Shown piece after piece: positions 1-60,432 of a DNA stretch of 60,432 bases. The notes beneath the pieces were generated by a model. The model saw only the letters and a list, made by a program, of their open reading frames with translations. It searched no databases and had not been told where the DNA came from. Numbering within the stretch: position 1 is the stretch's first letter; each line of letters begins with the position of its first letter. The translations under genes were made by a program, and so were the position numbers. The stretch is from an uncultured Bacilli bacterium (GTDB taxonomy: Bacteria > Bacillota_I > Bacilli_A > RFN20 > CAG-449). The stretch is taken from positions 1-60,432 of the forward strand of contig CALVJO010000005.1 of the NCBI GenBank assembly GCA_944332225.1. Direction: 5' to 3'.

Positions 1-379
1 GTCGTGCTTAGAAATGATTTATCTACTTAAATTATAGTAAAATTAAGCAATTATTAAATGATTTTATACTATCGAATATAAGATTTGATCTTTATACTAA
101 TTAAAATTTTCTCTTATTTATGTGCTTTTTGCAGTTAATATTTAAATTTAATAAAAATTTGCATTATCAATTTTAATCAAGCATTTTGATAGAAATTAAT
201 AAAAAATACCTTGATAGCAAATAGTTAATAGGCATATTAGACTATTTTGGTGATTAATTATCGGCTAATTCTTATAAAATTACTCAATAAAAAAATACTA
301 ACTATGATTAAATAGATGATATTTATATTGTTTTTTGCTACTCTTCTACTAGAAAAGAGTATTAAGAAAGGAAACATAT
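1..379. other. gene-free upstream region
   Basis: This is very AT-rich and I see no open frame with coding character on either strand. A short dyad (ACTCTT at 340-345, AAGAGT at 355-360) lies just before the ribosome site of the DegV gene. It has no T-run after it, so I read it as a 5' leader hairpin rather than a terminator. The promoter of the downstream gene must lie here, but I cannot pick a convincing -35/-10 pair. Confidence 0.5.
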
Positions 380-1261
380 ATGAAAGTGTGTATAGTAACT
401 GATTCTAATTCTGGAATCGGAGTTAAGGAAGGAAAGGAACTAGGAATTGTTGTCATTCCTATGCCATTTTTTATCGATGGCGAGACATTTTATGAAGAGA
501 TCAGCTTATCTCAAGAAAGATTCTATGAACTTTTAGCCCAAGATAAGGATGTATCTACCTCTCAACCTGCAATAGGTGAAGTTACAGACTTATGGGACAA
601 TCTTTTAAAAGAATATGATCAAATCGTTCATATTCCAATGTCATCAGGATTATCTATGTCATGTCAAACTGCGTCTTCATTTGCTTCTGAAGAACCTTAT
701 TTAGGTAAAGTTTTCGTTGTTGATAACTGCCGTATTTCAGTTACTCAAAGACAATCAGTTTTAGATGCTTTAGCATTAGTTAATAAAGGATATAACGGAG
801 AACAAATTAAAGATTATTTAGAGAAAGATAAATATAATTCATCGATTTATATCGTTGTTGATACTTTAAAATATCTTAAAAAAGGTGGTAGAGTAACCGC
901 CGCGGGAGCAATGCTTGGTTCCATCTTTGGAATTAAACCTCTTTTAACCATTCAAGGAGCTAAATTAGATGCCTTTAGCAAACCTCGGGGAATGAAGGCT
1001 GCAAAGCAAAAAATGATCGATGCAGTTAAAAACGATATTAAAGAACGCTTTGGAAACGATATTTCAAAGATTCATATGGAAGTTGCCTATACTTGTTCTA
1101 AAGATGAAGCAATTAAGTTTTTTGAAGAAGTTAAATCGATTTTCCCTGGAGCTATAGATTATGTGATGAATCCTTTATCATTATCAGTTGCCTGCCATAT
1201 CGGCCCTGGTTCTCTTGCTATAGCTTTAACTAAAGATATTTTCTCTTCTTTTGATCTTTAA
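380..1261 (+). CDS. DegV family fatty-acid-binding protein
   Basis: DegV proteins bind a fatty acid and act as FakB-type carriers that present it to the kinase FakA for phospholipid synthesis. The 293-residue length fits the family. The N-terminus (KVCIVTDSNSGI) is the usual DegV start, the TSQPAIGEV stretch near residue 60 is the conserved lipid-binding TSQPS loop, and LKKGGRVTAAGAMLG near residue 175 with IKPLL is the second family signature. A GGAAA ribosome site precedes the ATG. The gene is followed after 8 nt by an RluA-type gene, so they are probably co-transcribed. No fakA is in this window. Lipid specificity cannot be told from sequence. Confidence 0.9.
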   Translation: MKVCIVTDSNSGIGVKEGKELGIVVIPMPFFIDGETFYEEISLSQERFYELLAQDKDVSTSQPAIGEVTDLWDNLLKEYDQIVHIPMSSGLSMSCQTASSFASEEPYLGKVFVVDNCRISVTQRQSVLDALALVNKGYNGEQIKDYLEKDKYNSSIYIVVDTLKYLKKGGRVTAAGAMLGSIFGIKPLLTIQGAKLDAFSKPRGMKAAKQKMIDAVKNDIKERFGNDISKIHMEVAYTCSKDEAIKFFEEVKSIFPGAIDYVMNPLSLSVACHIGPGSLAIALTKDIFSSFDL

Positions 1262-1269
1262 TCTTTATT

Positions 1270-2109
1270 ATGGTTTTAAACTTTAAAGATTATCTTCCAC
1301 TTATAGATCAATTTAAAGATTTCTATCTATCGAGAAAGCATTTAGTCTCGTTATTTGATAATGGAGAAATTAAGTTTTTTCAAAATGGGGAATCGCTTCA
1401 TTATAATGAAAAAGTTAAAGGGAAAGTGGAGATCGTCTTTGAAGATAAAAATGAGATTATCCCTTGTTCAAAATCATTAAATATAATCTATGAAGATGAT
1501 GATTATCTTTTAGTTTATAAACCTCGAGGAATGCTAATTCATTCTTCAGAGGATAATGATGCCTTAGTTAATTGTTTAAGTTATTATTTTACTCAGCAAA
1601 AATATTTTACTATTCCAAGAATCAACACGCGTCTTGACCGTGACTGCGAAGGACTAGTCTTAGTTTCTAAGAATATTTTGACGGCAGCCTATGTTGATTA
1701 TCTAATTAGAGAAAGAAAAATTATCAAAAAATACTATGTCGCGGTTAAAGGTCATTTTTCTAAACCATCAGGAAAAATGATTAATTATATATCTAGAGAC
1801 CGTCACGAAAATAAGATGATTGTCTCTAATCACGGGAAAATCGCTAAACTATCATATAAAGTATTAAAAACTAGTAAAGATTATTCCTTAGTTGATATTG
1901 ATTTAGAAACTGGAATAAAGCATCAAATTAGAATTCAAATGGCCGCGTCTAACCATCCTGTCGTCGGCGACGATGTCTATGGTAAGGGAGATAAGACGAT
2001 TAGATTACAATGTTATAAGATTAGTTTCTTTTCTATTTTTAAAAACAAGATAATTGATGTTATAATTCCTATATCTAATAAATTGAAAGAGTTATTTTCT
2101 TATGAATGA
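1270..2109 (+). CDS. RluA-family pseudouridine synthase
   Basis: The protein should isomerise a uridine to pseudouridine in rRNA or tRNA. The catalytic signature is visible as NTRLDRDCEGLVLVSKN around residue 120, matching the family HRLDRDTSGLLLVAK motif with the nucleophilic Asp kept; the preceding IIYEDDDYLLVYKPRGMLIH and the later ETGIKHQIRIQMA motif are also typical. The N-terminal 75 residues are short and no clear S4 domain is seen. There is no recognisable Shine-Dalgarno before the ATG, which lies 8 nt after degV, so coupled translation is likely. It overlaps the next gene by 8 nt. The exact RNA target is unknown. Confidence 0.88.
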   Translation: MVLNFKDYLPLIDQFKDFYLSRKHLVSLFDNGEIKFFQNGESLHYNEKVKGKVEIVFEDKNEIIPCSKSLNIIYEDDDYLLVYKPRGMLIHSSEDNDALVNCLSYYFTQQKYFTIPRINTRLDRDCEGLVLVSKNILTAAYVDYLIRERKIIKKYYVAVKGHFSKPSGKMINYISRDRHENKMIVSNHGKIAKLSYKVLKTSKDYSLVDIDLETGIKHQIRIQMAASNHPVVGDDVYGKGDKTIRLQCYKISFFSIFKNKIIDVIIPISNKLKELFSYE

Positions 2110-2404
2110 CAATGAATTAAATCAAAACCAAGTATTAAACGATGAAAATCAACAGCCTGAAAACAATGGTAAATCAAATTTAGATAATATGATGATATCA
2201 TTATGCGTCGGGGGATTTTATGCTTCTCTCTTCATGCCTTTTGCAGGAATCATCTTTGCCTCAATCGCCTTATATCGTTCTTTTTCTAACAAGTACGATA
2301 ATAAATTATATATTTTTCTTTCAATCGCTGTTTTAATATTCTCAACGTTATTAACTATAGTCACCGTGATAACTGCTTTTAATAATCCCCAAACGAGTCT
2401 ATAA
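2102..2404 (+). CDS. small two-helix membrane protein, unknown function
   Basis: A 100-residue protein that I do not recognise. The first 30 residues are polar and Asn/Gln-rich, then two hydrophobic helices follow (about residues 32-58 and 68-92), the first with small residues (GGFYASLFMPFAGIIFASIAL). The start codon overlaps the end of the pseudouridine synthase gene as ATGAATGA (8 nt), which fixes the start and indicates translational coupling. It could be a DUF4190-like membrane protein by general appearance, but this is weak. The next gene begins 2 nt downstream. Confidence 0.65.
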   Translation: MNDNELNQNQVLNDENQQPENNGKSNLDNMMISLCVGGFYASLFMPFAGIIFASIALYRSFSNKYDNKLYIFLSIAVLIFSTLLTIVTVITAFNNPQTSL

Positions 2405-2406
2405 GT

Positions 2407-3222
2407 ATGAATGAAAGATTAAAAGGAGATTTATATGTTGAGCTAAGCATAAAATCTATCGATAAATTTACAAGCAATTTTAATTCAAAGCTCAGCTCAA
2501 AATATCATAGTCTAATCTATATTTTAGATGGCATAGCCACGATTGTGATCGATGGAAAAGAAACATTCGCGGATAAATTTGATTTATTGTATTTTAATAA
2601 GCGTCAAAAAATTGAGATACAGCCAGGTCATTACACCATCTTACAAATTTTATTTGATGGAACCGCGGTTAATGAATTGATTTTTGAATCATCTTTCAAT
2701 CAATTTAAAATCATAAATGTCATCGAGGGAAGTCAATTATCATATGACCTATATAGGCTAGGCCACCTCGCGGATAATAATTCGCATCCTAATTTATTAG
2801 CCTTAGGTCTTCTTTTTGAGGTGTTCTATGAATTAACGAAAGATTCTTTAAACACTAAAGATGAGAAGGTTTATGGAAAACAATATCATATTAAACAGGC
2901 TAAAAGATTCATGAATTTAAACTATCAAAAAAATATCTCAATCAATGATATAGCTAGATCGATAGGAGTTAGCCCTAATTATCTCGCGGATCTCTTTAGA
3001 ACTTTAGATGAAGTTTCTCCAAAGCAATATTTAACTTCTTTAAGGATGGAAAAAGCTAAAGAACTTCTCTTAACTAGAAGATATAAAATTAAAGATGTCG
3101 CGAAGATGGTAGGATATGATAATCAGCTTCATTTCTCTTCAGAATTTAAAAAGTATTCTTCCTTTACCCCGCGAGATTATGTGATTTTTACGATTCAAAA
3201 TTATAACAAAGATAAAAATTAA
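2407..3222 (+). CDS. AraC-family transcriptional regulator
   Basis: A 271-residue DNA-binding regulator. The N-terminal 150 residues look like a cupin-type sensor (YHSLIYILDGIATIVIDGKE), which usually binds a sugar or small ligand. The C-terminal 100 residues hold two helix-turn-helix motifs of the AraC type: ISINDIARSIGVSPNYLADLF and YKIKDVAKMVGYDNQLHFSSEFKKY, ending in the conserved FTPRDYV. It is the last gene of the plus-strand run starting at 380 and its stop overlaps the stop of the convergent helicase-like gene by 4 nt. No sugar-transport genes are adjacent, so the regulon is not apparent. Confidence 0.9.
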   Translation: MNERLKGDLYVELSIKSIDKFTSNFNSKLSSKYHSLIYILDGIATIVIDGKETFADKFDLLYFNKRQKIEIQPGHYTILQILFDGTAVNELIFESSFNQFKIINVIEGSQLSYDLYRLGHLADNNSHPNLLALGLLFEVFYELTKDSLNTKDEKVYGKQYHIKQAKRFMNLNYQKNISINDIARSIGVSPNYLADLFRTLDEVSPKQYLTSLRMEKAKELLLTRRYKIKDVAKMVGYDNQLHFSSEFKKYSSFTPRDYVIFTIQNYNKDKN

Positions 3223-6200
3223 TTATTAAATAACTTGCCGTCTTTATAGATGATTTTTTGAGCGTCTATCATCGTTGATATGATGTTTTGAATTCTAAAA
3301 TATTGGCTATGGTTCATCTTTTTGTAGCCTAGAGAAACTAAGATTAATTTAATCATCTCATCCTGAGATAAAGGCTTAAAGATGGTGATCTGCTTAATTC
3401 CTGAAGAAATTTCTTCATTAGATACATTATCAAGCTCTCTTAAGGTTCCTTTAGGAGCCTTTTTAAAATGAATCTCTTTATTTTCTAAGAAGATGAAATT
3501 ATGTTCTATTGATATTATATTATCTTGCTCTAAAGACGAGACTAAGGAAGGATAATCATCTTTGAAGAGAAGATTGATTTCCTCAGTTTTAACAGGAGAT
3601 ACTTTCTCTAATACTTCTTTAAAGATTTCTAGCTTAGTTTTATTATCTTTATCCTTAATTTCGATTAAGGCTTGAGATGGAGTAAGATAATCAGAGAAAA
3701 TGATATCTATTAAAGGTTTTTTAACTTTTTTAGTTTTTATTTTTCTTTCTTGGACGGTATTTTTAATAATGAATTCTTTTAATTTTTGATATTGATTTTC
3801 TTCATCGAGGAAATAGAAGAAAGGAATTATATGATAATAGGCAAATTCTAGAGAATTTTCGATATAATCTTTGCCTTTTCCAAGAGAATTAATCGCTGAT
3901 TCAAGAGAGTTATAGGAGAGATGATCCACGATGATCGCAGTTGGACGTTTTGAGGAAGGAACCTTGACTAAAATATCAATAGAGCCTTTAGAAACTTGAT
4001 AATTGGTGATTAAATTAAATCCATCCTCTGTCAAGTGATTAGCTAAAGCTTTAATGAAGGTCTTATCAAAGTTGTTTGGAGATAAAACTTCCTCTAGATA
4101 CGCTTTAGAGCTGTAGAAAACATTATCATAAACTTTATAGATGTTAGATAAGAAACATTCACCTTGATATGGTAAAAGAGAATCAAAGTAATCTCTAGAT
4201 GGATCTTTATCGATGATTATGGTTTGAGAACCCCTAAATAAGGCTAAGATTCCTTCTAAGGTAGATTGATTTTTATCGACTAAAGAGAGAACTAAATCAA
4301 AGCTAGCTTCGTAAGATGAAAACATCTTAGATACATCTTTGATATTCGCTAAGAAAAGAGGCTTATTATAAGAGATAATTAAAGGAATGGATTTAATGAT
4401 TTCCTTATAAGGTAAGATTTTTATCTTATCGTCTAAAGCTGATTTAATATAAGGAAATTCAATGTTCTTTAAAGATAGTCCGATTTGCTTTTGACGGGAA
4501 ACTAGCTGAGATTGAATGATATCTTGAATGATTTCTCTTCTTTCCTTATCGAACTCTTCATAGGTAGCTATCTGATGGTTAAATCCATCTAAAGAGAAGG
4601 TTGACGAAAGCACATTAGAGTCATTTTCCTGATGAAGCTTTTGATAATATAAAGCTTTTAAGAAGGCCCCTGGATAACTTTCCTTTTGAGGTAGTTTCAA
4701 TAATTCATCCGCGAGATTAGGGATTAATTTATTTAATTTATTCGATGATAAATAGAAATCTAAATAATCATTAATCGAAGAGAAGTTTTTCGACATGTTA
4801 ATGATTCTAGTTTCAATAGATATTAAATTTAAATTGAAAAAGTTTAATTTATCTTCAAAGAAGAACTCTTTTAAATAATTTAAGGCTTCTAAGATATGAT
4901 TAAAGGCGATTTGGCATTGCTTTCTAGAATCGACGAATACTGTCATTGTCTCTTCATTAAAGTAATCTAAATAAGATGCATCATAATTAAACCCTTTAAA
5001 GTTTAAATAACGAACATTTTGGAAGAATTTATCGATAGTTTCGTAATCATCGATAAATTGATCGATATCATAATGATTATCTTTAATATAGTAAGAAAGA
5101 TCCTTGTTCTCATTTTCAAAGTTTTTAATATTTTCTTCTTCTTTATGGTAATCGTTTAGCGATGAAGCGACATCTAAGAGAATGCCTTCATCAATTTTGA
5201 TGGTTCGATCAAAGAATCCTCGATATTTTTTTATTAATTTTCCTTTAGAAAGAGTTTTTAAATCTTCGTTTAATGCTTTTTGATCTATAGATAGAACATT
5301 TTCTCCATAAAGGGAGATTAGTTTAGTTTTTGTTCCATTATATTCATCAATCGATTTATTAATTTTCTCTAATTCTAAAGATAGAGACTCTTTAATATTT
5401 TCTTTGATTATCGAAAGAGGAAGCTTTTTAATCATCTCAACGGTAGAAAGGATATTTAAAATAGCCTTCATATCTTTCATGTCATTTGGGAAAGGAATAT
5501 GATAGACCTTCTTTAAATTAGAATAGGCTTTTTTAAAAGGTTGGAATTCTCCTTCTAAAGAGATGATTTTATCTTTTAATTCAATATAACCTTCCTGAGT
5601 TAAATCAAGTCTTTTAAATCCGTAGAAAGGATGATCTAAATAATGACATTTTAATTTATCCGCGGTTTCTACAAATGATTTAATCGCTTTTAAATATCCA
5701 TCGATCTGCTCATTAGAAATATTAACAATATTAGGGATGGTAATATTTATTAAAGGTAGGCCATCTAAATTATAATAGTTAAATAATAATTGATTGATGG
5801 ATAAATTAAGAGGTGGATTAGCCATCCTTAAAGTGTTGATCAATCGAGAGTAGTTATTTTTAACTTGATAGAAGTTATCAACAGAAGAATCGATTTGGCT
5901 AGGGCTGAACCGTTCTTTAAAATTATCTAAAAGAGTCAAAGATGAAAGTAGTTTCTTCTTGTCGCTTGAAGAAGATAAATCGATAACATATCTATTTAAT
6001 GAAGATTCATTTAATATAGAAAGAATCTCTTCTCGATCATTATCATCTTGATAGGTTAATAAAATGTTTTGATTATTTAATAGATAATGAAGCAAGATGT
6101 TATTAAGCAAGTGATCTCTAGTCTCTTTTGAGGAAGGTTTAATAGCTAGATTTTCTCTTAAGGATAATCTTTTCAAGATTTTATATTCATCATTTTCTAA

Positions 6201-6983
6201 GTTTAATAAAGATAGGAAAGAGTTATTTAATCTAGCCCCTTTGACTTTTTTAAAATTATAAAATTCCGAGTTAAAATAAGAGATTTGCTTGATGATATCT
6301 AAAGAAGATAATTCATCTTGATGCTTAATTAAATCGTTAAGATAATAATATTTATCAACATCTAAACTAGCAAAAAAGCATCCGTTATTGACTGAGAAAT
6401 GTAATGATTTAACTCTTGTTGCTACGTAAGTTAGATATTCATATAAAGAAAAATTATTTTCTAAAGGGTAGGAAATATCTAAATTTAAGGTGTTTTGAAA
6501 ATAAGAAATCAAGCATTCATTAAGATATAATTCATGATTGATATTAGATATTTGATAATGATCAGTTTCATTGATGTACTCTAGTTTAATAGGCATTAAG
6601 ACTAAAGGAGCTGAGATGATTTTCATGTTTTTATCAATGAAATAATCGATTAAGCCAAAAGTTAAATATAATTTATTGTCCTTAATCAATAAGGAAAGCT
6701 TTTTATTTTGAACTTGATAATCCTCCGCGGTGTAAAAACCAATTTTATTTTCTTGAGAATTGATCTGTTCCTTCTCTAAAAGAGCTTGATACAGGGTTTT
6801 ATTAGTTAATTCAAGATTTTCAATCTCAAAAGTTTTACCTTCCATCAATAAATTAAAGATTGAGGTATAATCAGAGGTTGCTAGTCTTAAAGGAGAAGGA
6901 TTGTTATAAAAAAAATCTAAAAGGTTAGATTTAGTTAATTGTTCCTTTAACTTTCGTTGATAAATTTCAATTTTGTTATTCAT
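3219..6983 (-). CDS. degenerate DUF4011-type SF1 helicase with lost ATPase motifs
   Basis: This 1254-residue protein keeps the layout of large DUF4011/DUF3320 SF1 helicases. There is an N-terminal RNRLL-like segment (LTKSNLLDFF, residues 16-25), the family hallmark APLVLMPIKLE (125-135), a RecA-like core, a C-terminal Vsr/restriction-like fold (about 960-1050, with GSIDILV) and a final winged-helix segment. Manual alignment places PSSKETRD (283-290) where GPPGTGKS should be, SLVDKNQ (about 899-905) where the DEASQ box should be, and IIIDKDPSR where VVGDxxQLPP should be. ATP hydrolysis is therefore not expected. The frame is intact over 3.7 kb, so the protein is probably kept for a non-catalytic role. 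It is shorter than most active relatives. I cannot name its function. Confidence 0.7.
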   Translation of the reverse strand: MNNKIEIYQRKLKEQLTKSNLLDFFYNNPSPLRLATSDYTSIFNLLMEGKTFEIENLELTNKTLYQALLEKEQINSQENKIGFYTAEDYQVQNKKLSLLIKDNKLYLTFGLIDYFIDKNMKIISAPLVLMPIKLEYINETDHYQISNINHELYLNECLISYFQNTLNLDISYPLENNFSLYEYLTYVATRVKSLHFSVNNGCFFASLDVDKYYYLNDLIKHQDELSSLDIIKQISYFNSEFYNFKKVKGARLNNSFLSLLNLENDEYKILKRLSLRENLAIKPSSKETRDHLLNNILLHYLLNNQNILLTYQDDNDREEILSILNESSLNRYVIDLSSSSDKKKLLSSLTLLDNFKERFSPSQIDSSVDNFYQVKNNYSRLINTLRMANPPLNLSINQLLFNYYNLDGLPLINITIPNIVNISNEQIDGYLKAIKSFVETADKLKCHYLDHPFYGFKRLDLTQEGYIELKDKIISLEGEFQPFKKAYSNLKKVYHIPFPNDMKDMKAILNILSTVEMIKKLPLSIIKENIKESLSLELEKINKSIDEYNGTKTKLISLYGENVLSIDQKALNEDLKTLSKGKLIKKYRGFFDRTIKIDEGILLDVASSLNDYHKEEENIKNFENENKDLSYYIKDNHYDIDQFIDDYETIDKFFQNVRYLNFKGFNYDASYLDYFNEETMTVFVDSRKQCQIAFNHILEALNYLKEFFFEDKLNFFNLNLISIETRIINMSKNFSSINDYLDFYLSSNKLNKLIPNLADELLKLPQKESYPGAFLKALYYQKLHQENDSNVLSSTFSLDGFNHQIATYEEFDKERREIIQDIIQSQLVSRQKQIGLSLKNIEFPYIKSALDDKIKILPYKEIIKSIPLIISYNKPLFLANIKDVSKMFSSYEASFDLVLSLVDKNQSTLEGILALFRGSQTIIIDKDPSRDYFDSLLPYQGECFLSNIYKVYDNVFYSSKAYLEEVLSPNNFDKTFIKALANHLTEDGFNLITNYQVSKGSIDILVKVPSSKRPTAIIVDHLSYNSLESAINSLGKGKDYIENSLEFAYYHIIPFFYFLDEENQYQKLKEFIIKNTVQERKIKTKKVKKPLIDIIFSDYLTPSQALIEIKDKDNKTKLEIFKEVLEKVSPVKTEEINLLFKDDYPSLVSSLEQDNIISIEHNFIFLENKEIHFKKAPKGTLRELDNVSNEEISSGIKQITIFKPLSQDEMIKLILVSLGYKKMNHSQYFRIQNIISTMIDAQKIIYKDGKLFNN

Positions 6984-7045
6984 AAAAAGAGTATAGCACG
7001 TTTTAAAAAAATTATTAATAAAGTAAGCGTTAATATCGATGCATT

Positions 7046-7474
7046 TTAAGGATAGTCATAACCTCCATTTGGCTCCTTGCATCTTTTAAGTCGATTTATT
7101 CCCTTTTTCATTCCTTTGATTAAACCATATTTATTGATGGCTAATTTCATATAATCTGAGCAAGATGGTTCAAACCTGCAGCGCATTCTTATCTTTTTAG
7201 GTGCGAGAAGCTGATATAGATCAAGAAAAAACAAAATTAAAGATTTCATTCTTATAATTAAAATAAGGATAGATAATAAGATAGGAATTAATATGGTTAA
7301 AAGTAAATTATTAGAATAAAACCATATTAAAAAAGTGATTAAGGAGATAGAAAGTAGATATAAAATTAAATGAAGGAAAACCCTAAGCCAATTGACTTTA
7401 GGATAGGTTAGTTTTCTATCATAAAGAATCGACTTAGGGTCTTTTTTAGGATCTAAATTTAAATTATTATTCAT
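7046..7474 (-). CDS. yidD: YidD membrane protein insertion efficiency factor, extended N-terminus
   Basis: YidD is a small membrane-associated protein that assists YidC-dependent insertion. The signature is at the C-terminus: RCRFEPSCSDYMKLAINKYG, then RLKRCKEPNGGYDYP, matching RCRFxPTCSxY and GGYDPVP. Family members are usually 70-100 residues; this one has 142, with about 65 extra residues including two hydrophobic helices. The start was set at 7474 because the ATG overlaps the upstream stop as ATGAATAA. A longer frame runs back through the upstream gene but would fully overlap it. Coupling to the DUF4177 gene is likely. Confidence 0.85.
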   Translation of the reverse strand: MNNNLNLDPKKDPKSILYDRKLTYPKVNWLRVFLHLILYLLSISLITFLIWFYSNNLLLTILIPILLSILILIIRMKSLILFFLDLYQLLAPKKIRMRCRFEPSCSDYMKLAINKYGLIKGMKKGINRLKRCKEPNGGYDYP

Positions 7475-7667
7475 CTCTTTCGAAGATGAGCATGTAGATG
7501 GTATAATCTGCAGGTTTCTTGAAACATCCACCTTTATGGGTTTCGCGGATGGTTTCCATAGAATGGTATCTCCAACCTTCTTGCGCTTGAGCGTTAATGA
7601 TGTTTTCAAAATAGCTACAAGCATTACCTTCTACTACTTTAGGTCCTTCTACGACTTTGTATATCAT
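7467..7667 (-). CDS. DUF4177-like small protein
   Basis: A 66-residue soluble protein. The pattern MIYKVVEG...YFENIINAQAQEGWRYHSME, ending in a hydrophobic strand plus acidic tail (YMLIFERDE), matches the DUF4177 family, in which an N-terminal strand is followed by a helix and the EGW motif. The function of the family is not established. A GGGGGAAAAAGGT ribosome-site region precedes the ATG. The stop lies inside the start of yidD (8-nt overlap), so the two are one transcription unit. Confidence 0.75.
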   Translation of the reverse strand: MIYKVVEGPKVVEGNACSYFENIINAQAQEGWRYHSMETIRETHKGGCFKKPADYTIYMLIFERDE

Positions 7668-7811
7668 ACCTTTTTCCCCCTTGTTAATTAAATTATATAT
7701 TTAACTAGCGGTTTTTTCAATTAGGTAAATTTGATTAATGTTATTGAATTTATTTTTGTTTAGTTTAAGTAAAATTAATAATAGTATATTTTAATAAAGA
7801 GAGGTGTAGAT

Positions 7812-8759
7812 ATGAAAACGTTAAGTATATGCGCGCCAATGTATAACGAAAAAGAAATGGTACCTTACTTTTTTGAAAAAATTGATGAGGTAATTAAAAA
7901 ATTATCGTCTTATAAAGTAGAGATTTTAATTGTTAATGATGGTTCTAAAGATAATACTTTAGAGCTTTTAAAAGAGCAAAAAAAGACTCATCCTAATCTT
8001 CACATCGTCTCTTTTTCTCGTAATTTTGGCCATGAAGCCGCGGTTTCAGCCTTATTAAAATATTCTAAAGGTGATGTTGTTTGTATAATGGACAGCGATT
8101 TACAAGATCCCCCTGAGCTAATCATTGATATGTTAAAGCTTTATGAACAAGGATTCGATGTAGTAAACGCAAGAAGAATCAACAGAAAGAAAGATCCGTT
8201 TTTAAAAAGGATAACCGCGGAATTATTTTATAAAGTAATCTCCAAATTATCAGGAAAGATTAAAGTTCCAGATAATGTAGGTAACTACCGTCTATTATCA
8301 AGGCAAGTCGTGGATCACATTAATAATTTAAAGGAAAAGAATTCAGTATTTAGAGTCCAAGTTCCTTATGTAGGATTTAAAACAGCAACCATGGATTTTG
8401 TTAGACCACCTAGACTTAAAGGGGAGACTCATTATAACTATAAATCAATGTTTAAACTTGCAGGAGATTCGATTACATCTTCTTCAACTCAACCCCTTAG
8501 ATGGTCTCTTTATTTAGGTATCATTTTAGGAACGATATCTTTTATATCCTTCATCGTATTTTTAATTTTAAGATTAGTTGGATTCTCTACACTTATCTAT
8601 TTTGAAGCGATGCTTTATTCATTTATCGTTTTAACGCTATCGATTGTCTTAGTCGTATTAGGTGTCGTTGGAGAATATGTTGGAAGAATATTAATAGAAA
8701 CTCAAAATCGACCTTTATACTATGTCGAAGAGGAAATTAAAGGAGACTTAGATGAATAA
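7812..8759 (+). CDS. GT2 family polyprenyl-phosphate-type glycosyltransferase (GtrB/DPM1-like)
   Basis: This enzyme should transfer a sugar from a nucleotide donor to a polyprenyl phosphate at the inner face of the membrane, for cell-surface glycosylation. The N-terminus (LSICAPMYNEKEMVP), IVNDGSKDNT and the DSDLQDPPELI metal-binding motif near residue 100 are classical for GtrB/ArnC/DPM1-like proteins. Two C-terminal transmembrane helices (about 228-255 and 262-292) and the GEYVGRILIETQNRPLY ending are also typical. Length of 315 residues is normal. A GAGAGGTG ribosome site lies upstream. Its end overlaps the next gene by 8 nt. The sugar and acceptor cannot be told. Confidence 0.9.
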   Translation: MKTLSICAPMYNEKEMVPYFFEKIDEVIKKLSSYKVEILIVNDGSKDNTLELLKEQKKTHPNLHIVSFSRNFGHEAAVSALLKYSKGDVVCIMDSDLQDPPELIIDMLKLYEQGFDVVNARRINRKKDPFLKRITAELFYKVISKLSGKIKVPDNVGNYRLLSRQVVDHINNLKEKNSVFRVQVPYVGFKTATMDFVRPPRLKGETHYNYKSMFKLAGDSITSSSTQPLRWSLYLGIILGTISFISFIVFLILRLVGFSTLIYFEAMLYSFIVLTLSIVLVVLGVVGEYVGRILIETQNRPLYYVEEEIKGDLDE

Positions 8760-10059
8760 TATAGTTAATAAATTAATGAATTTTATCAATGAATCACCTA
8801 CTTCATATAACGCGGTTAACAATCTTAAAGAAGATTTATTAGCTCGCGGATTTATCTATTTTAATGAAAGTGATGATATAAAATTTGCTAAAGGAAAAAG
8901 CTATTTTACCATTAGAAACGGTTCATCAATCATCGCTTTTTCTATAGGAAAAGATTATAAGGGACCGTTTATGATAACTGCTTCCCATACCGATTCCCCA
9001 TCTTTCAAAATTAAATCTAATCCTAATATTAAAGAAAGATCACATAATTTATTAAATGTTGAGCCTTATGGAGGAATGATTGGGTATAGCTATTTTGATC
9101 GACCTCTTTCTTTAGCAGGAAGACTTCTTATTAAAAATAAAAACAATCAGATCGAAGAGAAAGTAATCGATATTAAAAGACCTCTTTTAGTGATACCTTC
9201 TCTATGCATTCATTTTTCTAGAGAAGTGAATACTAATTTTAAAATTGATTTTGCAAAAGATGTTAGACCATTAATTTCTCAAAGTGAGCAATTTGATTTA
9301 TTAAAGTTTATTCATCAAGAATGTAATATAGAAGATGAGATTTTAGGATATGATTTATTCTTAAAAACCACGGAAAAAGGTACTTTAATTGGAGAAAACA
9401 ATGAATATATCCTTTCTCCTAGATTAGATAATTTAGTCAATATGTATCTTTCTTACCAAGGATTCGTCGAATCTAAAGATAATAATCTTATAACTAAAGT
9501 CTTTGCCTCTTTTGATAATGAAGAAGTTGGTTCATCATCTCTTCAAGGCGCGAATAGCAACTTTTTAGAATCAATTTTAAAAAGAATATTAGAAGATACT
9601 TCGTTTAACGATTATGATCTTTCTAAGATGCTAGAAAAATCATTCATGATGTCTTTAGATAATGGGCACGCGATTCATCCTAATCATTTAGATGTTTGCG
9701 ATTTAGATAATGGAGCCTATCTTAATAAAGGAATCATGGTAAAGATTAATCCTAGCTTAGCCTATGTAAGCGATGGTCTATCTTTAGCAATATTTAAGAT
9801 GATGGTTGGAGATAAAGTTAAATATCAACTATTCCATAACAACAATAAAATAAGAGGAGGCTCTACTTTAGGTAATATTCTTTTAAGAACAGTCTCTTTA
9901 AAATCTATAGATTTAGGACTTCCTACTTTAGGCATGCATTCTTTAGTAGAATTATGCGGGGTTAACGATGTTATTGAAATGTATAATACAGTTTCAGTTT
10001 TCTATCGTTCATATTTAAATCTTGATCAAGGGAAAATATCGATAATTGAGCATGATTGA
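8752..10059 (+). CDS. M18 family zinc aminopeptidase
   Basis: A 435-residue cytosolic metallo-aminopeptidase of the aspartyl aminopeptidase type. Ligands expected for the two-zinc site are visible: ASHTDSP (His79), SPRLDNL (Asp), FDNEEVGSSSLQGA (catalytic Glu-Glu pair) and GMHSLVELCG (His) near the C-terminus. M18 peptidases form dodecamers and remove N-terminal residues, often acidic ones, in peptide turnover. The start overlaps the glycosyltransferase end as ATGAATAA, and the stop overlaps the next gene as ATGATTGA. The genomic coupling is probably housekeeping rather than functional. Confidence 0.92.
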   Translation: MNNIVNKLMNFINESPTSYNAVNNLKEDLLARGFIYFNESDDIKFAKGKSYFTIRNGSSIIAFSIGKDYKGPFMITASHTDSPSFKIKSNPNIKERSHNLLNVEPYGGMIGYSYFDRPLSLAGRLLIKNKNNQIEEKVIDIKRPLLVIPSLCIHFSREVNTNFKIDFAKDVRPLISQSEQFDLLKFIHQECNIEDEILGYDLFLKTTEKGTLIGENNEYILSPRLDNLVNMYLSYQGFVESKDNNLITKVFASFDNEEVGSSSLQGANSNFLESILKRILEDTSFNDYDLSKMLEKSFMMSLDNGHAIHPNHLDVCDLDNGAYLNKGIMVKINPSLAYVSDGLSLAIFKMMVGDKVKYQLFHNNNKIRGGSTLGNILLRTVSLKSIDLGLPTLGMHSLVELCGVNDVIEMYNTVSVFYRSYLNLDQGKISIIEHD

Positions 10060-10861
10060 TTTTTTAAAAAAGTATAAAAAAGAGATAATTAGGGTAGTTA
10101 TTGCTATAGTTAGCATGATTCTTTTAGCCTTGATTATCTTAGGTATTTTAATGCTAACTAAAGTTATAACTTTTGAAGATGGATTTAAATTTAATATCTC
10201 AATCTTTGATAATCTAAGAGATAGTTTTTGGATATACATCGTATTTATTTTATTGCAGGTTGTAATAACTACTCTTCTTTGCTTTGCTCCTGGAACAACA
10301 ACGATGTTTATAGGATTAGGTATCGCTTTATTTGGAGCGAATTGGAAATGCTTTCTTGTCTTATATATAGGCGTGGTTCTCTCATCTATTGCAATGGATT
10401 TAGTCGGTAGATTTGGAGGAAGCTTCCTGATTAAAAAGTTAATTGGAGAAAATAATTATCTAGAAGCTACGAATCTTTTAAAAGAAAAGGGAACGGTATA
10501 TTTACCATTTATGTATCTTTTACCAATTTTCCCTGATGATGCTTTATGCATGGTTGCCGGGATGATTAAATTAAAGTTTCCTTTGCATCTAATATATATT
10601 TGTCTTTGCCGAGGAATCGGAATAGCTACAATCGTCTTTGGCTTCAGCGTTATTCCTTTCTCTGAGTTTGATGGAGTCTATGATTATTTAGTCTTAATCG
10701 CGGTTATCTTAGTTTATGTATTCGTCTTATTTAAAATTACTAGATGGCTCGATAAGATGTATTCAAAGTATTTAAAACGTAAACAAGAAAAAGAATTAAC
10801 AAAGCAAAATGATGATTCAAATGAAATAAAAGAGATTGAATCACCAGAAAACAAAGAATAA
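10052..10861 (+). CDS. VTT-domain (TVP38/DedA-like) membrane protein
   Basis: About 269 residues with hydrophobic segments at the N-terminus and a VTT/SNARE-associated core. The core shows FAPGTTTMFIGLGIALFG, followed by the re-entrant-like stretch with FGGSFLIKKLIG and YLPFMYLLPIFPDDALCMVAG, the FPDD motif being typical of the TVP38/TMEM64 branch. Such proteins are linked to lipid scrambling or transport. I take ATG at 10052 rather than the TTG six bases upstream, because it gives an 8-nt ATGATTGA overlap like other junctions here. The C-terminal 30 residues are charged (KRKQEKELTKQND). A terminator follows. Confidence 0.85.
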   Translation: MIDFLKKYKKEIIRVVIAIVSMILLALIILGILMLTKVITFEDGFKFNISIFDNLRDSFWIYIVFILLQVVITTLLCFAPGTTTMFIGLGIALFGANWKCFLVLYIGVVLSSIAMDLVGRFGGSFLIKKLIGENNYLEATNLLKEKGTVYLPFMYLLPIFPDDALCMVAGMIKLKFPLHLIYICLCRGIGIATIVFGFSVIPFSEFDGVYDYLVLIAVILVYVFVLFKITRWLDKMYSKYLKRKQEKELTKQNDDSNEIKEIESPENKE

Positions 10862-10883
10862 ATTATTAAATATTTCCATCAAA

Positions 10884-10908
10884 AAAGCCTTGCATCTAAC
10901 AAGGCTTT
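10884..10908. terminator. bidirectional intrinsic terminator
   Basis: AAAGCCTTG (10884-10892) pairs perfectly with CAAGGCTTT (10900-10908) across a 7-nt loop, with A-rich and T-rich flanks on both sides. It lies between two converging genes and can serve both. Confidence 0.85.
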
Positions 10909-10920
10909 TAATTTCATTAC

Positions 10921-11505
10921 TTAGGCTTTCTTTGATTTAAAGGAAACAAATAAGCTGATGATTAATACTAGTAAGGCAATTCCAATGATAGGAAGAATCA
11001 CATATAACTCGCTGACGCAGTCATAAGCGACACCTGCAACAAATACGAGTAAGGAAACAAAGATTAACGATATAGCGAATGTTCCATTTTTCTTGTTGAA
11101 TATCGGAGTTAACAAGATTCCAATTAAGGATACAACGAATAATATTGTATAGATTAATGGGAATGATAACTGAGATCCTAAATTGTAGTTATGAGACTCT
11201 AAGATTAAAGCAAGCCAGGTGATATAGATACCTCCGACTGTTAAGATTCCTAGAACAACATTAAGGATCTTACTTAATAGAGAGTTAGAAGTGTCTCTTG
11301 TGCAGTCAATTGTGACATGGATAATTGATAAAGCCTCTATAGCGACTACGAGAACAAGTGGTCCCCACCAGGAGACAACATTGTTAACAGTCATTGTCGC
11401 GAAGTTAATATTGATTGGGCACATGCCTTGCATAGCTCCCATAGTAATCCAAGCGATCACTAGAGAGAGTGAGTTGGCAATTAGGTAATAAATTGATTTT
11501 TTCAT
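10921..11505 (-). CDS. multi-pass membrane protein, unknown function
   Basis: A 194-residue protein with five or six predicted membrane helices and a short basic C-terminus (SFKSKKA). I do not recognise a family motif. The first helix is followed by a Cys-containing loop (MQGMCPININF) and the third segment by a TIDCTRDTSNS loop. A strong ribosome site (AGAGGAGAACGT region) precedes the ATG, supporting the start. It appears to be monocistronic: it has the shared terminator at its end and about 290 nt of noncoding DNA before it. Confidence 0.6.
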   Translation of the reverse strand: MKKSIYYLIANSLSLVIAWITMGAMQGMCPININFATMTVNNVVSWWGPLVLVVAIEALSIIHVTIDCTRDTSNSLLSKILNVVLGILTVGGIYITWLALILESHNYNLGSQLSFPLIYTILFVVSLIGILLTPIFNKKNGTFAISLIFVSLLVFVAGVAYDCVSELYVILPIIGIALLVLIISLFVSFKSKKA

Positions 11506-11798
11506 ACGTTCTCCTCTAAAGTGAAACTATAAGAATAATAATAAAGAGGAAGTCAAATTACAACTATAAATAAATGAAAATCTTTTTAATTTCCTTATCT
11601 TTTTTTGATATTTTTTAACTTATTTTTTAATGATTTTTATCTTTAAGGCTAATTTTTTAAATATAACGTTAATTAAATAAATTGTTTTATCCATCAATAA
11701 GATTAATTTTTAGAATATTTTTGAATGTAGAAAAGATTATAAATTTGTTATCATCATTAATAAAGTTTAGATGTTTTTAGGTTTTTGTTATTCTATTT
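11506..11798. other. intergenic region, divergent promoters presumed
   Basis: About 290 bases of very AT-rich sequence separate two divergently oriented genes. I see no open frame, hairpin with a T-run or recognisable operator. Promoters for both flanking genes must lie here but cannot be assigned with confidence. Confidence 0.4.
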
Positions 11799-11819
11799 AT
11801 GATAGGTTTGGGTAAGGGT

Positions 11820-14534
11820 ATGAGAAAACAATTAAAAATATTTATCGCTTCATCGATAGTTGAATTTGCTTCTACGCGGGATGATATTGAAAATTATCTA
11901 TGGAAATATCGAGATAAAAATAATTTTGATGTCATTCCGATTAGATGTGAAACTTCTGAGCCATCCATGAGCGTCACTAGAAAAGAAGATGATTATTGCT
12001 CGCTGATTTTTCAAAGCGACGTTTGTCTTTTTCTATTTTCTAAAAATCTAGGAAAGTATTCTTTAGAAGAATATGAATACTCTAAAGAGATAGTTAAAAG
12101 AAATCATAATCTTAAAATAATCGTTTTCTTTGAAGGAGATTATTTATCTTCTTTTAAAAATCAAGTTATCGAAGATGGATTCGAAACATATGATTTAAAT
12201 GAAAATGAAGATATTTATCGAGTCTTAGATATTTTCATTAAAGAAAACGGAAAAAGAATAGAAGAACAATCCTCATCTTTAATTAATATTTTCTTTGCTT
12301 CCTCGATAGATGATGATGTTCAAGAGAGAATCAAAATCGAAAATTTTATTTATAAGATGAACTATGAATTCGTTAATTCATATAATATCTCAATAAGACC
12401 ATTGCTTACTCATGAAGGTGATCTTCAATCATTGATCATCAAAAGTAAAATGTGCTTTTTCATAATCTTTAAAAAGGTGGAAAAAGAAGTTAAAGATGAA
12501 TTAGATTTTGCTAAACAGTATTTTGATAAGACTGGTTTACCTAAGATATATGTATACTTTAACTCGATTGCAGATTCTACTAGCGAAGAAAAATCAGTTA
12601 TCGATTTTAAAGAATATTTAGATAAACAATTGAATCATTTCTATGGCACGTTTAATGGTATCGATACCATTAAACTAAGAATTTTATTGAATTTAGCTAT
12701 TCAAGAAACTGGTTCTAAGCAAGTGATATTTAAAAATGGTAAATGCTATTTAAATGATGATGCTTTGATATCTATCGACCAAGTTTCTGAATTTAAGAAT
12801 AATCAAAAGCTTATAGAATTTAAGCAGGAATTAAATGATTTAGATGAACGTTACCATGTTTTGAAAAAAGCTTATGAATCAGATCGGATGAATGAGGCTT
12901 TAGGTGAGGAATATTATAATGTTGCGACTAGATACTTATCTTTAAAAAATAAAATTGAAAAGTTAGAAGAAAGCATTTTTAACATCACTTTAAGTTTATC
13001 TAACGATGAAGTTAAAGAAACTCTCAGCGTTCGTCAAAAAAGAGCCTACCGTTACTTTGAAGAAGGTAATGTTGAATTAGCTGTTGAATTATTAGATGTT
13101 GACGAGACTTTAAAATCATATGAATCTTTATCTAATATCACAAAGATGAAAGCAAGAGAAGTCATCAGCGAAGGTCGCTTAAAAATAGATTTTTTAAAGA
13201 CCATGTATCAATATAAAAATCGTTATGAGACGATTGAGGATACTTATAAAAAAATATTGTCGGTTGCTTTATCTAGTCAGGTAGAATTAAATATCTACGA
13301 TGAATATGCTTTATTTTTACTAAGTAGAGAAAGACATAATGAAGCGATTAATCAAGCCTACACATTGATGTCTTTTTATTCTCTTTTCCCTCATTTAGCG
13401 ACTCTTGAAGCTAAAAGCGACAATTATTTAGTTTTAGCGACCATCTATAATAAGATGTCAGATCATCAAGAAGAGACTAAAAAATATTCTTTAGAAGCTT
13501 TAAATATTAAAGAAAAGATCTATGAAGATAATAAAGATGATGAGAAAAATAACTATGGAATAAGTCAAATTTGTCTAGCTTTAGGAAATATCTATCGAAG
13601 AGAGCAAAAAGCTCTTCTCGCGGAATCTTATCTTTCTAAAGGTGAAGCTTTATTGCTTGATTTATCTCTTATTTCTAAAAAATACTTGCTAGATTTATCT
13701 AGGATACTAATTATAAAAGGACAAAATTATTTTGATAGGTTTAAAGGTGATGAAGCTTTATCTTGCTACAAAAGAGCTGAAGAATGCATGTTAAAACTAC
13801 CTTTAGATAATCCTGAAGAAAAATATCAATTATCATCCTGTTATCAGAATTCTGGAGCCTTATTTAGAAAGCTATGCAAAAAGGAAGAAGCTTTAAAAAT
13901 GTTCACAAAATCTAGAGATATTCGTCTTAAACTTGCCGATGATGATCCAATTTCCTTTCTTCCAACTCTAGCCTATTCTTATCAAGGGGTAGGAAACGCC
14001 TTAAGATCTTTAGATAGAAAAGATGAGGCTTTAGATAGTTATTTTCACGCCTATAAAATAAGAAAAATGATCTCTAAGAAGAATCCTAATGTTCACGATG
14101 CAGAGATGAGCGATTCAGCTATGAAGATTGCTTCAGTTTATTTAGATAAAAAAGATCCAGATTCAGCCTATCCTTACGTAAAAGAAACTTTAAGTTTAAG
14201 AGAAAGACTTTATAAAATAAGTAACGATACCTACTTCAAATGGTACGCGCAGTCGATATTTGAACTAGGCCGTTATCATGAAGAAAAAAACAATATAGAA
14301 GAAGCTAAACAAAATTATCTTGAAAGCCTTCATATTCAAACTTCAAAAGACATTGATATTCCAACAAACGCGGAAGCTTTACATCTAATTTTTAAAAAGC
14401 TTAAAGAAATATATAAAGAAGATTTTTTAAAAGTCTTATCTCCTAAAGAAAAAGAAGTTCATGATGACTTATATTCATATAACGATAAACATCCTGACAA
14501 TAAGATAGTTTTTGATCCTCTTTATCAAGATTAA
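11820..14534 (+). CDS. tandem DUF4062/TIR-like domains fused to TPR repeats
   Basis: This cytosolic protein of about 904 residues opens with KIFIASSIVEFASTRDDIENYL, which resembles the iFiSSTfxDlxxER start of DUF4062 (a Rossmann/TIR-like fold), and continues with FQSDVCLFLFSKNLG. A second copy of the same fold starts with INIFFASSIDDDVQERIKIENFIY about 160 residues in. A helical linker (about 330-420) leads to tetratricopeptide-type repeats (e.g. YLVLATIYNKMSDHQEETKKYSLEAL, SYQGVGNALRSLDRKDEALDSY) up to near the end. DUF4062-TPR arrangements resemble signalling or immune NTPase-less scaffolds; no STAND ATPase is seen here. ATG 11820 is preferred over 11799 because the domain then starts at residue 5. 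The effector activity is unknown. Confidence 0.65.
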   Translation: MRKQLKIFIASSIVEFASTRDDIENYLWKYRDKNNFDVIPIRCETSEPSMSVTRKEDDYCSLIFQSDVCLFLFSKNLGKYSLEEYEYSKEIVKRNHNLKIIVFFEGDYLSSFKNQVIEDGFETYDLNENEDIYRVLDIFIKENGKRIEEQSSSLINIFFASSIDDDVQERIKIENFIYKMNYEFVNSYNISIRPLLTHEGDLQSLIIKSKMCFFIIFKKVEKEVKDELDFAKQYFDKTGLPKIYVYFNSIADSTSEEKSVIDFKEYLDKQLNHFYGTFNGIDTIKLRILLNLAIQETGSKQVIFKNGKCYLNDDALISIDQVSEFKNNQKLIEFKQELNDLDERYHVLKKAYESDRMNEALGEEYYNVATRYLSLKNKIEKLEESIFNITLSLSNDEVKETLSVRQKRAYRYFEEGNVELAVELLDVDETLKSYESLSNITKMKAREVISEGRLKIDFLKTMYQYKNRYETIEDTYKKILSVALSSQVELNIYDEYALFLLSRERHNEAINQAYTLMSFYSLFPHLATLEAKSDNYLVLATIYNKMSDHQEETKKYSLEALNIKEKIYEDNKDDEKNNYGISQICLALGNIYRREQKALLAESYLSKGEALLLDLSLISKKYLLDLSRILIIKGQNYFDRFKGDEALSCYKRAEECMLKLPLDNPEEKYQLSSCYQNSGALFRKLCKKEEALKMFTKSRDIRLKLADDDPISFLPTLAYSYQGVGNALRSLDRKDEALDSYFHAYKIRKMISKKNPNVHDAEMSDSAMKIASVYLDKKDPDSAYPYVKETLSLRERLYKISNDTYFKWYAQSIFELGRYHEEKNNIEEAKQNYLESLHIQTSKDIDIPTNAEALHLIFKKLKEIYKEDFLKVLSPKEKEVHDDLYSYNDKHPDNKIVFDPLYQD

Positions 14535-14538
14535 TTTT

Positions 14539-15183
14539 CTAGTTGCTTTTTCTAGATTTTTTAATCCATTTCACACCTTTTATAAGAAGATATACAGCAA
14601 TTAAAGAATTTATTAATACAATAAAGGCTCCAAATAGAATTTTTATTAAAGCTAATCTATCTTCATAAGTATCTGAAAAGGCATAAATCATAACATTTTC
14701 TAAGTTATATAAGGTCATTAATGTTGAGATAATTTTTATATAAGTGATCAATTTATTTCCATTAGATATTTCATATTTGATATTAATTAAATTTTTAATA
14801 GCAAAGCCTAGATTGATAAAACTATATAAAGCATAAGGATAGATAATAATTTCAGGGTAAGAACCTATGGTTTGATTATTAACTATATAACTCATCATTA
14901 TCGATAAAATAATATTCATTAAAAGAATGATTATTCCGGAAAAGATATATGATTTTGGGGTTTTTTGATTGCTTCTATCATTCTTTAAGGCTAGTAAAAT
15001 AATTATTTTTAAAATAATGATAAATAGATAATAAAAAGCAGTTACCACCTCATATGATGAAAAATAAATAATGGAAGTTATTAAGATAAAGATAAAATAA
15101 ATGACATTAAAAGCAAAAGAGAGCCAAAAATTGGCTTTCTTTCTAAACGAGGGAAGATATAGATAGTAATAGATTAGGTTCAT
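14539..15183 (-). CDS. multi-pass membrane protein, unknown function
   Basis: 214 residues with about six membrane helices and a Lys/Arg-rich C-terminus (KGVKWIKKSRKSN). I do not recognise the family. Its start codon shares one base with the stop of the upstream gene (TAATG), so translation is coupled. No ribosome site of its own is evident apart from that coupling. It converges on the TPR protein gene with a 4-nt gap and no visible terminator. Confidence 0.6.
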   Translation of the reverse strand: MNLIYYYLYLPSFRKKANFWLSFAFNVIYFIFILITSIIYFSSYEVVTAFYYLFIIILKIIILLALKNDRSNQKTPKSYIFSGIIILLMNIILSIMMSYIVNNQTIGSYPEIIIYPYALYSFINLGFAIKNLINIKYEISNGNKLITYIKIISTLMTLYNLENVMIYAFSDTYEDRLALIKILFGAFIVLINSLIAVYLLIKGVKWIKKSRKSN

Positions 15184-15530
15184 TATTGATTGTTAGAATC
15201 TTTACTTAAGGCAAGTAAGATAGAACCGGAATACTTTTCTTTACGTCTATCTAACCATCTTTTATAGATAAAATAGTTAGTAGAAATCATAACGATACCG
15301 ATTAATCCAATTACGATTCCTAAAGGCATAAGATAGGTTGCTTCACCTAAAACTCCCATAGCAAGGCACATTCCCGTGCCTAAAATTAAAGAACCAACGA
15401 TTCCAAAAATATAGGTAAAAATCGTGCATGGTAACTTACATTGGAAGTCTAATTTTTTAGCTTCATCTAAACCTGTTTTCTTTTTAGGGCTATACTCCTC
15501 TTTTAATTTTTCTTCATCAAAATTAATCAT
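15183..15530 (-). CDS. small two-helix membrane protein
   Basis: About 115 residues from the ATG at 15530, which sits 5 nt behind a perfect AAGGAGG; a longer in-frame start exists upstream but lacks such a site. The N-terminus is charged (INFDEEKLKEEYSPKKKTGLDEAKKLD), followed by two hydrophobic helices (FTYIFGIVGSLILGTGMCLAM and YLMPLGIVIGLIGIVMI) and a basic tail. The GTGMCLAMG stretch seems to be a recurring motif in an uncharacterised family of small Firmicute membrane proteins, but that is from memory. The function is unknown. Confidence 0.65.
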   Translation of the reverse strand: MINFDEEKLKEEYSPKKKTGLDEAKKLDFQCKLPCTIFTYIFGIVGSLILGTGMCLAMGVLGEATYLMPLGIVIGLIGIVMISTNYFIYKRWLDRRKEKYSGSILLALSKDSNNQ

Positions 15531-15661
15531 TTTTTCCTCCTTGAAGCCTTTTGGCTTACAAATATAGTAAATCAAATAAAATTAAGCTTTTTAACGACAT
15601 AATTTTAAATTTTTGTCGGATTTAACTATATTTATTTATGAGGAACTATTAGGAGAGGCTT

Positions 15662-16768
15662 ATGGATTCAAGTACAATAATTATCATCATTTCTGCAGTC
15701 TTAGGATTAATCATTATTATATTGCTTATAGGATTAATCTCTTTAAGCGTCAAATTTAAAAATAATTCTAATGTTAATATCGATGATTCAAAGTTAAAAC
15801 TTTTAATCAACGATGAAATTAATAAAATGAAAGACAATATTTCTCAAAGGATGGAGTCACAAGACAAAAATATTCAAGATACCTTAGAAAAAGGTTTTGA
15901 AAAGAATATTAATCATCTTGATAAAGTAAATGTTGCCTTAGGAAAAATTACAGAATCTCAATCTCATTTAGATTCATTAAACAATGAGATTTTGAGATTA
16001 AATAAAATATTATCCGACAGCAAAACGCGAGGCACATTTGGAGAAGTGCAGCTAGAAACTATCGTAAAATCTATCTTTGGAGACACGATAAACACCTATG
16101 CTTTTCAAAAGCAAATCGTTAAAGATAATAAAAATGTTAAACCCGACTGCGTGATTTATTTAAATGATCCAGATAAGACTATTCTTTGCATTGATTCTAA
16201 ATTCTCCTTTAATGATTTTGAATCAATATTTAAAGAAGAACCAAAAGAAATAGAAAATTCAAAATTAACAATTTTAAAAAATAGATTAAGAGATCAAATC
16301 GATAAAATTGCGATTGATTATATAATTCCTGATTTAACGTATGAATATGCGATCATGTTTATACCATTTGACTCTATCTATAATTTTATTGTTGGAAATG
16401 ATTATCTTTATTCTAACGTTATTGAATATTCTAGAAAGAAGAACGTAATTATTGTTTCACCTACCACCTTGCAACCTATATTGAATAACATTAATATTTT
16501 CAGAATTGATAGAATCGCTTCTCAAAATATTAAAGATGTAATTATAGAGGTTAAAAAGATTCAAGAGGCCATAAATATTTTTAACGAATCATATATCGAC
16601 TTTACCAAAACTTATAAAACTTTAGCGAATAAGAAAGATAAATTAGATGGAAAAGTAAAAAAAATTATAAAAACATCATCAAAAGCATTAGAAGCGATCA
16701 CGAATGAAGATTATCAATTAATTGAAGAACCTCTTGATCAAGAAGAATCTTCATTTGATGAAGAATAG
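15662..16768 (+). CDS. rmuC: DNA recombination protein RmuC
   Basis: RmuC is thought to limit recombination between inverted repeats; it has an N-terminal membrane anchor, a coiled coil and a PD-(D/E)xK-like nuclease fold. Here the anchor is residues 3-28 (TIIIIISAVLGLIIIILLIGL), the coiled coil covers about 40-120, and the core shows RGTFGEVQLETIV, KPDCVIYL and ILCIDSKFSF, the last with the Asp and Lys of the presumed nuclease site. FIPFDSIYNF and IIVSPTTLQPIL are also family motifs. 368 residues is usual. An AGGAGAGGCTT ribosome site lies just before the ATG. Confidence 0.93.
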   Translation: MDSSTIIIIISAVLGLIIIILLIGLISLSVKFKNNSNVNIDDSKLKLLINDEINKMKDNISQRMESQDKNIQDTLEKGFEKNINHLDKVNVALGKITESQSHLDSLNNEILRLNKILSDSKTRGTFGEVQLETIVKSIFGDTINTYAFQKQIVKDNKNVKPDCVIYLNDPDKTILCIDSKFSFNDFESIFKEEPKEIENSKLTILKNRLRDQIDKIAIDYIIPDLTYEYAIMFIPFDSIYNFIVGNDYLYSNVIEYSRKKNVIIVSPTTLQPILNNINIFRIDRIASQNIKDVIIEVKKIQEAINIFNESYIDFTKTYKTLANKKDKLDGKVKKIIKTSSKALEAITNEDYQLIEEPLDQEESSFDEE

Positions 16769-16788
16769 TATGATAAAGAAGTAAAAGA

Positions 16789-17463
16789 TTAATTATCTTT
16801 TTTCATTTTTTTAATATTCTCTAAGTGCTTTAAATGAGCTTCTTTCGATTTAACATTATATGATTCTAATAATTCATAAATTTCATCAATTTCTTCATTT
16901 GAAAGAGAATAATATTTTTTAATGGGCTGATTAATAGTTTCAATAAAAGAAACTTCATCATAGACATAATTTGATGTAACTTGAGATATATCAGTGTTAA
17001 TGAGGACAACAATATTTTTAATTGGGATATCATCGTCTAAAATTTCTTCTATTACTTGGACATGAATTTCGTTTTGTTTGACAGGAGATCTTCTTTTTTC
17101 TACTAGATTATTTTGAATATAAAGCCATTCATCATCATAATCTCTTCCAATTAATGAACCGTGCCAATTTTTAGTTTCAATTACGAAAACTCCATATTTA
17201 TTAATTAAGATTTGATCGATTTCATGGGAATTTTCTTTCCCGTCATAAAATAATCCATTACTTATTAAATGATGATATTCTAAACAATATTTGTTAATAA
17301 GATAATTTATTCTATTTTCCCCTTGCTCGCCTTGCTTATGTAAATAAGATTCATCGGTTGACTGCTGAGTTAAATTATCTTTTTTGGATCTTTTTTTAAG
17401 AAATACGATTAATAGCAGAAAGTATAAAATAGTGAATATTACAATTACAAAAAACCAAATCAT
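16789..17463 (-). CDS. membrane-anchored NERD-domain protein
   Basis: NERD (nuclease-related) domains have a PD-(D/E)xK-like fold and occur in proteins for DNA processing. The N-terminal helix (residues 2-23) should anchor the protein. The domain follows with QGEQGENRINYLI, HEIDQILINKYGVFVIETKNWHG (the D...E-x-K triad of the fold: Asp, Glu, Lys) and the NGLFYDG segment. At 224 residues there is no fused helicase or kinase. It converges on rmuC, another membrane-anchored nuclease-fold protein; whether they cooperate is speculation. Confidence 0.85.
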   Translation of the reverse strand: MIWFFVIVIFTILYFLLLIVFLKKRSKKDNLTQQSTDESYLHKQGEQGENRINYLINKYCLEYHHLISNGLFYDGKENSHEIDQILINKYGVFVIETKNWHGSLIGRDYDDEWLYIQNNLVEKRRSPVKQNEIHVQVIEEILDDDIPIKNIVVLINTDISQVTSNYVYDEVSFIETINQPIKKYYSLSNEEIDEIYELLESYNVKSKEAHLKHLENIKKMKKDN

Positions 17464-17593
17464 ATTAATAGTTTATATCAACAATAATGGACTTTAGCAA
17501 GGTTAGATTCTATATTTAATCATCCCGATTATTTCACTTAAAAAATAAATTTACGTCTAAAAAACACAAGATTAGAAAATTTAAAACACGAGA

Positions 17594-17639
17594 TGGAAAC
17601 GCTTACATAGAATAAAATCAAAGTAAAAGGCCTTTACTT
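17594..17639 (+). promoter_or_regulatory. cre-like site and inverted repeat upstream of the GH3 operon
   Basis: TGGAAACGCTTACA at 17594-17607 matches 13 of 14 positions of the CcpA cre consensus (TGWAANCGNTNWCA), only the third base differing. A second dyad, AAGTAAA (17621-17627) and TTTACTT (17633-17639) around AGGCC, lies 14 nt further on. Both sit in the roughly 250-nt gap ahead of a carbohydrate-related operon, which suggests control by CcpA or another LacI-family regulator. The promoter boxes themselves are not clear. Confidence 0.5.
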
Positions 17640-17715
17640 ACAAATTATTTTTTAAGTGCTTTCTACCATAATTTTGAAAGCAAAAAGTTTTATATTAGGA
17701 GGAAAAATAAATAAT

Positions 17716-19929
17716 ATGAAACATCTCAAAAAAGCCACGATGCTTGCTGTATTAGCAGCCTGCTTACTAGGAACGCCTGCATTAACTGCATGCGGAGGCG
17801 GAGGCGGAGGCAGCTCAACCCCATCTTCAATTGATTCTAAAGTTACTTTACAAAGTATTGAAGTAACAAAAATGCCTACAAAAGTAGAGTACATTACTGG
17901 TGAGACATTCGATCCAACAGGCATGGAAATCACCGCGCATTATTCTGATGGATCAACTGAAGTTTTAACTCAGGATGATTATTCTTATCCAAGAACACCA
18001 TTACAAACTGGTCAAGAATCTGTCGAAATCTCTTATCGCGGAAGATCAGTTGAAGTACCTATTACCGTTACTTTCGTATTAATGGTTACTTCTATTGAAG
18101 TAGAACAAATGCCAACAAAGACTACTTATGTTGTTGGAGAAACCTTTGATCCTACAGGCATGAGAGTCACTGGTAGACGTAATGATGGCACGAAAGTTGC
18201 TATTCAAGATTACACCTACGATAAGACAGATCCATTAACTTTAGATGATAGAACTGTAACTATCACCTATGAAGACATGTCGACAACGATTAATATTCAA
18301 GTGGTTGAAGAACAAGTAACTGGAATTAGAGTTACTAAGAATCCTACTAAGATTAATTATATCGTTGGTGAAGCCTTTGACCCAACTGGAATTGAAATCT
18401 CTACAATTACAAATGCTGGTAACTTAACTCCTTTAACTAGCGAAGATTTCACTTACGATAAACATGATCCATTAACGATAGAAGATACTGTTGTTACATT
18501 TACTTATGGTAATTTCACTACTACATTAAATATTTCAGTTTCTGAGAATGCTTTAACTGGAATTGAGATCACCACTCAACCTACTAAAGTAGAATATAAA
18601 GATGGTGAAACCTTTGATCCAACCGGTATGGTAGTAACCGCGCATTATGCAGATGAGTCTACTGCTGAAGTAACTGAATATACTTATCCAACTGATCCAT
18701 TAACGCCAGAAGATACTGAAGTTACTATTTCTTATGTTGGATTCACCGCGACTGTCCAAATCACTGTTTCTCCATTAAAAGATAGAGTTAACGTTAGAGG
18801 AATAGGCCTAGTTCGAGTCGAAGCTGAAGATTTAGATACTTCAAAAGCTACTTTAAGAGATGACTTTATTCAAGCTGGTCGTACCTTTATTGAAAATGGT
18901 GATGGTGCATCAGGTGGAGCAAACATCTGCGGATACAACCCAGGATCAATCTTTGAGATTCCAGTTACCACCGATCAACCAACTAAGATTCTTATTAGAG
19001 CTAGAATGTCTGACACTAACCTTAACTATAAGATTAATGATGGTGTTAGATTCAAAATGGATGAAGATGTTCTAATTTCTGATGATGTTACGTTTACTTA
19101 TGCAGGAACAGGTGACTATTGGAACTGGAAAGAATTCAATATTGCAACAGTTGAATTAGAACCAGGAGAACACGTCTTTAGCTTAGAATCTCTTTCTCAA
19201 AGACCTAATCTTGATAGATTTGATTTCTATGTTCTTGAATATGGTGATGAAGTCATGGAAAAAGAATTAACTAGCCTTCAAGTAACTACTAATCCAACAA
19301 AGACTTCTTATAAAATAGGAGAAACCTTCGATCCAACAGGAATGGTTATCACAGGAGTTTATAATACTGGCGAAACTGAAGTTATCGAAGATTACACAGT
19401 AGATACTACAACTCCTTTAGATCAAAATGATACTTATGTTACTGTCTCAGTTGGTTCAGTAAGCGTTAATGTACCAATTTCTGTATATGGATTAAATGTC
19501 CAAGAAGCCGGCGAATATAAACATGAAGCTGAGCACGTCGATACTAGTCATTTAGTCCCAGACTGGGACGGTGGATTTATTGAAAATTCAGGAAGCGTTT
19601 CATCTAATGGTCAAAATTTAGGCCACATTGCCGGTGGATACATTGAAATCCCATTTGTAACTAATAAAGTTTATAACTTAAAAGTTGATATCTTAATTGC
19701 TTTCCCTACCCCAGTTATGGCAAGCGATAAAATTGATACTTTAGCCATTGATGGTAAAGTGATTGAATTCGAAGATGTTGCTTTAGATGCCGCGGAAGGA
19801 AATCAATATTGGAATTATCAAACCGTTACAATCTCTAAAGATAGTTTAGCTGCTGGTGAACATACATTTAGATTGACCCTCAAAGGCGGCGGAAACTATG
19901 ACTATTTCAACTTTATCTTTACTGAATAA
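17716..19929 (+). CDS. lipoprotein with bacterial Ig-like repeats and two CBM6/35-like domains
   Basis: About 737 residues from the ATG at 17716, chosen because TAGGAGG lies upstream and the signal peptide then starts as MKHLKKATML. The lipobox is LTAC followed by a Gly-rich linker. Repeated units of about 75 residues (xxKxxYxxGExFDPTGMxI...DYxYxxxxPL) resemble Ig-like domain groups Big_3/Big_4; I count four before the first CBM and one between the two CBMs. The two CBM-like domains start with RVEAEDLDTS and KHEAEHVDTS and end as jelly-roll-like strands (GEHVFSLESL, GEHTFRLTL). No catalytic domain is seen, so it is probably a surface glycan-binding protein acting with the adjacent GH3 enzyme. 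Confidence 0.78.
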   Translation: MKHLKKATMLAVLAACLLGTPALTACGGGGGGSSTPSSIDSKVTLQSIEVTKMPTKVEYITGETFDPTGMEITAHYSDGSTEVLTQDDYSYPRTPLQTGQESVEISYRGRSVEVPITVTFVLMVTSIEVEQMPTKTTYVVGETFDPTGMRVTGRRNDGTKVAIQDYTYDKTDPLTLDDRTVTITYEDMSTTINIQVVEEQVTGIRVTKNPTKINYIVGEAFDPTGIEISTITNAGNLTPLTSEDFTYDKHDPLTIEDTVVTFTYGNFTTTLNISVSENALTGIEITTQPTKVEYKDGETFDPTGMVVTAHYADESTAEVTEYTYPTDPLTPEDTEVTISYVGFTATVQITVSPLKDRVNVRGIGLVRVEAEDLDTSKATLRDDFIQAGRTFIENGDGASGGANICGYNPGSIFEIPVTTDQPTKILIRARMSDTNLNYKINDGVRFKMDEDVLISDDVTFTYAGTGDYWNWKEFNIATVELEPGEHVFSLESLSQRPNLDRFDFYVLEYGDEVMEKELTSLQVTTNPTKTSYKIGETFDPTGMVITGVYNTGETEVIEDYTVDTTTPLDQNDTYVTVSVGSVSVNVPISVYGLNVQEAGEYKHEAEHVDTSHLVPDWDGGFIENSGSVSSNGQNLGHIAGGYIEIPFVTNKVYNLKVDILIAFPTPVMASDKIDTLAIDGKVIEFEDVALDAAEGNQYWNYQTVTISKDSLAAGEHTFRLTLKGGGNYDYFNFIFTE

Positions 19930-19948
19930 TTATTAGAAAGGTTAATTT

Positions 19949-22927
19949 ATGAAAAGAACAACGACAGTAGTTTCGCTGTCCGTAATGCTCTTTCTCGCCT
20001 CTGCTTTGGCGATTGGTAACTCAATCGCCTTTAGCTATGGTGGAATTCTCGATTCATTCTTCTCTTCAGGAAACAATAATAGCAATACCGACAAAGTCGA
20101 TGAGGCTTTAACTGAAGGAAAGGATCTAGCTCAAGAAATTACGGAACAAGGCGATGTCTTACTTAAGAATAATGGAACATTACCTTTAGATTCATCTCAA
20201 GATTTAAGAGTCAACATCTTTGGTTGGGGAGGATCTGATAATGGATTCCTCTACCAAGGTGGAGGTTCTTCAGAAGGTGGATATTCCGCGGATAGAATCT
20301 CTTTATACGATGCTTTTAGACAAAGTGGATTCGATATCAATGAAAATCTAGCTAATGCGTATAATGCTTTATCCTATCGTAGAGAAGGTGGACCTGACCA
20401 AAATAGACACGATATTTATTATAGAACCTATGAGCCAGGACAAGATTTCTATGATGATAATTTGAAAGATGCCTTAAACTTCTCAGATACCGCGGTTGTG
20501 GTCTTATCTAGAAGAGCAACTGAAGGTGATGATTTACCTAAGGTTAGCTATGATGAATCAGGTAACGCAGATGAAACAAGAAACTATCTTTCTTTAACTG
20601 CTAAAGAAGAGTTAATGATGGATGTAATCACTGAAAACTTTGAAAACGTTATCGTTTTAATTAATTCATCGGCTCCAATGGAGATGGGATTCTTAGATAA
20701 CGATAAAGTCGACGCGGCTATGTATATCGGTTATCCAGGATATTATGGTGCTGTTGCAGTTCCAAAAATCCTTTCCGGCGCGGTTAATCCATCTGGTCAT
20801 TTAACTGATACAGCAGCTTATGAGCTTGAATCAGCTCCTAGCTATTTAAATTCAGGTCCTGATGCTTCAATAGTTTACGGAGGTAGAGGTGGCCGTTATA
20901 AAGACTATGCAGAAGATATCTATGTAGGTTATAAATGGTATGAAACAGCAGATGCTGAAGGATACTTTGATAACGAAACAAGAGATTCCTATGGTAAACA
21001 ATTAACAGGATATGATGCTGTAGTCCAATTCCCTCTTGGATTTGGTTTATCATATACTACATTTGATTGGACTCTTGATGCGATTACTGTTAAAAACGAT
21101 ACAAAGACTGTTGATATCTCTAAAGATAGAAACTATCAATTAAAAGAAACTGACGTCTTAACTTTCCAAGTTTGGGTGGAAAATACTGGCGATGTTCCAG
21201 GAAGAGATGTCGTTCAAATTTATTCTAACCCTCCTTATACTCCAGGTGGAATTGAAAAAGCAGCTCAAAACTTAGTAGCTTTTGAAAAGACTGGCTTATT
21301 ACCTCCTGGTGAAGGACAACAACTTCAATTAGAAGTTAAAGTTACTGATTTAGCTTCTTACGATACTTACGATAAGAATAACAATGCGTTCATGGGCTAT
21401 GAATTAGATGAAGGTGCTTATACTTTCTCTATTAGAACTGACGCGCATACTGTTAAAGTCGATAGCGATCCATTAAACGGCGGAGACATGAATTATACAT
21501 TCTATGTTCCAACCGGCGGATATCAAATCGAAAATGATCCAGTAACTAATTATCCAGTTGAAAATCGTTTCACAAATTACACGAATAATGAATCTGGGGC
21601 TAGCTCAACCTCTCAAGAAACTCAAAATTATTATAATGTTTCTATCGATGGTCACGATTCTAACCCAGCATATGATCAAGATATCACTTATTTAACTAGA
21701 GAAGACTTTGAAGGAACTTTCCCTTCACAAAGAACTGAAACTAGAATTATGTCTGATGAGATGTACAATAATGTCTTCTTAGTACATGCTCCATTTAATA
21801 ATTCTGCCGATGAAATGCCAGCAACTGGTAAGACATTTGAAAAAACAATTACAATTGATGATGTTCGTGGATTAGATTATGATGATTCTTTATGGGATGA
21901 TTTAATCTCTCAATTAACAGTTGAAGAATTACAATATCTTTCCGCGCAGGGTGGATTTGGTACTTACGCGATTACTAGAATTAATAAAGGCCACTGCGTT
22001 GACTCTGATGGAGGAACTGGCTTCACAAACGGAGTTGTTACTTCTGGTGGATTACACGCGATTAAATATCCAGCAGCTAACATTTTAGCGTCAACATGGG
22101 ATGTTGATGAAGCTTATAAATGGGGACACGCGATTGGAACCGAAGGTCAAGCTTTAGGTATCCAAGGTTGGTATGCTCCTGGATGTAACGTTCATAGATC
22201 TCCTTTAGGTGGTAGAAATTTTGAATACTTCTCAGAAGATGGATTCATGTGTGGTAAATTCGTTGCTAACACAGTTAAAGCATGTACTGAAAACGCTGTT
22301 TATGCCTATATGAAACACTTTGCCGCGAACGATACTGATGAAGGTAGAAACGGTCAATTCATCTATATGACTGAACAATCTTTAAGAGAAATTTGGGCAA
22401 AACCAGGTGAAGTTGCCACGAAAGAAGGTAAAGCAAATGCGATGATGGTTTCAGTTGATAGAATTGGAGCAACTAGAGCAACTGGAAGCTATGCTTTATT
22501 AACCGACTTATTAAGAAATGAATGGGGCTTTAGAGGAAGCACGATCACTGACTACTATCAAGGTGGTAATGTTAACGATCTTGATGAAGGAATTAGAGTT
22601 GGTAATGACTTAGCCTTAATGCCAAACGGTGGAAGAAACTTATTCGATGATTGGCAAAATCCATCCGCGACATCAGTTATAGCCTTACAAAATGCCGCGC
22701 ATAATATTCTCTATACCTATGCTGATACTCTTGAGAGAACTGCAAACTTCTCAGGCGTTGATTTAGGTGATGAAATCGGTAACAGAGAAAATGATACTTC
22801 TGGTAGATGGTGGAGATATCTCCTCTACTCAATTGATGCAGTAGTTGGAGTTGGATTCGCCGGATGGGCAACTGCCTGTATCTACTTAACTTGGTTTAAA
22901 AGCAAGAAGAGAAGAGAGGAGGACTAA
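19949..22927 (+). CDS. membrane-anchored GH3 glycoside hydrolase with swapped domain order
   Basis: A 992-residue surface enzyme of glycoside hydrolase family 3, probably a beta-glycosidase. The order is unusual: N-terminal signal anchor (8-32), then the GH3 C-terminal alpha/beta sandwich (QGDVLLKNNGTLPL, VIVLINSSAPMEMG), a fibronectin-like segment (VENTGDVPGRDVVQIY), then the TIM barrel that normally comes first (GWYAPGCNVHRSPLGGRNFEYFSED, KHFAAND). The nucleophile should be Asp868 in GFRGSTITDYYQGG. A C-terminal helix (GVGFAGWATACIYLTW) and basic tail follow. Swapped GH3 enzymes are known from rumen Firmicutes. It follows the CBM lipoprotein by 19 nt. The substrate is not evident. Confidence 0.88.
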   Translation: MKRTTTVVSLSVMLFLASALAIGNSIAFSYGGILDSFFSSGNNNSNTDKVDEALTEGKDLAQEITEQGDVLLKNNGTLPLDSSQDLRVNIFGWGGSDNGFLYQGGGSSEGGYSADRISLYDAFRQSGFDINENLANAYNALSYRREGGPDQNRHDIYYRTYEPGQDFYDDNLKDALNFSDTAVVVLSRRATEGDDLPKVSYDESGNADETRNYLSLTAKEELMMDVITENFENVIVLINSSAPMEMGFLDNDKVDAAMYIGYPGYYGAVAVPKILSGAVNPSGHLTDTAAYELESAPSYLNSGPDASIVYGGRGGRYKDYAEDIYVGYKWYETADAEGYFDNETRDSYGKQLTGYDAVVQFPLGFGLSYTTFDWTLDAITVKNDTKTVDISKDRNYQLKETDVLTFQVWVENTGDVPGRDVVQIYSNPPYTPGGIEKAAQNLVAFEKTGLLPPGEGQQLQLEVKVTDLASYDTYDKNNNAFMGYELDEGAYTFSIRTDAHTVKVDSDPLNGGDMNYTFYVPTGGYQIENDPVTNYPVENRFTNYTNNESGASSTSQETQNYYNVSIDGHDSNPAYDQDITYLTREDFEGTFPSQRTETRIMSDEMYNNVFLVHAPFNNSADEMPATGKTFEKTITIDDVRGLDYDDSLWDDLISQLTVEELQYLSAQGGFGTYAITRINKGHCVDSDGGTGFTNGVVTSGGLHAIKYPAANILASTWDVDEAYKWGHAIGTEGQALGIQGWYAPGCNVHRSPLGGRNFEYFSEDGFMCGKFVANTVKACTENAVYAYMKHFAANDTDEGRNGQFIYMTEQSLREIWAKPGEVATKEGKANAMMVSVDRIGATRATGSYALLTDLLRNEWGFRGSTITDYYQGGNVNDLDEGIRVGNDLALMPNGGRNLFDDWQNPSATSVIALQNAAHNILYTYADTLERTANFSGVDLGDEIGNRENDTSGRWWRYLLYSIDAVVGVGFAGWATACIYLTWFKSKKRREED

Positions 22928-22929
22928 TT

Positions 22930-23457
22930 ATGAAATCTTTAGGAGAAAACATTAAATTAGCCATTCTCGAAGGTTGTTCGATAATCTCTGGAATTCTTGC
23001 CTTAATCTTCGTGTTTATTCCTGCTTACTTTGAAGATGGACGCGCGGATATGACAACATTCCAAATTATGTTAGGCGATGATAGATTAGATGGATCACCA
23101 TTGATTGTTCTTGGCTTCGTATGCTTGATTCTTGGAATTATCGCTTCAGGAGTTTTACTTGCATTGCTTCTTCTTAAAAAGAGCAATCCTCTCACGACGA
23201 CATTAATTTCAATTGGAAGTATTGTCTTAACCTTAATTGGAGGAGTAATCCTTACTTGTTCAATCTTTATTGTTGGACTTGATACTCTCAACAGCGAACT
23301 TGGATTAGTTCAAGGAAGCTGGGGCTTTAGAGCTGGGTTCTTCTTGATTCCTATCTTTAGTCTCATATCAATTGGATTATCATATCCTTCAGCTATGATT
23401 ATTCTTCATCATCAAGATTTACGTGATGCAGGAAAGTTAGAATCACAAGCTAATTAA
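22930..23457 (+). CDS. four-helix membrane protein of the GH3 operon
   Basis: 175 residues with four hydrophobic helices and a charged loop after the first (PAYFEDGRADMTT). It begins 2 nt after the GH3 stop, with the ribosome site (AGAGGAGG) inside the end of the GH3 gene, so translation is coupled. I recognise no family. Its position suggests a role with the two surface proteins upstream, for instance as a membrane partner, but nothing in its sequence shows this. A terminator follows directly. Confidence 0.65.
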   Translation: MKSLGENIKLAILEGCSIISGILALIFVFIPAYFEDGRADMTTFQIMLGDDRLDGSPLIVLGFVCLILGIIASGVLLALLLLKKSNPLTTTLISIGSIVLTLIGGVILTCSIFIVGLDTLNSELGLVQGSWGFRAGFFLIPIFSLISIGLSYPSAMIILHHQDLRDAGKLESQAN

Positions 23458-23469
23458 ATAATTAAATTA

Positions 23470-23510
23470 AAAAGAGCTATTATTAACCATTGGCTATAAG
23501 TAGCTCTTTT
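23470..23510 (+). terminator. intrinsic terminator of the GH3 operon
   Basis: AAAAGAGCTA (23470-23479) pairs perfectly with TAGCTCTTTT (23501-23510), and the T-run continues. The loop is 21 nt. Confidence 0.8.
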
Positions 23511-23535
23511 TTTCTTAAAATATATTTTGCTTAAC

Positions 23536-23922
23536 TTATCCTACAAGATAGGTATTAAGATTCGTGTAGATTACTTTATAAAGGAATGAATAATTTAAAG
23601 CTAGGATAATAGCAAAAGAAGTGAGAACATATTTGTTTTTCTTATAGTTAAGAATAATCAAAACAATATCTAATACCATTAAAAACAAAATTATAGAGGA
23701 GCAAACTAATGAAATCGTTCCAATAGGAATTCTTATAAAATTTTCGATTTTTTAGTTGTAAAATACGTATTCAGTATCATAAAAATACCAAGGTTTAGGA
23801 CCTCTAAAACCATTGTAATATCTAATAGGTAATGTTAATAACAAAATTGGAATAAGAGATATTATGATAAGTACTATATAGGCTATTAATTGATTTCTAT
23901 TTAATCTTTTCAAAACTTCCAT
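23536..23922 (-). pseudogene. membrane protein gene interrupted by an in-frame TAA
   Basis: The frame starts at the ATG at 23922 behind AAGGAGG and reads a membrane protein with one helix (QLIAYIVLIIISLIPILLLTL). It meets a TAA at 23752-23754 after 56 residues. The same frame then continues for 72 more codons with clear membrane-protein character (LVCSSIILFLMVLDIVLIILNYKKNK) to a TAA at 23536. No frameshift is needed, only one nonsense change. The product as encoded would be a 56-residue fragment. A separate small protein of 56 residues is possible but less likely, given the coding quality after the stop. Confidence 0.6.
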
Positions 23923-23932
23923 ACCATCCTCC

Positions 23933-24280
23933 TTAGAATATTACCCATACCACGAACGTGAAGATGAATATTGATAGATTCGTTATATAAAAAGAGTATG
24001 GTAATCCCTTTTTTCTAATTGATTGAATAATTAAAGAACTTAATCCAAGGACACCTACTAAACTTAAACTAATTAAGGTAACGTTATTTTTAAAAATAAA
24101 TAAAGGTATCTGAGGTACAAGATGAAGATAAATGTATAAATAGGAATAAGTTTGATTTGGATCGCCGAAAGAAGACTCCCTAAAAGGGATGTGGAGATAG
24201 ATAATATACGAGATAAAGAAAATTAATTCTAAAATGGAAAGATAATTAATCTTTAAATAATCTAAAAACTTTTTAATAAT
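23933..24280 (-). pseudogene. membrane protein frame with good ribosome site but no standard start codon
   Basis: An open frame of about 115 codons with four membrane helices (e.g. ILELIFFISYIIYLHIPF, NVTLISLSLVGVLGLSSLII) sits behind a perfect AGGAGG, yet the codons at the right distance are ATT ATT ATT and no ATG, GTG or TTG is in frame. Its stop overlaps the ribosome site of the next gene, so the two formed an operon. Either ATT is used as a rare start or the start has been lost; I favour loss because the downstream partner is also broken. The function is unknown. Confidence 0.5.
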
Positions 24281-24420
24281 AATATCCTCCTGTTTTTCTT
24301 CTTTATAATACTAAAATAAAAATAACGAAAGATAATGTAAAGAAAAAAGTAAAATAGCAATTAAAAATATAATAATTGCAAGATATAGTAAATAGTATCT
24401 TTGGAAGTTTAATTGCTTAA

Positions 24421-24834
24421 AATAAATCAAAAAATATCGATGATTTTATTCAAAAGACATATGATTATTTTAAAAAGAAATTAACTCCTTTTGACCATGA
24501 AGAATTACCTTTATATAAGCAAATTTATAAACGCGAAAAAGAAATAATAGATATCATTAAACAAGTAAGCAAATCATCAAGAGATTATTATGTTTATAGC
24601 GATCATGTATATCGATCAATAAAATATTCTCCTGTTGATGGAGTTATCTCATTTATTGATGAATACCAAAAATCAGAATCTTTTTCTCTCCCTAATTGGG
24701 ATTCATATCTTGATAATTACATCATTAATTATCTAATTAAATGCAACCTTGATTATAGAATATTTGTCTATTCAAAAGATGAGCTTGATAAATATCGTAT
24801 CGTTAATTTAAAAGAAGAATTAGAATTAATTTAA
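24421..24834 (+). pseudogene. 5'-truncated remnant of an unidentified soluble protein gene
   Basis: A 138-codon open frame with normal codon use reads as a soluble, charged protein (FDHEELPLYKQIYKREKEII, SRDYYVYSDHVYRSIKYSP, NWDSYLDNYIINYLI). It contains no Met, Val-GTG or Leu-TTG codon that could start it, and a TAA lies directly upstream in frame. It therefore looks like the 3' end of a gene whose beginning was deleted. I do not recognise the family. Together with the two broken genes on the other strand it marks 23.5-24.8 kb as a decaying region. Confidence 0.5.
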
Positions 24835-24879
24835 TCACGGTTTTTGCGGTAAATAATTTAATTAAGGCTAATCTTAAAA

Positions 24880-24922
24880 AGTGACTATATCACTAGATGG
24901 AATGAAGAAATTATGGTAAAAT
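24880..24922 (+). promoter_or_regulatory. likely promoter of the LytTR two-component operon
   Basis: An extended -10 (TGG then TAAAAT, 24914-24922) lies 25 nt before the response regulator ATG. A small dyad, AGTGA (24880-24884) and TCACT (24890-24894), sits at the expected -35 position, where a regulator could bind. No good -35 hexamer is visible. Confidence 0.4.
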
Positions 24923-24947
24923 TCAAAATCAAGGACAAGGATTTTTC

Positions 24948-25649
24948 ATGATTAAAGTAGCAATAATTGAAGATGAAAAAAATGAACAAGAACACATCAA
25001 ACAACTCTTAAATTCAAACGGGGGGGGGTATCACTACCTTCTTTCGTTCTTCGATAACGGAAATCAATTCTTCTTTGATTTTCAATATGGTCTCTTTGAT
25101 TTAATTTTGATGGATATCGATCTAAAAGATCGAGAGAATGGAATTCAAATATCGATGCGACTACGCGAAATTGATCCAGATGTTTGCTTAGTATTTATTA
25201 CTAATTTAGCCCAATATGCGATTCAAGGATATCGTGTTAATGCTTTTGATTATATCGTTAAACCGATTAATGAATATGATTTTAATCAGAGAATTGCCTC
25301 AATCAGCAAAATGATTGAAGAGAGGAAAAAAGAAAAAATATTAATCTCTAATGATGGGGCTAAAGTCGCTATAGCGATTAAAGATATCTATTATGTTGAG
25401 GTTGCTAATCATTCTTTGATCTATCATACTTCAAAAGGTGATTTTAAAACTTATGGATCTTTAAAAGAGGTAGTTAAAGATTTTAAAGATAGAAACTTTT
25501 CTTTATGTAATTCTTGCTTTTTAGTCAACCTTGAATACGTGGAACGAATTCAAGGATTCTCAGTTTTTGTAAAAGGACATGAACTTTTAATCTCTCATCC
25601 TAAAAAGAAGAGTTTTTTAGAGAGTTTAAATATCTTTTTAGGTAAGTGA
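24948..25649 (+). CDS. LytTR-family response regulator
   Basis: A 233-residue two-component regulator. The receiver domain has the acidic pair Glu8-Asp9, the phospho-acceptor Asp56 (LILMDIDL) and the KP switch (DYIVKPINEYD). The LytTR DNA-binding domain fills the C-terminal 100 residues (DIYYVEVANHSLIYHTSKGD, FSLCNSCFLVNLEYVERIQG). Such regulators often control peptide signalling, autolysis or surface genes. Codons 25-27 are three GGG in a row, making a run of nine G that could slip and switch the gene off. The kinase gene overlaps or abuts the stop. A GGACAAGGA ribosome site precedes the ATG. Confidence 0.92.
   Translation: MIKVAIIEDEKNEQEHIKQLLNSNGGGYHYLLSFFDNGNQFFFDFQYGLFDLILMDIDLKDRENGIQISMRLREIDPDVCLVFITNLAQYAIQGYRVNAFDYIVKPINEYDFNQRIASISKMIEERKKEKILISNDGAKVAIAIKDIYYVEVANHSLIYHTSKGDFKTYGSLKEVVKDFKDRNFSLCNSCFLVNLEYVERIQGFSVFVKGHELLISHPKKKSFLESLNIFLGK
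25020..25028 (+). repeat. G9 homopolymer inside the response regulator gene
   Basis: Nine consecutive G bases form codons 25-27 (Gly-Gly-Gly) in the loop after the first receiver helix. This is exceptional in sequence with so little G+C. Gain or loss of one or two bases would truncate the regulator near residue 30. Confidence 0.85.
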
Positions 25650-25651
25650 TT

Positions 25652-27010
25652 ATGGATAAATTATACCCAATTAACGGATTGTTCTTTTATCGATTAATTT
25701 TCATGGCTCTTTTGATCTTAGGTGAGGCTATCTTTTGTTATAAATTAGCTAAAAAAGATCATTTTGCTATTAGATTAACTATAGGAATAATCGCTTGCTT
25801 CATATTTGCTTTAGCTTTCCCTATTCCAACATCTAATGATTTTTATTCGATGATGATGTTCTTTTGTATGTTTGCTTTTACTTATCTAGTTAGCTTATTT
25901 TTATTTAAAGCTGATAAGATGATGATTCTATTTTGTTTGATATGTGGATACACAATTGAGCATATCGCTTATGAATTATATCTTTGCTTAACTTCTTTTA
26001 TAGTTGCAGGTGATTCTAAGTTTGGAGGCTTATATAACTACGATAGTTTAAAATTATTTGATGGAAATTTAGATTTAGTTCTTTGGATTGTTTCCTATAT
26101 CAATATCTATTGGATTATGTTAGTTACCTTCGCGCATAAGATAGAAAAAGGAAGAGTCTTTGAAAAATTAGGAGGAGGAAGAGCTTTAGCTATTGGAACC
26201 TTCTTTATAATCATCGATATCGTAATCAACAGCGTGGTGTCTTTCTATTCATCAATTCATTATGAGAGAATCTTTGTTGGTCTCGTCGCTTTAGTGAATA
26301 TGATTTGCTGTGTCATCGGGATATCGTTTATCTTTGAAATGTATTATTTAGGAAACATGAGACGAGAGTATTCAATCATTAGAGAGATTAGAAATGCTGA
26401 AAAAGATCAATATCAATTATCTAAAGAAACCATCGATATGATTAATATTAAATGCCATGATTTTAGGCATCAAATCGTCAAATTTGGTAAAGAACAAAAT
26501 ATTAATGATGAAGCGATTAAGAGTATAAATAATTTGATTGATATCTATGATTCATCAATTAAAACCACGAATAATGCATTGAACGTCATTCTTTCTGAAA
26601 AATCATTAATTTGTTTAAAATATGATATCGTCTTTTCATGCATTGTTAATGGAGACTTATTATCTTTTATGCAAGAAGAAGATATTTATTCTCTCTTTGG
26701 AAATATTTTAGATAATGCAATTGACGCGGTTAAAGATTTAAAAAAAGAACAGAAGACCATTAGATTAAAAATTAAATCGGTAGGTAATATAATCTCAATT
26801 TCTTCAAAGAATTTCTATGACCAAGAATTAACTATTGAAAATGGCTTACCTAAATCGAATAAAGGTGATTCTAACTATCATGGATTCGGTTTAAAATCAG
26901 TAAGATCAATCGCTGAAAAATATAATGGAAGCATGAATATTACTACAGAAAATAATGTCTTTGAAATCACCTTGATGTTTATTCAAGATGATATTAATAA
27001 ATCTAATTGA
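25652..27010 (+). CDS. GHKL sensor histidine kinase partner of the LytTR regulator
   Basis: About 452 residues. Six or so membrane helices fill residues 1-230, then a dimerisation/phospho-acceptor segment (INIKCHDFRHQIVKFG; His269 of the HD motif is the likely site) and a GHKL ATPase follow, with the N box NILDNAIDAV and the G box YHGFGLKSVR. This is the AgrC/LytS-like class that senses peptides or membrane signals. A GTG overlapping the regulator stop by 4 nt is another start, but spacing from AGG favours the ATG at 25652. No agrB/agrD-like pair is seen nearby. A terminator follows. Confidence 0.9.
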   Translation: MDKLYPINGLFFYRLIFMALLILGEAIFCYKLAKKDHFAIRLTIGIIACFIFALAFPIPTSNDFYSMMMFFCMFAFTYLVSLFLFKADKMMILFCLICGYTIEHIAYELYLCLTSFIVAGDSKFGGLYNYDSLKLFDGNLDLVLWIVSYINIYWIMLVTFAHKIEKGRVFEKLGGGRALAIGTFFIIIDIVINSVVSFYSSIHYERIFVGLVALVNMICCVIGISFIFEMYYLGNMRREYSIIREIRNAEKDQYQLSKETIDMINIKCHDFRHQIVKFGKEQNINDEAIKSINNLIDIYDSSIKTTNNALNVILSEKSLICLKYDIVFSCIVNGDLLSFMQEEDIYSLFGNILDNAIDAVKDLKKEQKTIRLKIKSVGNIISISSKNFYDQELTIENGLPKSNKGDSNYHGFGLKSVRSIAEKYNGSMNITTENNVFEITLMFIQDDINKSN

Positions 27011-27028
27011 TTCTATTGTTAATAAATT

Positions 27029-27056
27029 AAAAATGATGGAGTAATCCATCATTTTT
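27029..27056. terminator. bidirectional intrinsic terminator
   Basis: AAAAATGATGGA (27029-27040) and TCCATCATTTTT (27045-27056) form a perfect 12-bp stem around GTAA. It separates the kinase gene from the converging iron operon. Confidence 0.88.
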
Positions 27057-27075
27057 AGGTTTTATAGGGAAGAAT

Positions 27076-27246
27076 TTAGTGCTTAGGATATTTTTTATAA
27101 TATTCTTTAAGCAATTTATTACCATTCATCTTAGAGCAGCAACAGCTTATAGATTCGCCTTTTTTCTTCTTGCTAATAAGATGATAGATAACTAGTGAGA
27201 CAATTAATGCTGTGATGATGATAATTAATATATCAATTAATTGCAT
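27076..27246 (-). CDS. FeoB-associated Cys-rich membrane peptide
   Basis: A 56-residue peptide that starts 1 nt after the feoB stop. It has one membrane helix (LIDILIIIITALIVSLVIYHL), then a lysine patch and a Cys triplet (SISCCCSKM). This layout matches the FeoB-associated Cys-rich family found next to feoB in Firmicutes. The cysteines may handle Fe(II) or redox at the transporter, which is not proven. Its size and position strongly support it as a real last gene of the operon. Confidence 0.82.
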   Translation of the reverse strand: MQLIDILIIIITALIVSLVIYHLISKKKKGESISCCCSKMNGNKLLKEYYKKYPKH

Positions 27247-27247
27247 A

Positions 27248-29551
27248 TTAACCTCGATTCAATGTTAGTCTAGAGGAAGATATTTTCTTGTTATATAGAT
27301 ATATTCCAAGAATAATCAAGGCTATAGCGCCTACCCAAATAAAGGAAGTCCACCACCAAGAACCAACTGTATAGATAAGTGAAGAAACAATATAAGATAC
27401 GATAAGCCAGAAAGCGATCGTGTATTTTAAAGTTCCTTTCTTAAGTTCTGCTTTAGCAGTTGCCACCGCGGCAAAGCAAGGAATTGTTAGCATATTGAAA
27501 GCAATGAAGGAGATGAGAGCAGGAATAGTTATGTTTGTAGCCTGTACCATTGCGACAACTTCGTTAACTCCCTCTCCTTCTGCACTTCCTAATGCGACTC
27601 CAACCACCGCTGCTAACATGCCAAATGTTGCAATTACGTTTTCTTTAGCAATTAATCCGGTTATAGCCCCAACTGCGAAGACCCAACCAAAGGCTGCAAG
27701 CTGAGAACCAAATCCTAGAGGAGTGAATAATGGTTGAATTAATTTTCCAATTCCCGCGAGAATTGAATCATCAGTAGTCAATGTTCCTAAGAACTGTAAT
27801 GTTTCAGGATCATATTCTATATACTTCCAATCAAAGGTAAATGATTGTAAGAACCAAATGACAATCGTAGAAATCAAGATGATCGTGAAGGCTTTTTCAA
27901 TAAAGTGTTTTAATTTATCCCATAAGTGAATCATCAATGATTTAAATTGAGGTAAGTGATAGTTAGGTAACTCCATAATAAATGGAGCGACCTCACCTTT
28001 TAAGGTGGTTTGTTTCATGACAATTAAAGCAACAATGGCAGTTACCATACCAAGCAAATACATGCTTAAGGTGATTAAATCAGCATTTCCGACACCTAAA
28101 GTTATGATAATTGCCCCTGTACATGCTGTTAGAATCGGTAGTTTTGCTCCACATGAGAAGAAAGGAATAACTCTAATGGTCGCGATTTTTTCTTTTTCAT
28201 CTGATAGAGTTCTTGTATTTATCATCGCAGGGACCGAGCAACCAAAGCCCATGATCATTGGCATGAAGGCTCTGCCTGAAACCCCAAATTTTCTAAATAT
28301 TCTATCGAGAATAAAGGCAACTCTAGCCATGTAGCCTGTATCTTCTAAGATCGAGAAGAATAAGAATAACAATAAGATTTGAGGAACAAAGCTTAACACC
28401 GAGAATAAGCCACCTAATATTCCATCGCATACCAACGCTACTCCCCAGTTAGACGCATTCATAGAAGTTAATAAATCGCCAACTAAGGAATTTATCCAAT
28501 CTGTAAAACAGATGACTAGATTTTGTAGGATAACTCCAATAGAATTAATTCCTCCTTCAGTGAAGAATAATCCTTTAAAAGGAGTTCCTGCAAAGTTAGT
28601 AGGGAAACTTACTCCCATCGCGTTCAAATAAAGAAAATCTTCTGCGAATGTAAGATGGAATATAACAAACAAAATCGCGATAAATATTGGAATTCCTAAC
28701 CATTTATTGGTCAAGACTTTATCAATCTTATCTGATTTAGATAGCTTCTTTTTATTAGGATCTTTCTTTGAGTAGACGTTAGATAAATTAGAAGTAATAT
28801 ATTTATATCTTTCATCCGCGACCATCGCTTCTAAATCTTGAGAAGATAGATGTTCATCGTTATATTCTTTAACAAATTTATAAACATCAGGATGTTTATT
28901 AGTTTCAAGCTCATCATTTTCAATGATTTTTAAGGCATGAAATAATGGATTAGGAATATCTTGTTTCTTTAAAGATTCTGTAACCTCATTTATTAAATTC
29001 TTTAAAGGTGAATCTTTTAAGATGGTCATTCCTTCTCTTTTCTTCTTAGCAAAATCAATTGCCCTATCCATTAAAAGAGAAATATTTTCTTCCTTTAACG
29101 CGGATATTTCAACCACGGGAACCCGTAATTTATTTTCTAATTCGCGAACATTAATAGAATCGCCTTCTTTATTAACTTCATCTATCATATTTAAGGCAAT
29201 TACAACAGGTAAATCCATCTCTAATAGTTGAGAAGTTAAATAAAGATTTCTTTCTAGATTTGTCGCATCGACAATATTGATTATTAAATCGATCTTTTCA
29301 TCAATTAAGGCATTTCTAGAAATAACTTCTTCTGAAGTATAAGGAGATAAAGAGTAGATTCCAGGAAGATCTAGAATATAAACTTCTTCCTTAGTCACCT
29401 TATTCTTATAAATTCCATCTTTTTTTTCAACAGTAACTCCTGGCCAGTTACCAACATGGGCTGTTGAGCCAGTTAGAACATTAAATAAGGTAGTTTTTCC
29501 TGAATTAGGATTCCCCGCGAGGGCAAAACGCATTCTTTCTCTTTGAGCCAT
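27248..29551 (-). CDS. feoB: ferrous iron transporter FeoB
   Basis: The 767-residue protein is a complete FeoB, which imports Fe(II) across the membrane. The N-terminal G domain has G1 GNPNSGKTTLFN, G2 region NWPGVTVEKK, G3 DLPG and G4 NMID. The membrane part holds the two Gate segments, including GFGCSVPAMINTRTL with the conserved Cys and FFSCGAKLP. It is preceded by two feoA genes with a 1-nt gap and followed by the Cys-rich peptide. The operon is driven by the promoter at 30045-30072 with flanking operators. Confidence 0.96.
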   Translation of the reverse strand: MAQRERMRFALAGNPNSGKTTLFNVLTGSTAHVGNWPGVTVEKKDGIYKNKVTKEEVYILDLPGIYSLSPYTSEEVISRNALIDEKIDLIINIVDATNLERNLYLTSQLLEMDLPVVIALNMIDEVNKEGDSINVRELENKLRVPVVEISALKEENISLLMDRAIDFAKKKREGMTILKDSPLKNLINEVTESLKKQDIPNPLFHALKIIENDELETNKHPDVYKFVKEYNDEHLSSQDLEAMVADERYKYITSNLSNVYSKKDPNKKKLSKSDKIDKVLTNKWLGIPIFIAILFVIFHLTFAEDFLYLNAMGVSFPTNFAGTPFKGLFFTEGGINSIGVILQNLVICFTDWINSLVGDLLTSMNASNWGVALVCDGILGGLFSVLSFVPQILLLFLFFSILEDTGYMARVAFILDRIFRKFGVSGRAFMPMIMGFGCSVPAMINTRTLSDEKEKIATIRVIPFFSCGAKLPILTACTGAIIITLGVGNADLITLSMYLLGMVTAIVALIVMKQTTLKGEVAPFIMELPNYHLPQFKSLMIHLWDKLKHFIEKAFTIILISTIVIWFLQSFTFDWKYIEYDPETLQFLGTLTTDDSILAGIGKLIQPLFTPLGFGSQLAAFGWVFAVGAITGLIAKENVIATFGMLAAVVGVALGSAEGEGVNEVVAMVQATNITIPALISFIAFNMLTIPCFAAVATAKAELKKGTLKYTIAFWLIVSYIVSSLIYTVGSWWWTSFIWVGAIALIILGIYLYNKKISSSRLTLNRG

Positions 29552-29552
29552 A

Positions 29553-29786
29553 TTATCCCTCCAATTCCACTTCTACAAACTTAGCTTCACTTTTTCTTAA
29601 AGTTAGGCTATAGTTTCTGATTTTAACTTCTAAAGGGTCATTTAACGGAGCCTTTTTAACTAAAACAAGCTTTGCTCCAGGAGTAACTCCCATATCAAAA
29701 AGCCTCCTTCTTATTTTCCCTTCACCATAAATCTTTTTAATAGTACCTTGTTCTCCAATTTCAAATTCATCTAATAATTTAATCAT
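29553..29786 (-). CDS. feoA: FeoA domain protein (second copy)
   Basis: A 77-residue SH3-like FeoA protein that should bind or regulate FeoB on the cytosolic side. The family pattern is seen as GEQGTIKKIYG, RRRLFDMGVTPGAKLVLVKKAPLNDPLEVKIRNYSL, with the LxxMGxxPG turn and the final LRKSEA. It starts right after the first feoA (no gap) and ends 1 nt before feoB. Compared with the first copy it is closer to the standard consensus. Confidence 0.93.
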   Translation of the reverse strand: MIKLLDEFEIGEQGTIKKIYGEGKIRRRLFDMGVTPGAKLVLVKKAPLNDPLEVKIRNYSLTLRKSEAKFVEVELEG

Positions 29787-30014
29787 TTAAAATCCTTCTT
29801 TCGTTTTAACGTAGATTTTACTAGCTATATCCTTACTAAGAGCCAGTCTTCCATTTTTAATTAGCAAGATGACATTTCCCTTAGATGATTCTAAAAGTGT
29901 AAGCTGCTGGTCAGGAATGATCCCTAAATTCTCTAGATGCTTCTTAAGCTTCCCTTCAGATTGCACTTTGATAATAGTTAGAGGAACACCGATAGGTGCA
30001 AATATTAATGGCAT
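29787..30014 (-). CDS. feoA: FeoA domain protein (first copy)
   Basis: A 75-residue FeoA-type SH3-like protein and the first gene of the operon. The pattern KKHLENLGIIPDQQLTLLESSKGNVILLIKNGRLALSKDIA fits the family, but it is more divergent than the second copy. Two feoA genes before feoB are common in Firmicutes. An AGG ribosome site (GGGAGGTATAT) lies before the ATG and overlaps the edge of the proximal operator region, so repressor binding would block transcription near its start. Confidence 0.9.
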   Translation of the reverse strand: MPLIFAPIGVPLTIIKVQSEGKLKKHLENLGIIPDQQLTLLESSKGNVILLIKNGRLALSKDIASKIYVKTKEGF

Positions 30015-30025
30015 ATATACCTCCC

Positions 30026-30041
30026 GTTAGTTATAACTAAC
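30026..30041 (-). promoter_or_regulatory. operator-like perfect palindrome, feo operon (proximal)
   Basis: GTTAGTTATAACTAAC is a perfect 16-bp palindrome that begins 3 nt downstream of the -10 box, so a bound protein would block initiation. The form GTTAG-N6-CTAAC is consistent with an iron- or manganese-dependent DtxR/MntR-family repressor. Confidence 0.75.
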
Positions 30042-30044
30042 ATC

Positions 30045-30072
30045 ATTATATTTAACGGAAATGCCTTGTCAA
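30045..30072 (-). promoter_or_regulatory. consensus promoter of the feo operon
   Basis: Read on the minus strand, TTGACA (30072-30067) and TATAAT (30050-30045) are both perfect hexamers 16 nt apart. This is the best promoter in the window and explains why tight repression would be needed. Confidence 0.88.
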
Positions 30073-30079
30073 CAAAAAA

Positions 30080-30095
30080 GTTAGATAGAACTAAC
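30080..30095 (-). promoter_or_regulatory. operator-like dyad, feo operon (distal)
   Basis: GTTAGATAGAACTAAC has the same GTTAG and CTAAC half-sites as the proximal operator and lies 7 nt upstream of the -35 box. The centres of the two sites are 54 bp apart, about five helical turns, so dimers would sit on the same face of DNA. Confidence 0.7.
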
Positions 30096-30232
30096 ATTTG
30101 ATTAAAATAAAGTTTTCTGATCCAGCCTATCTTAATTATTAATAATGTTAGGCAACAAAATAGATAAGGAAAATATTTGATTCAATCTTTACATGCATAT
30201 TATGTAATAGCTTACAAGATAAATGATGAATA

Positions 30233-32101
30233 TTATTTGCTTCTTAAATAATGGTAGTAACCATCTTTCTCTTCGATAAATTTAAAGCCTTTAATTTTAT
30301 ATTTATTACCATTAGCTAAAAGAAAAATATCTTTCAAACTTGAAATCTTTTTATAAATATTATGACTGTTTAAAACAGATCTTGTCTCCATTCCTAACAA
30401 ATCTTTAGATGCTGACGGGGATATTTTAATAAAGATGAAAGTAATTATTTTCATAAAAAATAATTTTAGCTTAGATGGTTTATAATTTGAAGAAACAGCT
30501 AAAGGGACGAATGTTTGCTCTAATAAAGAAGAAACTTGCTTAAAAGTTAATTTTGCTTTTTTAGAATAATGTTTTAAGGCTTTTCTTTGCAATATATTAG
30601 GATTATCTAAAACTAATTTAGATAATGACAAAGTAAAATTAAGATTATTTGATTCTTGTTCCTCTTCTAACATCTTTTCATAAATTCTTTTTTCAAGCGC
30701 GTTGTAATCATTAAAGATGATTGCTTCATATGATTTAGATAAATAAATTGAATCTATTTGTTTGTTAGTATTTAGAAAATTTAAATCCAGACTCTTACCA
30801 TCTAAAGGAAAGATAATTTCCTTTAAAGATGGACAATTTTCAATTAAGCATCTAATCGGTTTATTTACAATGCAGGAAGAATAATCAGCCTTAATTAAAT
30901 TAGGTAGGTTTTCTAGCAGGATAAAGCAATCTTCGTTTCCTTCATCATTTTTAAAATAATTAGATGGAAAGATGATGTTTTCAATTTTAGAATTTTCAAA
31001 ATGATCTAAATATCCATCAAAATTATCATTTAATATGAGAGTTTTTAAATTTTCTTTATTTGAGCATCCAACAACATTGACATCAGGTAAAAATAGCCAA
31101 TTATAATTCTGATCAAAATAATTATTGTTCATCTTAGAAATAGTGTTGTTAACATATATTGTTTTAAGCTTTGGCTTATTAAAATCACCGATGAAATCGG
31201 ATTCAAGATTAGAAACATTTCTTAAATCTAGAATTCTAAGATTCTTGCATCCTAAAAAGACATTTGAATAGATATGTTTACAAGATTTAGGAATATTAAT
31301 TTCCTTTAAAGAAAAGCAGTTAAGAAAAGTATAGCCATTAGAATCAGATTCTATCTTTTCATGCCCACCTATAGATTCTATAGTCTCAGGAAGATAGATA
31401 GTTTCTAAAAAGGTCATATTAGCAAAAGCCATAGGGCCAAGAGCAATAACTTTATATTTTTTATCCTCAATAGTTAAATAAGGAGGAACATTTATTTTAT
31501 AAGCAAAAGGATCTTTATAACCGCTTATGATGAGAGAATCTTCAATAATTTTAACCATGAAAGGATTCTCTTTTTTCATCGCGCGTAAAGCTTTTATTTT
31601 TTCTTCATAAGATGATGCGCCTAGAAGATAGGTTATTTCATTTGCAAATACTTTTTTATATAGCTTCTTTGCTTCGTTTGGTAAAGATAAAGATTCGCTT
31701 AATATTTCCCCTGATACTGTTAAATTATTAATCTTTCCGTAATTAATCGAAAAATATGATTTATGAGAAAGGTCTACTCTTTTCATAAGTCTATAAAGGA
31801 AAGGATCATTCAATGAATCTTCGTTTAAATATATAATTGCTCCTATACAATCATAATCATCAATTTTTTCTAAAATGAAATCTTGATAATCTTTGCTAGA
31901 GTCAATCTTTTTATCGTAGAAAACAGAAATATTTTCTGATAGATAGATTAAAACATCAATCAAGGCTTCCTTATATAAAGAGGTAGGATAGTAAATTAAA
32001 TAATATCCTTGATCTATAAGAGGCTCAGGAATCAGCTTTTTTATATCATCATTAATTTCTTTAGATTGTAAAATTTGGTTAATCTTTTCTTTAGTATCCA
32101 T
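30233..32101 (-). CDS. LRR protein with degenerate TIR domain
   Basis: A 622-residue intracellular protein (no signal peptide), last gene of the TIR-LRR operon. Residues 1-34 match the N-terminal extension of the upstream paralogue (MDTKEKINQIL versus MDTLQDKINFIL). The TIR-like domain (about 34-150) has YLIYYPTS where the paralogue has YFISYSHK, and Leu105 stands where the catalytic Glu should be, so NADase activity is not expected. BspA-like LRR_5 repeats follow (MAFANMTFLETIYLPETIESIG and others), then a C-terminal tail with a hydrophobic stretch (KLFFMKIITFIFIKI). It begins 1 nt after the paralogue. It may be a regulator or decoy for the active TIRs; that is inference. Confidence 0.72.
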   Translation of the reverse strand: MDTKEKINQILQSKEINDDIKKLIPEPLIDQGYYLIYYPTSLYKEALIDVLIYLSENISVFYDKKIDSSKDYQDFILEKIDDYDCIGAIIYLNEDSLNDPFLYRLMKRVDLSHKSYFSINYGKINNLTVSGEILSESLSLPNEAKKLYKKVFANEITYLLGASSYEEKIKALRAMKKENPFMVKIIEDSLIISGYKDPFAYKINVPPYLTIEDKKYKVIALGPMAFANMTFLETIYLPETIESIGGHEKIESDSNGYTFLNCFSLKEINIPKSCKHIYSNVFLGCKNLRILDLRNVSNLESDFIGDFNKPKLKTIYVNNTISKMNNNYFDQNYNWLFLPDVNVVGCSNKENLKTLILNDNFDGYLDHFENSKIENIIFPSNYFKNDEGNEDCFILLENLPNLIKADYSSCIVNKPIRCLIENCPSLKEIIFPLDGKSLDLNFLNTNKQIDSIYLSKSYEAIIFNDYNALEKRIYEKMLEEEQESNNLNFTLSLSKLVLDNPNILQRKALKHYSKKAKLTFKQVSSLLEQTFVPLAVSSNYKPSKLKLFFMKIITFIFIKISPSASKDLLGMETRSVLNSHNIYKKISSLKDIFLLANGNKYKIKGFKFIEEKDGYYHYLRSK

Positions 32102-32102
32102 A

Positions 32103-33767
32103 TTATTTATTCTCTATTCTTATAAATTTATGATAGTTAGTTAAATCAGATTCAACCCGTTTAAAAGCTGAACTAACTTTGATTTTTTGGCTTGTTAAAT
32201 AGATAGTATCTAACGTAGGAATAACTTCATCAATATAGGTTAGTCTCTTGCTGTTTTTAATTTTATTTTCAATAACTATAAGTTTCTTTGTATTAATAAT
32301 TGCTGTTTTAAGATTTAGACAATCATTAAAAGAACTAGATGACAAATGAATCTCTTTAGGATGCTTTAGTTCAATTTTTTGAAGGCTGCTACAACCATAA
32401 AAAGCATCTTTATCTATCAAAGAAACATCATTTAATACTAAGCTTTCAAGGCTCTTTAAATTTGAAAATGCCTCGGTTTCTATAGTTAGATTTTTTGCTT
32501 CGTCGATAATGTTTTTTATCTTTATACAATTTTTAAAGGCTTGGGGATAGATGCATTTTAATCCATTTGGTAAATTGATTGATTCTAAACTTTTACAATT
32601 ATAGAACGCGCGATATCTAATGGAATAGCAGTTATCAGGTATGGTGAAATTAATCAAATTTTGGCAGTTAGCTAGAGCCTCATCTTGAATTATTTCTAAA
32701 CTGTTAACGATAATAGTTTTTAAATTAGGAGAATCTTTAAAAAGAAAGAAAGCATCGTCCCCTTTTTCAAATTCAATAGTTTCAAGATATTCACTTTTAC
32801 CGATTAGGGATACATTATTAGGCACGAATAGATATTTTAAGTTGATGCAGTTATTAAACGCGGACATTTCTATTCTCCCGTTTTCCGTCTTAGCTAGATT
32901 TACTTTAGTTAAATTAACGCAGTTATAGAAGGCGTAGTCTTGAATGTATTTCCAGTTTATAGGCAAGCTAATTTCTTCAAGAAAACGAAAATTAGCAAAC
33001 GAACCAACTCCAATTCCTGAAACAGGTTTTGTCTCACCTTTAATTTTAATATTTTGAGGTATAGAAACCTTTTTGATTGATATATCTCGACAATAAGATA
33101 ATAAATATTCATTATTTTCATCGCCCATAGAATCATCTTTTGAGTATTTAAATAATTTTGGAGAAGGAATATTTTTGATTTGCTCCTTAATCTCATCAAG
33201 CGAAGTATTTGAAATCTCCAAAAGGACTTTTGATTTAATTGATAATATTGATTTTAAAAATATTTTTTCATCTAAAGAAATATTTAAAGAATTATATATT
33301 TCATCGGTGACCTCAGCTTCTTTTAAAAGCTTTGGGGAGATATCTTTATTATTAGAAAAGAAGCTATCGATAACTATAAAAAATGGTTCAATATCAGGTA
33401 ATGAGATGATTAATGATGACTTTTTATATTTTGAGGATAAATTGTATTCCTTATTTAAGGAATCAGAATGCAAGCAGTTTTTACTTACAAAATAAATTAT
33501 TCCTTTGCACGAAAAAGAATAAACCTTCTTTTTTACAAATTTAATCCAACTTTCTCCGTTTTCTAAGCCCCTGTCATACCAAAGATTAATTCCTGATTCG
33601 AGAAGCTTTAAGATGTAAGGAAAGACCACTTTATAATCTTTATGAGAATAGGAAATAAAATAATAGCCTTCATCGCTGTTAGGATCTGGCATGATTCCTT
33701 GCTTTTGGACTTCTTCTAATGATTTAGAATTTAGAATGAAATTAATTTTATCTTGTAATGTATCCAT
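32103..33767 (-). CDS. TIR-LRR protein
   Basis: A 554-residue protein without signal peptide. After a 35-residue extension comes a TIR domain (YFISYSHKDYKVVFPYILKLL, INLWYDRGLENGESW, KGIIYFVSKNCLHSDSLNKEY); Glu107 aligns with the catalytic Glu of NAD-cleaving TIRs. Leucine-rich repeats of the BspA/LRR_5 type fill about 245-500, with units such as YAFYNCVNLTKVNLA, RAFYNCKSLESINLP and DAFYGCSSLQKIELK. LRR_5 repeats are mostly known from surface proteins, but here they should be cytosolic. It lies 33 nt after the GNAT gene and 1 nt before its paralogue. A role in sensing and NAD depletion is inference from TIR biology. Confidence 0.82.
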   Translation of the reverse strand: MDTLQDKINFILNSKSLEEVQKQGIMPDPNSDEGYYFISYSHKDYKVVFPYILKLLESGINLWYDRGLENGESWIKFVKKKVYSFSCKGIIYFVSKNCLHSDSLNKEYNLSSKYKKSSLIISLPDIEPFFIVIDSFFSNNKDISPKLLKEAEVTDEIYNSLNISLDEKIFLKSILSIKSKVLLEISNTSLDEIKEQIKNIPSPKLFKYSKDDSMGDENNEYLLSYCRDISIKKVSIPQNIKIKGETKPVSGIGVGSFANFRFLEEISLPINWKYIQDYAFYNCVNLTKVNLAKTENGRIEMSAFNNCINLKYLFVPNNVSLIGKSEYLETIEFEKGDDAFFLFKDSPNLKTIIVNSLEIIQDEALANCQNLINFTIPDNCYSIRYRAFYNCKSLESINLPNGLKCIYPQAFKNCIKIKNIIDEAKNLTIETEAFSNLKSLESLVLNDVSLIDKDAFYGCSSLQKIELKHPKEIHLSSSSFNDCLNLKTAIINTKKLIVIENKIKNSKRLTYIDEVIPTLDTIYLTSQKIKVSSAFKRVESDLTNYHKFIRIENK

Positions 33768-33799
33768 CTTTTTAAGTAATTATATCCCATATTTTTTAG

Positions 33800-34897
33800 T
33801 TAAAATAAGTCACTTTTATTAAAAGAGAAAAAGAAATGAAGAGAATTTAAATCATATAAAGATTCTAATGATAAGATATAACGATTAAATTCCATCATAG
33901 AAGCAAATGTTTTAATTGGATTTTCGCTTGTTTTAGAAATATCGATAGAATCATTATTTATCTTTATTAGAAGTCGTTCATCACCTATTTGATAAACATA
34001 AGTTTTGTTTTCAAAAGTCATGATATTTTTATTGATTGAGAAGAGAAATTTTAAAAATTCAATCTCATCATAGACTTTAATTAATAAATCATCTTGAAGA
34101 GAGATATTCTCACTTAATAATGAAAATTTATAAAATAAATCACGATCTAAAGAAGAGACTGATATTGTTAATTCTTTATTAAAATAATTAAATATAGATT
34201 TAATAATTAAAGGTAATTTATCTATATCAAATATAACAAATTCATCAATATTATCTAAATGTTCTTTTTTGGTGAAGTAGCCATAGACTTTATCATTTTG
34301 CTTTAAAATATAAGGTTTTCTTCTCCCACCTATTAATGATTTATAGAAATCATCTTTAGTTTTAAGCTTATATAAATCCTGCTTTAAATATTGAGAATAT
34401 AAAGCTTCAATATCATCATCTGATTCCTGTAATTCAAGGCATGAAATCTCGGTTTTTAAAGGTAATCTTTTATTTAGAATCGTGAAATTATAATCATAAC
34501 CAACTTTTTCATAACCAAAGTGATTATATCTTGTTCTATCTCCAGTTAAGATAGAGAAAATAACCTTCTGAGAAACATTCTCAGAGTTAATATTTTTCAT
34601 CAATAAAGACATATAGCCCCGATTTTGATATTCTTTTAAAGTCGCGATTGAGCCAACAAAAGAAACTAGATAAGGTTTATCTAGATTAATCTCTTTTAAA
34701 ATATTCCCTCCGACTGAGACCATTTTTTGATCTTCAATGATGCAGAAGTGAGATGGAGAATAGTCAATTTTAGAACTATAGATTTTAGCCATATTGATTC
34801 TAAAATCAAATTCAGGATATCTTACTTCTTTAAACGCGGAGTTCGCGCAGGAGAGGATTTGATTTAGTTCTCCTTTTTTACATTTTCTTATGTTCAT
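33800..34897 (-). CDS. GNAT-family N-acetyltransferase
   Basis: About 365 residues. The N-terminal half is a GNAT fold: IRKCKKGELNQILSCANSAF, then FVGSIATLKEYQNRGYMSLLM with the QxxGxx acetyl-CoA loop (QNRGYM), then GDRTRYNHFGYEKVG, as in Eis-like acetyltransferases. The C-terminal half is a sterol-carrier-like or second GNAT-like region without clear motifs. ATG 34897 is chosen over 34912 because GAGGA lies 8 nt before it, inside the end of the TIR-STAND-LRR gene, which it overlaps by 20 nt. It may modify a partner or a small molecule in the same system; the target is unknown. Confidence 0.75.
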   Translation of the reverse strand: MNIRKCKKGELNQILSCANSAFKEVRYPEFDFRINMAKIYSSKIDYSPSHFCIIEDQKMVSVGGNILKEINLDKPYLVSFVGSIATLKEYQNRGYMSLLMKNINSENVSQKVIFSILTGDRTRYNHFGYEKVGYDYNFTILNKRLPLKTEISCLELQESDDDIEALYSQYLKQDLYKLKTKDDFYKSLIGGRRKPYILKQNDKVYGYFTKKEHLDNIDEFVIFDIDKLPLIIKSIFNYFNKELTISVSSLDRDLFYKFSLLSENISLQDDLLIKVYDEIEFLKFLFSINKNIMTFENKTYVYQIGDERLLIKINNDSIDISKTSENPIKTFASMMEFNRYILSLESLYDLNSLHFFFSFNKSDLF

Positions 34898-37800
34898 TAT
34901 AGGCGTCCTCATATATCTTTAATAATTTTTTACTTCCGCTGATGAAGCCATCAGGGCTTCTAATAATAGTTACTTCATGATTGAATAACTCATTTATTTT
35001 AGGTAAATCTCTTAAAATAGCAAACATTTTAACATGCGTGTTATCTACAAGATCACTTATGTATTTTTTAAGCTCATCGTCTTGAAAATTATTAAGCTTA
35101 TTGTATTCATCTAATCCAATTAAGCAAATGTTATAATCATCTTTTTCGATTCGAACCTGGGAAAGAATCTCTTTATTATTCCTAAATAAGTTTATCTTCT
35201 TATAAAGAACGTCATCATCTACTTTCTTTAAGATGGTAAATTCGCTGCTTTTTTCAATTAAACTTAAATCAATTTTAGTTTTATTCTTGAATTCAAAGGA
35301 TAAGCTTTTAACGTTTTGTTTATTAAACTTGGTATGGAAATCGTTAATGGTTAATAGCTTAATATCATCAAATTGATCGATATATTTAATAGTTAAACCT
35401 GGATAGGAAGATAAGAATAAATAATTTTTATAAGTGATTTTAGTTAAATCTAATTCCCCAAAATCGATATTTTGAATTGATTCCATGTCAGCAAAAGCGT
35501 AGGAACCGATCTCTTTAATTGAAGAATTTAATTTAACGTTATTGATAAATTGACATGTAGAAAGAGAGTCTCCTCCAATTATTGAGACCATCGGATCGAT
35601 AACGATGTCTCCTTTGATTCCAGGAGGCATTCTAAATAAGGTAATCGATGATGAATCTTTAGAATACAATATTCCATCTTTCGTGAAGTATTTAGGATTG
35701 TTTTCAATAAAATACTTCGTTAATATTGGGCAAAAATCTGTGAAGTCAGATGAGATATCTTCAATTTCATCCGGTAAGATTAATTCTTCAATATTTTGAT
35801 TATAGGCTAATGAATGATCTTTAATTTCCTTTATTTCTTTAGGCAAGATCACTCTTCCTTTTAAAGCAGGGACTCCAATATTTAAAATTAATTTATTGTT
35901 TGGACCTTTTGAACAAAGCAGCTGATTATTTAATAATGAGACAAAGTTTTCATTATTTTTAGCTATCTTTATTTCTTTTAATTCATTACAGAATCTAAAT
36001 AATGGATGGTTAAAAACTTTATAGTTATTTCCTATATAGATAGTTTCTAAATTTGGACAGGAGATAAAACAAAATGCTGAAATCTTTAATTCATCCGTTG
36101 AGGAAATTAAATATGCTTTCTTTAATCGAGTCATCTTAGAAAATGACGCGTGAGATATATATTCACATGAAGCAGGGATTTTAATTATTTCTATATTCTC
36201 ACATGAGGCAAAAGCCATCTCAGGAATATAATATAGCTGTAAATTAGTTAAAATTTCATTTTGAATTTCTTCTTCTCGATATAGAGATAATTTATAAATT
36301 AATAAAGTTAAATTTGGATAAGTATTTTGATTTATTAAATTTTTATCAAAGTTTTGTTGGTTACCATTAATTAAGTCAAAAAATAAATCATCTTTGCTTA
36401 ATAGTTTTAATAAAGAATATTTTTCTAAGATATTTGAAGAAAAGTCATCTAATTCGTTTAATTTATCTACCCAATTTATTTTTTTATCTACGATAGAATT
36501 TATTTCTTCTTTAACATATTTATAGAGAAGATAAGTTTTAATTTCGTCGACTATATAGTATTCGTCTCCATCGTTTTGTAAGACTCCATAGGTCACTAGA
36601 AGATCTTTAAATAATAAGTTAGATATTTGTCCATATTCGCTTTTATACGCGCATTTACCGAGGGTTTTAAACTCTTCTAATAATTCTTTTTTGATTAAAG
36701 AGCTGATATCTAAATATTTATTATTAAATAAGGATGAAATTTGATTAATTAAAGATATTTCTCCTCCTGATTCTAAAAGAAGGGAGAAGATTTCTAATTC
36801 ATTTTGAACTAATATTTCTTTTAAGAAAGATTCATTGTTATTAAGTAATTTAATTAACAAATTAATCTTAGAATAAGATGAGAAAAATTTAAAAAACCTA
36901 TCATCTTCCGTTAGATTATTGATTTGATTAATGATATTTGGTGATACTTTACAAAATTTTAAATAGGCGAGAATTTTATTTTTATTAAGAGATAATATCT
37001 CCGCGTATGTTTCTTCCATTTTCTTAGAAATATCTAGGGCTAAAGACTTATTTACATATCTTTTTCTTGAGAAAAATACGATTTCAAAACTAGATTTTAA
37101 ATCGTCTATCTCATTTAAAATTATCTGTTTAAGATTACTAGCTACATAATCAAAATTATCTAATAACAAACATATTTTTTGATGATAGGAAGAATAGGTA
37201 GCTAAATCATCAAAGTTAAATCCGATGGTGTTAGGAAAGTTTAATGAAAAAGCGTTTTGAATAAGATTTTCGTCACTTGAGGATAATGAAGCAATCTTGC
37301 TTAAATCAATATAGAGAGAATATTGATTATTCAAATAATAATTAATTAAAAGATATGAGGTTCCTGAACCTTCTGATCCAAAGATATTAATTGGGAAATT
37401 ATGATTGATTAATTTTTCTAATGACGATGAATTCTCATCTGAAAGATAAACTTGATCCTTATCATCTTTTAAATCAGGTAAAGACGAAGTCATAATCTCT
37501 TTTTTAAAGAAGAAAGATTTAAAATAGATATGATTGATTATTAAGCATGATGAGGTGACTTGATATAGATAATAATTATTTTGATTAATTGATTTAATTA
37601 AGATATTTAAAAAGTATTTAAACCCGTTAATTAAATCATATGTTTCATAATAAATTTTATTAATATCAGAAGAATTATTATAGATATCATTTAATTTTTC
37701 GTTGATGTATATAACGGTTTGATTGATAAATTCTTGATTATCTTTAGTTTTATAATGAGTTAAAAGATGGTCTTTTAAAACTGAATTAACATTAAGAGAA

Positions 37801-38522
37801 GAAGGAAGAGAAAGTAAATAAGAATCACTTCGATATCCCATCAAATCGTTTAAGATATTTTTTATAAATATAGAATTAGCTTCTAAGTTTAAGTTATTTG
37901 AAAAAGGCTCATCGTTAATAAAGGCAAAACTTTTCGTTCTTGGATCGATAAATAAGGTCGAAAAATCAGCTTTAGATGATAGATATTCATTTTGATCTTG
38001 CTTAGCTAAAAGATAAGAAAGCAAATTGATAAATAAAGATAGAAAATTTTCATAGCTAGGAACTAGAGATCCTTTTCCAATATAATTTAAAAATGGAATT
38101 CCATTATTTTCATTAACATCAGAAAAAGTAGTTAATTTACAAGACGGAAAATCATCATGAGAAGTGACGATTTCTATAAACTCATCATAGCTCATAGCCA
38201 CTTGAATCTTAGAAAATTTCTCAGCGAGGCTGAGATTATGAGTTAACTTATCTAAATCGATAACATAGATTTTTTTCTTACGATCAGTTGCATCATCATA
38301 TTCTTTTTGACAATATTCAGAATAGCGATAGTTATTGCTGACAAAAGCGATGAAAATCGTGCATGAAGCAATCGCGCAACGGATGTGCGCGTCCCAAAAG
38401 TCTCCAGATTTTAAATCTTTTTTATCATAAAAATATAGATATCTCTTTTCTTTTAAATAGTTCACATATGGTTCGACTAATAGATAGTCTTTATGTGAGT
38501 AAGATATAAATATAGACCCCAT
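34878..38522 (-). CDS. TIR-STAND NTPase-LRR protein (NLR-like)
   Basis: A 1214-residue cytosolic protein. Residues 1-95 are a TIR domain (SIFISYSHKDYLLVEPYV, FYDKKDLKSGDFWD, SNNYRYSEYCQKEY) with the likely catalytic Glu74. Residues 130-345 are unassigned. A STAND/NACHT-like NTPase starts near 360: the P-loop is GSEGSGTS (382-389), with Thr388 replacing the usual Lys; Walker B is CLLLDNFD (451-458) and the sensor strand is IVFFSRKR (481-488). A helical region follows to about 750, then BspA-like LRRs (MAFASCENIEIIKIP, SYAFADMESIQNIDF), then a 150-residue tail. The order is that of plant TIR-NB-LRR receptors. It heads an operon with a GNAT and two TIR-LRR proteins. An immune-sensor role is inferred. 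Confidence 0.78.
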   Translation of the reverse strand: MGSIFISYSHKDYLLVEPYVNYLKEKRYLYFYDKKDLKSGDFWDAHIRCAIASCTIFIAFVSNNYRYSEYCQKEYDDATDRKKKIYVIDLDKLTHNLSLAEKFSKIQVAMSYDEFIEIVTSHDDFPSCKLTTFSDVNENNGIPFLNYIGKGSLVPSYENFLSLFINLLSYLLAKQDQNEYLSSKADFSTLFIDPRTKSFAFINDEPFSNNLNLEANSIFIKNILNDLMGYRSDSYLLSLPSSLNVNSVLKDHLLTHYKTKDNQEFINQTVIYINEKLNDIYNNSSDINKIYYETYDLINGFKYFLNILIKSINQNNYYLYQVTSSCLIINHIYFKSFFFKKEIMTSSLPDLKDDKDQVYLSDENSSSLEKLINHNFPINIFGSEGSGTSYLLINYYLNNQYSLYIDLSKIASLSSSDENLIQNAFSLNFPNTIGFNFDDLATYSSYHQKICLLLDNFDYVASNLKQIILNEIDDLKSSFEIVFFSRKRYVNKSLALDISKKMEETYAEILSLNKNKILAYLKFCKVSPNIINQINNLTEDDRFFKFFSSYSKINLLIKLLNNNESFLKEILVQNELEIFSLLLESGGEISLINQISSLFNNKYLDISSLIKKELLEEFKTLGKCAYKSEYGQISNLLFKDLLVTYGVLQNDGDEYYIVDEIKTYLLYKYVKEEINSIVDKKINWVDKLNELDDFSSNILEKYSLLKLLSKDDLFFDLINGNQQNFDKNLINQNTYPNLTLLIYKLSLYREEEIQNEILTNLQLYYIPEMAFASCENIEIIKIPASCEYISHASFSKMTRLKKAYLISSTDELKISAFCFISCPNLETIYIGNNYKVFNHPLFRFCNELKEIKIAKNNENFVSLLNNQLLCSKGPNNKLILNIGVPALKGRVILPKEIKEIKDHSLAYNQNIEELILPDEIEDISSDFTDFCPILTKYFIENNPKYFTKDGILYSKDSSSITLFRMPPGIKGDIVIDPMVSIIGGDSLSTCQFINNVKLNSSIKEIGSYAFADMESIQNIDFGELDLTKITYKNYLFLSSYPGLTIKYIDQFDDIKLLTINDFHTKFNKQNVKSLSFEFKNKTKIDLSLIEKSSEFTILKKVDDDVLYKKINLFRNNKEILSQVRIEKDDYNICLIGLDEYNKLNNFQDDELKKYISDLVDNTHVKMFAILRDLPKINELFNHEVTIIRSPDGFISGSKKLLKIYEDAYNEHKKM

Positions 38523-38584
38523 GCCTAAATATTATCATTTTTAAACTAATGATTGTATTAAAGTTAAAAAAAACCTGATTTTGA

Positions 38585-39301
38585 TTATTCTTTGCTGACT
38601 GAATAAGGATCAACAAACTGAAAAGTTAAACAGTCTGAATACTTTTTAGCAATTTCAATTTTGCTATCATCATCGATAGTCCAAGATAAAGTTAATCTTT
38701 TATTTATTGATTTTTGATATTTAGGCTTCTTTAAAAGCTCGACATCTAAGTCAACACCTTCAAAAAAGTGACGGAAAATATATGGATATTCATTGCTTCC
38801 AACTAGAAGCAAACGATTGATAGATAATGATTTAACATACAATAAACATTGAGGATAGAAAGAGATGATTAAATAGTTTTTTGCGTCCTTAATATCTTTT
38901 AGCTCTTCTTTTAAGCGATTAGCTAAAGCTTTATAGTTTTGTTTATAAGGCTTAAGTTCAATAACTAAAGGAACCTTTTCTGAGACTAAAGATAGAACCT
39001 CTTGTAAGGTTGGAACCGTCTCACCATTTAATAATCGATAATTATCTTTAATTTCTTGTAAGGTTAAATTTTCAATTATCCCCTCTTTAGATGTAGTTCT
39101 CTTTAATGAAGCATCATGCATCACGATGAGATTATTATCTTTAGAAAGATGAACATCTAATTCGATGGCTAAATTATGATTTAGAGCATTTTTAAAGGCT
39201 TCCATCGAATTTTCAGTGATTTTTTCATTATGTAATCCTCGATGGCAAACACCTTTAAAAATGGATGGATTAATCCTCTTTAATACTTTTTCTTTATTCA
39301 T
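38585..39301 (-). CDS. glycerophosphodiester phosphodiesterase
   Basis: About 238 residues of the GDPD TIM-barrel family, which cleaves glycerophosphodiesters to glycerol 3-phosphate and an alcohol. The active-site motifs are seen: HRGLHNEKITENSMEAF (His-Arg and Glu-Asn), ELDVHLSKDNNLIVMHD (metal ligands Glu, Asp, and the His) and ELKPYK. No signal peptide is present, so it should be cytosolic. ATG 39301 is used; a TTG start 21 nt upstream would overlap the transporter gene. It lies 4 nt after the transporter, so the pair may handle uptake and use of a substrate. Confidence 0.88.
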   Translation of the reverse strand: MNKEKVLKRINPSIFKGVCHRGLHNEKITENSMEAFKNALNHNLAIELDVHLSKDNNLIVMHDASLKRTTSKEGIIENLTLQEIKDNYRLLNGETVPTLQEVLSLVSEKVPLVIELKPYKQNYKALANRLKEELKDIKDAKNYLIISFYPQCLLYVKSLSINRLLLVGSNEYPYIFRHFFEGVDLDVELLKKPKYQKSINKRLTLSWTIDDDSKIEIAKKYSDCLTFQFVDPYSVSKE

Positions 39302-39305
39302 ATGA

Positions 39306-40703
39306 TTAATCGTTATCCCCAAGAGCTTCTAATCCAGTTTTAAAAGTAGTCTTAACATTTTTAACGTTTTTAATAAACAAGAAGATGATCAATGATATAA
39401 CTAAGCAAACTAAAGCGTAGTAAGGTAAGACTCCAAAGTCAAAATTAGGAATAAGTAATATTGAACCTAATAAGATAGGTGTAACCGTTTGAGCCGCCAT
39501 ACTAGAAGCATAATAGTATCCGGTGAATTTACCAATTTTCTTTGAGCTGCAAAGCTCGACTACCATCGGATAAGAATTGACGTGAACTAAACTCATACCA
39601 AATCCTTTTAAGAACCAAATGATATATAAATAAACAGGAAATACTCCAGAATTATAAGCAAATTCAGGCAAGGTGAAGTTAAGGATCGCCCATAATCCAT
39701 AGGCCATGAAAGTTAATCCTAAGCCGGAGACCACGGTCCATTTTCTAGTCAATTTAGAGGCGATTAAGCCACCTATTGCAAATCCGATTACTGAACCAAC
39801 TCCTCCCATGATGGTATTTATCATAGTTGAAGATGATGATGCGTTAAGATGATAAACAGTATAATTAGTCATAAATGTTGCGATTCCGTTATCGGCCATA
39901 AACCAGAAGAATTCCGCGACTAAAATAAGAATTAACATTATTTTATTGTTTTTAGATAAAGGTTTATCATCATCAGCTTTCTCTTCTAATTCTGAAAGCT
40001 TTTCACCTAGTTCCATCTCTTCTTTTACTTCTTCAGCAATCTTATTTTCTTTGATGGTAAAGAATAAAACTAAGCAGGAGATAACCATCAATACCGAGGC
40101 TAGTAAGAATGGAACCTCAATAACCCAAATATTATTAAAAGCCCAAGAGCCTTCTTTAGATAGATAGTCAGTTAATACGAAGAATACTCCAACGATGGTA
40201 GCAAAGAAACCTCCGATGTAACCCATGATGTTAATGATTCCATTAGCCTTACTTCTTAAAGGTTTAGGAGTCATATCTGGCATCAAGCTAACTGCAGGAT
40301 TACGATACATCATCATAAATATGACTACGAGGGCCATAAATATTATCATTCCAACTATGTTGTTATAATGGAAAAACACCGGGATAAATGGAAATAAAAC
40401 TGCGGTTACAAAGGTACCAACTAAGATGTATGGCATTCTTTTACCGATAGGAGTTTTAGTCTTATCCGATAAAGAACCAAATATAGGTAATAATATTAAC
40501 GCGGCTAGATTATCAAGAGCCATGATGATTCCAACTAAATATTGAACTTCTTTAGGATCCTCAATTGAAAAAGCTCTTGCGAATTGTTCGCTTAGAAAGG
40601 TAGGACACCAAGAATCGTAAACCTGCCATAATAGTAAGATGCCAAAGAACGCAAATCCGATTATGAATGTTCTCTTTAAATTAAGTTTCAAGGTGTTCTC
40701 CAT
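39306..40703 (-). CDS. MFS transporter, GPH/SLC45-like sugar or glycoside symporter
   Basis: 465 residues with about 12 membrane helices. The first loop has GSLSDKTKTPIGKRMPYI, the characteristic GPH-like motif (sDrtxxrwGrRrpyi), and the second half has TNYTVYHLNAS and ASKLTRKW. A charged central loop (EEVKEEMELGEKLSELEEKADDDKP) splits the two halves. This points to a glycoside or sugar-type cation symporter of the SLC45-like branch. It lies between a HAD phosphatase and a glycerophosphodiesterase on the same strand with gaps of 9 and 4 nt. The substrate is not certain. AGGAGGAAAAT precedes the start. Confidence 0.85.
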   Translation of the reverse strand: MENTLKLNLKRTFIIGFAFFGILLLWQVYDSWCPTFLSEQFARAFSIEDPKEVQYLVGIIMALDNLAALILLPIFGSLSDKTKTPIGKRMPYILVGTFVTAVLFPFIPVFFHYNNIVGMIIFMALVVIFMMMYRNPAVSLMPDMTPKPLRSKANGIINIMGYIGGFFATIVGVFFVLTDYLSKEGSWAFNNIWVIEVPFLLASVLMVISCLVLFFTIKENKIAEEVKEEMELGEKLSELEEKADDDKPLSKNNKIMLILILVAEFFWFMADNGIATFMTNYTVYHLNASSSSTMINTIMGGVGSVIGFAIGGLIASKLTRKWTVVSGLGLTFMAYGLWAILNFTLPEFAYNSGVFPVYLYIIWFLKGFGMSLVHVNSYPMVVELCSSKKIGKFTGYYYASSMAAQTVTPILLGSILLIPNFDFGVLPYYALVCLVISLIIFLFIKNVKNVKTTFKTGLEALGDND

Positions 40704-40712
40704 ATTTTCCTC

Positions 40713-41351
40713 CTAGAGTAATTGATTTATTTTAGTTAAAAGTTCATCTAAAGAGTTAATGAAAGGAACATCATCTTTAATAACTCCAAAGCCGTATCTA
40801 GCATGGATGAACTCAACTTTAGCCTTTTGACATTCTAAATAATCTTTTAAAGTATCTCCGATATAGATTACTTTATCTAAATTATATTTTTCTTTAATTA
40901 ATAAGATATTTTCGTTTTTATCTTTTTTAGTATCTCCCGCGCAGAGGTGATCCTTAAATAAGTGATGTAACTTATAATTATCTAAATAGTTTTCAATATA
41001 TCCTTTGTCTGAATTAGACACGATAAATAAAAGGAATTGTTCTTTTAATTTAGTTAATACATTTATCTCATTTGGATATAGTCTTCCCGGGTGATTCTTT
41101 AAATAACCGATTTCATCTTTAAAACAAAGATTAAAATATTGTTGACCGATTGATGAATCAACATCAGGGAAAGCTAATTTTACGGTTTCTTCAGGGGTTA
41201 AACCCATATATGATCTAATTTGATCGTTATTAAAACGATACGGTAGACCAATGTTATTCATAGTGAGATTATAGCTATCTCGTATTTGCCCGATGGCGTC
41301 CCATAACGTGCCATCTAAATCAAAGATAATACCAACCTTATCCTGTTTCAT
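40713..41351 (-). CDS. HAD-superfamily phosphatase (phosphoglycolate phosphatase-like)
   Basis: A 212-residue haloacid dehalogenase-type phosphatase. Motif I is IIFDLDGTLWDA (nucleophile and acid Asp), motif II is LFIVSNSDKGY, the Lys of motif III is around AGDTKKDKNEN, and motif IV is VIYIGDTLKDYLECQKA. The cap is the small helical type of the Gph/PGMB group. Substrates of this group range from phosphoglycolate to sugar phosphates and cannot be set from sequence. It heads the minus-strand run that includes the transporter and the GDPD. Confidence 0.88.
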   Translation of the reverse strand: MKQDKVGIIFDLDGTLWDAIGQIRDSYNLTMNNIGLPYRFNNDQIRSYMGLTPEETVKLAFPDVDSSIGQQYFNLCFKDEIGYLKNHPGRLYPNEINVLTKLKEQFLLFIVSNSDKGYIENYLDNYKLHHLFKDHLCAGDTKKDKNENILLIKEKYNLDKVIYIGDTLKDYLECQKAKVEFIHARYGFGVIKDDVPFINSLDELLTKINQLL

Positions 41352-41530
41352 ACTGAAAAGATTATAACAAAATAAAAGTTAATTAAAAGCGCGAGATTAT
41401 GTTATCTAAAAAAATAAAGCTTAATTTTGACTCAAAAATATAGATAATCAGCAATGTGACTATTAACAAGCATTGTTAAGACATATGTTTTAATATATTT
41501 TAATAATATATTTTACTTTAAGGAGGACGC

Positions 41531-42154
41531 ATGGGACCTGATAAGAAAGCAATACATCCAAATCCAAACATTCCTAGTCTTTGTTTTATTAAAAATATAA
41601 TCAAGAACCCTAATATAATTGTTGGCGATTATACTTATTACGATGATTATGAAACTAATGGTGAGGATTTTGAAAAGCATGTAACTCATTTTTATCCGTT
41701 TATCGGCGATAAATTAATTATCGGTAAGTTTGTTTCTATAGCTAAAGGGATAAAATTCATAATGAATGGGGCTAATCATAGAATGAATGGAATCACTACC
41801 TATCCATTTAATATCTTAGGAAGTGGCTGGGAAAAGGTGACTCCAAAATTAGAAGATCTCCCTTTAAAGGGTGATACGGTGATTGGAAATGATGTGTGGA
41901 TTGGGGAAAATGTTACCATTTTACCAGGAGTCCATATCGGGGACGGTTCAATAATTGGCGCTAATTCAGTAGTTGGAAAGAATATTGAACCATATTCTAT
42001 CTGCGTAGGTAATCCTGTTCGGGTTATTAAAAAACGATTTGATGAAGAGACAATTAATAAACTTCTCTCTCTTCAATGGTGGAACTGGGATGAAGATAGA
42101 ATCTTTAATAATTTAGAATCTTTAGTAAATGGTGATTTAAACAACATTAAGTAA
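41531..42154 (+). CDS. Vat-like streptogramin A / xenobiotic O-acetyltransferase
   Basis: A 207-residue left-handed beta-helix (hexapeptide-repeat) acetyltransferase. The sequence tracks Vat enzymes closely: GPDKKAIHP at the start, IMNGANHRMNG with His83 as the catalytic base, TYPFNILGSGWEK, LPLKGDTVIGNDVWIG, the hexapeptide run, and LLSLQWWNWDEDRI near the end. Length equals VatA-D (about 209-219). Vat enzymes acetylate and inactivate group A streptogramins; CatB chloramphenicol enzymes are close relatives. A perfect AAGGAGG precedes the ATG. No mobile-element gene is adjacent, so it may be an intrinsic chromosomal homologue. Activity is not proven. Confidence 0.85.
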   Translation: MGPDKKAIHPNPNIPSLCFIKNIIKNPNIIVGDYTYYDDYETNGEDFEKHVTHFYPFIGDKLIIGKFVSIAKGIKFIMNGANHRMNGITTYPFNILGSGWEKVTPKLEDLPLKGDTVIGNDVWIGENVTILPGVHIGDGSIIGANSVVGKNIEPYSICVGNPVRVIKKRFDEETINKLLSLQWWNWDEDRIFNNLESLVNGDLNNIK

Positions 42155-42272
42155 TTAAAGAATGTGGTATTTATGGTTAAAGAATTGCTTTTGTCAATGT
42201 CACTTATAACATCAGTTGGTGACGGCAAGATGGATGGACATTTAACGAAGGAGAGAGGATTTCTTGTTTCTT

Positions 42273-42462
42273 ATGATTTCTAAAAAATTATTTTTTTGCC
42301 TCCGGTGTTTTGATGATTTCAGGTTCTATAATTCTAGAAGGAGGAGTTATAGGTAAGCCATATTATCCCGATGCATTTTGTCTTGCTGATGCGTTAATAA
42401 TTTTTGGTTTTGTTTTTCTTATTTTTGGATTAATCATAGATAATAATTTACGTCATTTATAG
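42273..42462 (+). pseudogene. frameshifted small membrane protein gene
   Basis: Read from ATG 42273 the frame gives MISKKLFF and then fails. If one T is removed from the T7 run at 42291-42297, the frame continues as ASGVLMISGSIILEGG and on through a second hydrophobic helix (LADALIIFGFVFLIFGLII) to a TAG at 42460-42462. The reconstructed 62-residue product is a plausible two-helix membrane protein. Alternatives are a sequence error in the T-run or slippage-based switching. I do not recognise the family. Confidence 0.45.
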
Positions 42463-42485
42463 AGCTCTAAAATATTGGCTCTTTT
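42461..42485 (+). terminator. weak terminator-like hairpin
   Basis: AGAGC (42461-42465) and GCTCT (42478-42482) make a 5-bp stem with a 12-nt loop followed by TTTATTTTG. It is short but correctly placed after the frameshifted gene. Confidence 0.35.
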
Positions 42486-42544
42486 ATTTTGTTTTTCTAA
42501 GTGATTACAAGTTCATAATTATTTTTGTTTTAACTTATAGATGG

Positions 42545-42664
42545 TATAATTAAATTAGATTTTTGATTTAAAGAGCTTGCTAAAATAGTAAGTAACATAA
42601 TTCAATCCTATTTATAAGATGGGAGGGATAGTACCTATAGGATTGAAGAAAACTGAAGGTACTA
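42545..42664 (+). promoter_or_regulatory. promoter and structured leader with pseudoknot topology, SIMPL gene
   Basis: An extended -10 (TGG TATAAT, hexamer 42545-42550) should give a leader of about 110 nt. The leader holds a hairpin CTTGCTA/TAGTAAG (42576-42582 and 42586-42592). Next, TTCAATCCTAT (42601-42611) pairs perfectly with ATAGGATTGAA (42637-42647). A second stem, TAGTACCT (42629-42636) with AGGTACTA (42657-42664), has its first arm in the loop of the previous stem and its second arm after it, which is an H-type pseudoknot. The second stem covers the ribosome site (GAAGG, 42655-42659). This looks like a translational switch. I do not recognise a known riboswitch class. Confidence 0.6.
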
Positions 42665-42670
42665 AAAAAT

Positions 42671-43330
42671 ATGGACAGACTTTTAAAAATTAATGGATAT
42701 GGAAAAATTAATGTTAAAGCAGATCAAATGAATCTAATTTTTACTATGAAGGGAGTTGATGATGCTTATCAAAATGTTTTGCTTAAATCAACTATAATGC
42801 ATGAAACATTACTTCAAAATTTAAAAAAATTAGGCATTGAGGAAAGCAATATCATCACTGAAAGTTTCGATATCTCCCAAAACATGATTAATGTGTTGAT
42901 CGATGGCAAAAATAAAACTGTGCAAGATGGATATAAATTTTATGAAAGGATCAAGGTAAGCTTTCCTTTCGATAACTATAAATTAAATGAGATTCTTCAA
43001 ATGTTAAATGATTCTAGATTTTATACTGATTTTTCAATAGGCTACTCTTTACAAAATCCAGATAAATATCATTCTCTTGCCTTAGAAAAAGCAATTGAAA
43101 ATGTTAAAAACGTAGCCTCTACCATATCAAAAAAATTTGGGATGGAATTAGATAATATAGCTTCAATAAAATATGGAATTCACGATTATAACACAGATTT
43201 AATAGTTCCAGCAGGAGTTAGATTAATGTCTAGCAATAAAGCTAGTTCAAAAGAAATTGGAAAAGTAAATCTAGTTTCTAAGGATATTGTTATCGATGAA
43301 TATATAGAGGTTGAATATTTTATTAAATAA
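42671..43330 (+). CDS. SIMPL-domain (DUF541) protein
   Basis: A 219-residue protein of the SIMPL/DUF541 family. The features are KINGYGKINVKADQMNLIFTMKG at the start, YQNVLLKS, the FDISQNM segment, and a C-terminal strand set (NVASTISKKFGMELDNIASIKYG). Many relatives are periplasmic or surface oligomers, but no signal peptide is present here, so this copy should be cytosolic. The family's molecular role is unclear. The start lies 11 nt after a GAAGG ribosome site that is buried in the leader pseudoknot, so expression is probably controlled at translation. Confidence 0.8.
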   Translation: MDRLLKINGYGKINVKADQMNLIFTMKGVDDAYQNVLLKSTIMHETLLQNLKKLGIEESNIITESFDISQNMINVLIDGKNKTVQDGYKFYERIKVSFPFDNYKLNEILQMLNDSRFYTDFSIGYSLQNPDKYHSLALEKAIENVKNVASTISKKFGMELDNIASIKYGIHDYNTDLIVPAGVRLMSSNKASSKEIGKVNLVSKDIVIDEYIEVEYFIK

Positions 43331-43467
43331 TTAAGAAATAGCTTAAAATATAGATTATTAGCAAATTTAAATGTTTTGTCGATAAAATTAAAACTAAGAT
43401 AAAATTCTTTTAATATATTAATATTTTTGATACTTTTATTTAAATATTTTGAAAGGGGATACACATA

Positions 43468-44868
43468 GTGAAAAAAACTTTATTAATTATAACCGCACTT
43501 ACTGTAGCTTTCTTAGCTAGCTGCGATGGATTACCTAGCATCCAAACCTCCTCACCTTCTTCTGATGAAACTAGTCAAACTTCGTCAGTTATCACCTCAT
43601 ATTTAAGATTTAAAGATGATAACGTTGATTCTATTGAATTAGATCAAAGCGTTAAATTAACTGTTGAATATGATGTAAATGCGATGGTTAATTTAGTCTT
43701 TAGCTCATCTCAAACATTAATTTGTTCAGTTGATGATGAAGGAACTATTAAAGGTATTGGAATCGGCGAGGCCACTATTACCGTTAAAGATACTTATTCA
43801 AATTTAGAAGACAGCATAAATATCGAAGTGATTGCTCCATTACCTGAATTTACTTCTTCAGATCAAATTGTATCTTTTATTCGTGAAACATCTGTCTTGA
43901 AAGAATCATCCATCGGAGAGATTAGCCATGTAGAGACATCTAAAAATGATTATTATGATGGCACGGAAACTATAACTATTAAAAATTATGATGGAGATGC
44001 CTTGATTAGAGAAAATGAAGAAACCTATACATCATGGGGGAATGAGAACACATCTTCTTCAACTGACGCTAGAATTATTCAAGATGATAAATATTATGAT
44101 CTAACCTTAGATAATACAGGAGGTTATTCTTACGCGTCAGTATATTCAATAGTTGATTTCCCTGATGGAAGCTCCTCCCAGATTGAATTAACCGAAGCCA
44201 AAGAAAGAGTATCTTCATTCAATGTTTTCGGAGATATAGCTAATGATATAGCTTCATTAAATAAAACTAAGGAAACTATCGAGATAACTAAAGAGACCAA
44301 TCAGCTTGTAAAAGTCAATGGCGAATATCTCAATCAATGGCTAGGCGATCCGACTAAATCTGATTATGAGACGTTTAACTATTCTCTAGAATTTAAAAAT
44401 GATGGAACGATTCTATCGTTTACTCTTGAAAGTTATACTTATTCCGATGATTCTTATGATTTAATCAATAATTGCTTAAAAGAGGACGCGACTATAACAT
44501 CTCAAACATCAATTAAAGTTGAGGTAACTAATGAAACATTATTACCTATGGAAGAGATGAATATCGTTCCTACTGATTATTTTGTAAGTGAGATTATTGA
44601 AGCTAACTATAATACAAACAATCAAATTTCTATTGGTTCAACTTTATCAACTTATAACTTTAATATCACAAAATACTCCCCATCAACTGCCTTAGATTCT
44701 GAAGATTTCAGCATCATAAATGTTGAAAATGAACCAGGTGGACAACAGATTGTTGAAGATCCAATTTGGGGATATGAAGCTCAAAGTGAAGGAATTGCTA
44801 AAGTAACAATCGCTATGGATAATAATCCATCAGTAACCTACACAATAGAAATTACAGTTGTTAGATAA
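43468..44868 (+). CDS. surface lipoprotein with Big_2-like domain
   Basis: A 466-residue exported lipoprotein. The signal peptide and lipobox are KKTLLIITALTVAFLASC, followed by a Ser/Thr-rich linker. An Ig-like Big_2 domain (about 50-125) shows SVKLTVEYDVNA and the GTIKGIGIGEATITVKD signature. The rest is a Tyr- and acidic-rich region I cannot name, with a final Ig-like part ending SVTYTIEITV. GTG is the start, 7 nt after AAAGGGG. The next lipoprotein gene starts 13 nt after this one and is likely co-expressed. The ligand is unknown. Confidence 0.75.
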   Translation: MKKTLLIITALTVAFLASCDGLPSIQTSSPSSDETSQTSSVITSYLRFKDDNVDSIELDQSVKLTVEYDVNAMVNLVFSSSQTLICSVDDEGTIKGIGIGEATITVKDTYSNLEDSINIEVIAPLPEFTSSDQIVSFIRETSVLKESSIGEISHVETSKNDYYDGTETITIKNYDGDALIRENEETYTSWGNENTSSSTDARIIQDDKYYDLTLDNTGGYSYASVYSIVDFPDGSSSQIELTEAKERVSSFNVFGDIANDIASLNKTKETIEITKETNQLVKVNGEYLNQWLGDPTKSDYETFNYSLEFKNDGTILSFTLESYTYSDDSYDLINNCLKEDATITSQTSIKVEVTNETLLPMEEMNIVPTDYFVSEIIEANYNTNNQISIGSTLSTYNFNITKYSPSTALDSEDFSIINVENEPGGQQIVEDPIWGYEAQSEGIAKVTIAMDNNPSVTYTIEITVVR

Positions 44869-44881
44869 AAAGGAGAAACGA

Positions 44882-47272
44882 ATGAAAAAACATTATTTAT
44901 TATTAGCCCTCGCGGGAATCGTGTTAGTTTCCTGCCAAGGAGGAGGATCTAGCTCTCCAACTAGTTCTTCACCAAGTGAAGTAACCACCTCAAGTGAAGA
45001 TAATAAATTACAAGCCGTCTTAGAAGGATTAAAGCAAAACAATTTTACTACTAGCTATTCTTTAGGTAATCAAGCTAATACTTACATAACCTATCGTAGC
45101 AATGATTATTTCTTCGATACTTATAATCAAGTTGGATATATAGTTTTAGAAGATGATACGGTCTATAAATTTGCTTTATATGACAATGTTTGCATGCCTT
45201 CAGCCCCTAGAATGGGATTAAGAGATGAGATATTCTCTCCTAACTTTGAACCGATTGATGTTGATTTAGAATCCTGCGAGATGATTGATGATAATATTTA
45301 TCAATCAACTGATATTAAGGTAGTTCAAAGCTTTGCTCATGCTGCAAACATGACTATCTATGATTCAGATAATCAAGTGTATTTAGATACAGTTAATTTC
45401 TATCTTGATAACAATGATAACTTAAAATTCGCTGTTTATACGATCAATGATGTTATCTCTTTACAAGGAACTATCTATGCTATCAACAAGACTTCTTTAG
45501 AAGCCGCGGATCAATTCTTAGAAGAGGGAATATCTCCTGAAAATATAAAAACTGATGATGCATCATTAAAAGATATTTTTGGTGAAGGAGATTTCACTTT
45601 TAGATCTCAAGTTCGAGATTATGTTAACGGATATCAATATCAGCTCGTTCTTGGTAAAGATTACTATTATTATCCATCTAATGGAGAAGGCTCAATGGTT
45701 TTAAGCGATGGATATTCTCATCCATTTACTTTAACTTCTGAAGGAGATTTGACGGTTGATTATGAATATGATGCCTCTGAAGAGTATTATCGAGATTTAT
45801 TCTCTCTTAGAAGAGTCGATTATTCTAAATTCTATAAAGTAGATGATTCAACATTCTTAACTAGAGATTATTTTAATGTTAGCTCCTTAGCTTTCTACTT
45901 AGGACTTACCTCAACGGATGCGACAACTGGAGAAACTGTACCATTAACTAACGCGGATGGATTAAAAATTGTTATCAATCAAGATAATTCTTTAAGTTTG
46001 ACTTTCTATGATGATTCTTCAACTGCCGCGGAGGCTACATTAACTGACATTAATTCAGTCGCGATTGAACAAATTGATAATTATTTAAAATCTAATCTTC
46101 TTCCTAGCTTAGAAGTTCATGAAAATGCGAAGGCTTTAGATGATGCTATTCAAGCCCTAGATGCTTATGCTATTGAAGTTTTAGATTCCTCAAGCTTCGT
46201 GGAGAAAATTGAAATCGACCAAAATGGTAGATATGAAACTTGGAGTTATCCATTATCTAGAGATTTAAATTATGTTAAAAAAGGTAATAATTATTATCCT
46301 TTCTTAGTTAATGGATCTAGCTATGAAATAGATGTCACTCAGCCATTAAGCGAAGAAGAGTATCATTCTTTACTTGATTTAAAATCAATCGATTATTCTA
46401 CATTCTATTATTTAGGTGAGACGGATGGACGATATAGAACTGATATTCAACAACATTTAGATGTTTTATCTAACGTTTTCACTGTTAGTTCATACTCTCA
46501 AATAACTGCAGCATACATAACCTTAAATGATGATGGTTCAATCACTTTCTCTTTACAAGATGATTCATTATTAGGCGGAGGAGAATTACTTGAATACACC
46601 TTAACATCAATGGAAAGTTCATCAACCTTAACAAATGTAGTTAATAGCTTTGACGATAGCTTACTTGATTTAGGTGATCATACTCCTTTAGTTAACTTCT
46701 TTAATAAACTTAATGAAGAACAAAACTTTAGAGTTCGCTTTTTAAGCGGAGAAGGCGATAGCTATACAGAAGAAGATGATGATTTCTACACGAAAGAAAC
46801 ATATTATTCAGGATATTTTAAAGACGGTCTCTATCTCACCCCAAGCGGATATATTTATGAATTTAGAGAATCATATGTTGATTCTGAAACAGGGGATACG
46901 ATTCCTTTCCAAATTGGTTCTCATCCATTGAACGCAACATCAATTTATGAAAGCACCAACCTACCATTATTTACTGAAGAGGTCTTAAATACCTTCAAGT
47001 TAACTTCTCAAGGATTCGAAACTCAAAATAGTTACTATATCGATCTCATCTGCGGCTTCCTTTACATGGATTCTACCTATATTGATAAGATGATATTCTC
47101 TATAGTTGATGATGAACTACACATTAGATTTGAAACTAGAGAGTATACTCAAGATGAATCTGGTTTATTAATTAACGCATATGAATATACCTTATTTGCA
47201 GAGGTTAATATTATTGATGTAGGCTCAACTGTTATTCCTGAAGATGCAGTTTTACCAGAGAAATTAAAATAA
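44882..47272 (+). CDS. surface lipoprotein with four divergent repeats
   Basis: About 796 residues from ATG 44882, which follows AAAGGAG; the signal peptide ends in the lipobox LVSC and a Gly/Ser/Thr linker follows. By eye the mature protein holds four related blocks of about 170-190 residues. Each has an amphipathic helix, a stretch with paired Tyr (e.g. DYYYYP, NNYYPF), an RRVDYSKFYKV or KSIDYSTFYYL segment and a final strand like NSLSLTFYDD or GSITFSLQDD. I do not know this repeat; the overall look recalls LolA-type lipid-binding folds, but that is weak. A terminator follows. Confidence 0.7.
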   Translation: MKKHYLLLALAGIVLVSCQGGGSSSPTSSSPSEVTTSSEDNKLQAVLEGLKQNNFTTSYSLGNQANTYITYRSNDYFFDTYNQVGYIVLEDDTVYKFALYDNVCMPSAPRMGLRDEIFSPNFEPIDVDLESCEMIDDNIYQSTDIKVVQSFAHAANMTIYDSDNQVYLDTVNFYLDNNDNLKFAVYTINDVISLQGTIYAINKTSLEAADQFLEEGISPENIKTDDASLKDIFGEGDFTFRSQVRDYVNGYQYQLVLGKDYYYYPSNGEGSMVLSDGYSHPFTLTSEGDLTVDYEYDASEEYYRDLFSLRRVDYSKFYKVDDSTFLTRDYFNVSSLAFYLGLTSTDATTGETVPLTNADGLKIVINQDNSLSLTFYDDSSTAAEATLTDINSVAIEQIDNYLKSNLLPSLEVHENAKALDDAIQALDAYAIEVLDSSSFVEKIEIDQNGRYETWSYPLSRDLNYVKKGNNYYPFLVNGSSYEIDVTQPLSEEEYHSLLDLKSIDYSTFYYLGETDGRYRTDIQQHLDVLSNVFTVSSYSQITAAYITLNDDGSITFSLQDDSLLGGGELLEYTLTSMESSSTLTNVVNSFDDSLLDLGDHTPLVNFFNKLNEEQNFRVRFLSGEGDSYTEEDDDFYTKETYYSGYFKDGLYLTPSGYIYEFRESYVDSETGDTIPFQIGSHPLNATSIYESTNLPLFTEEVLNTFKLTSQGFETQNSYYIDLICGFLYMDSTYIDKMIFSIVDDELHIRFETREYTQDESGLLINAYEYTLFAEVNIIDVGSTVIPEDAVLPEKLK

Positions 47273-47300
47273 GATATTAATATAATCAAAGCCAAAATAA

Positions 47301-47323
47301 AAAACCCGATTTGCTCGGGTTTT
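47301..47323. terminator. bidirectional intrinsic terminator
   Basis: AAAACCCGA (47301-47309) pairs with TCGGGTTTT (47315-47323) around a 5-nt loop. It lies between converging lipoprotein genes and has A and T flanks. Confidence 0.88.
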
Positions 47324-47353
47324 TATTTGGAAACTTTTAATGATTATTAAGCA

Positions 47354-50047
47354 TTAATAATTAGCTTGAATAACCATCGTATATGATTGATCAAGAGTCA
47401 ATGTTACTAATGGTTCAGTAGCGTTTTGAATTGGTAATTGATCGTTAGTGAAATTGTGAGTGATTGTTCCATCGGCAGAAGTGATAGTAACTGTGATATT
47501 TCCACCTTCAGAATATTTATAAACGAAGACATTAACTACAGTTCCTTTATCTACAGCAAGAGTTCTTCCGCTGGAACTATATTCTGGATAAATTTCATTT
47601 CCTTCAGAATCTGTGAAATAGCAGCCTGCTGAATAATTAGAATTATCAGTCACTGATAAAGTTGCTACTTCAAATTTTGTGAATGTGATAGTTACATTAG
47701 CTCCAGTTACATAATAACCAGCTCTAGTTGCAACGATATCACCGAATACTTCTACATCATAACGATAGCCAGCTTCAGCTTCAGGAGTAGTGATAGATAA
47801 GGTATCTCCAACACTTAAGGTAGTTAAATCGGTAGCTTCGGTACCATTGATTTGATAGGTTATATCACCTGTAGTTACAACATCATCATTAACAGTTGCT
47901 GTAACAGTTTGTCTTTCTGCATAAACAACTTTGATACCTGTTATATCTTCAGTTACTTCGATATTTTGATAAGTAATAGAGATAGACAATGTTCCATAGT
48001 TTTGTGAGTAAACTTCACCTGGGACTAAAGCTTCAGTAGATCCATCTGATTTAACAACAGCTAATGAAGGAACGGTGGTCATATCTTCAGTAATGTTATA
48101 AGAAAGGCTCGTAGAAAGAGTTTCTCCGACAATGAAAGGCACGGATAGTTCACTTGCATAGCTTGGCGAATAATAAATGCTACTGTTGGATGTTTGACCT
48201 CTTACGTTGATGCTTGAAAGAGATGATGTTTCTTCACCTGGATCAAGAGTTATGGTTTGTGAATCTAATTTGGTAACTTCAACGACTACAACAACGTCTT
48301 TATCAGGCATTGTGAAGGAAATAGATGTAGAACCATAGAATGTTGAGACTGTTACATCAATTGAATCATCGCCTTCGATATGGGCTCCGGTAATCTCATA
48401 TAATTTAGAAGTAGTGCTTACAGTAATTGTAACAGTTTCACCAGCTCCATATTCAGCATCATTAGGCTTGTTGATTCCTTCAACTTCCTTGACTGATACA
48501 GTTCTTGCTTCAGAAACTCTAAATGTAAAGACGATGTCTTCAGTTTGAGTGGTTGGAATAAAGAATTGAGCATAATCTCCATAGTAAGAAGAAGTTACAT
48601 TAGCCCAGGTAGCTCCGTTATCCATAGAGATACCGGTTAAGAGATATCCTTCTGCAGGTGTCGCGTATACATATACTGAGTTACCAGGAGCGATAGATTC
48701 AACTTCATTTCCTTGCCATCCCCAAGATGATGTAGAAAAGTGAACTTCTGTGATAACTGAGTCTGGATCAAAATAGGATAAACCGATATTATCGCTTAAA
48801 GCGAAAGTGATGGTTACATCTTCTTCAGGCATGACAAATTCAAGTCTACCGGCTGTATTGACGGTTGGTTCAACACCAGTTACGGTTGCAGGTCCAGAGA
48901 TATATTGTCCTTCTTTAGCTGAATAGCTAATTGCAACTGTCTCTCCAACAGTGACATCGCTATCTTGAGAGATACCACTAGTGATGGTGACAGAATCAAG
49001 ATTTGTGAAGCTTACATGTCCAAGACCTAAGTATTCTCCAACAGCTTTAACTACGATTTCGGTAACTTCAGCGTCGATTGAAATCATGATTTGAGTGTAA
49101 TCAGTTGTTTCGTATACGCTATTGATATCAGTCCAAGTTTCTCCGCCGTTAGCAGAATATTGATATTTAGAAACGCTGTAACCTGGTTTAACAGAAGCGT
49201 AAATTTGAACATTTGAATACTTTTCACTATCAATTGTTCCATAGAATGAAACATATTCATTATCTTCGTAAGTAACGCTTGCACCTGTTGTTCCATCAGT
49301 TGCCATGTTGCTGGTTGCGGTAACAACAATCGCTACATCAGCGCTTGGCATAGTAAATGTCGCGGTTCCTGCTGAATAGAGGTTCATGCTTCCTGAAGTA
49401 GTTAATGTTGATTCATCAGGTGTAACTCTAACTCCAACATCATTAGCATATAAGATAAATTGATTGACGTTAGATTCAGGAATTGATCCATTAAAGGTAA
49501 TCTTAACGGTTACTGGAGTTCCAACTACTACCGCGTCAGCTTCTTCTACTTGAACTGCCGCACTTTGGATTTGGCTTTTAGCTTGTCCGCCTAATAAAGT
49601 AGGCTCAGAAACTGCAAAGGTTATATCTTCAGTAGTGACGGTGATTGTGACAGCTTCTCCTGGCATTGTGAAGGTGACAGTTGTTTCTTGCCCTTCGCTT
49701 GATACGACAGGAGTTACTTGTCCGCTAGTTACATCAACTAATTTTTTAGAAGCTTCAAGAGTTAATGTGATAGTTACTTGATCTCCCTCTTCATAGGAAC
49801 CATCGGCATGCTCTCCGTCAAATGCGTGAGTGAATCCGGTTCCTTCCACGGTCACTAAGTATTCTTCAACAGGTGTTTCAGATGTAGTTGAAGAGCTTGA
49901 TGAGCCAGAGTCAGATGTAGTAGTTTCAGAAGTGGTTGGCTCTCCTGAACTAGTTGTTGAGCTTGGGCTAGATGAGCTTGGACCAACGCATGCGGTTAAT
50001 AAACCCGCGGTGGCAAGGACTAATAACCCTAAAGTTTTTTTGGTCAT
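47354..50047 (-). CDS. lipoprotein with InlB B-repeat-like modules
   Basis: About 897 residues from the ATG at 50047 (GGGG ribosome site upstream); the signal peptide ends with lipobox LLTAC and then a long Ser/Thr/Glu linker. The mature part is built of beta-rich modules that end in a repeated phrase: VTFTMPGEAVTITV, ATFTMPSADVAIVV, LEFVMPEEDVTITF and ISFTMPDKDVVVVV. This is the hallmark of bacterial InlB-B-like/TMP repeats found on cell surfaces. It probably binds host or bacterial surfaces; the ligand is unknown. A few copies have GYxxSKxxYSxNGG-type strands between them. Confidence 0.75.
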   Translation of the reverse strand: MTKKTLGLLVLATAGLLTACVGPSSSSPSSTTSSGEPTTSETTTSDSGSSSSSTTSETPVEEYLVTVEGTGFTHAFDGEHADGSYEEGDQVTITLTLEASKKLVDVTSGQVTPVVSSEGQETTVTFTMPGEAVTITVTTEDITFAVSEPTLLGGQAKSQIQSAAVQVEEADAVVVGTPVTVKITFNGSIPESNVNQFILYANDVGVRVTPDESTLTTSGSMNLYSAGTATFTMPSADVAIVVTATSNMATDGTTGASVTYEDNEYVSFYGTIDSEKYSNVQIYASVKPGYSVSKYQYSANGGETWTDINSVYETTDYTQIMISIDAEVTEIVVKAVGEYLGLGHVSFTNLDSVTITSGISQDSDVTVGETVAISYSAKEGQYISGPATVTGVEPTVNTAGRLEFVMPEEDVTITFALSDNIGLSYFDPDSVITEVHFSTSSWGWQGNEVESIAPGNSVYVYATPAEGYLLTGISMDNGATWANVTSSYYGDYAQFFIPTTQTEDIVFTFRVSEARTVSVKEVEGINKPNDAEYGAGETVTITVSTTSKLYEITGAHIEGDDSIDVTVSTFYGSTSISFTMPDKDVVVVVEVTKLDSQTITLDPGEETSSLSSINVRGQTSNSSIYYSPSYASELSVPFIVGETLSTSLSYNITEDMTTVPSLAVVKSDGSTEALVPGEVYSQNYGTLSISITYQNIEVTEDITGIKVVYAERQTVTATVNDDVVTTGDITYQINGTEATDLTTLSVGDTLSITTPEAEAGYRYDVEVFGDIVATRAGYYVTGANVTITFTKFEVATLSVTDNSNYSAGCYFTDSEGNEIYPEYSSSGRTLAVDKGTVVNVFVYKYSEGGNITVTITSADGTITHNFTNDQLPIQNATEPLVTLTLDQSYTMVIQANY

Positions 50048-50225
50048 AAATATAATCCCCTTTTTTTGTAAATTTCTCTGTTTGAAATTTATTGAAATTT
50101 TCTTATTTTTATATAGCAATTTCAACGATTTTATTTTTATTTTGATATTTATTGATTAAAATCTCGTCATTTTTAAATAAATATTAACGAAAAATTAATC
50201 TATGATTTTTTGATAAAGATAAAAA

Positions 50226-50268
50226 ACCCAGTTTTAATTCTTAATTAAACAAGAATTTTAAACTGGGT
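50226..50268 (-). terminator. intrinsic terminator of the lipoprotein gene
   Basis: On the minus strand a long stem forms between 50251-50268 (ACCCAGTTT...) and 50226-50242, with one bulge and an 8-nt loop, followed by six T. It lies just after the stop at 50276. Confidence 0.85.
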
Positions 50269-50275
50269 AAAAGTA

Positions 50276-51796
50276 TTAAGCTTCGGTAGATGTACCAGGT
50301 GTAGCTTCTGATTCAGGAACTAAATTTTCAAATCTAACTGGGAAATCTGAAGGCTTTCCAGTTTCTAAGAAGCTGATTGAGGTTAAGAATCCATAAGTAG
50401 TTGAAGCACCTTGAATTGTATCAATAGCAGTTCCTTCTTCATTTAATATGATCATCATTTGATCTTCATAAATTTCCATTTGATTTCCTGCTTGATCAAC
50501 TGTGTAGCTGTTTCCTCCAGTTGCCGCGTACATCATAAGTGGAACGATGCTTGTTATATAATCACTTGATATAAATCCTTGATATTCTTGTGTTCCATCA
50601 CTTGATGTTAAAACTGCTTCATCAAAGAATACAGTATTAGCTACATTCCAAATTGGAGCAAAGATTTCCATAGTGACTGGCTCACCATCTACGGTCAAAT
50701 ATTCATCGGATCTTTTTATTTCTTCAGGATTATTTTCATTTACTCCTGCAACTCTATAGATGTATCCAGTTGCTGGATCAGCGATATATCCATAAACATC
50801 GGTATATACAAGTTCATTTGCTTCATTGACTGTGTAGTCTATGTAAATTAATCCTAAATCTGGATCATAAGCTAAAATATAGCTGAAGTAATTCTCAACA
50901 TCAGCAACTTGTTGAACTACCGCGGTGTATCCAGTTTGAAGTTCATCTAAATATCCTGCTAATGCAGTTTGGCCTTGAGTTGGGACTAATGGTTGAGGAA
51001 CTTCATAATCAACCTCAATTTCACTTTCTACAGTTGAAACAACATTGTAGTTAAATTCATATTGAATAGTTCCAGATGAGGTTGAGCCTCTCGTGGTTAA
51101 TTTGAAAGAAGTGATTCCGTCATCATCATAATTAAAGGTTAATCCAGATGGGGTTCCAATGGTGTAACCTGCAAATATCGCGCTTTGGAATTGATTAAGG
51201 AACTCATCGATATCATCACGATATTCATTTGATTGAGACATATCGATAGAAGCTGAACCTTCGCTTAAATTGAAACAGTTGTTAACGAATGTCGCGTTTG
51301 CTGTTGCAAATGGGCTGTAGAGGACTGAAGAGAATTGAGCTCCTAATCCTTGAGTGACTACTTTATTATCAAGTGTATAAGTATAATTTGTTAATTCTCC
51401 AGTTTCGCTATCAGCAAAGAAATAGCTTTCTAATTCAACATATTCATCGCCTGGAACCATGGTATCAGTCTCATCGATTGAGTAAGACATGAGAAAATAA
51501 GCTTCAGTTGAAGTAAGTTGACTTTCAATATACTCAGTTCCGAGTTCAGTAGTTGTTCCTAAAACGGTTAATAATGAAAGATCAGCTGTTCCTTCAAGTG
51601 AGAAAACACTTCCAAGAGCGACAAGCTTCTCTGCGAATGCTTCAGCTCCAGAATCACCTGCTGGGTTAGATGTTGTTGGCTGACTTGTTGAGGAATCGCT
51701 GCTACCTGGGTTTGATGAACCAGATGAGGTAGGATTGTTACATCCAACAAGTATTAATGCGCCGGCTAATGATAGAGTAAATAATTTTTTATTCAT
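50276..51796 (-). CDS. surface lipoprotein, unknown function
   Basis: 506 residues. The signal peptide (KKLFTLSLAGALILVGC) ends with the lipobox LVGC, then a Ser/Asn/Gly linker. The mature part has two halves that each begin with a helix (AEAFAEKLVALGSVFSLEG, LAGYLDELQTGYTAVVQQV) followed by acidic beta strands, so it may be a two-domain relative of the repeated blocks in the lipoprotein at 44.9 kb. I do not recognise a named family. AAAAAGGGGG precedes the start. It has its own terminator and seems monocistronic. Confidence 0.68.
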   Translation of the reverse strand: MNKKLFTLSLAGALILVGCNNPTSSGSSNPGSSDSSTSQPTTSNPAGDSGAEAFAEKLVALGSVFSLEGTADLSLLTVLGTTTELGTEYIESQLTSTEAYFLMSYSIDETDTMVPGDEYVELESYFFADSETGELTNYTYTLDNKVVTQGLGAQFSSVLYSPFATANATFVNNCFNLSEGSASIDMSQSNEYRDDIDEFLNQFQSAIFAGYTIGTPSGLTFNYDDDGITSFKLTTRGSTSSGTIQYEFNYNVVSTVESEIEVDYEVPQPLVPTQGQTALAGYLDELQTGYTAVVQQVADVENYFSYILAYDPDLGLIYIDYTVNEANELVYTDVYGYIADPATGYIYRVAGVNENNPEEIKRSDEYLTVDGEPVTMEIFAPIWNVANTVFFDEAVLTSSDGTQEYQGFISSDYITSIVPLMMYAATGGNSYTVDQAGNQMEIYEDQMMIILNEEGTAIDTIQGASTTYGFLTSISFLETGKPSDFPVRFENLVPESEATPGTSTEA

Positions 51797-51972
51797 AATT
51801 TTGCCCCCTTTTTATTAAGTAAGACTATAAAAACATGTTTTTTAGATGTCAATTAAATTGTAAAAATATTTAACAATAATGGAGATATTGCTTATTAAAC
51901 TAAATTAATTATTTGTTAATTATAGTTAATTTAAATAACTTTATTTTTTGTAAGGTGTTAGTATTTAAATGT

Positions 51973-52788
51973 ATGAAAAGTATTGTTTTAGCTAATTCTA
52001 ATGTAATTCCATCAATAGGATTAGGAGTCTATGGTTTAAGATCAGGTAAAGAAACTATTAATGCTTGTAAGCAGGCTATAGAGCTTGGTTATCGACATAT
52101 TGATACCGCGCGAGTTTATTTAAATGAAGGATCAGTTGGTAAAGCTATCAAAGAATCTAATATTGATAGAAAAGAAATATTTATCACTTCTAAAATGTGG
52201 AATACGTCGATTAGATTCCGTCGTTATAGGCAGGCTTTTAATAAATCATTAAAAAAATTAGATGTAGATTATATTGATTTATATCTATTGCATTGGCCGG
52301 AAAAAAACTTTCTTGAAGCCTATCATTTTTTAGAAGATATGGTGATTCTTGGGAAAATTAAAAATATTGGGGTATCTAATTTTGAAATAAAGCATCTAAA
52401 GCGATTGTTAGCTAACTGTAGAATTAAACCGGTGATTAATCAAATTGAGGTTAATCCATCTTTTAATAATAAAGAATTAATTAAATTTTGTTTTGAACAT
52501 GATATTAAGGTTGAAGCTTATTCTCCTTTAGGAGGGAAAAATCATAATTATGTTAATAATGAGATGATTATTGCTTTAGCTAAAAAATATCATTGTTCCC
52601 CAAGTGAATTAATCTTATCTTGGGAACTAAATCAAGGATTAATTGTCTTACCTCGTTCTAAAAATATTTTGCATCAAAAAGATAATCTTTGCTTGAACGA
52701 TATCGTTTTAGAAAAAGAAGATATGAAGAAGATTGATGCATTAAATTTAAATATTAGAACTGGTAAAGATCCAAATAAATATGAATAG
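51973..52788 (+). CDS. aldo/keto reductase
   Basis: About 271 residues of the NADPH-dependent AKR family (TIM barrel). The catalytic tetrad is complete when numbered from ATG 51973: Asp44 and Tyr49 (RHIDTARVYLNE), Lys74 (FITSKMW) and His107 (YLLHWPE). GVSNFEIKHL, INQIEVNPSF and VLPRSKN (cofactor phosphate-binding) are also seen. ATG 51973 is chosen over an in-frame start 60 nt upstream because it begins the standard strand KSIVLANSNVIPSIGLG. Such enzymes reduce aldehydes such as methylglyoxal; the substrate is not known. The next gene starts 8 nt later. Confidence 0.9.
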   Translation: MKSIVLANSNVIPSIGLGVYGLRSGKETINACKQAIELGYRHIDTARVYLNEGSVGKAIKESNIDRKEIFITSKMWNTSIRFRRYRQAFNKSLKKLDVDYIDLYLLHWPEKNFLEAYHFLEDMVILGKIKNIGVSNFEIKHLKRLLANCRIKPVINQIEVNPSFNNKELIKFCFEHDIKVEAYSPLGGKNHNYVNNEMIIALAKKYHCSPSELILSWELNQGLIVLPRSKNILHQKDNLCLNDIVLEKEDMKKIDALNLNIRTGKDPNKYE

Positions 52789-52796
52789 GAGAAAAT

Positions 52797-53714
52797 ATGC
52801 CAAGTTTTGTTACTCATTATTTATTTGCTAAGGAATTTGATTCTTCAGATGTCACTCTTTTAGGTTCTCAAGGGCCAGATCCATTTTTCTATTATGGAAT
52901 CGTAAAATTTTACAGACCTAATATAAAAAAGATTCATGCTTTTGGTACATTTCTTCATAAGACTAGATTATCTAAAACTATCTCATACATGTTTAAATAT
53001 TTAGAGTATGAAGATGAACACGGTAAATTGATTTTATTAGATTATATTAAAGGATTTTTAATGCATTATTCTTTAGATCGATTGGTTCATCCTTTCGTCT
53101 ATTACCGAACCGGATTTCCTAAAGAAGGAGAAAAGAAAAAATTAAAATACTTTAATTATCATACCCAAATGGAAACATATTTAGATGTGATTAATGCATC
53201 GGATTTTAATTATAAAGTTGATTATAAGAAGATAATTAATATTTCGGAATTTGAATTGAGAGTTATTTCTAGAATGTATCATTTCGTAGCTAAAATGTTT
53301 AATGAATATGATGATTCTATCGACGTCGATACTTATTATTTTGCTATTAAAGACATGATTTTAGAGATTAAATTATTAAATTCAAATGATAAGTGTAGAA
53401 GAAAGAAAGTGTTCCATTTTCTATTTAGAAACACCCCGATTGATACGATGTCTCACATGAGATATGAAGACGTTCCTAAACTTGATTTTTTAAATAATAA
53501 TCATGATGAATTCTATGTTTCTTATCTAGAGAATAAGAAATCGAATGATGATTTCTACACTTTATTTAATAAAGCTAAAGAATATTATATTTCTATATCT
53601 AATAATTTAAATAAGTTAGATGTGAATTATATTGATTCCTTATCCTCTAATATTGATTTTGATGGTTTTAAAATCGGAGAAGAAAAAATTCATTATTCTT
53701 TAATATTTAAATAG
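52797..53714 (+). CDS. zinc-dependent phospholipase C-like protein
   Basis: A 305-residue protein that matches the Zn_dep_PLPC family, helical proteins with several metal-binding His and Asp. The start PSFVTHYLFAKE, GSQGPDPFFY and LHKTRL are typical, as are FLMHYSLDRLVHPFVYYRTG and FNYHTQMETYLD with the expected His/Asp ligands. No signal peptide is present, so it should be cytosolic, unlike secreted toxins of the family. AGGAG lies just before the ATG. It is in a probable operon with the AKR upstream and the pyridoxal kinase-like gene downstream. Confidence 0.85.
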   Translation: MPSFVTHYLFAKEFDSSDVTLLGSQGPDPFFYYGIVKFYRPNIKKIHAFGTFLHKTRLSKTISYMFKYLEYEDEHGKLILLDYIKGFLMHYSLDRLVHPFVYYRTGFPKEGEKKKLKYFNYHTQMETYLDVINASDFNYKVDYKKIINISEFELRVISRMYHFVAKMFNEYDDSIDVDTYYFAIKDMILEIKLLNSNDKCRRKKVFHFLFRNTPIDTMSHMRYEDVPKLDFLNNNHDEFYVSYLENKKSNDDFYTLFNKAKEYYISISNNLNKLDVNYIDSLSSNIDFDGFKIGEEKIHYSLIFK

Positions 53715-53739
53715 AATAAAAAATAGATTGGAGATTTAT

Positions 53740-54555
53740 ATGAGAATTTTATTAATTAATGATATTTCATGCGTTGGAAAATGTTCTTTGACAGTTGAAT
53801 TTCCTTTAGCCTGCTTAGGTGGGGAAACTGTAGATATTTTGCCAACATCAATTTTATCGACCCATACCGGGGGATTTAAAGGATATACCTTTAGAGATCT
53901 ATCAGATGATTTTGAAAATATTTTAGCCCATTGGAAAAGTTTAAATCTTTCCTATGATTTAATTGTCTCTGGATATTTAGCAAACAAGAAACAAATAGAT
54001 TTAATTAAAAAAATCGTTAAAGAGTTTTTAAAGGAAGACGGAATTTATATCTGCGACCCTTCCTGCGCGGATAATGGTAAATTATATGTAGGATTCGATG
54101 ATGAATTTATTAAAGAGATGAGATCTCTAGTATCTATTTCTACGTATACAGTTCCTAATATCACAGAAGCAAGGTATCTTTGCGATGATTTTACTTCTCC
54201 TATTGACGTTTTATTAAAAAAATTAAAGAAATTAAATACCAATCCATTAATCACTTCTTATCAGGAGAAAGATTTAATTGGGACGGCATATTTAGATGAT
54301 AATGATCAAGTAATATCATCGCTTTCTCAATCTGTTGATGGTTCTTTCCATGGCGCGGGAGATGTATTTTTAGGATCATTTATCGCCTGTATTGTTAAGC
54401 ATGTTCCATTTTCTAAAGCAATCGATATAGCTTCAAATTACTCTTCTCTTTCAGTCAAAGAGACATTTAAAGAAAAAACTGAGCCTAGATTTGGCTTAGC
54501 TTTTGAAAAAAATATTCCTTACTTAGTTGAGCAGATTGAAAAGTATCGTCAGTAA
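53740..54555 (+). CDS. pyridoxine/pyridoxamine kinase-like (PfkB fold)
   Basis: About 271 residues. The N-terminus RILLINDISCVGKCSLTVEFPLACLGGETVDILPTSILSTHTGGF is the PdxK/PdxY signature, including the substrate-binding loop, and the active-site motif SVDGSFHGAGDVFLGSF carries the catalytic Asp of GAGD. It should phosphorylate pyridoxal or pyridoxamine to the 5'-phosphate cofactor form. ATG 53740 is set by TTGGAG six nt upstream. It ends about 24 nt before the CsoR promoter. Confidence 0.9.
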   Translation: MRILLINDISCVGKCSLTVEFPLACLGGETVDILPTSILSTHTGGFKGYTFRDLSDDFENILAHWKSLNLSYDLIVSGYLANKKQIDLIKKIVKEFLKEDGIYICDPSCADNGKLYVGFDDEFIKEMRSLVSISTYTVPNITEARYLCDDFTSPIDVLLKKLKKLNTNPLITSYQEKDLIGTAYLDDNDQVISSLSQSVDGSFHGAGDVFLGSFIACIVKHVPFSKAIDIASNYSSLSVKETFKEKTEPRFGLAFEKNIPYLVEQIEKYRQ

Positions 54556-54578
54556 ATAACAAATAGTTTTACATTCTA

Positions 54579-54607
54579 TTGATATTGTTTCTCCATAAAT
54601 ATACTAT
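54579..54607 (+). promoter_or_regulatory. promoter of the csoR-copA operon
   Basis: TTGATA (54579-54584) and TACTAT (54602-54607) are 17 nt apart. The -10 hexamer lies within the CsoR operator, so binding would block polymerase. Confidence 0.7.
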
Positions 54608-54622
54608 ATGGGGGTATAGTAT
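54601..54622 (+). promoter_or_regulatory. CsoR-type operator
   Basis: ATACTATA (54601-54608) and TATAGTAT (54615-54622) are perfect inverted arms around TGGGGG. A G-rich core between AT arms is the form known for CsoR operators (TACCxxxGGGGGTAxGGTA-like). It lies between promoter -10 and the csoR ribosome site, so csoR autoregulates. Confidence 0.8.
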
Positions 54623-54632
54623 AGGAGGATAT

Positions 54633-54908
54633 ATGAATCATACATATAGAACTGATGAAACAAAGAAAAAATTAAATGATCGAATAAATAGAATCAAAGG
54701 GCAGATGAATGGAATATCTAAAATGATAGATAAAGATCGTTACTGCGATGATATTTTAATTCAGCTCTCCGCGATTAATAATTCTTTAAAGAGCCTAGCA
54801 AATGAAATATTAGAAAATCATCTAAAAAACTGCGTCGTCTCTAAGATTAAAGAAGGAGATGAAAGTATCATTGATGATGTCATGTCTTTAGTTAAGAGGT
54901 TTCAATAA
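54633..54908 (+). CDS. csoR: CsoR-family copper-sensing repressor
   Basis: A 91-residue all-helical repressor that releases DNA when Cu(I) binds. The Cys-His-Cys ligand set is complete with correct spacing: Cys38 (DRYCDD), His63 (ENHLKN) and Cys67 (KNCVV). RINRIKGQMNGISKMI is the family DNA-contact helix. ATG 54633 follows AGGAGG; a longer in-frame TTG start at 54579 would place coding sequence over the operator. It lies 2 nt before copA and the operator lies directly upstream, so copper controls both. Confidence 0.93.
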   Translation: MNHTYRTDETKKKLNDRINRIKGQMNGISKMIDKDRYCDDILIQLSAINNSLKSLANEILENHLKNCVVSKIKEGDESIIDDVMSLVKRFQ

Positions 54909-54910
54909 AT

Positions 54911-57391
54911 ATGGAGAAGAAATTTGATGTAAAGGGCATGACCTGCGCGTCCTGCCAAGCTCATGTTCAAAAAGCAGTTGAAAGTCTTAATGGAGTTAAT
55001 AAAGTTAATGTTAATTTATTGACTAATTCGATGGATGTTGATTTTGCCTGCTCTATTGAAGATATTGAAAAGGCGGTTAAAAACGCAGGATATGAAGCAT
55101 CATTGCCTAATGAAACTAAAAATAATAAAGCTGAAGTAAAAGATTATGGCTTAGTTAAATTAATTATCTCATTAGTCTTATTGATAATACTCATGTATAT
55201 TTCTATGGCTCATATGGTAAATATACCGTTACCTTCTTTTTTAGATGGAATTGAGAATTCTTTAATTAATGCTTTTAGTCAATTTTTAATTAGTTTAATC
55301 GTTATATTCTTATATAAAGATTATTTTACTAACGGATTTAAACGCTTATTTAAATTATCGCCTAATATGGATTCATTGATCGCTTTAGGCGCGTCAGCAT
55401 CTTTTCTCTACGGGATAGTTTCTATCTATTTTATCGGCTACGGACTTGGGCATAATGATTTAGATATCGTGACATCTTATTATCATAATCTATATTTTGA
55501 TTCAGTAGTCATGATTTTAGCTTTGGTTAGCTTAGGTAAATATTTAGAGAATCTATCAAAGAAAAGAACCACGAAAGCAATTGAAAAATTAATAGCGTTA
55601 GCTCCTCAAGAGGCAAGATTATTAAAAGATGGTCAAGAGACTATAGTTAATGTAAATCAAGTTAAAGTAAATGACATTTTCATTGTTAAAAAGGGAGATA
55701 ATGTACCATTAGACGGAGTTATAGTTGAAGGTAAAGGATCGTTAAATCAGGCTAATATAACTGGAGAAAGCCTCCCAGTTTTAAAAGGAGTTGGAGATGA
55801 AATATTCTCTTCAACTATTCTTACTTCTGGATATTTAAAAGTTAAGGCTACTAAAGTAGGAGAAGATACTTCGATCAATCAAATCATCAAATTAGTCGAA
55901 GAAGCATCTAACTCTAAAGCTCCTATTTCTAAATTAGTCGATAAAATATCATTCTTTTTTGTCCCGACTATCTTGTTGATTGCTCTGATCTCATTTATCG
56001 CATTCTTAATTGCTTATGATTTTGAATTAGCCTTTAATATGGGAATATCAGTTTTAGTGATCGCCTGCCCATGCGCGTTAGGATTAGCCACGCCGGTTGC
56101 TATCATGGTTTCTTCAGGTAAAGGTGCGGAGAACGGGCTACTAATTAAAAACGCAGAGATACTCGAAAAGGCTCATAATATTAAAACTATTGTTTTCGAT
56201 AAAACAGGAACGATTACAGAAGGAAATCCTAAGGTTGTCGATATCATCGATTATACAGAAGATAATTTATTGATGAAGATTGCCTATTCTTTAGAATTAC
56301 AATCTGAGCATCCTCTTTCTCAATCAATTGTTAATTATGCAAAAGAAAAATCTTTAGACTATTTTAAAGTAGATAGATTTAATTCTTTAGAAGGTCTTGG
56401 TATCAAAGGAGATATTGATGGAGAATCATTTTATGGAGGCAATTATAAATTAATCATTGAATTAGGTCTTCAAAATGATGGTGTTGAAGAATTATTAAGA
56501 AACTTCTCTAAGCAAGGAAAAACCCCTCTAATATTCGCTTCTAATAAAAAAATATTAGGAGTAGTTGCGATTAAAGATGAAATTAAACCTCATTCTAAAA
56601 GAGCGATTCAAGAATTAAATAAAATGGGAATTAAAACTATCATGTTAACTGGTGATAATCTTGAAACTGCGAAAGTGATCGCAGAAGAAGTGGGAATCAA
56701 AGAATATATTGCTAATGTTTTGCCTCTTGATAAACAAAATGTGATTAATTCCTTAAAGAGCGATTCTCATCATTTGGTAGCAATGGTTGGAGATGGAGTT
56801 AATGATTCTCTAGCTTTAGCTAACGCGGATCTATCAATATCCTTAGGACATGGTAGCGATATAGCTATCGAGACAAGCGACATCGTGCTTTTAAGAGATG
56901 ATTTATTAGATGTTAAAAATGTTATTAAATTATCAAAGAGAACGATAAATACCATTAAATTTGGCTTGTTTTGGGCGTTTTTCTATAACTGTATCGGAGT
57001 AATCCTAGCATCTGGGGTTTTCTATCCTTCTTTTGGAATTAGATTAAATCCGATGATAGGTTCTTTATGTATGTCCTTTTCTTCAGTGTTTGTTGTCTTA
57101 AATGCTTTAACTATTAATTTCTTTAAAGTGGATAAAGATGATAAAACTCAAAATATAGATAAACCTATTAAGAGAAAGGAGGTGAAGAAGATGGAAAAGA
57201 TTACTTTACATGTTGAAGGAATGATGTGCATGCATTGTGTTAAGCATGTTGAAGATGCTTTAAAAAAAGTTGATGGAGTCAAAATAGTTGATGTTAGCTT
57301 AGATAAAAAAGAAGCTATTATCGAAGGAGAAAACTTAAATAAAGAAGAATTGATCAAAGCGATAGTCGCTTCTGGTTATCAAGCATCCTAA
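54911..57391 (+). CDS. copA: copper-exporting P1B-type ATPase fused to a C-terminal CopZ domain
   Basis: An 826-residue Cu(I) exporter. Residues 1-70 are an HMA domain (GMTCASC). The core shows TGES, the Cys386-Pro-Cys388 motif (IACPCALGLATP), the phospho-acceptor Asp430 (FDKTGT), the HP site (SEHPLSQS), GDGVND, and the class IB-1 metal ligands Tyr and Asn in TM7 (FFYNCIG) and Met and Ser in TM8 (LCMSFSS). After a charged linker (KRKEVKK) a second HMA domain (GMMCMHC) closes the protein, which is unusual: such a domain is normally a separate CopZ chaperone. A perfect internal ribosome site in the linker suggests it is also made alone. Confidence 0.93.
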   Translation: MEKKFDVKGMTCASCQAHVQKAVESLNGVNKVNVNLLTNSMDVDFACSIEDIEKAVKNAGYEASLPNETKNNKAEVKDYGLVKLIISLVLLIILMYISMAHMVNIPLPSFLDGIENSLINAFSQFLISLIVIFLYKDYFTNGFKRLFKLSPNMDSLIALGASASFLYGIVSIYFIGYGLGHNDLDIVTSYYHNLYFDSVVMILALVSLGKYLENLSKKRTTKAIEKLIALAPQEARLLKDGQETIVNVNQVKVNDIFIVKKGDNVPLDGVIVEGKGSLNQANITGESLPVLKGVGDEIFSSTILTSGYLKVKATKVGEDTSINQIIKLVEEASNSKAPISKLVDKISFFFVPTILLIALISFIAFLIAYDFELAFNMGISVLVIACPCALGLATPVAIMVSSGKGAENGLLIKNAEILEKAHNIKTIVFDKTGTITEGNPKVVDIIDYTEDNLLMKIAYSLELQSEHPLSQSIVNYAKEKSLDYFKVDRFNSLEGLGIKGDIDGESFYGGNYKLIIELGLQNDGVEELLRNFSKQGKTPLIFASNKKILGVVAIKDEIKPHSKRAIQELNKMGIKTIMLTGDNLETAKVIAEEVGIKEYIANVLPLDKQNVINSLKSDSHHLVAMVGDGVNDSLALANADLSISLGHGSDIAIETSDIVLLRDDLLDVKNVIKLSKRTINTIKFGLFWAFFYNCIGVILASGVFYPSFGIRLNPMIGSLCMSFSSVFVVLNALTINFFKVDKDDKTQNIDKPIKRKEVKKMEKITLHVEGMMCMHCVKHVEDALKKVDGVKIVDVSLDKKEAIIEGENLNKEELIKAIVASGYQAS
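57191..57391 (+). CDS. copZ: CopZ-like chaperone from an internal start within copA
   Basis: A 66-residue copper chaperone domain in the same frame as CopA. Its ATG lies 8 nt after a complete Shine-Dalgarno (AAAGGAGGTGA, 57175-57185), better than the site of most genes in this window. The product MEKITLHVEGMMCMHCVKHV... has the CxxC copper site and the full ferredoxin-like HMA fold of stand-alone CopZ. I infer that ribosomes both read through from copA and start here, giving a fused and a free form. Without internal initiation it would be only a C-terminal domain. Confidence 0.6.
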   Translation: MEKITLHVEGMMCMHCVKHVEDALKKVDGVKIVDVSLDKKEAIIEGENLNKEELIKAIVASGYQAS

Positions 57392-57449
57392 TTTTTATTG
57401 AATAAAGTTTGTAATAAGTCTATATTCATTAATACAGGGGGTACAGATT

Positions 57450-58208
57450 ATGTTTATTAACACTCTATCTTTCTTACCTACCAACGGGCAAACTATCGTA
57501 TGGGATTATATCTCAATTGCCTTTATAGTTATTTTAATCATCGCGGTGATTATAAATGCGGTTAAAGGATTTGCTACGTCTTTAATATCTTTAGTAGCAG
57601 GATTAGGATCGATAGTATTAGCTGTCTTATTAGCGACTCCGGTGGGTAACTTGCTCTATCAAACTGGTTTAGGACCATCAATTCAAGGAGGAATTAATGG
57701 ATGGGTATCCTCATCCTTAGGCTCTCTAGCCGATATGGCGTTGACTGAAGAAAACTTAGCTCAAGCGTTTAGTCAGTTAAATATTCCTGAAATATTAGCT
57801 AATCCATTAACTGAGATGATAGCTAATGCGAATTTAGATACTGCAAGCGTCGCGGAAGCTATATCAACATCTTTAGCTAACTATGCCTGCATCGCGATTT
57901 CCTTCATCGTCTTATGGATCGTCTTCTTAGTTGTCTTCTCATTGTTAGGTAAATTAGTCAAAGGCATTAACAAGATACCATTAGTCGGGGTCTTAAATCA
58001 TATCCTTGGAGGAGTCTTTGGTTTAGCTATCGGTTTATTAGTTTGCTTCTTAGCTTGCTATGTCATTCAATTAATCGGATCGATGAATGGTGATTTAAAT
58101 GAAACATTCTCAGAAATGATGCATTTAACAGATGAAGGTGCTTGGTCGATATCTAAAGCACTTTATGAAATCAACTTCATTCCAAAGATTATTGAAGCCT
58201 TGCTATAA
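57450..58208 (+). CDS. CvpA-like membrane protein
   Basis: 252 residues with four or five membrane helices in the CvpA pattern: ISIAFIVILIIAVIINAVKGFATSLISLVAGLGSIVLAVLLATPVGNLLY at the start, and GKLVKGINKIPLVGVLNHILGGVFGLAIGLLVC later, where the IPLVGxxNxxLGxxFG motif is diagnostic. The middle loop is long and contains helices (LAQAFSQLNIPEILANPL). The family has been linked to colicin V production in E. coli, and to cell envelope stress; its true role is not settled. GGGGGTACAG precedes the ATG and a terminator follows. Confidence 0.82.
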   Translation: MFINTLSFLPTNGQTIVWDYISIAFIVILIIAVIINAVKGFATSLISLVAGLGSIVLAVLLATPVGNLLYQTGLGPSIQGGINGWVSSSLGSLADMALTEENLAQAFSQLNIPEILANPLTEMIANANLDTASVAEAISTSLANYACIAISFIVLWIVFLVVFSLLGKLVKGINKIPLVGVLNHILGGVFGLAIGLLVCFLACYVIQLIGSMNGDLNETFSEMMHLTDEGAWSISKALYEINFIPKIIEALL

Positions 58209-58221
58209 AGATATGTAAATT

Positions 58222-58259
58222 AAAAAGAACTTGGATCAAAATGAATTCAAGTTCTTTTT
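58222..58259 (+). terminator. intrinsic terminator
   Basis: AAAAAGAACTTG (58222-58233) pairs perfectly with CAAGTTCTTTTT (58248-58259) and the T-run continues. It lies between the CvpA-like gene and the converging hpt gene. Confidence 0.88.
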
Positions 58260-58267
58260 TTTACTTA

Positions 58268-58825
58268 TTATTTTACTTCTCTAAGAGAATCGATTTTTTT
58301 AATTTCTTCTAAATCAGGAACGAAGATTTCTTTATCATTACGGTAGTATTCATCGTAATCTAATCCGTATCCGACTATAAAGTAATTACCGATTTCTTTT
58401 CCGACATAATCACATTGAAAGTTAACTTTTCTTCTAGAAGGTTTATCTAATAAGGTGCAGGTGATAACTTCTTTAGGTTGATAATGTTCTTTTAAATATT
58501 TAGTTAAGTAATCAAGGGTGAAGCCGGTGTCGACTATGTCTTCAACCACGACTACCTTACGGTTTCTAATATCCATCGTTATATCTTTCTTTAAGGATAT
58601 AACTCCGGTTGATTCGCTTCCCGCGTAGGAAGATAATTGAACGAAGTCGAGCATGACTGGGCATTCGATCTCTCTTACTAAATCGATAAAGAATGGTAAG
58701 GCTCCCTTCAATACAGCGATGAAGATCGGAGGAACTTTCTCATCTTTAAATCGATTTGTGAATTCCTTTCCTAATCTTTTGATGATTTCTTTGATTTCTT
58801 GTTCACTTAATACTTTAGTTCTCAT
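58268..58825 (-). CDS. hpt: hypoxanthine phosphoribosyltransferase
   Basis: A 185-residue purine salvage enzyme that makes IMP or GMP from hypoxanthine or guanine and PRPP. The PRPP-binding loop is VVVVEDIVDTGFTL, the flexible-loop SSYAGSESTGV is present, and IAVLKGALPFFIDLVREI and YFIVGYGLDYDEYYRN match the base-binding and C-terminal regions. Length is normal (about 180). A GGAGAAGGGAAATG ribosome site lies before the start. In many Firmicutes it sits with ftsH and tilS, but not here. Confidence 0.95.
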   Translation of the reverse strand: MRTKVLSEQEIKEIIKRLGKEFTNRFKDEKVPPIFIAVLKGALPFFIDLVREIECPVMLDFVQLSSYAGSESTGVISLKKDITMDIRNRKVVVVEDIVDTGFTLDYLTKYLKEHYQPKEVITCTLLDKPSRRKVNFQCDYVGKEIGNYFIVGYGLDYDEYYRNDKEIFVPDLEEIKKIDSLREVK

Positions 58826-58837
58826 TTCCCTTCTCCT

Positions 58838-59986
58838 TTATTTTTTAAAATATAATGTAAAGTATAACAACTGATATGGTGAATATTCAACAATCGTGTA
58901 GATAGGTCGACCATCATCGTCGTTTTCTCCGGTGTCGATGGAAGTTGAATTATCTTGATAATCGTCTGTTCCGTTTTCATTTCCATTTAAAACTAAATAC
59001 AAATTGTTAATAAAATTGCCGACTTTTGATAGCAAATCATGCTCAGAATAATATTTAGATACCTGATTCATCTCATAGATGATTTCAGGATTAAGTTTTG
59101 AAACAAATTCTTCATATAGAGAATAATTAGTTAATCGATAGATATCTAAAAGAGAATTAAATGTCGAGAATAAACCATTATACAAAAGATATGGATCATT
59201 AGATGAAAGCAAGATGTATGAAGCAAGTAAATTAGCTTCATCTTCTCTAGCGACCCCTTTGAGATGAGCCATCTCATGGGCCATCACAAAGGCATATTCA
59301 CAGTCTTTGTTCATGCTAGAGACTGAGGCTTGACCTAATCCTAAAACGGTAACTCCAGTTATATGTAATTCTAAAAATAATGGAGATAAGGTTAATGTTG
59401 AGCAGTTGACATCATCTTGATAAATATTAAGATTGACATGTTTTTTATACTCTTCATTTAATAGATTATTAATCTCTTTTTCGTTGTAAGGGCTAATGAT
59501 GAAACCATCTTCATCTCTAGAAAATGTTTCTGATAAAGAATTAAATAAATTTAAATAATAATCGGTAGTTTCATAAATTAAAGTGTCAGTTACTTCACCT
59601 TGGTAAAGCGATAAATTTAAATTAGATGTATTGTAGCCTATCCCTTGAGTGAAAATAAAATAATCTAAGACAAACAAGGTTATAAGAAATAATGATAAGG
59701 TCTTATTAAAAGCTTTAAATACCTGTCTTTTACATAATTTTATGATGATTGAGATCACAAAATAAAATCCTAAGATAACCATGGTTGTGACTGCAAATTC
59801 AAATAATGAAAATGGAATCAAACCTAAAAACTTATTTAAAAAATTAGTAAAAGGCAAAGTGATATTTTGATAAAATTGATTAGCTACATCTAATGAAGAA
59901 GATATAAAAATTAACGTGACTAAAAAGATAATTAAAATAAATAAAATTATTAGTTTAACAATCCAGGTTTTCTTCTTTGCTTTCAT
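58838..59986 (-). CDS. DUF3810-type membrane metallopeptidase-like protein
   Basis: About 382 residues with two or three N-terminal membrane helices (IVKLIILFILIIFLVTLIFI; FEFAVTTMVILGFYFVISIII; LFLITLFVLDYFIF). The soluble part has the zinc-peptidase-like motif FVMAHEMAHLKGVAREDEAN, HExxH with a downstream Glu, as in DUF3810. Substrates are unknown. ATG 59986 (MKAKKKTWIVKL) is preferred to one 57 nt upstream because it directly precedes the positive patch of the first helix. It lies 12 nt before the hpt start and the two may be co-transcribed. Confidence 0.8.
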   Translation of the reverse strand: MKAKKKTWIVKLIILFILIIFLVTLIFISSSLDVANQFYQNITLPFTNFLNKFLGLIPFSLFEFAVTTMVILGFYFVISIIIKLCKRQVFKAFNKTLSLFLITLFVLDYFIFTQGIGYNTSNLNLSLYQGEVTDTLIYETTDYYLNLFNSLSETFSRDEDGFIISPYNEKEINNLLNEEYKKHVNLNIYQDDVNCSTLTLSPLFLELHITGVTVLGLGQASVSSMNKDCEYAFVMAHEMAHLKGVAREDEANLLASYILLSSNDPYLLYNGLFSTFNSLLDIYRLTNYSLYEEFVSKLNPEIIYEMNQVSKYYSEHDLLSKVGNFINNLYLVLNGNENGTDDYQDNSTSIDTGENDDDGRPIYTIVEYSPYQLLYFTLYFKK

Positions 59987-60035
59987 GATTAAATCATATC
60001 CTATGCGCTTTAGAATGAAAATTGAAAACAAAAAA

Positions 60036-60056
60036 AGTTGCAATTCAGTTGCAACT
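60036..60056 (-). terminator. intrinsic terminator of the ferredoxin gene
   Basis: AGTTGCAA (60036-60043) and TTGCAACT (60049-60056) pair around 5 nt. On the minus strand the stem is followed by seven T, which fits termination 18 nt after the ferredoxin stop. Confidence 0.85.
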
Positions 60057-60073
60057 CTTAGTTTAGAAGTTTG

Positions 60074-60265
60074 TTATTTAACTTCGATTGCTTGAACTGG
60101 GCAATTTGCCGCGGCTTCTTCGACTCCGGCTTCTAAATCAGCTGGGATATCTCCTAAGACGTTTTCAGCTCTGCCTTCGTCGTTTAAAGCGAATACAGCA
60201 TCGCAAATTGAGCAGCACATTCCGCATCCGATGCAGGCGTCGCTAACAGTACAGGTTTTTGCCAT
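60074..60265 (-). CDS. [4Fe-4S] ferredoxin
   Basis: A 63-residue ferredoxin. The cluster ligands are CIGCGMC and the Cys of NCPVQAI near the C-terminus, the single-cluster [4Fe-4S] form; a further Cys pair (CCSIC) lies after the first motif and may form a disulfide or hold an altered ligand. It is acidic in the middle (GRAENVLGDIPADLEAGVEEA), as usual. AAGGAGG precedes the ATG and a TATAAT (60292-60297, minus strand) lies upstream. It is an electron carrier, and its partner is not visible here. Confidence 0.93.
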   Translation of the reverse strand: MAKTCTVSDACIGCGMCCSICDAVFALNDEGRAENVLGDIPADLEAGVEEAAANCPVQAIEVK

Positions 60266-60432
60266 AGAAAAATTCCTCCTTGTGCGCTTTTATTATAATC
60301 GACTAAAGGTTTAATTAAAAGTCTTTTATTTTCTTTTGTAGGTAAGGAAGAAAGGGTTGATAAATGACAAAGTAAATTCAGTTTATATAACTTAAAAGCG
60401 AAATTAATTTGACAATATATAATAGAAATGTG
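60266..60432. other. window edge, noncoding as far as seen
   Basis: This stretch holds the ribosome site and -10 of the ferredoxin gene (minus strand) and AT-rich DNA up to the end. I see no open frame. Confidence 0.4.

What the first reader, a model, noticed from the sequence alone, without database searches (positions are those of the whole stretch)
30233..38522. TIR-STAND-LRR protein in an operon with a GNAT enzyme and two TIR-LRR paralogues
Four minus-strand genes (34878-38522, 33800-34897, 32103-33767, 30233-32101) are packed with overlaps or gaps of 1-33 nt. The first has the order TIR, STAND NTPase, LRR, as in plant TIR-NB-LRR immune receptors; the last two have a TIR plus BspA-type LRRs and share an N-terminal extension, so they arose by duplication. 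None has a signal peptide, so the LRRs should face the cytosol. Bacterial STAND proteins (Avs, bNACHT) and TIR NADases are known phage-defence parts, so a sensor/effector system is the natural reading. The GNAT enzyme between them is an unexplained extra. The combination is unknown to me.
Basis: partly seen in the sequence, partly recalled or inferred. Interest (0 to 1): 0.85.

Follow-up and report, generated by a model that had tools for sequence, protein, structure and literature searches.

The report
TIR–pseudoSTAND–LRR receptor with acetyltransferase partner
A bacterium from an uncultured lineage of Bacilli carries an immune-receptor-like protein (TIR enzyme, dead ATPase switch, repeat array and a metabolic-kinase-like tail) that is always encoded next to its own acetyltransferase, a pairing that looks like an undescribed variant of the NAD-destroying defence receptors shared by bacteria and plants.

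Summary
The conserved unit is two genes: the 1,214-aa protein (TSL) and the GNAT gene. They are adjacent, head to tail, in 4 of 4 genomes (two genera, three contexts), and the GNAT occurs in exactly the same 4 of 18 family genomes as TSL. The two TIR-LRR genes (TL1, TL2) accompany the pair only here. The core lacks the Walker A lysine in all four homologues, so it is probably a pseudo-NTPase. The TIR keeps S7, D33, S68 and E74, matching the published active site of the NADase Cat1; TL1 keeps them too, TL2 has lost three of the four. The GNAT is an Eis-superfamily relative with catalytic Tyr and C-terminal Phe conserved. In two genomes the pair lies beside a resolvase and a DNA methyltransferase. 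Best reading: an NAD-degrading anti-invader receptor with a dedicated acetyltransferase regulator. The defence role and the GNAT's role are inferred. New variant of a known kind.

The parts
34878..38522 (-). TSL: 1,214-aa TIR-linker-pseudoSTAND-LRR_5-HprK_N-like protein
   Evidence: full-length homologues in G001, G002, G012 (36/36/30% identity)
38244..38522 (-). TIR domain, residues 1-93; S7, D33, S68, E74 invariant
   Evidence: Pfam TIR_2 56.9 bits; aligned without gaps over these residues with Cat1; Cat1 active-site residues from PMC12162218
37413..38243 (-). Linker, residues 94-370, most divergent segment (69% aa identity between G001 and G002); mostly helical
37023..37412 (-). AAA+/STAND-like core, residues 371-500
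   Evidence: AF2 model pLDDT 61; Foldseek top hits ORC5, Avs4, NLRP7, RFC, E 2e-3 to 1e-2
37356..37379 (-). Degenerate Walker A GSEGSGTS (residues 382-389): three glycines kept, Lys replaced by T/A/A/E in the four homologues
   Evidence: alignment A1
37146..37172 (-). Walker B-like LLLDNFDY (about residues 451-459), D455 and D458 invariant
   Evidence: alignment A1
35373..36287 (-). BspA-type LRR_5 array, about residues 746-1050
   Evidence: Pfam LRR_5 E 2.8e-16
34881..35297 (-). C-terminal HPr kinase N-terminal-like domain, residues 1076-1214
   Evidence: Pfam Hpr_kinase_N 24.9 bits (cut-off 24) in the G012 homologue, 18 bits in G001/G002, none in the window copy itself; AF2 pLDDT 81, pTM 0.78; Foldseek 1knx HPr kinase prob 0.96, TM 0.54, the only hit with probability above 0.51
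33800..34897 (-). Eis-superfamily GNAT acetyltransferase; conserved partner of TSL; Tyr124 and C-terminal Phe365 conserved
   Evidence: Pfam Acetyltransf_9; alignment A2; hhalign to Eis-type proteins over 300 columns, E 1.4e-10; same 4 of 18 genomes as TSL
32103..33767 (-). TL1: TIR-LRR_5 protein with the four catalytic TIR residues; not part of the conserved core
30233..32101 (-). TL2: diverged TL1 paralogue; TIR residues S>Y, S>D, E>L, so predicted inactive; LRR_5

Best explanation
TSL+GNAT is a two-gene, probably anti-invader (phage or plasmid) module of the prokaryotic NLR-like kind. TSL is a cytosolic receptor held inactive as a monomer or small assembly. The LRR, the fast-evolving linker and/or the HprK_N-like tail recognise an invader protein or a disturbed host protein. 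Recognition drives oligomerisation without an ATP switch, because the STAND-like core lacks the Walker A lysine and acts as a scaffold. The clustered N-terminal TIR domains then cleave NAD+, causing growth arrest or abortive infection, or making a signal. The Eis-like acetyltransferase, whose gene is translationally coupled, most likely acetylates TSL or TSL's target to set the activation threshold. In the window genome the module has recruited a local TIR-LRR gene pair, one active and one pseudo-TIR, probably extra sensor or modulator subunits. Shown: domain order, catalytic residues, Walker A loss, conserved pairing, purifying selection. Inferred: NADase activity, oligomerisation, defence function, the acetylation target.
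For: TIR active-site residues S7, D33, S68, E74 are invariant in all four TSLs and align without gaps to the Cat1 active site. An AAA+/STAND fold is indicated, with Avs4 and NLRP7 among the top hits. TSL and GNAT are adjacent in 4/4 genomes across two genera and three contexts, with overlapping or abutting reading frames, and co-occur in exactly the same 4 of 18 family genomes. dN/dS between G001 and G002 is 0.087 (TSL) and 0.064 (GNAT), so both proteins are maintained, while dN is higher (0.085, 0.060) than in the sampled neighbours (0.008-0.040). In G001 and G002 the pair is followed by a resolvase and a type II-like DNA methyltransferase, and in G001 a type I specificity subunit lies within 5 kb. 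Distribution is patchy (4 of 279 order genomes). TIR fusions to inactive STANDs are described in other conflict systems (PMC7159879).
Against: No member has been tested. No PADLOC system model is satisfied. The pair was not found in the phage, plasmid or IMG/VR collections, and the immediate window neighbours (FeoAB, GDPD-MFS-HAD) are not defence genes. The STAND model is of low confidence. An ATP-independent switch is unusual. Only four homologues exist, two of them close relatives, so conservation rests on about three independent lineages.
Confidence: 0.5

Rival explanations
1. The GNAT is the effector (or a second effector): TSL recognises the invader, its TIR product or assembly activates the Eis-like enzyme, which acetylates a cellular or invader component.
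For: The GNAT is the only constant partner; its catalytic Tyr124 and C-terminal Phe are conserved; GNAT domains are listed among effectors in related conflict systems (PMC7159879).
Against: Active-site residues of the TIR are invariant too, so TSL already carries an effector; solo relatives of this GNAT exist without any TSL, which argues for an ordinary enzyme recruited as modifier; Eis-type enzymes are not known as toxins (my knowledge).
Confidence: 0.2
2. The unit is a metabolic or stress switch, not defence: the HprK_N-like tail senses a carbon-metabolism signal or the HPr pathway, and the TIR lowers NAD+ to slow growth.
For: HprK_N-like tail supported by sequence and fold; the host has its own HPr kinase; the window, G001 and G002 copies adjoin a HAD-MFS-GDPD cluster, and in G012 an unrelated MFS_2 transporter lies two genes away.
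Against: Patchy presence (4 of 18 family genomes), fast divergence and changing neighbours are not typical of a core metabolic switch; the tail lacks the kinase domain.
Confidence: 0.15
3. The four genes form one obligatory system, with TL1 and TL2 as required subunits.
For: Gaps of 32 and 1 nt and same strand.
Against: No TL1/TL2 counterpart lies next to TSL+GNAT in G001, G002 and G012, while TL1-type TIR-LRR proteins occur in other families of the order that lack TSL.
Confidence: 0.1
4. The LRR proteins are surface or host-interaction proteins of a gut symbiont and the TIR is a mimic aimed at host signalling.
For: BspA-type LRRs are usually surface proteins (my knowledge); the family has very large LRR proteins (up to an 8,190-aa open frame).
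Against: The TIR begins at residue 2 of TSL with no room for a signal peptide, the core is of an intracellular NLR type, the gene is coupled to an acetyl-CoA-using enzyme, and TIR NADase residues are intact.
Confidence: 0.05

Closest known systems
Bacterial NLRs and NLR-related proteins (bNACHT, Avs) and plant TIR-NB-LRR receptors
   Same: N-terminal effector, central AAA+/STAND-type core, C-terminal LRR; Avs4 (8dgf) is the third-ranked Foldseek match of the core
   Different: Walker A lysine missing in every homologue; no NACHT/NB-ARC profile match; BspA-type LRR; additional HprK_N-like tail; constant GNAT neighbour
iSTAND proteins of MoxR-vWA ternary conflict systems (PMC7159879)
   Same: Catalytically inactive STAND core, with TIR domains sometimes fused at the N-terminus
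   Different: No MoxR or vWA gene seen beside TSL; C-terminal LRR and HprK_N-like tail; GNAT partner
Cat1, CRISPR-associated TIR NADase (PMC12162218)
   Same: Closest TIR of solved structure; same active-site residues at the same positions
   Different: Cat1 is switched by a CARF domain and cA4; TSL has neither CARF nor CRISPR neighbours
Eis-type acetyltransferases (type V GNATs; PMC8556138)
   Same: Acetyltransf_9 N-terminal GNAT, alignable over 300 columns, Tyr general acid and C-terminal Phe conserved
   Different: No SCP2_2 (PF13530) match; shorter (365 aa); the TSL-linked subfamily is restricted to four genomes
HPr kinase/phosphorylase N-terminal domain (PF02603)
   Same: Fold and weak sequence match
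   Different: No kinase domain; sits at the end of an NLR-like protein
Solo TIR-LRR_5 proteins of this bacterial order
   Same: TL1 shares N-terminal extension, TIR and LRR_5
   Different: Those genomes have no TSL; their immediate neighbours were only partly read

Membership tests
TIR-STAND-LRR (NLR) receptors | N-terminal TIR with NADase residues | tested here: met
TIR-STAND-LRR (NLR) receptors | STAND/NACHT/NB-ARC NTPase fold | tested here: inconclusive
   Foldseek top hits are AAA+/STAND but at E 2e-3 or worse on a pLDDT 61 model; no profile match
TIR-STAND-LRR (NLR) receptors | Functional Walker A (GxxxxGK[ST]) | tested here: not met
   GSEGSGTS, GNYGCGAS (two), GDVGCGER in the four homologues
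TIR-STAND-LRR (NLR) receptors | C-terminal LRR array | tested here: met
   LRR_5 in 4 of 4; BspA type
TIR-STAND-LRR (NLR) receptors | Ligand-induced oligomerisation activating the TIR | not testable with these tools
   needs protein
bNACHT / Avs defence systems | Match to PADLOC or NACHT models | tested here: not met
iSTAND ternary systems | Inactive STAND core | tested here: inconclusive
   Walker A lost, fold weakly supported
iSTAND ternary systems | MoxR and vWA partner genes | tested here: not met
   none recognised among the neighbours read or Pfam-scanned at the window, G001, G002 and G012 loci; not every neighbour was scanned
Thoeris | ThsB-type TIR plus adjacent ThsA | tested here: not met
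   only weak TIR cross-matches to ThsB models and no ThsA-like neighbour; the genome-wide STALD search was uninformative because no control rang
Eis acetyltransferases | Acetyltransf_9 GNAT with Tyr general acid and C-terminal Phe carboxylate | tested here: met
Eis acetyltransferases | C-terminal SCP2-like domain (PF13530) | tested here: not met
   no match in the four proteins nor in the window genome
HPr kinase N-terminal domain | Profile match above curated cut-off, same fold | tested here: inconclusive
   met in the G012 homologue (24.9 bits against 24), 18 bits in G001/G002, no match in the window copy; hhalign with the family's own HprKs not significant; fold match 1knx prob 0.96
Solo TIR-LRR_5 family (TL1) | N-terminal extension, TIR with S/D/S/E, LRR_5 | tested here: met
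   (TL2 fails the catalytic residues)

The most novel reading that the evidence does not exclude
A bacterial NLR with an integrated decoy: the HprK_N-like tail mimics the host's own HPr kinase, so that an invader protein acting on carbon-catabolite control triggers the receptor; the core switches without nucleotide, and a dedicated Eis-like acetyltransferase sets or relays the response. This would be a bacterial parallel of plant NLRs with integrated decoys.
Probability: 0.1. Interest if true: 0.88.

Novelty: new variant of a known kind. Interest (0 to 1): 0.62.

Why it matters
If true, it adds to bacterial immunity a TIR receptor of NLR layout that works without an ATP switch, carries a metabolic-enzyme-like domain as a possible bait, and has a constant acetyltransferase partner. 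It would make testable whether protein acetylation controls TIR NADases in bacteria and whether bacteria use integrated decoys as plants do. It also shows that NLR-like proteins of uncultured Bacilli are missed by current NACHT, NB-ARC and PADLOC models.

Tried and rejected
A single-sequence scan of genome contigs with TSL found nothing; the alignment-based scan recovered the same three relatives. Phage, plasmid and IMG/VR searches found no TSL or GNAT relative, only one LRR hit in a Treponema plasmid. A search for ThsA-type STALD was uninformative because no control genome rang. A profile of the STAND segment found no PDB sequence, nor did the tail. hhalign of the tail against the family's HPr kinases was not significant, so the HprK_N assignment rests on Pfam and fold. 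Promoter- and terminator-like counts were at or below shuffled expectation, so transcript boundaries are not resolved. Considered and rejected: TL1/TL2 as part of the conserved core; the GNAT as a chance neighbour; a secreted role for TSL.

Full report
Observation. The four ORFs exist as stated. The GNAT most likely starts at 34897, since homologues begin MIIRK and the start has an SD-like sequence. Pfam gives TIR_2 and LRR_5 for TSL (34878-38522) and for TL1 (32103-33767; its TIR is just below cut-off), LRR_5 only for TL2 (30233-32101), and Acetyltransf_9 for the GNAT. No library has a STAND or NACHT match for TSL.

What is conserved. Full-length TSL homologues (30-36% identity) occur in three other genomes, two of the same genus and one of another genus of the family. 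They are MAGs titled uncultured Bacilli and Erysipelotrichaceae in genome contigs. Profile searches of 279 genomes of the order and 395 evenly sampled genomes of the class found no further TIR+STAND relative. Each TSL is followed directly by the GNAT, and the GNAT's close relatives occur in exactly the same 4 of 18 family genomes. For independent genes the chance of hitting the same four of 18 is 1 in 3,060, ignoring phylogeny. The pair lies in three contexts: downstream of GDPD in the window, divergent from the same HAD-MFS-GDPD cluster in G001/G002, and between unrelated genes in G012. More distant GNATs in two other families stand alone. TL1 and TL2 have no counterpart beside the pair elsewhere; TL1-type TIR-LRR_5 proteins with the same N-terminal extension occur in other families of the order. 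So the core is a two-gene unit and TL1/TL2 are an accretion.

TIR. The TSL TIR aligns to Cat1 without gaps through the residues that matter. The Cat1 paper lists S7, H8, N9, N10, D33, S68 and E74 of one TIR as active-site residues (PMC12162218). S7, D33, S68 and E74 are invariant at identical numbering in all four TSLs. TL1 keeps the equivalent residues; TL2 has Y, D, D, L. Active TSL and TL1 TIRs and a dead TL2 TIR are therefore predicted.

Core. The predicted fold of residues 116-760 is of low confidence (pLDDT 61), but its secondary structure around 376-500 is of the P-loop type and the top Foldseek hits are AAA+/STAND (ORC5, RFC, Avs4, NLRP7; E 2e-3 to 1e-2). The Walker A loop keeps three glycines, but the lysine is T, A, A or E in the four proteins; the Walker B-like LDNFDY and a following SxKR are invariant. 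By inspection the Walker B resembles the NACHT form. I conclude a STAND-like pseudo-NTPase: the fold step is probable, the loss of the lysine is direct.

Tail. Residues 1076-1214 form a separate domain. PF02603 (Hpr_kinase_N) scores 24.9 bits (cut-off 24) in the G012 protein and 18 in G001/G002, and nothing in the window copy. The AF2 model is good (pLDDT 81, pTM 0.78), and the only Foldseek match with probability above 0.51 is HPr kinase 1knx (0.96; E 0.11, TM 0.54). The genome has its own HPr kinase. Direct profile comparison with the family's HPr kinases was not significant, so this remains mainly a fold-level resemblance.

GNAT. With its distant relatives included, the GNAT profile aligns over 300 columns with Eis-type proteins (probability 97%, E 1.4e-10). 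Eis uses Tyr126 and the C-terminal Phe402 carboxylate (PMC8556138); the aligned Tyr124 and a terminal Phe are invariant here. The SCP2_2 profile does not match, so it is a relative, not a proven Eis. Eis acetylates protein lysines and small amines.

Selection and context. Between G001 and G002, dN/dS is 0.087 for TSL and 0.064 for GNAT, so both proteins are maintained; their dN (0.085, 0.060) and dS (about 0.95) exceed those of the sampled neighbours, and the linker 94-370 is the most divergent segment. In both genomes the pair is followed by a serine resolvase and a type II-like DNA methyltransferase, and in G001 a type I specificity subunit lies within 5 kb. This is circumstantial support for a defence role. 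The window's immediate neighbours are FeoA/FeoB and a GDPD-MFS-HAD cluster, and the nearest other candidate defence gene is about 23 kb from the operon's edge.

Mechanism. I favour recognition by LRR, linker or tail, nucleotide-independent assembly, TIR clustering and NAD+ cleavage, with the acetyltransferase as threshold-setter. Activity, assembly, target and phage defence are untested inferences. Precedents: bacterial NLRs with LRRs exist (PMC12169576), and TIR fused to inactive STAND is described in MoxR-vWA systems (PMC7159879). I found no report of a TIR-pseudoSTAND-LRR-HprK_N protein or of an Eis-like partner in the papers searched; most subscription papers are not covered.

Noticed in passing
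3219-6983: 1,254-aa DUF4011-type protein with an REase_MTES_1575-like domain, matching PADLOC candidate PDC-S37 (E 1.6e-42): a candidate defence gene about 23 kb from the operon's edge.
   Followed up: partly
L024:2411-3727 and L025:6484-7845 (G000 contigs C41 and C17): The genome's two other TIR proteins are both TIR fused to a SAM-dependent methyltransferase; a similar-looking TIR protein lies in G001 at L082:5988-7298.
   Followed up: partly
L074:4391-7180, L079:343-4932, L081:95-2701: Large TIR proteins beginning with a zinc-ribbon-like CxxC motif (MLKTITCPRCGESRLHEENG...) in other families of the order.
   Followed up: no
L069:4376-6289, L070:7976-9920, L071:1615-3558: Solo relatives of the GNAT are divergently paired with an NAD(P)H-hydrate dehydratase-like gene in three genomes of one genus.
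   Followed up: no
29553-30072: Two FeoA-like genes before FeoB, preceded by a perfect TTGACA-16-TATAAT promoter-like site just downstream of TL2.
   Followed up: no
38585-41351; L021:5485-8284; L022:2425-5224: The same HAD-MFS-GDPD cluster flanks the pair in the window and in G001/G002 but at opposite ends, suggesting an inversion or a repeated insertion site.
   Followed up: partly
L083:5425-7230: A solo TIR-LRR_5 gene directly downstream of a UvrC-like gene in G159.
   Followed up: no

Follow-up and report, generated by a model that had tools for sequence, protein, structure and literature searches.

A perfect pseudoknot before a SIMPL gene is probably a mobile-element end lodged in a ribosome-binding site

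The SIMPL (DUF541) gene analysed here is preceded by two perfect, interleaved RNA stems, which raises the question of what such a fold does at a start codon and how it came to be there. The locus lies in a 60,432-nt stretch of DNA from an uncultured Bacilli bacterium, referred to below as the window. An earlier note described an 11-bp stem 1 (TTCAATCCTAT/ATAGGATTGAA) and an 8-bp stem 2 (TAGTACCT/AGGTACTA) with zero bases between the first arm of stem 2 and the second arm of stem 1, a third hairpin further upstream and an extended −10 element; all are present at the positions collected in Table 1. Interleaved stems of at least 10 + 7 bp occur once in the 60 kb when both strands are searched. 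Order-1 Markov sequence yields just five raw matches in 6 Mb, a count in which one pseudoknot can score up to three times; the Markov expectation is ~0.05 raw matches per window strand against three observed, which are sub-registers of a single pseudoknot. The weaker interleaved stems inspected in the window (9 + 6 bp and below) lie within coding sequence or at a gene end and were set aside. The leader is a structured RNA at a translation start, and nested folds compete with the pseudoknot.

Table 1. Parts of the SIMPL leader and gene in the window, with the evidence for each
Feature	Position	Strand	Evidence or remark
Extended −10 promoter element TGGTATAAT, host leader 5′ of the insertion	42542..42550	+	Consensus match only
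AAGAG, remnant of the native SIMPL Shine-Dalgarno, left junction	42571..42575	+	Genus-mates uninterrupted (AAGAGGTAAAAATATGG); joined flanks align better
89-nt short copy of the mobile element, left to right end	42576..42664	+	Right end 83% identical to four other copies; left end weakly similar to that of the full-size element
Left-end hairpin CTTGCTA-AAA-TAGTAAG	42576..42592	+	Sequence; full-size copies begin with an ACTAT-TAA-ATAGT hairpin
Stem 1, first arm	42601..42611	+	11 bp, perfect; covariation
GGAGG, the element's own Shine-Dalgarno, loop 1, 2 nt 5′ of stem 2	42622..42626	+	Kept in 7/7 copies
Stem 2, first arm	42629..42636	+	8 bp, perfect
Stem 1, second arm	42637..42647	+	Pairs with 42601-42611
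GAAGG, weaker second Shine-Dalgarno, window copy only	42655..42659	+	Pairs with the 16S tail at −4.0 kcal/mol
Stem 2, second arm = last bases of the element	42657..42664	+	Pairs with 42629-42636
AAAAAT, native spacer before the start codon	42665..42670	+	Identical spacer in genus-mates
SIMPL (DUF541) gene	42671..43330	+	Pfam PF04402, E 3.4e-17

The leader had been matched to no known class, in agreement with an Rfam 15 search that returned nothing for it at the gathering threshold and, at a relaxed E-value, only a non-significant match to JA01 (E = 10). The proposal that the fold hides the ribosome site fits the window copy, in which stem 2 overlaps GAAGG, but not for the other copies, whose Shine-Dalgarno (SD) sequence is outside the helices. 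Even in the window, loop 1 contains a stronger SD, GGGAGGG (42621–42627), than the GAAGG touched by stem 2, and the GGAGG within it is conserved in all other copies.

The genome contains five copies of the structure, located before metK, cysS, the cyclase gene of a Pycsar pair (pycC with its PycTM effector), a small lipoprotein gene and the SIMPL gene. All five are in the sense orientation and end 6–10 nt before the ATG. The four other copies are 81–84% identical to the window copy and about 97–100% identical among themselves. These carriers form no metabolic regulon, and control by SAM or a T-box, which metK and cysS might suggest, was rejected: no such motif is present and the other carriers are unrelated. 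In two genus-mates the SIMPL start has a plain AAAGAGGTAAAAATATGG or AAGAGGTAAAAATATGG and no pseudoknot. The Pycsar anti-phage cassette (L086, G000:C48, 1619–2936) lies directly behind a full-size copy.

The origin of the structure is best seen at metK and cysS. The termini of all 48 contigs were read, and the assembly has exact 77-nt overlaps between contig ends. Three copies lie at contig termini, as the right ends C17e (metK), C27e (cysS) and C48e (pycC), and the matching left ends C40s, C47e and C29s all read ...GGAG followed directly by CTAACTATTAAATAGTCAACAAATACAG. In a genus-mate, the orthologue of the C40s neighbour gene (72% identity) stands 5′ of metK and that of the C47e neighbour gene (64%) stands 5′ of cysS; C29s and C48e are paired by exclusion. 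The orthologous left neighbours and the matched contig ends thus place a repeated element between the neighbour gene (tsi3-like) and metK, and likewise between mntP and cysS. At these two loci it is at least about 130 nt long, with an interior that is not assembled. Rejoining the flanks yields ordinary ribosome-binding sites (RBSs), GGAG-TAATAT-ATG, AAGGAG-TTTTCTT-ATG and AAGGAG-GCACGATGT-ATG, with strengths of −5.9, −8.7 and −11.1 kcal/mol, compared with only −2.9 within 22 nt of the present ATGs; at metK the rejoined TAA additionally closes the upstream reading frame. The genus-mates have uninterrupted plain RBSs at cysS, SIMPL and metK. These ends and flanks identify the metK, cysS and pycC copies as the right-hand termini of a single repeated mobile element, and the contig ends with their neighbour genes show it at metK and cysS inserted between SD and start codon, in the order (A)GGAG, element, spacer and ATG. 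An invertible promoter was considered and rejected, the contig breaks being explained by k = 77 repeat ends. About 20 repeat families account for most contig ends of this genome (G000, L113–L210), among them ends in CGGTGAATAGTAAC or CGAAGTATTTACAAAATAGTTGG; insertion sequences are abundant in it and break up its assembly.

The window locus has a corresponding layout, AAAGAG, 89 nt and then AAAAATATGG, compared with the AAAGAGGTAAAAATATGG of a genus-mate, and the joined flanks align better than the present sequence does (51 versus 44). The left end bears a weak likeness to that of the full-size element (132/5000 shuffles). Mainly by analogy, then, the 89-nt window copy is taken as a short, internally deleted, MITE-like derivative of the mobile element. 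The copy before the lipoprotein gene looks like a shorter deletion form, again recognised as an insertion mainly by analogy. The SIMPL gene would accordingly have its pseudoknot because a mobile element inserted into its RBS.

Insertion at SD sequences would exceed what the supply of targets in the window predicts. SDs account for 11 of the 122 AGGAG sites in the window (9%) and for 6 of the 18 intergenic ones (33%), so that five of five insertions at SDs would arise by chance with p of about 6e-6 overall and 0.004 among intergenic sites. This bias may mean that insertions elsewhere were lost, or that SD sites are tolerated through repair by the element itself.

Beyond this genome the copies are sporadic. 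The two genus-mates have none, nor do nearly all members of the family, of the order and of a sample of the class. In one family member (G012) the region 5′ of metK (L043, about 1300–1500) resembles by eye a SAM-I (S-box) riboswitch, which points to the usual metK control in that organism. A covariance model recovered a single genuine distant copy, in an Erysipelotrichaceae MAG of rumen type (L052, the same locus as L079), and a core pattern recovered another, in a Clostridia MAG from the abomasum of roe deer (L073); the latter is interrupted by other insertion sequences and has no ATG. Covariance-model matches L053, L054 and L084 look like coding sequence. An exact-core scan with a first pattern gave no match in viral or genome contig collections. 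With the second core pattern, three matches in viral contigs lack the fold and are read as chance, and 2 of 16 in genome contigs are real (the two distant copies above), the two stems being absent by eye from the remainder. The left-end pattern has no match in viral contigs, and blastn against phage and plasmid sequences gave chance matches only. In L079 (minus strand, 4176–5006) the gene behind the rumen copy is apparently broken by stops and has only a weak Dabb match in its C-terminal part. The roe deer locus contains a remnant of a Mutator/IS256-type transposase just 3′ of the pseudoknot (6003–6809) and a long palindrome, TTGACAATAGGACTTGCAAGTCCTATTGTCAA (7025–7054), that separates the pseudoknot from an IS110-type transposase gene.

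The distant copies allow the fold to be assessed. The loop anchors TATTTATT and GGAGGTAATAGTAC are retained in L052, whose stem 1 is different (TTCCCT/GGGGAA) and still pairs, so that covariation supports the fold. Five stem 1 pairs are changed on both sides, which 1 of 500 shuffles reaches; this is a single evolutionary contrast from an alignment fitted to stem 1, L052 and L073 being near relatives in that stem. The seventh pair of stem 2 is C-G in the own genome and U-A in L052 and L073, and L052 has one G-U pair. Between the window copy and its paralogues there are no differences in 34 paired columns and 12–13 in 42 others (Fisher p about 2–4e-4). The covariation check proposed for the leader supports stem 1 between copies of the element and has no counterpart among homologous SIMPL genes, the genus-mates having no such leader. 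GGAGG lies 2–3 nt 5′ of stem 2 in 7/7 copies, and in L052 and L073 its region reads AAGGAGGT, a full complement of the usual 16S tail. In L002–L004 (metK- and cysS-type copies) the UACC of stem 2 can also pair with the GGUA of the SD (AGGUA-AUAG-UACCU), forming an alternative SD-occluding hairpin; this hairpin is weak or absent in L052 and L073, and a switch, if any, may therefore be confined to the own genome.

These constraints bear on how the interrupted genes are translated. Both metK and cysS are generally essential, each has one full-length copy in the genome, and at each the insertion has moved the native SD far from the ATG. There is no other SD near the ATG in any copy apart from the window GAAGG: elsewhere the second arm of stem 2 contains no real SD, and the only good one is GGAGG in loop 1, beside stem 2. 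The fold would therefore bring the SD towards the start codon, and it most likely restores rather than hides the ribosome site. We lean towards a reading in which the fold bridges the GGAGG of the element to the ATG, the leader being a copy of a mobile element, probably IS607-like, that landed in the SD core (A)GGAG. In this mechanism, landing would part the native SD from the start codon; the right end of the element would form an H-type pseudoknot flush with the element end; and, with stem 2 stacked on stem 1, roughly 40–50 nt between GGAGG and ATG would be folded away. The remaining through-structure spacing, calculated as 8–13 nt in the six copies that have an ATG, should let ribosomes still initiate on the interrupted gene. 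The window copy has its additional GAAGG near the ATG, so SIMPL may use either site. Initiation without an SD may also occur at metK and cysS, since an SD 4-mer is missing from 12 of the 29 window genes that were checked. A precedent is provided by the split RBSs of T4 genes 25 and 38, whose translation needs a structure that shortens the SD–AUG distance from 27 to 11 and from 22 to 5 nt, respectively (PMC3014915). There, as proposed here, structure between SD and AUG gives a distant SD a functional spacing; the T4 structures are simple hairpins in fixed genes, whereas here the structure is a mobile-element-end pseudoknot before unrelated genes (PMC3014915).

The junctions indicate the kind of element. 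There are no terminal inverted repeats (left CTAACTATTAAATAG and inward right end CTAGTACCATATATT have only CTA in common) and no target duplication, grounds on which a DDE transposon was rejected; an integron attC site was rejected because its stems are not interleaved. AG is present at both junctions: the metK, cysS and pycC copies have AG at the left and a right end TACTAG, and the window copy ends in TACTAA. Together, these features fit exchange by a serine recombinase of the IS607 type, in which strands are exchanged over two identical bases, although these are GG in IS607 itself (PMC6188088). The target is, by its sequence, a sharper clue to IS607 kinship than these exchange features. 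The left junctions read AGGAG at cysS and pycC, TGGAG at metK and AAGAG in the window, and the IS607 TnpBs associated with RAGATH-18 have the target-adjacent motif 5′-AGGAG in 18/22 strains (PMC11061315). The element, known here from its ends alone with its interior not assembled, is probably IS607-like. Elements of the ISFba1 type, with a RAGATH-18 reRNA, share with it the AGGAG left junction of the cysS and pycC copies, the lack of inverted repeats and target duplication, a right-end pseudoknot formed by the last bases, and a home in gut Firmicutes (PMC11061315). The present right end differs in having neither RAGATH-18 nor intervening stem-loops, in its short 89-nt copies and perhaps in the SD carried 5′ of the end pseudoknot, and neither tnpA nor tnpB is seen in the assembled ends. 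RAGATH-18 was absent from the terminal 77 nt and from the short copies in the Rfam search, and a TnpB pattern search of the examined loci found none. With the intervening stems missing and the interior not assembled, membership in the IS607 TnpB group is therefore likely, not shown.

The same kinship provides the strongest competing explanation, that the pseudoknot does no more than terminate a TnpB guide RNA (omega/re) at its 3′ end. In such RNAs the bases just before the guide pair with a hairpin loop (PMC10097598, PMC11061315); the AGGAG target would account for the placement at start codons, and the pseudoknot would have no part in translating the host gene. The AGGAG motif and end pseudoknot of IS607 reRNAs (PMC11061315) speak for this, as does the formation of stem 2 by the last bases of the element. 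In the omegaRNA of ISDra2, likewise, a hairpin loop pairs with bases adjoining the transposon end and the pseudoknot stacks coaxially on stem 1 (PMC10097598), but additional stems within about 80 nt intervene there, against 10 nt here. With neither intervening stems nor RAGATH-18 between hairpin and end, and with both the GGAGG beside stem 2 in all copies and the translation of metK and cysS left unexplained, we regard a guide RNA end as a sufficient account to be unlikely, though a serious contender. On the bridging reading, the full-length element may in addition use, or once have used, this pseudoknot as the end of a TnpB guide RNA.

An intron reading is improbable. In it, a self-splicing group I intron or IStron would make up the full-size element between SD and ATG, splicing would rejoin the RBS, and the short copies would be remnants. 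Splicing-built RBSs have precedents, insertion falls exactly between SD and spacer before essential genes, and the final base is G in every copy except that of the window. However, neither group I nor group II introns matched in searches of the ends, the last base of the left flank is G rather than U, and the short copies retain the pseudoknot though unable to splice.

The translational riboswitch of SIMPL that the earlier note had proposed, in which ligand binding would let the pseudoknot occlude the ribosome site, is more improbable still: an H-type pseudoknot at a start codon, two carriers in sulfur amino acid metabolism (metK and cysS) and alternative SD-occluding hairpins in some copies favour it, but its distribution is sporadic, the orthologous metK, cysS and SIMPL leaders of genus-mates do not have it, and the carriers are unrelated and the junctions those of a mobile element. 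Translational riboswitches of the preQ1 and SAM-II types do place an H-type pseudoknot at the translation start; the present leader differs from them in having no Rfam match, no coherent regulon and no conservation with its gene, and in an SD that stays outside the helices when the pseudoknot is folded.

More tentatively, and close to an even call, these copies could represent a mobile-element family in which SD landing sites and a terminal pseudoknot with its own SD keep the interrupted gene translated, a structural repair of the RBS unlike intron splicing. If so, mobile elements would have, in addition to self-splicing, another way of lying between a gene and its RBS without silencing it: the element would supply an RBS folded so that its own length is bypassed. 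The SD core would then be tied to the AGGAG target motif published for IS607 TnpBs, a link not made in the paper describing that motif, which mentions neither the ribosome nor Shine-Dalgarno (PMC11061315). Isolated 'orphan riboswitches' at start codons would also call for caution, as they can be transposon ends.

Elsewhere in the window (32103–38522 and 11799–14534), several large proteins look by eye as if TIR-like or similar N-terminal domains, with the motif FISYSHKDY, were followed by repeats of a leucine-rich-like or tetratricopeptide-like kind.

What the first reader, a model, noticed from the sequence alone, without database searches (positions are those of the whole stretch)
57175..57391. 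CopZ encoded twice over: fused to CopA and startable from an internal consensus ribosome site
The linker before the C-terminal HMA domain encodes AAAGGAGGTGA followed 5 nt later by an in-frame ATG. This is a near-full match to the anti-Shine-Dalgarno. E. coli gets a free copper chaperone from copA by frameshifting; here the same result would come from internal in-frame initiation. It could also be a recent loss of the stop codon between copA and copZ.
Basis: partly seen in the sequence, partly recalled or inferred. Interest (0 to 1): 0.7.

Follow-up and report, generated by a model that had tools for sequence, protein, structure and literature searches.

The report
Conserved internal start inside copper pump
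The gene for a bacterial copper pump carries a second, strong ribosome start site near its end that has been kept in most of the relatives examined, so one gene very probably makes both the pump and a small free copper-carrying protein.

Summary
The site is real. AAAGGAGGTGA (57175-57185), 5 nt, then ATG (57191), in frame inside copA (54911-57391), opens a 66-residue HMA/CopZ protein. The perfect core with an ATG occurs at only two places in the 1.33 Mb genome.

The comparison is decisive for conservation. I examined 189 copA loci; 167 have a C-terminal HMA in the same frame, 144 of them below 80% identity. A start codon sits at the domain's edge in 133 of 144, with a strong Shine-Dalgarno in 128; other in-frame ATGs of the same genes reach that strength in 122 of 3422. 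The linker peptide differs in nearly every gene (127 different hexapeptides in 128) while the nucleotides persist. Synonymous codons are chosen for the motif: GAG 70 of 81 where 22 are expected. Genes without the start (11) also lack the Shine-Dalgarno (0 of 11).

So internal in-frame initiation giving free CopZ is well supported. 'Recent stop loss' is rejected for this gene: the fusion is old. The free protein itself has not been seen. It would do by in-frame initiation what E. coli copA does by frameshifting.

The parts
54633..54908 (+). csoR-type copper-sensing repressor gene directly upstream, ending 2 nt before copA
   Evidence: PF02583 94.3 bits against cut-off 22.8; sequence
54911..57391 (+). 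copA, Cu(I)-type P1B ATPase with an N-terminal and a C-terminal HMA domain, 826 aa
   Evidence: TIGR01511 564.4 bits against cut-off 397; PF00122, PF00702 and two PF00403 stretches
54923..55096 (+). N-terminal HMA domain
   Evidence: PF00403 62.8 bits
57116..57190 (+). linker between the last membrane segment and the C-terminal HMA; holds the internal ribosome site
   Evidence: lower edge taken from the end of the TIGR01511 match at residue 735; sequence
57175..57185 (+). internal Shine-Dalgarno AAAGGAGGTGA
   Evidence: conserved position in relatives
57191..57193 (+). internal in-frame ATG start codon
   Evidence: a start codon at this place in 133 of 144 representatives
57191..57391 (+). copZ-like open frame, 66 aa, read as the C-terminal HMA of CopA and, as inferred, also as free CopZ
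   Evidence: PF00403 58.0 bits; CopZ structures among the matches, e.g. 2qif_A and 1cpz_A; NF047957 CopZ 80.7 bits, just under its cut-off of 85
57203..57382 (+). C-terminal HMA domain with the MMCMHC copper-binding motif
   Evidence: PF00403 56.9 bits

Best explanation
copA here is a one-gene, two-product copper gene. Ribosomes that start at 54911 make the whole pump, with a copper-binding HMA domain at each end. Ribosomes that bind the strong internal Shine-Dalgarno at 57175-57185 start at the ATG at 57191 and make the last 66 residues alone: a soluble CopZ-type copper chaperone that picks up Cu(I) in the cytoplasm and hands it to the pump. The likely origin is an old head-to-tail copA-copZ pair whose stop codon and frame difference were lost while the copZ ribosome site was kept by selection. 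Shown here: the site, its conservation, the selection on its nucleotides, the age of the fusion. Inferred: that the site is used, how much free protein it makes, and that the product carries copper.
For: (1) Site and 66-codon HMA frame exact. (2) 133 of 144 fused representatives (<80% identity, median pairwise 45.5%) have ATG or GTG at the same place, 128 of 144 also a Shine-Dalgarno of -8 kcal/mol or better; control in-frame ATGs 122 of 3422 (start chosen without looking at the Shine-Dalgarno). (3) Signal is local: 96% at the start codon, at most 5% from 12 to 75 nt upstream. (4) Nucleotides not residues are kept: 127 different hexapeptides in 128 genes; observed energy stronger than the mean of synonymous recodings in 126 of 133 genes; GAG at residue -4 in 70 of 81 (22.2 expected), AAG at -5 in 51 of 71 (27.7 expected), GGA at -4 in 23 of 28 (8.8 expected), no excess of GAG at -3 or AAG at -2. 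(5) Start and Shine-Dalgarno come and go together: 0 of 11 genes without the start have the motif in the linker, 130 of 133 with it do. (6) Two genes with a strong Shine-Dalgarno have Val encoded by GTG, also a start codon, in place of Met: L090, L139. (7) In the 2 proteins with several C-terminal HMA domains that have the site (L099, L103), only the last domain has it. (8) The own genome (96.8% complete) holds no other small HMA gene: its 4 HMA matches all lie in two ATPases. (9) Free CopZ encoded next to unfused copA scores closer to the C-terminal than to the N-terminal HMA in 12 of 12.
Against: No expression data: the free protein was not observed. 16 of 144 representatives lack a strong site (11 lack both start and motif, 5 have a start with a weaker motif), so the pump can do without it. 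Free small HMA frames elsewhere in the genome are commoner where the site is missing (11 of 14 against 28 of 58), but this is weak (Fisher p = 0.07, or 0.15 if a match below the Pfam cut-off is left out, counted by hand) and not corrected for kinship; 28 of 58 genomes with the site also have another small HMA frame. The 66 residues alone fall just short of NCBI's CopZ cut-offs. The anti-SD of this genome was assumed. Folding of the site is not unusual either way.
Confidence: 0.86

Rival explanations
1. Relic: the site is the leftover ribosome site of a formerly separate copZ gene, joined to copA by recent loss of the stop codon, and has no present function.
For: Unfused neighbours exist with copZ starting 20 nt before to 27 nt after the end of copA (L182, L183, L195, L154 and others), and single fusions look recent elsewhere: L172 (fused, weak site) is sister to L195 (separate, overlapping by 1 nt) with full support.
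Against: Fusion with the site holds in 125 of 146 rows on one well supported branch spanning Bacilli, Clostridia, Spirochaetes and an actinobacterium; a relic would have decayed over divergence to about 45% identity, yet synonymous codons are held to the motif.
Confidence: 0.04
2. Protein-level constraint: the linker must be rich in Lys and Glu, and Met opens the HMA fold, so the Shine-Dalgarno is a by-product of the peptide.
For: KEE is the commonest peptide at the motif (31 of the representatives' motifs), and synonymous recodings of these peptides already average -6.7 kcal/mol.
Against: 127 different hexapeptides in 128 genes; the motif is read in all three codon phases (90, 34 and 6 of 130); codon choice inside the motif is strongly skewed, while the adjacent Glu and Lys codons outside it are not; Val is tolerated where it is GTG (L090, L139).
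Confidence: 0.04
3. The Shine-Dalgarno acts on elongating ribosomes, as a pause site that helps the last membrane segment insert or the domain fold, and not for initiation.
For: It lies soon after the last membrane segment; internal Shine-Dalgarno-like stretches have been proposed to slow ribosomes (recalled, disputed).
Against: A pause site needs no start codon at a fixed 7-8 nt spacing (94 of 130 representatives), yet start and motif are present or absent together; linker length varies, so the distance to the membrane segment is not held.
Confidence: 0.03
4. The free product is made but is not a delivery chaperone: for example it buffers copper or acts on the CsoR repressor.
For: Its net charge (median -3) is lower than that of free CopZ (-1.5) and of the N-terminal HMA (-1); csoR lies next to copA.
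Against: It is closest to free CopZ among HMA domains (12 of 12) and matches CopZ structures.
Confidence: 0.15

Closest known systems
E. coli copA, programmed frameshift making CopA(Z) (Meydan et al. 2017; Drees et al. 2017; known here from passages and reference titles in PMC9548414; details recalled)
   Same: One copper-pump gene gives the pump and a free HMA copper chaperone.
   Different: There the chaperone is the N-terminal domain, cut short by a -1 frameshift (recalled). Here it is the C-terminal domain, started in frame from an internal ribosome site.
cas8/cas10d genes with an internal start for Cas11 (PMC11899642, passages)
   Same: In-frame internal initiation gives a free C-terminal domain of the same protein; a Shine-Dalgarno upstream of the internal ATG is proposed there too.
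   Different: CRISPR interference subunit; product shown by experiment there, not here.
copA-copZ operons of Bacillota with separate genes (e.g. L154, L182, L195)
   Same: Same two domains in the same order; copZ has its own ribosome site, in some cases inside the end of copA.
   Different: Separate reading frames with a stop between them, so no fused C-terminal HMA.
CopA pumps with a C-terminal HMA but no internal start (L027, L029, L129, L146, L151, L153, L156, L159, L162, L176, L178)
   Same: Fused C-terminal HMA.
   Different: No start codon and no Shine-Dalgarno at the junction. Of 12 such genomes looked at (these 11 and that of L038, whose GTG has no usable motif), 9 have another small HMA frame.

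Membership tests
CopA, Cu+-exporting P1B-type ATPase | Copper-type P-type ATPase core above the curated cut-off, with CPC and DKTGT motifs | tested here: met
   TIGR01511 564.4 bits against 397; the L001 row shows CPC present, and its frame was picked by DKTGT; both are in the translation
CopZ copper chaperone (66-residue product) | HMA fold with MxCxxC | tested here: met
   PF00403 58.0 bits against 24.8; MMCMHC in the translation
CopZ copper chaperone (66-residue product) | Score above NCBI's CopZ model cut-offs | tested here: not met
   NF047957 80.7 against 85, NF033794 59.1 against 95, NF033795 52.6 against 91, TIGR00003 56.6 against 62; called CopZ-like for that reason
CopZ copper chaperone (66-residue product) | Exists as a free soluble protein and passes Cu(I) to CopA | not testable with these tools
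   Needs proteomics and copper-transfer assays
Genes with programmed in-frame internal initiation | Internal start codon with a Shine-Dalgarno at proper spacing, conserved beyond what the protein needs | tested here: met
Genes with programmed in-frame internal initiation | Short product seen, and lost on mutation of the internal start | not testable with these tools
   No expression data at hand
E. coli-type copA frameshifting | Slippery heptamer and stimulatory structure after the N-terminal HMA | not tested
   Not examined; the product proposed here is the other end of the protein

The most novel reading that the evidence does not exclude
In a large part of the gut and rumen Bacillota, copper export runs on a dual-start gene: pump and free chaperone come from one frame, with the ratio set by an internal ribosome site, and the chaperone has gone unannotated because gene callers stop at the long frame. 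It would be a second, independently evolved answer to what E. coli does by frameshifting.
Probability: 0.8. Interest if true: 0.78.

Novelty: new variant of a known kind. Interest (0 to 1): 0.72.

Why it matters
Making a free copper chaperone from the pump gene has been described for E. coli by frameshifting. A conserved in-frame start doing the same job at the other end of the protein, in several classes of Bacillota and beyond, would be convergence on the idea 'one gene, pump plus chaperone', and would explain how genomes such as this one, with no separate copZ, get their chaperone. It also shows that a junction Shine-Dalgarno with codon choice held to it is a practical way to find hidden proteins inside fused genes. 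It can be checked in cultured species (Anaerovibrio lipolyticus, Catonella morbi, Pseudoflavonifractor phocaeensis and a Gordonibacter are among the loci).

Tried and rejected
Recent stop-codon loss as the origin of this fusion: rejected by the spread of the fusion and the tree, though single recent fusions do seem to occur elsewhere (L172 against L195).

Peptide constraint and pause site: considered and set aside by codon choice, peptide diversity, and the joint presence of start and motif.

Compensation by a free copZ where the site is lost: tested, only suggestive (11 of 14 against 28 of 58, p = 0.07). Counted by hand: any HMA match in an open frame of 150 aa or less; the two genomes with only a weak motif (G391, G215) were put with the losers, and one of the 11 (G167) rests on a match below the Pfam cut-off.

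mRNA folding at the site: nothing unusual. The genome's own 16S tail: not found in the assembly.

Sampling. The 189 loci are L001, 29, 80, 19 and 60 regions that I chose by hand from the list, so they are not an exhaustive or random draw; one search had matches in 166 of 392 genomes. L002-L009 (other places of the own genome, or repeats of L001) were left out of every count. Of the 189, 22 were not fused and left the motif counts: 14 had an HMA frame downstream of copA, 8 had none within 1500 nt. Representatives are 144 of 167 (greedy, 80% identity). The first motif counts picked the start with the best energy among candidates, and the first codon counts used only genes with a strong motif; both were redone without that choice, with the same outcome. 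All 11 genes without the start come from the genome search draw (73 of 87 with start and motif there, 78 of 80 in genome contigs).

Literature: ten searches of open-licence PubMed Central papers found nothing on internal initiation in copA or on CopA-CopZ fusions (0 papers); subscription papers are not covered.

Full report
What is there. copA occupies 54911-57391 on the + strand (826 aa), directly after a csoR-type repressor gene (54633-54908) and before a cvpA-like gene (57450-58208). Pfam finds the E1-E2 ATPase, the haloacid-dehalogenase part and two HMA domains, at residues 5-62 and at the C-terminus; NCBI's copper-ATPase model TIGR01511 matches at 564 bits against a cut-off of 397. In the linker before the second HMA stands AAAGGAGGTGA (57175-57185), five bases, and an in-frame ATG (57191). 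From there 66 codons remain.

Is it more than chance for this one gene? Duplex energy to a canonical anti-SD tail is -21.9 kcal/mol; copA's own start has -7.0. None of 3422 other in-frame ATGs in 144 related copA genes reaches -21. The pattern AAAGGAGGTG-N4..9-ATG occurs twice in the 1.33 Mb genome, once here. The 16S tail of this genome was not in the assembly, so the canonical anti-SD is an assumption.

Relatives. Whole-protein searches found fused homologues in the same genus, family and order and across the class, and in records titled as Acholeplasmatales, Clostridia, Erysipelotrichaceae, Lachnospiraceae, Spirochaetales and Gordonibacter. I examined 189 loci by script. In 167 the C-terminal HMA is in the copA frame; in 14 an HMA frame lies downstream as a separate frame; in 8 none was found within 1500 nt. 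After removing near-copies (80% identity) 144 fused genes remain, with median pairwise identity 45.5%.

Start and Shine-Dalgarno. With the start chosen by place alone, 131 of 144 have ATG and 2 have GTG within six codons at the edge of the domain; the rate of Met in the rest of the protein would give about 18%, and the linker further upstream has only 29 Met in 2448 positions. The upstream 15 nt reach -8 kcal/mol or better in 128 of the 133; 122 of 3422 other in-frame ATGs do. The signal is confined to the start codon: 96% there, 5% or less from 12 to 75 nt upstream. Spacing from the AGGAGG register to the start is 7-8 nt in 94 of 130. As a yardstick, copA's own start codons reach -8 in 91 of 143, and the internal site is the stronger of the two in 86 of 132 genes.

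Selection on nucleotides, not residues. The six residues before the start are different in nearly every gene (127 different in 128); the motif is read in three codon phases (90, 34, 6). Against random synonymous recodings with each gene's own codon usage, the observed energy is the stronger in 126 of 133 genes (mean -11.3 against -6.7). Inside the motif GAG is used for Glu at -4 in 70 of 81 (22.2 expected), AAG for Lys at -5 in 51 of 71 (27.7 expected), GGA for Gly at -4 in 23 of 28 (8.8 expected); just outside it, GAG at -3 (11 of 68, 20.9 expected) and AAG at -2 (16 of 55, 19.5 expected) show no excess. When Met is replaced and the motif is strong, the codon is GTG (L090, L139). When the start codon is missing (11 genes), the best energy anywhere in the linker is -5.9 and none reaches -8, against 130 of 133 with a start. 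In the two proteins with several C-terminal HMA domains that have the site (L099, L103), only the last domain carries it; three further multi-domain proteins (L151, L153, L159) have none.

Age. On a tree of the pump cores without linker and C-terminal HMA (165 rows, FastTree), one starred branch of 146 rows holds 125 of the 128 fused genes with the site. Loss of the site is scattered: at least 11 changes between the two fused states. The other 3 site-bearing fused genes (L177, L179, L180) sit in a branch with unfused genes, and L172 (fused, weak motif) is sister to L195 (separate copZ overlapping copA by 1 nt), so fusion has happened more than once. For the window's gene the stop was not lost recently.

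What the product would be. The 66 residues match HMA/CopZ structures (for example 2qif_A and 1cpz_A). They fall just under NCBI's CopZ cut-offs (80.7 against 85 for NF047957), so I call the product CopZ-like. Free CopZ proteins encoded next to unfused copA score closer to the C-terminal than to the N-terminal HMA in 12 of 12 cases. The own genome (96.8% complete) has four HMA matches, two in this copA and two in another ATPase, none in a small gene: without the internal start no free HMA protein would be encoded in the assembled sequence.

Results against or weak. 16 of 144 fused genes do without a strong site. Genomes without the site more often have another small HMA frame (11 of 14 against 28 of 58), but p is 0.07 at best and kinship is not corrected; 28 of 58 genomes with the site have such a frame too. 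One telling case is L162 (G126), where a 73-aa HMA frame follows the fused gene within 50 nt. RNA folding around the site is unremarkable. No expression data were available.

Known or not. E. coli makes a free chaperone from copA by frameshifting (passages of PMC9548414; mechanism details recalled). In-frame internal starts giving a C-terminal domain are known for Cas11 (passages of PMC11899642). Ten searches of the open library showed no paper on internal initiation in copA or on CopA-CopZ fusions; subscription papers are not held. I file it as a new variant of a known kind: a dual-product copA that would use in-frame internal initiation at the C-terminal end.

Noticed in passing
window 54600-54630: An imperfect palindrome with a G run (ATACTATATGGGGGTATAGTAT) stands just upstream of csoR, as expected of a CsoR operator (recalled, not tested).
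   Followed up: no
L172 and L195: Sister genes, one fused with a weak internal site and one with copZ separate and overlapping copA by 1 nt: a likely recent independent fusion.
   Followed up: partly
L103, L099, L151, L153, L159: Some CopA proteins carry two or three tandem C-terminal HMA domains; where an internal start exists only the last domain has it.
   Followed up: partly
L162 (G126:C37:5283-5688): A fused copA without the internal start is followed within 50 nt by a separate 73-aa HMA frame, which may take over the chaperone role.
   Followed up: no
L194: The frame breaks right at the junction: copA ends shortly after the expected internal start and the HMA lies in another frame; may be a sequencing error or a real frameshift.
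   Followed up: no
G000:C12:3503-5620: A second heavy-metal ATPase in the same genome with two N-terminal HMA domains.
   Followed up: no
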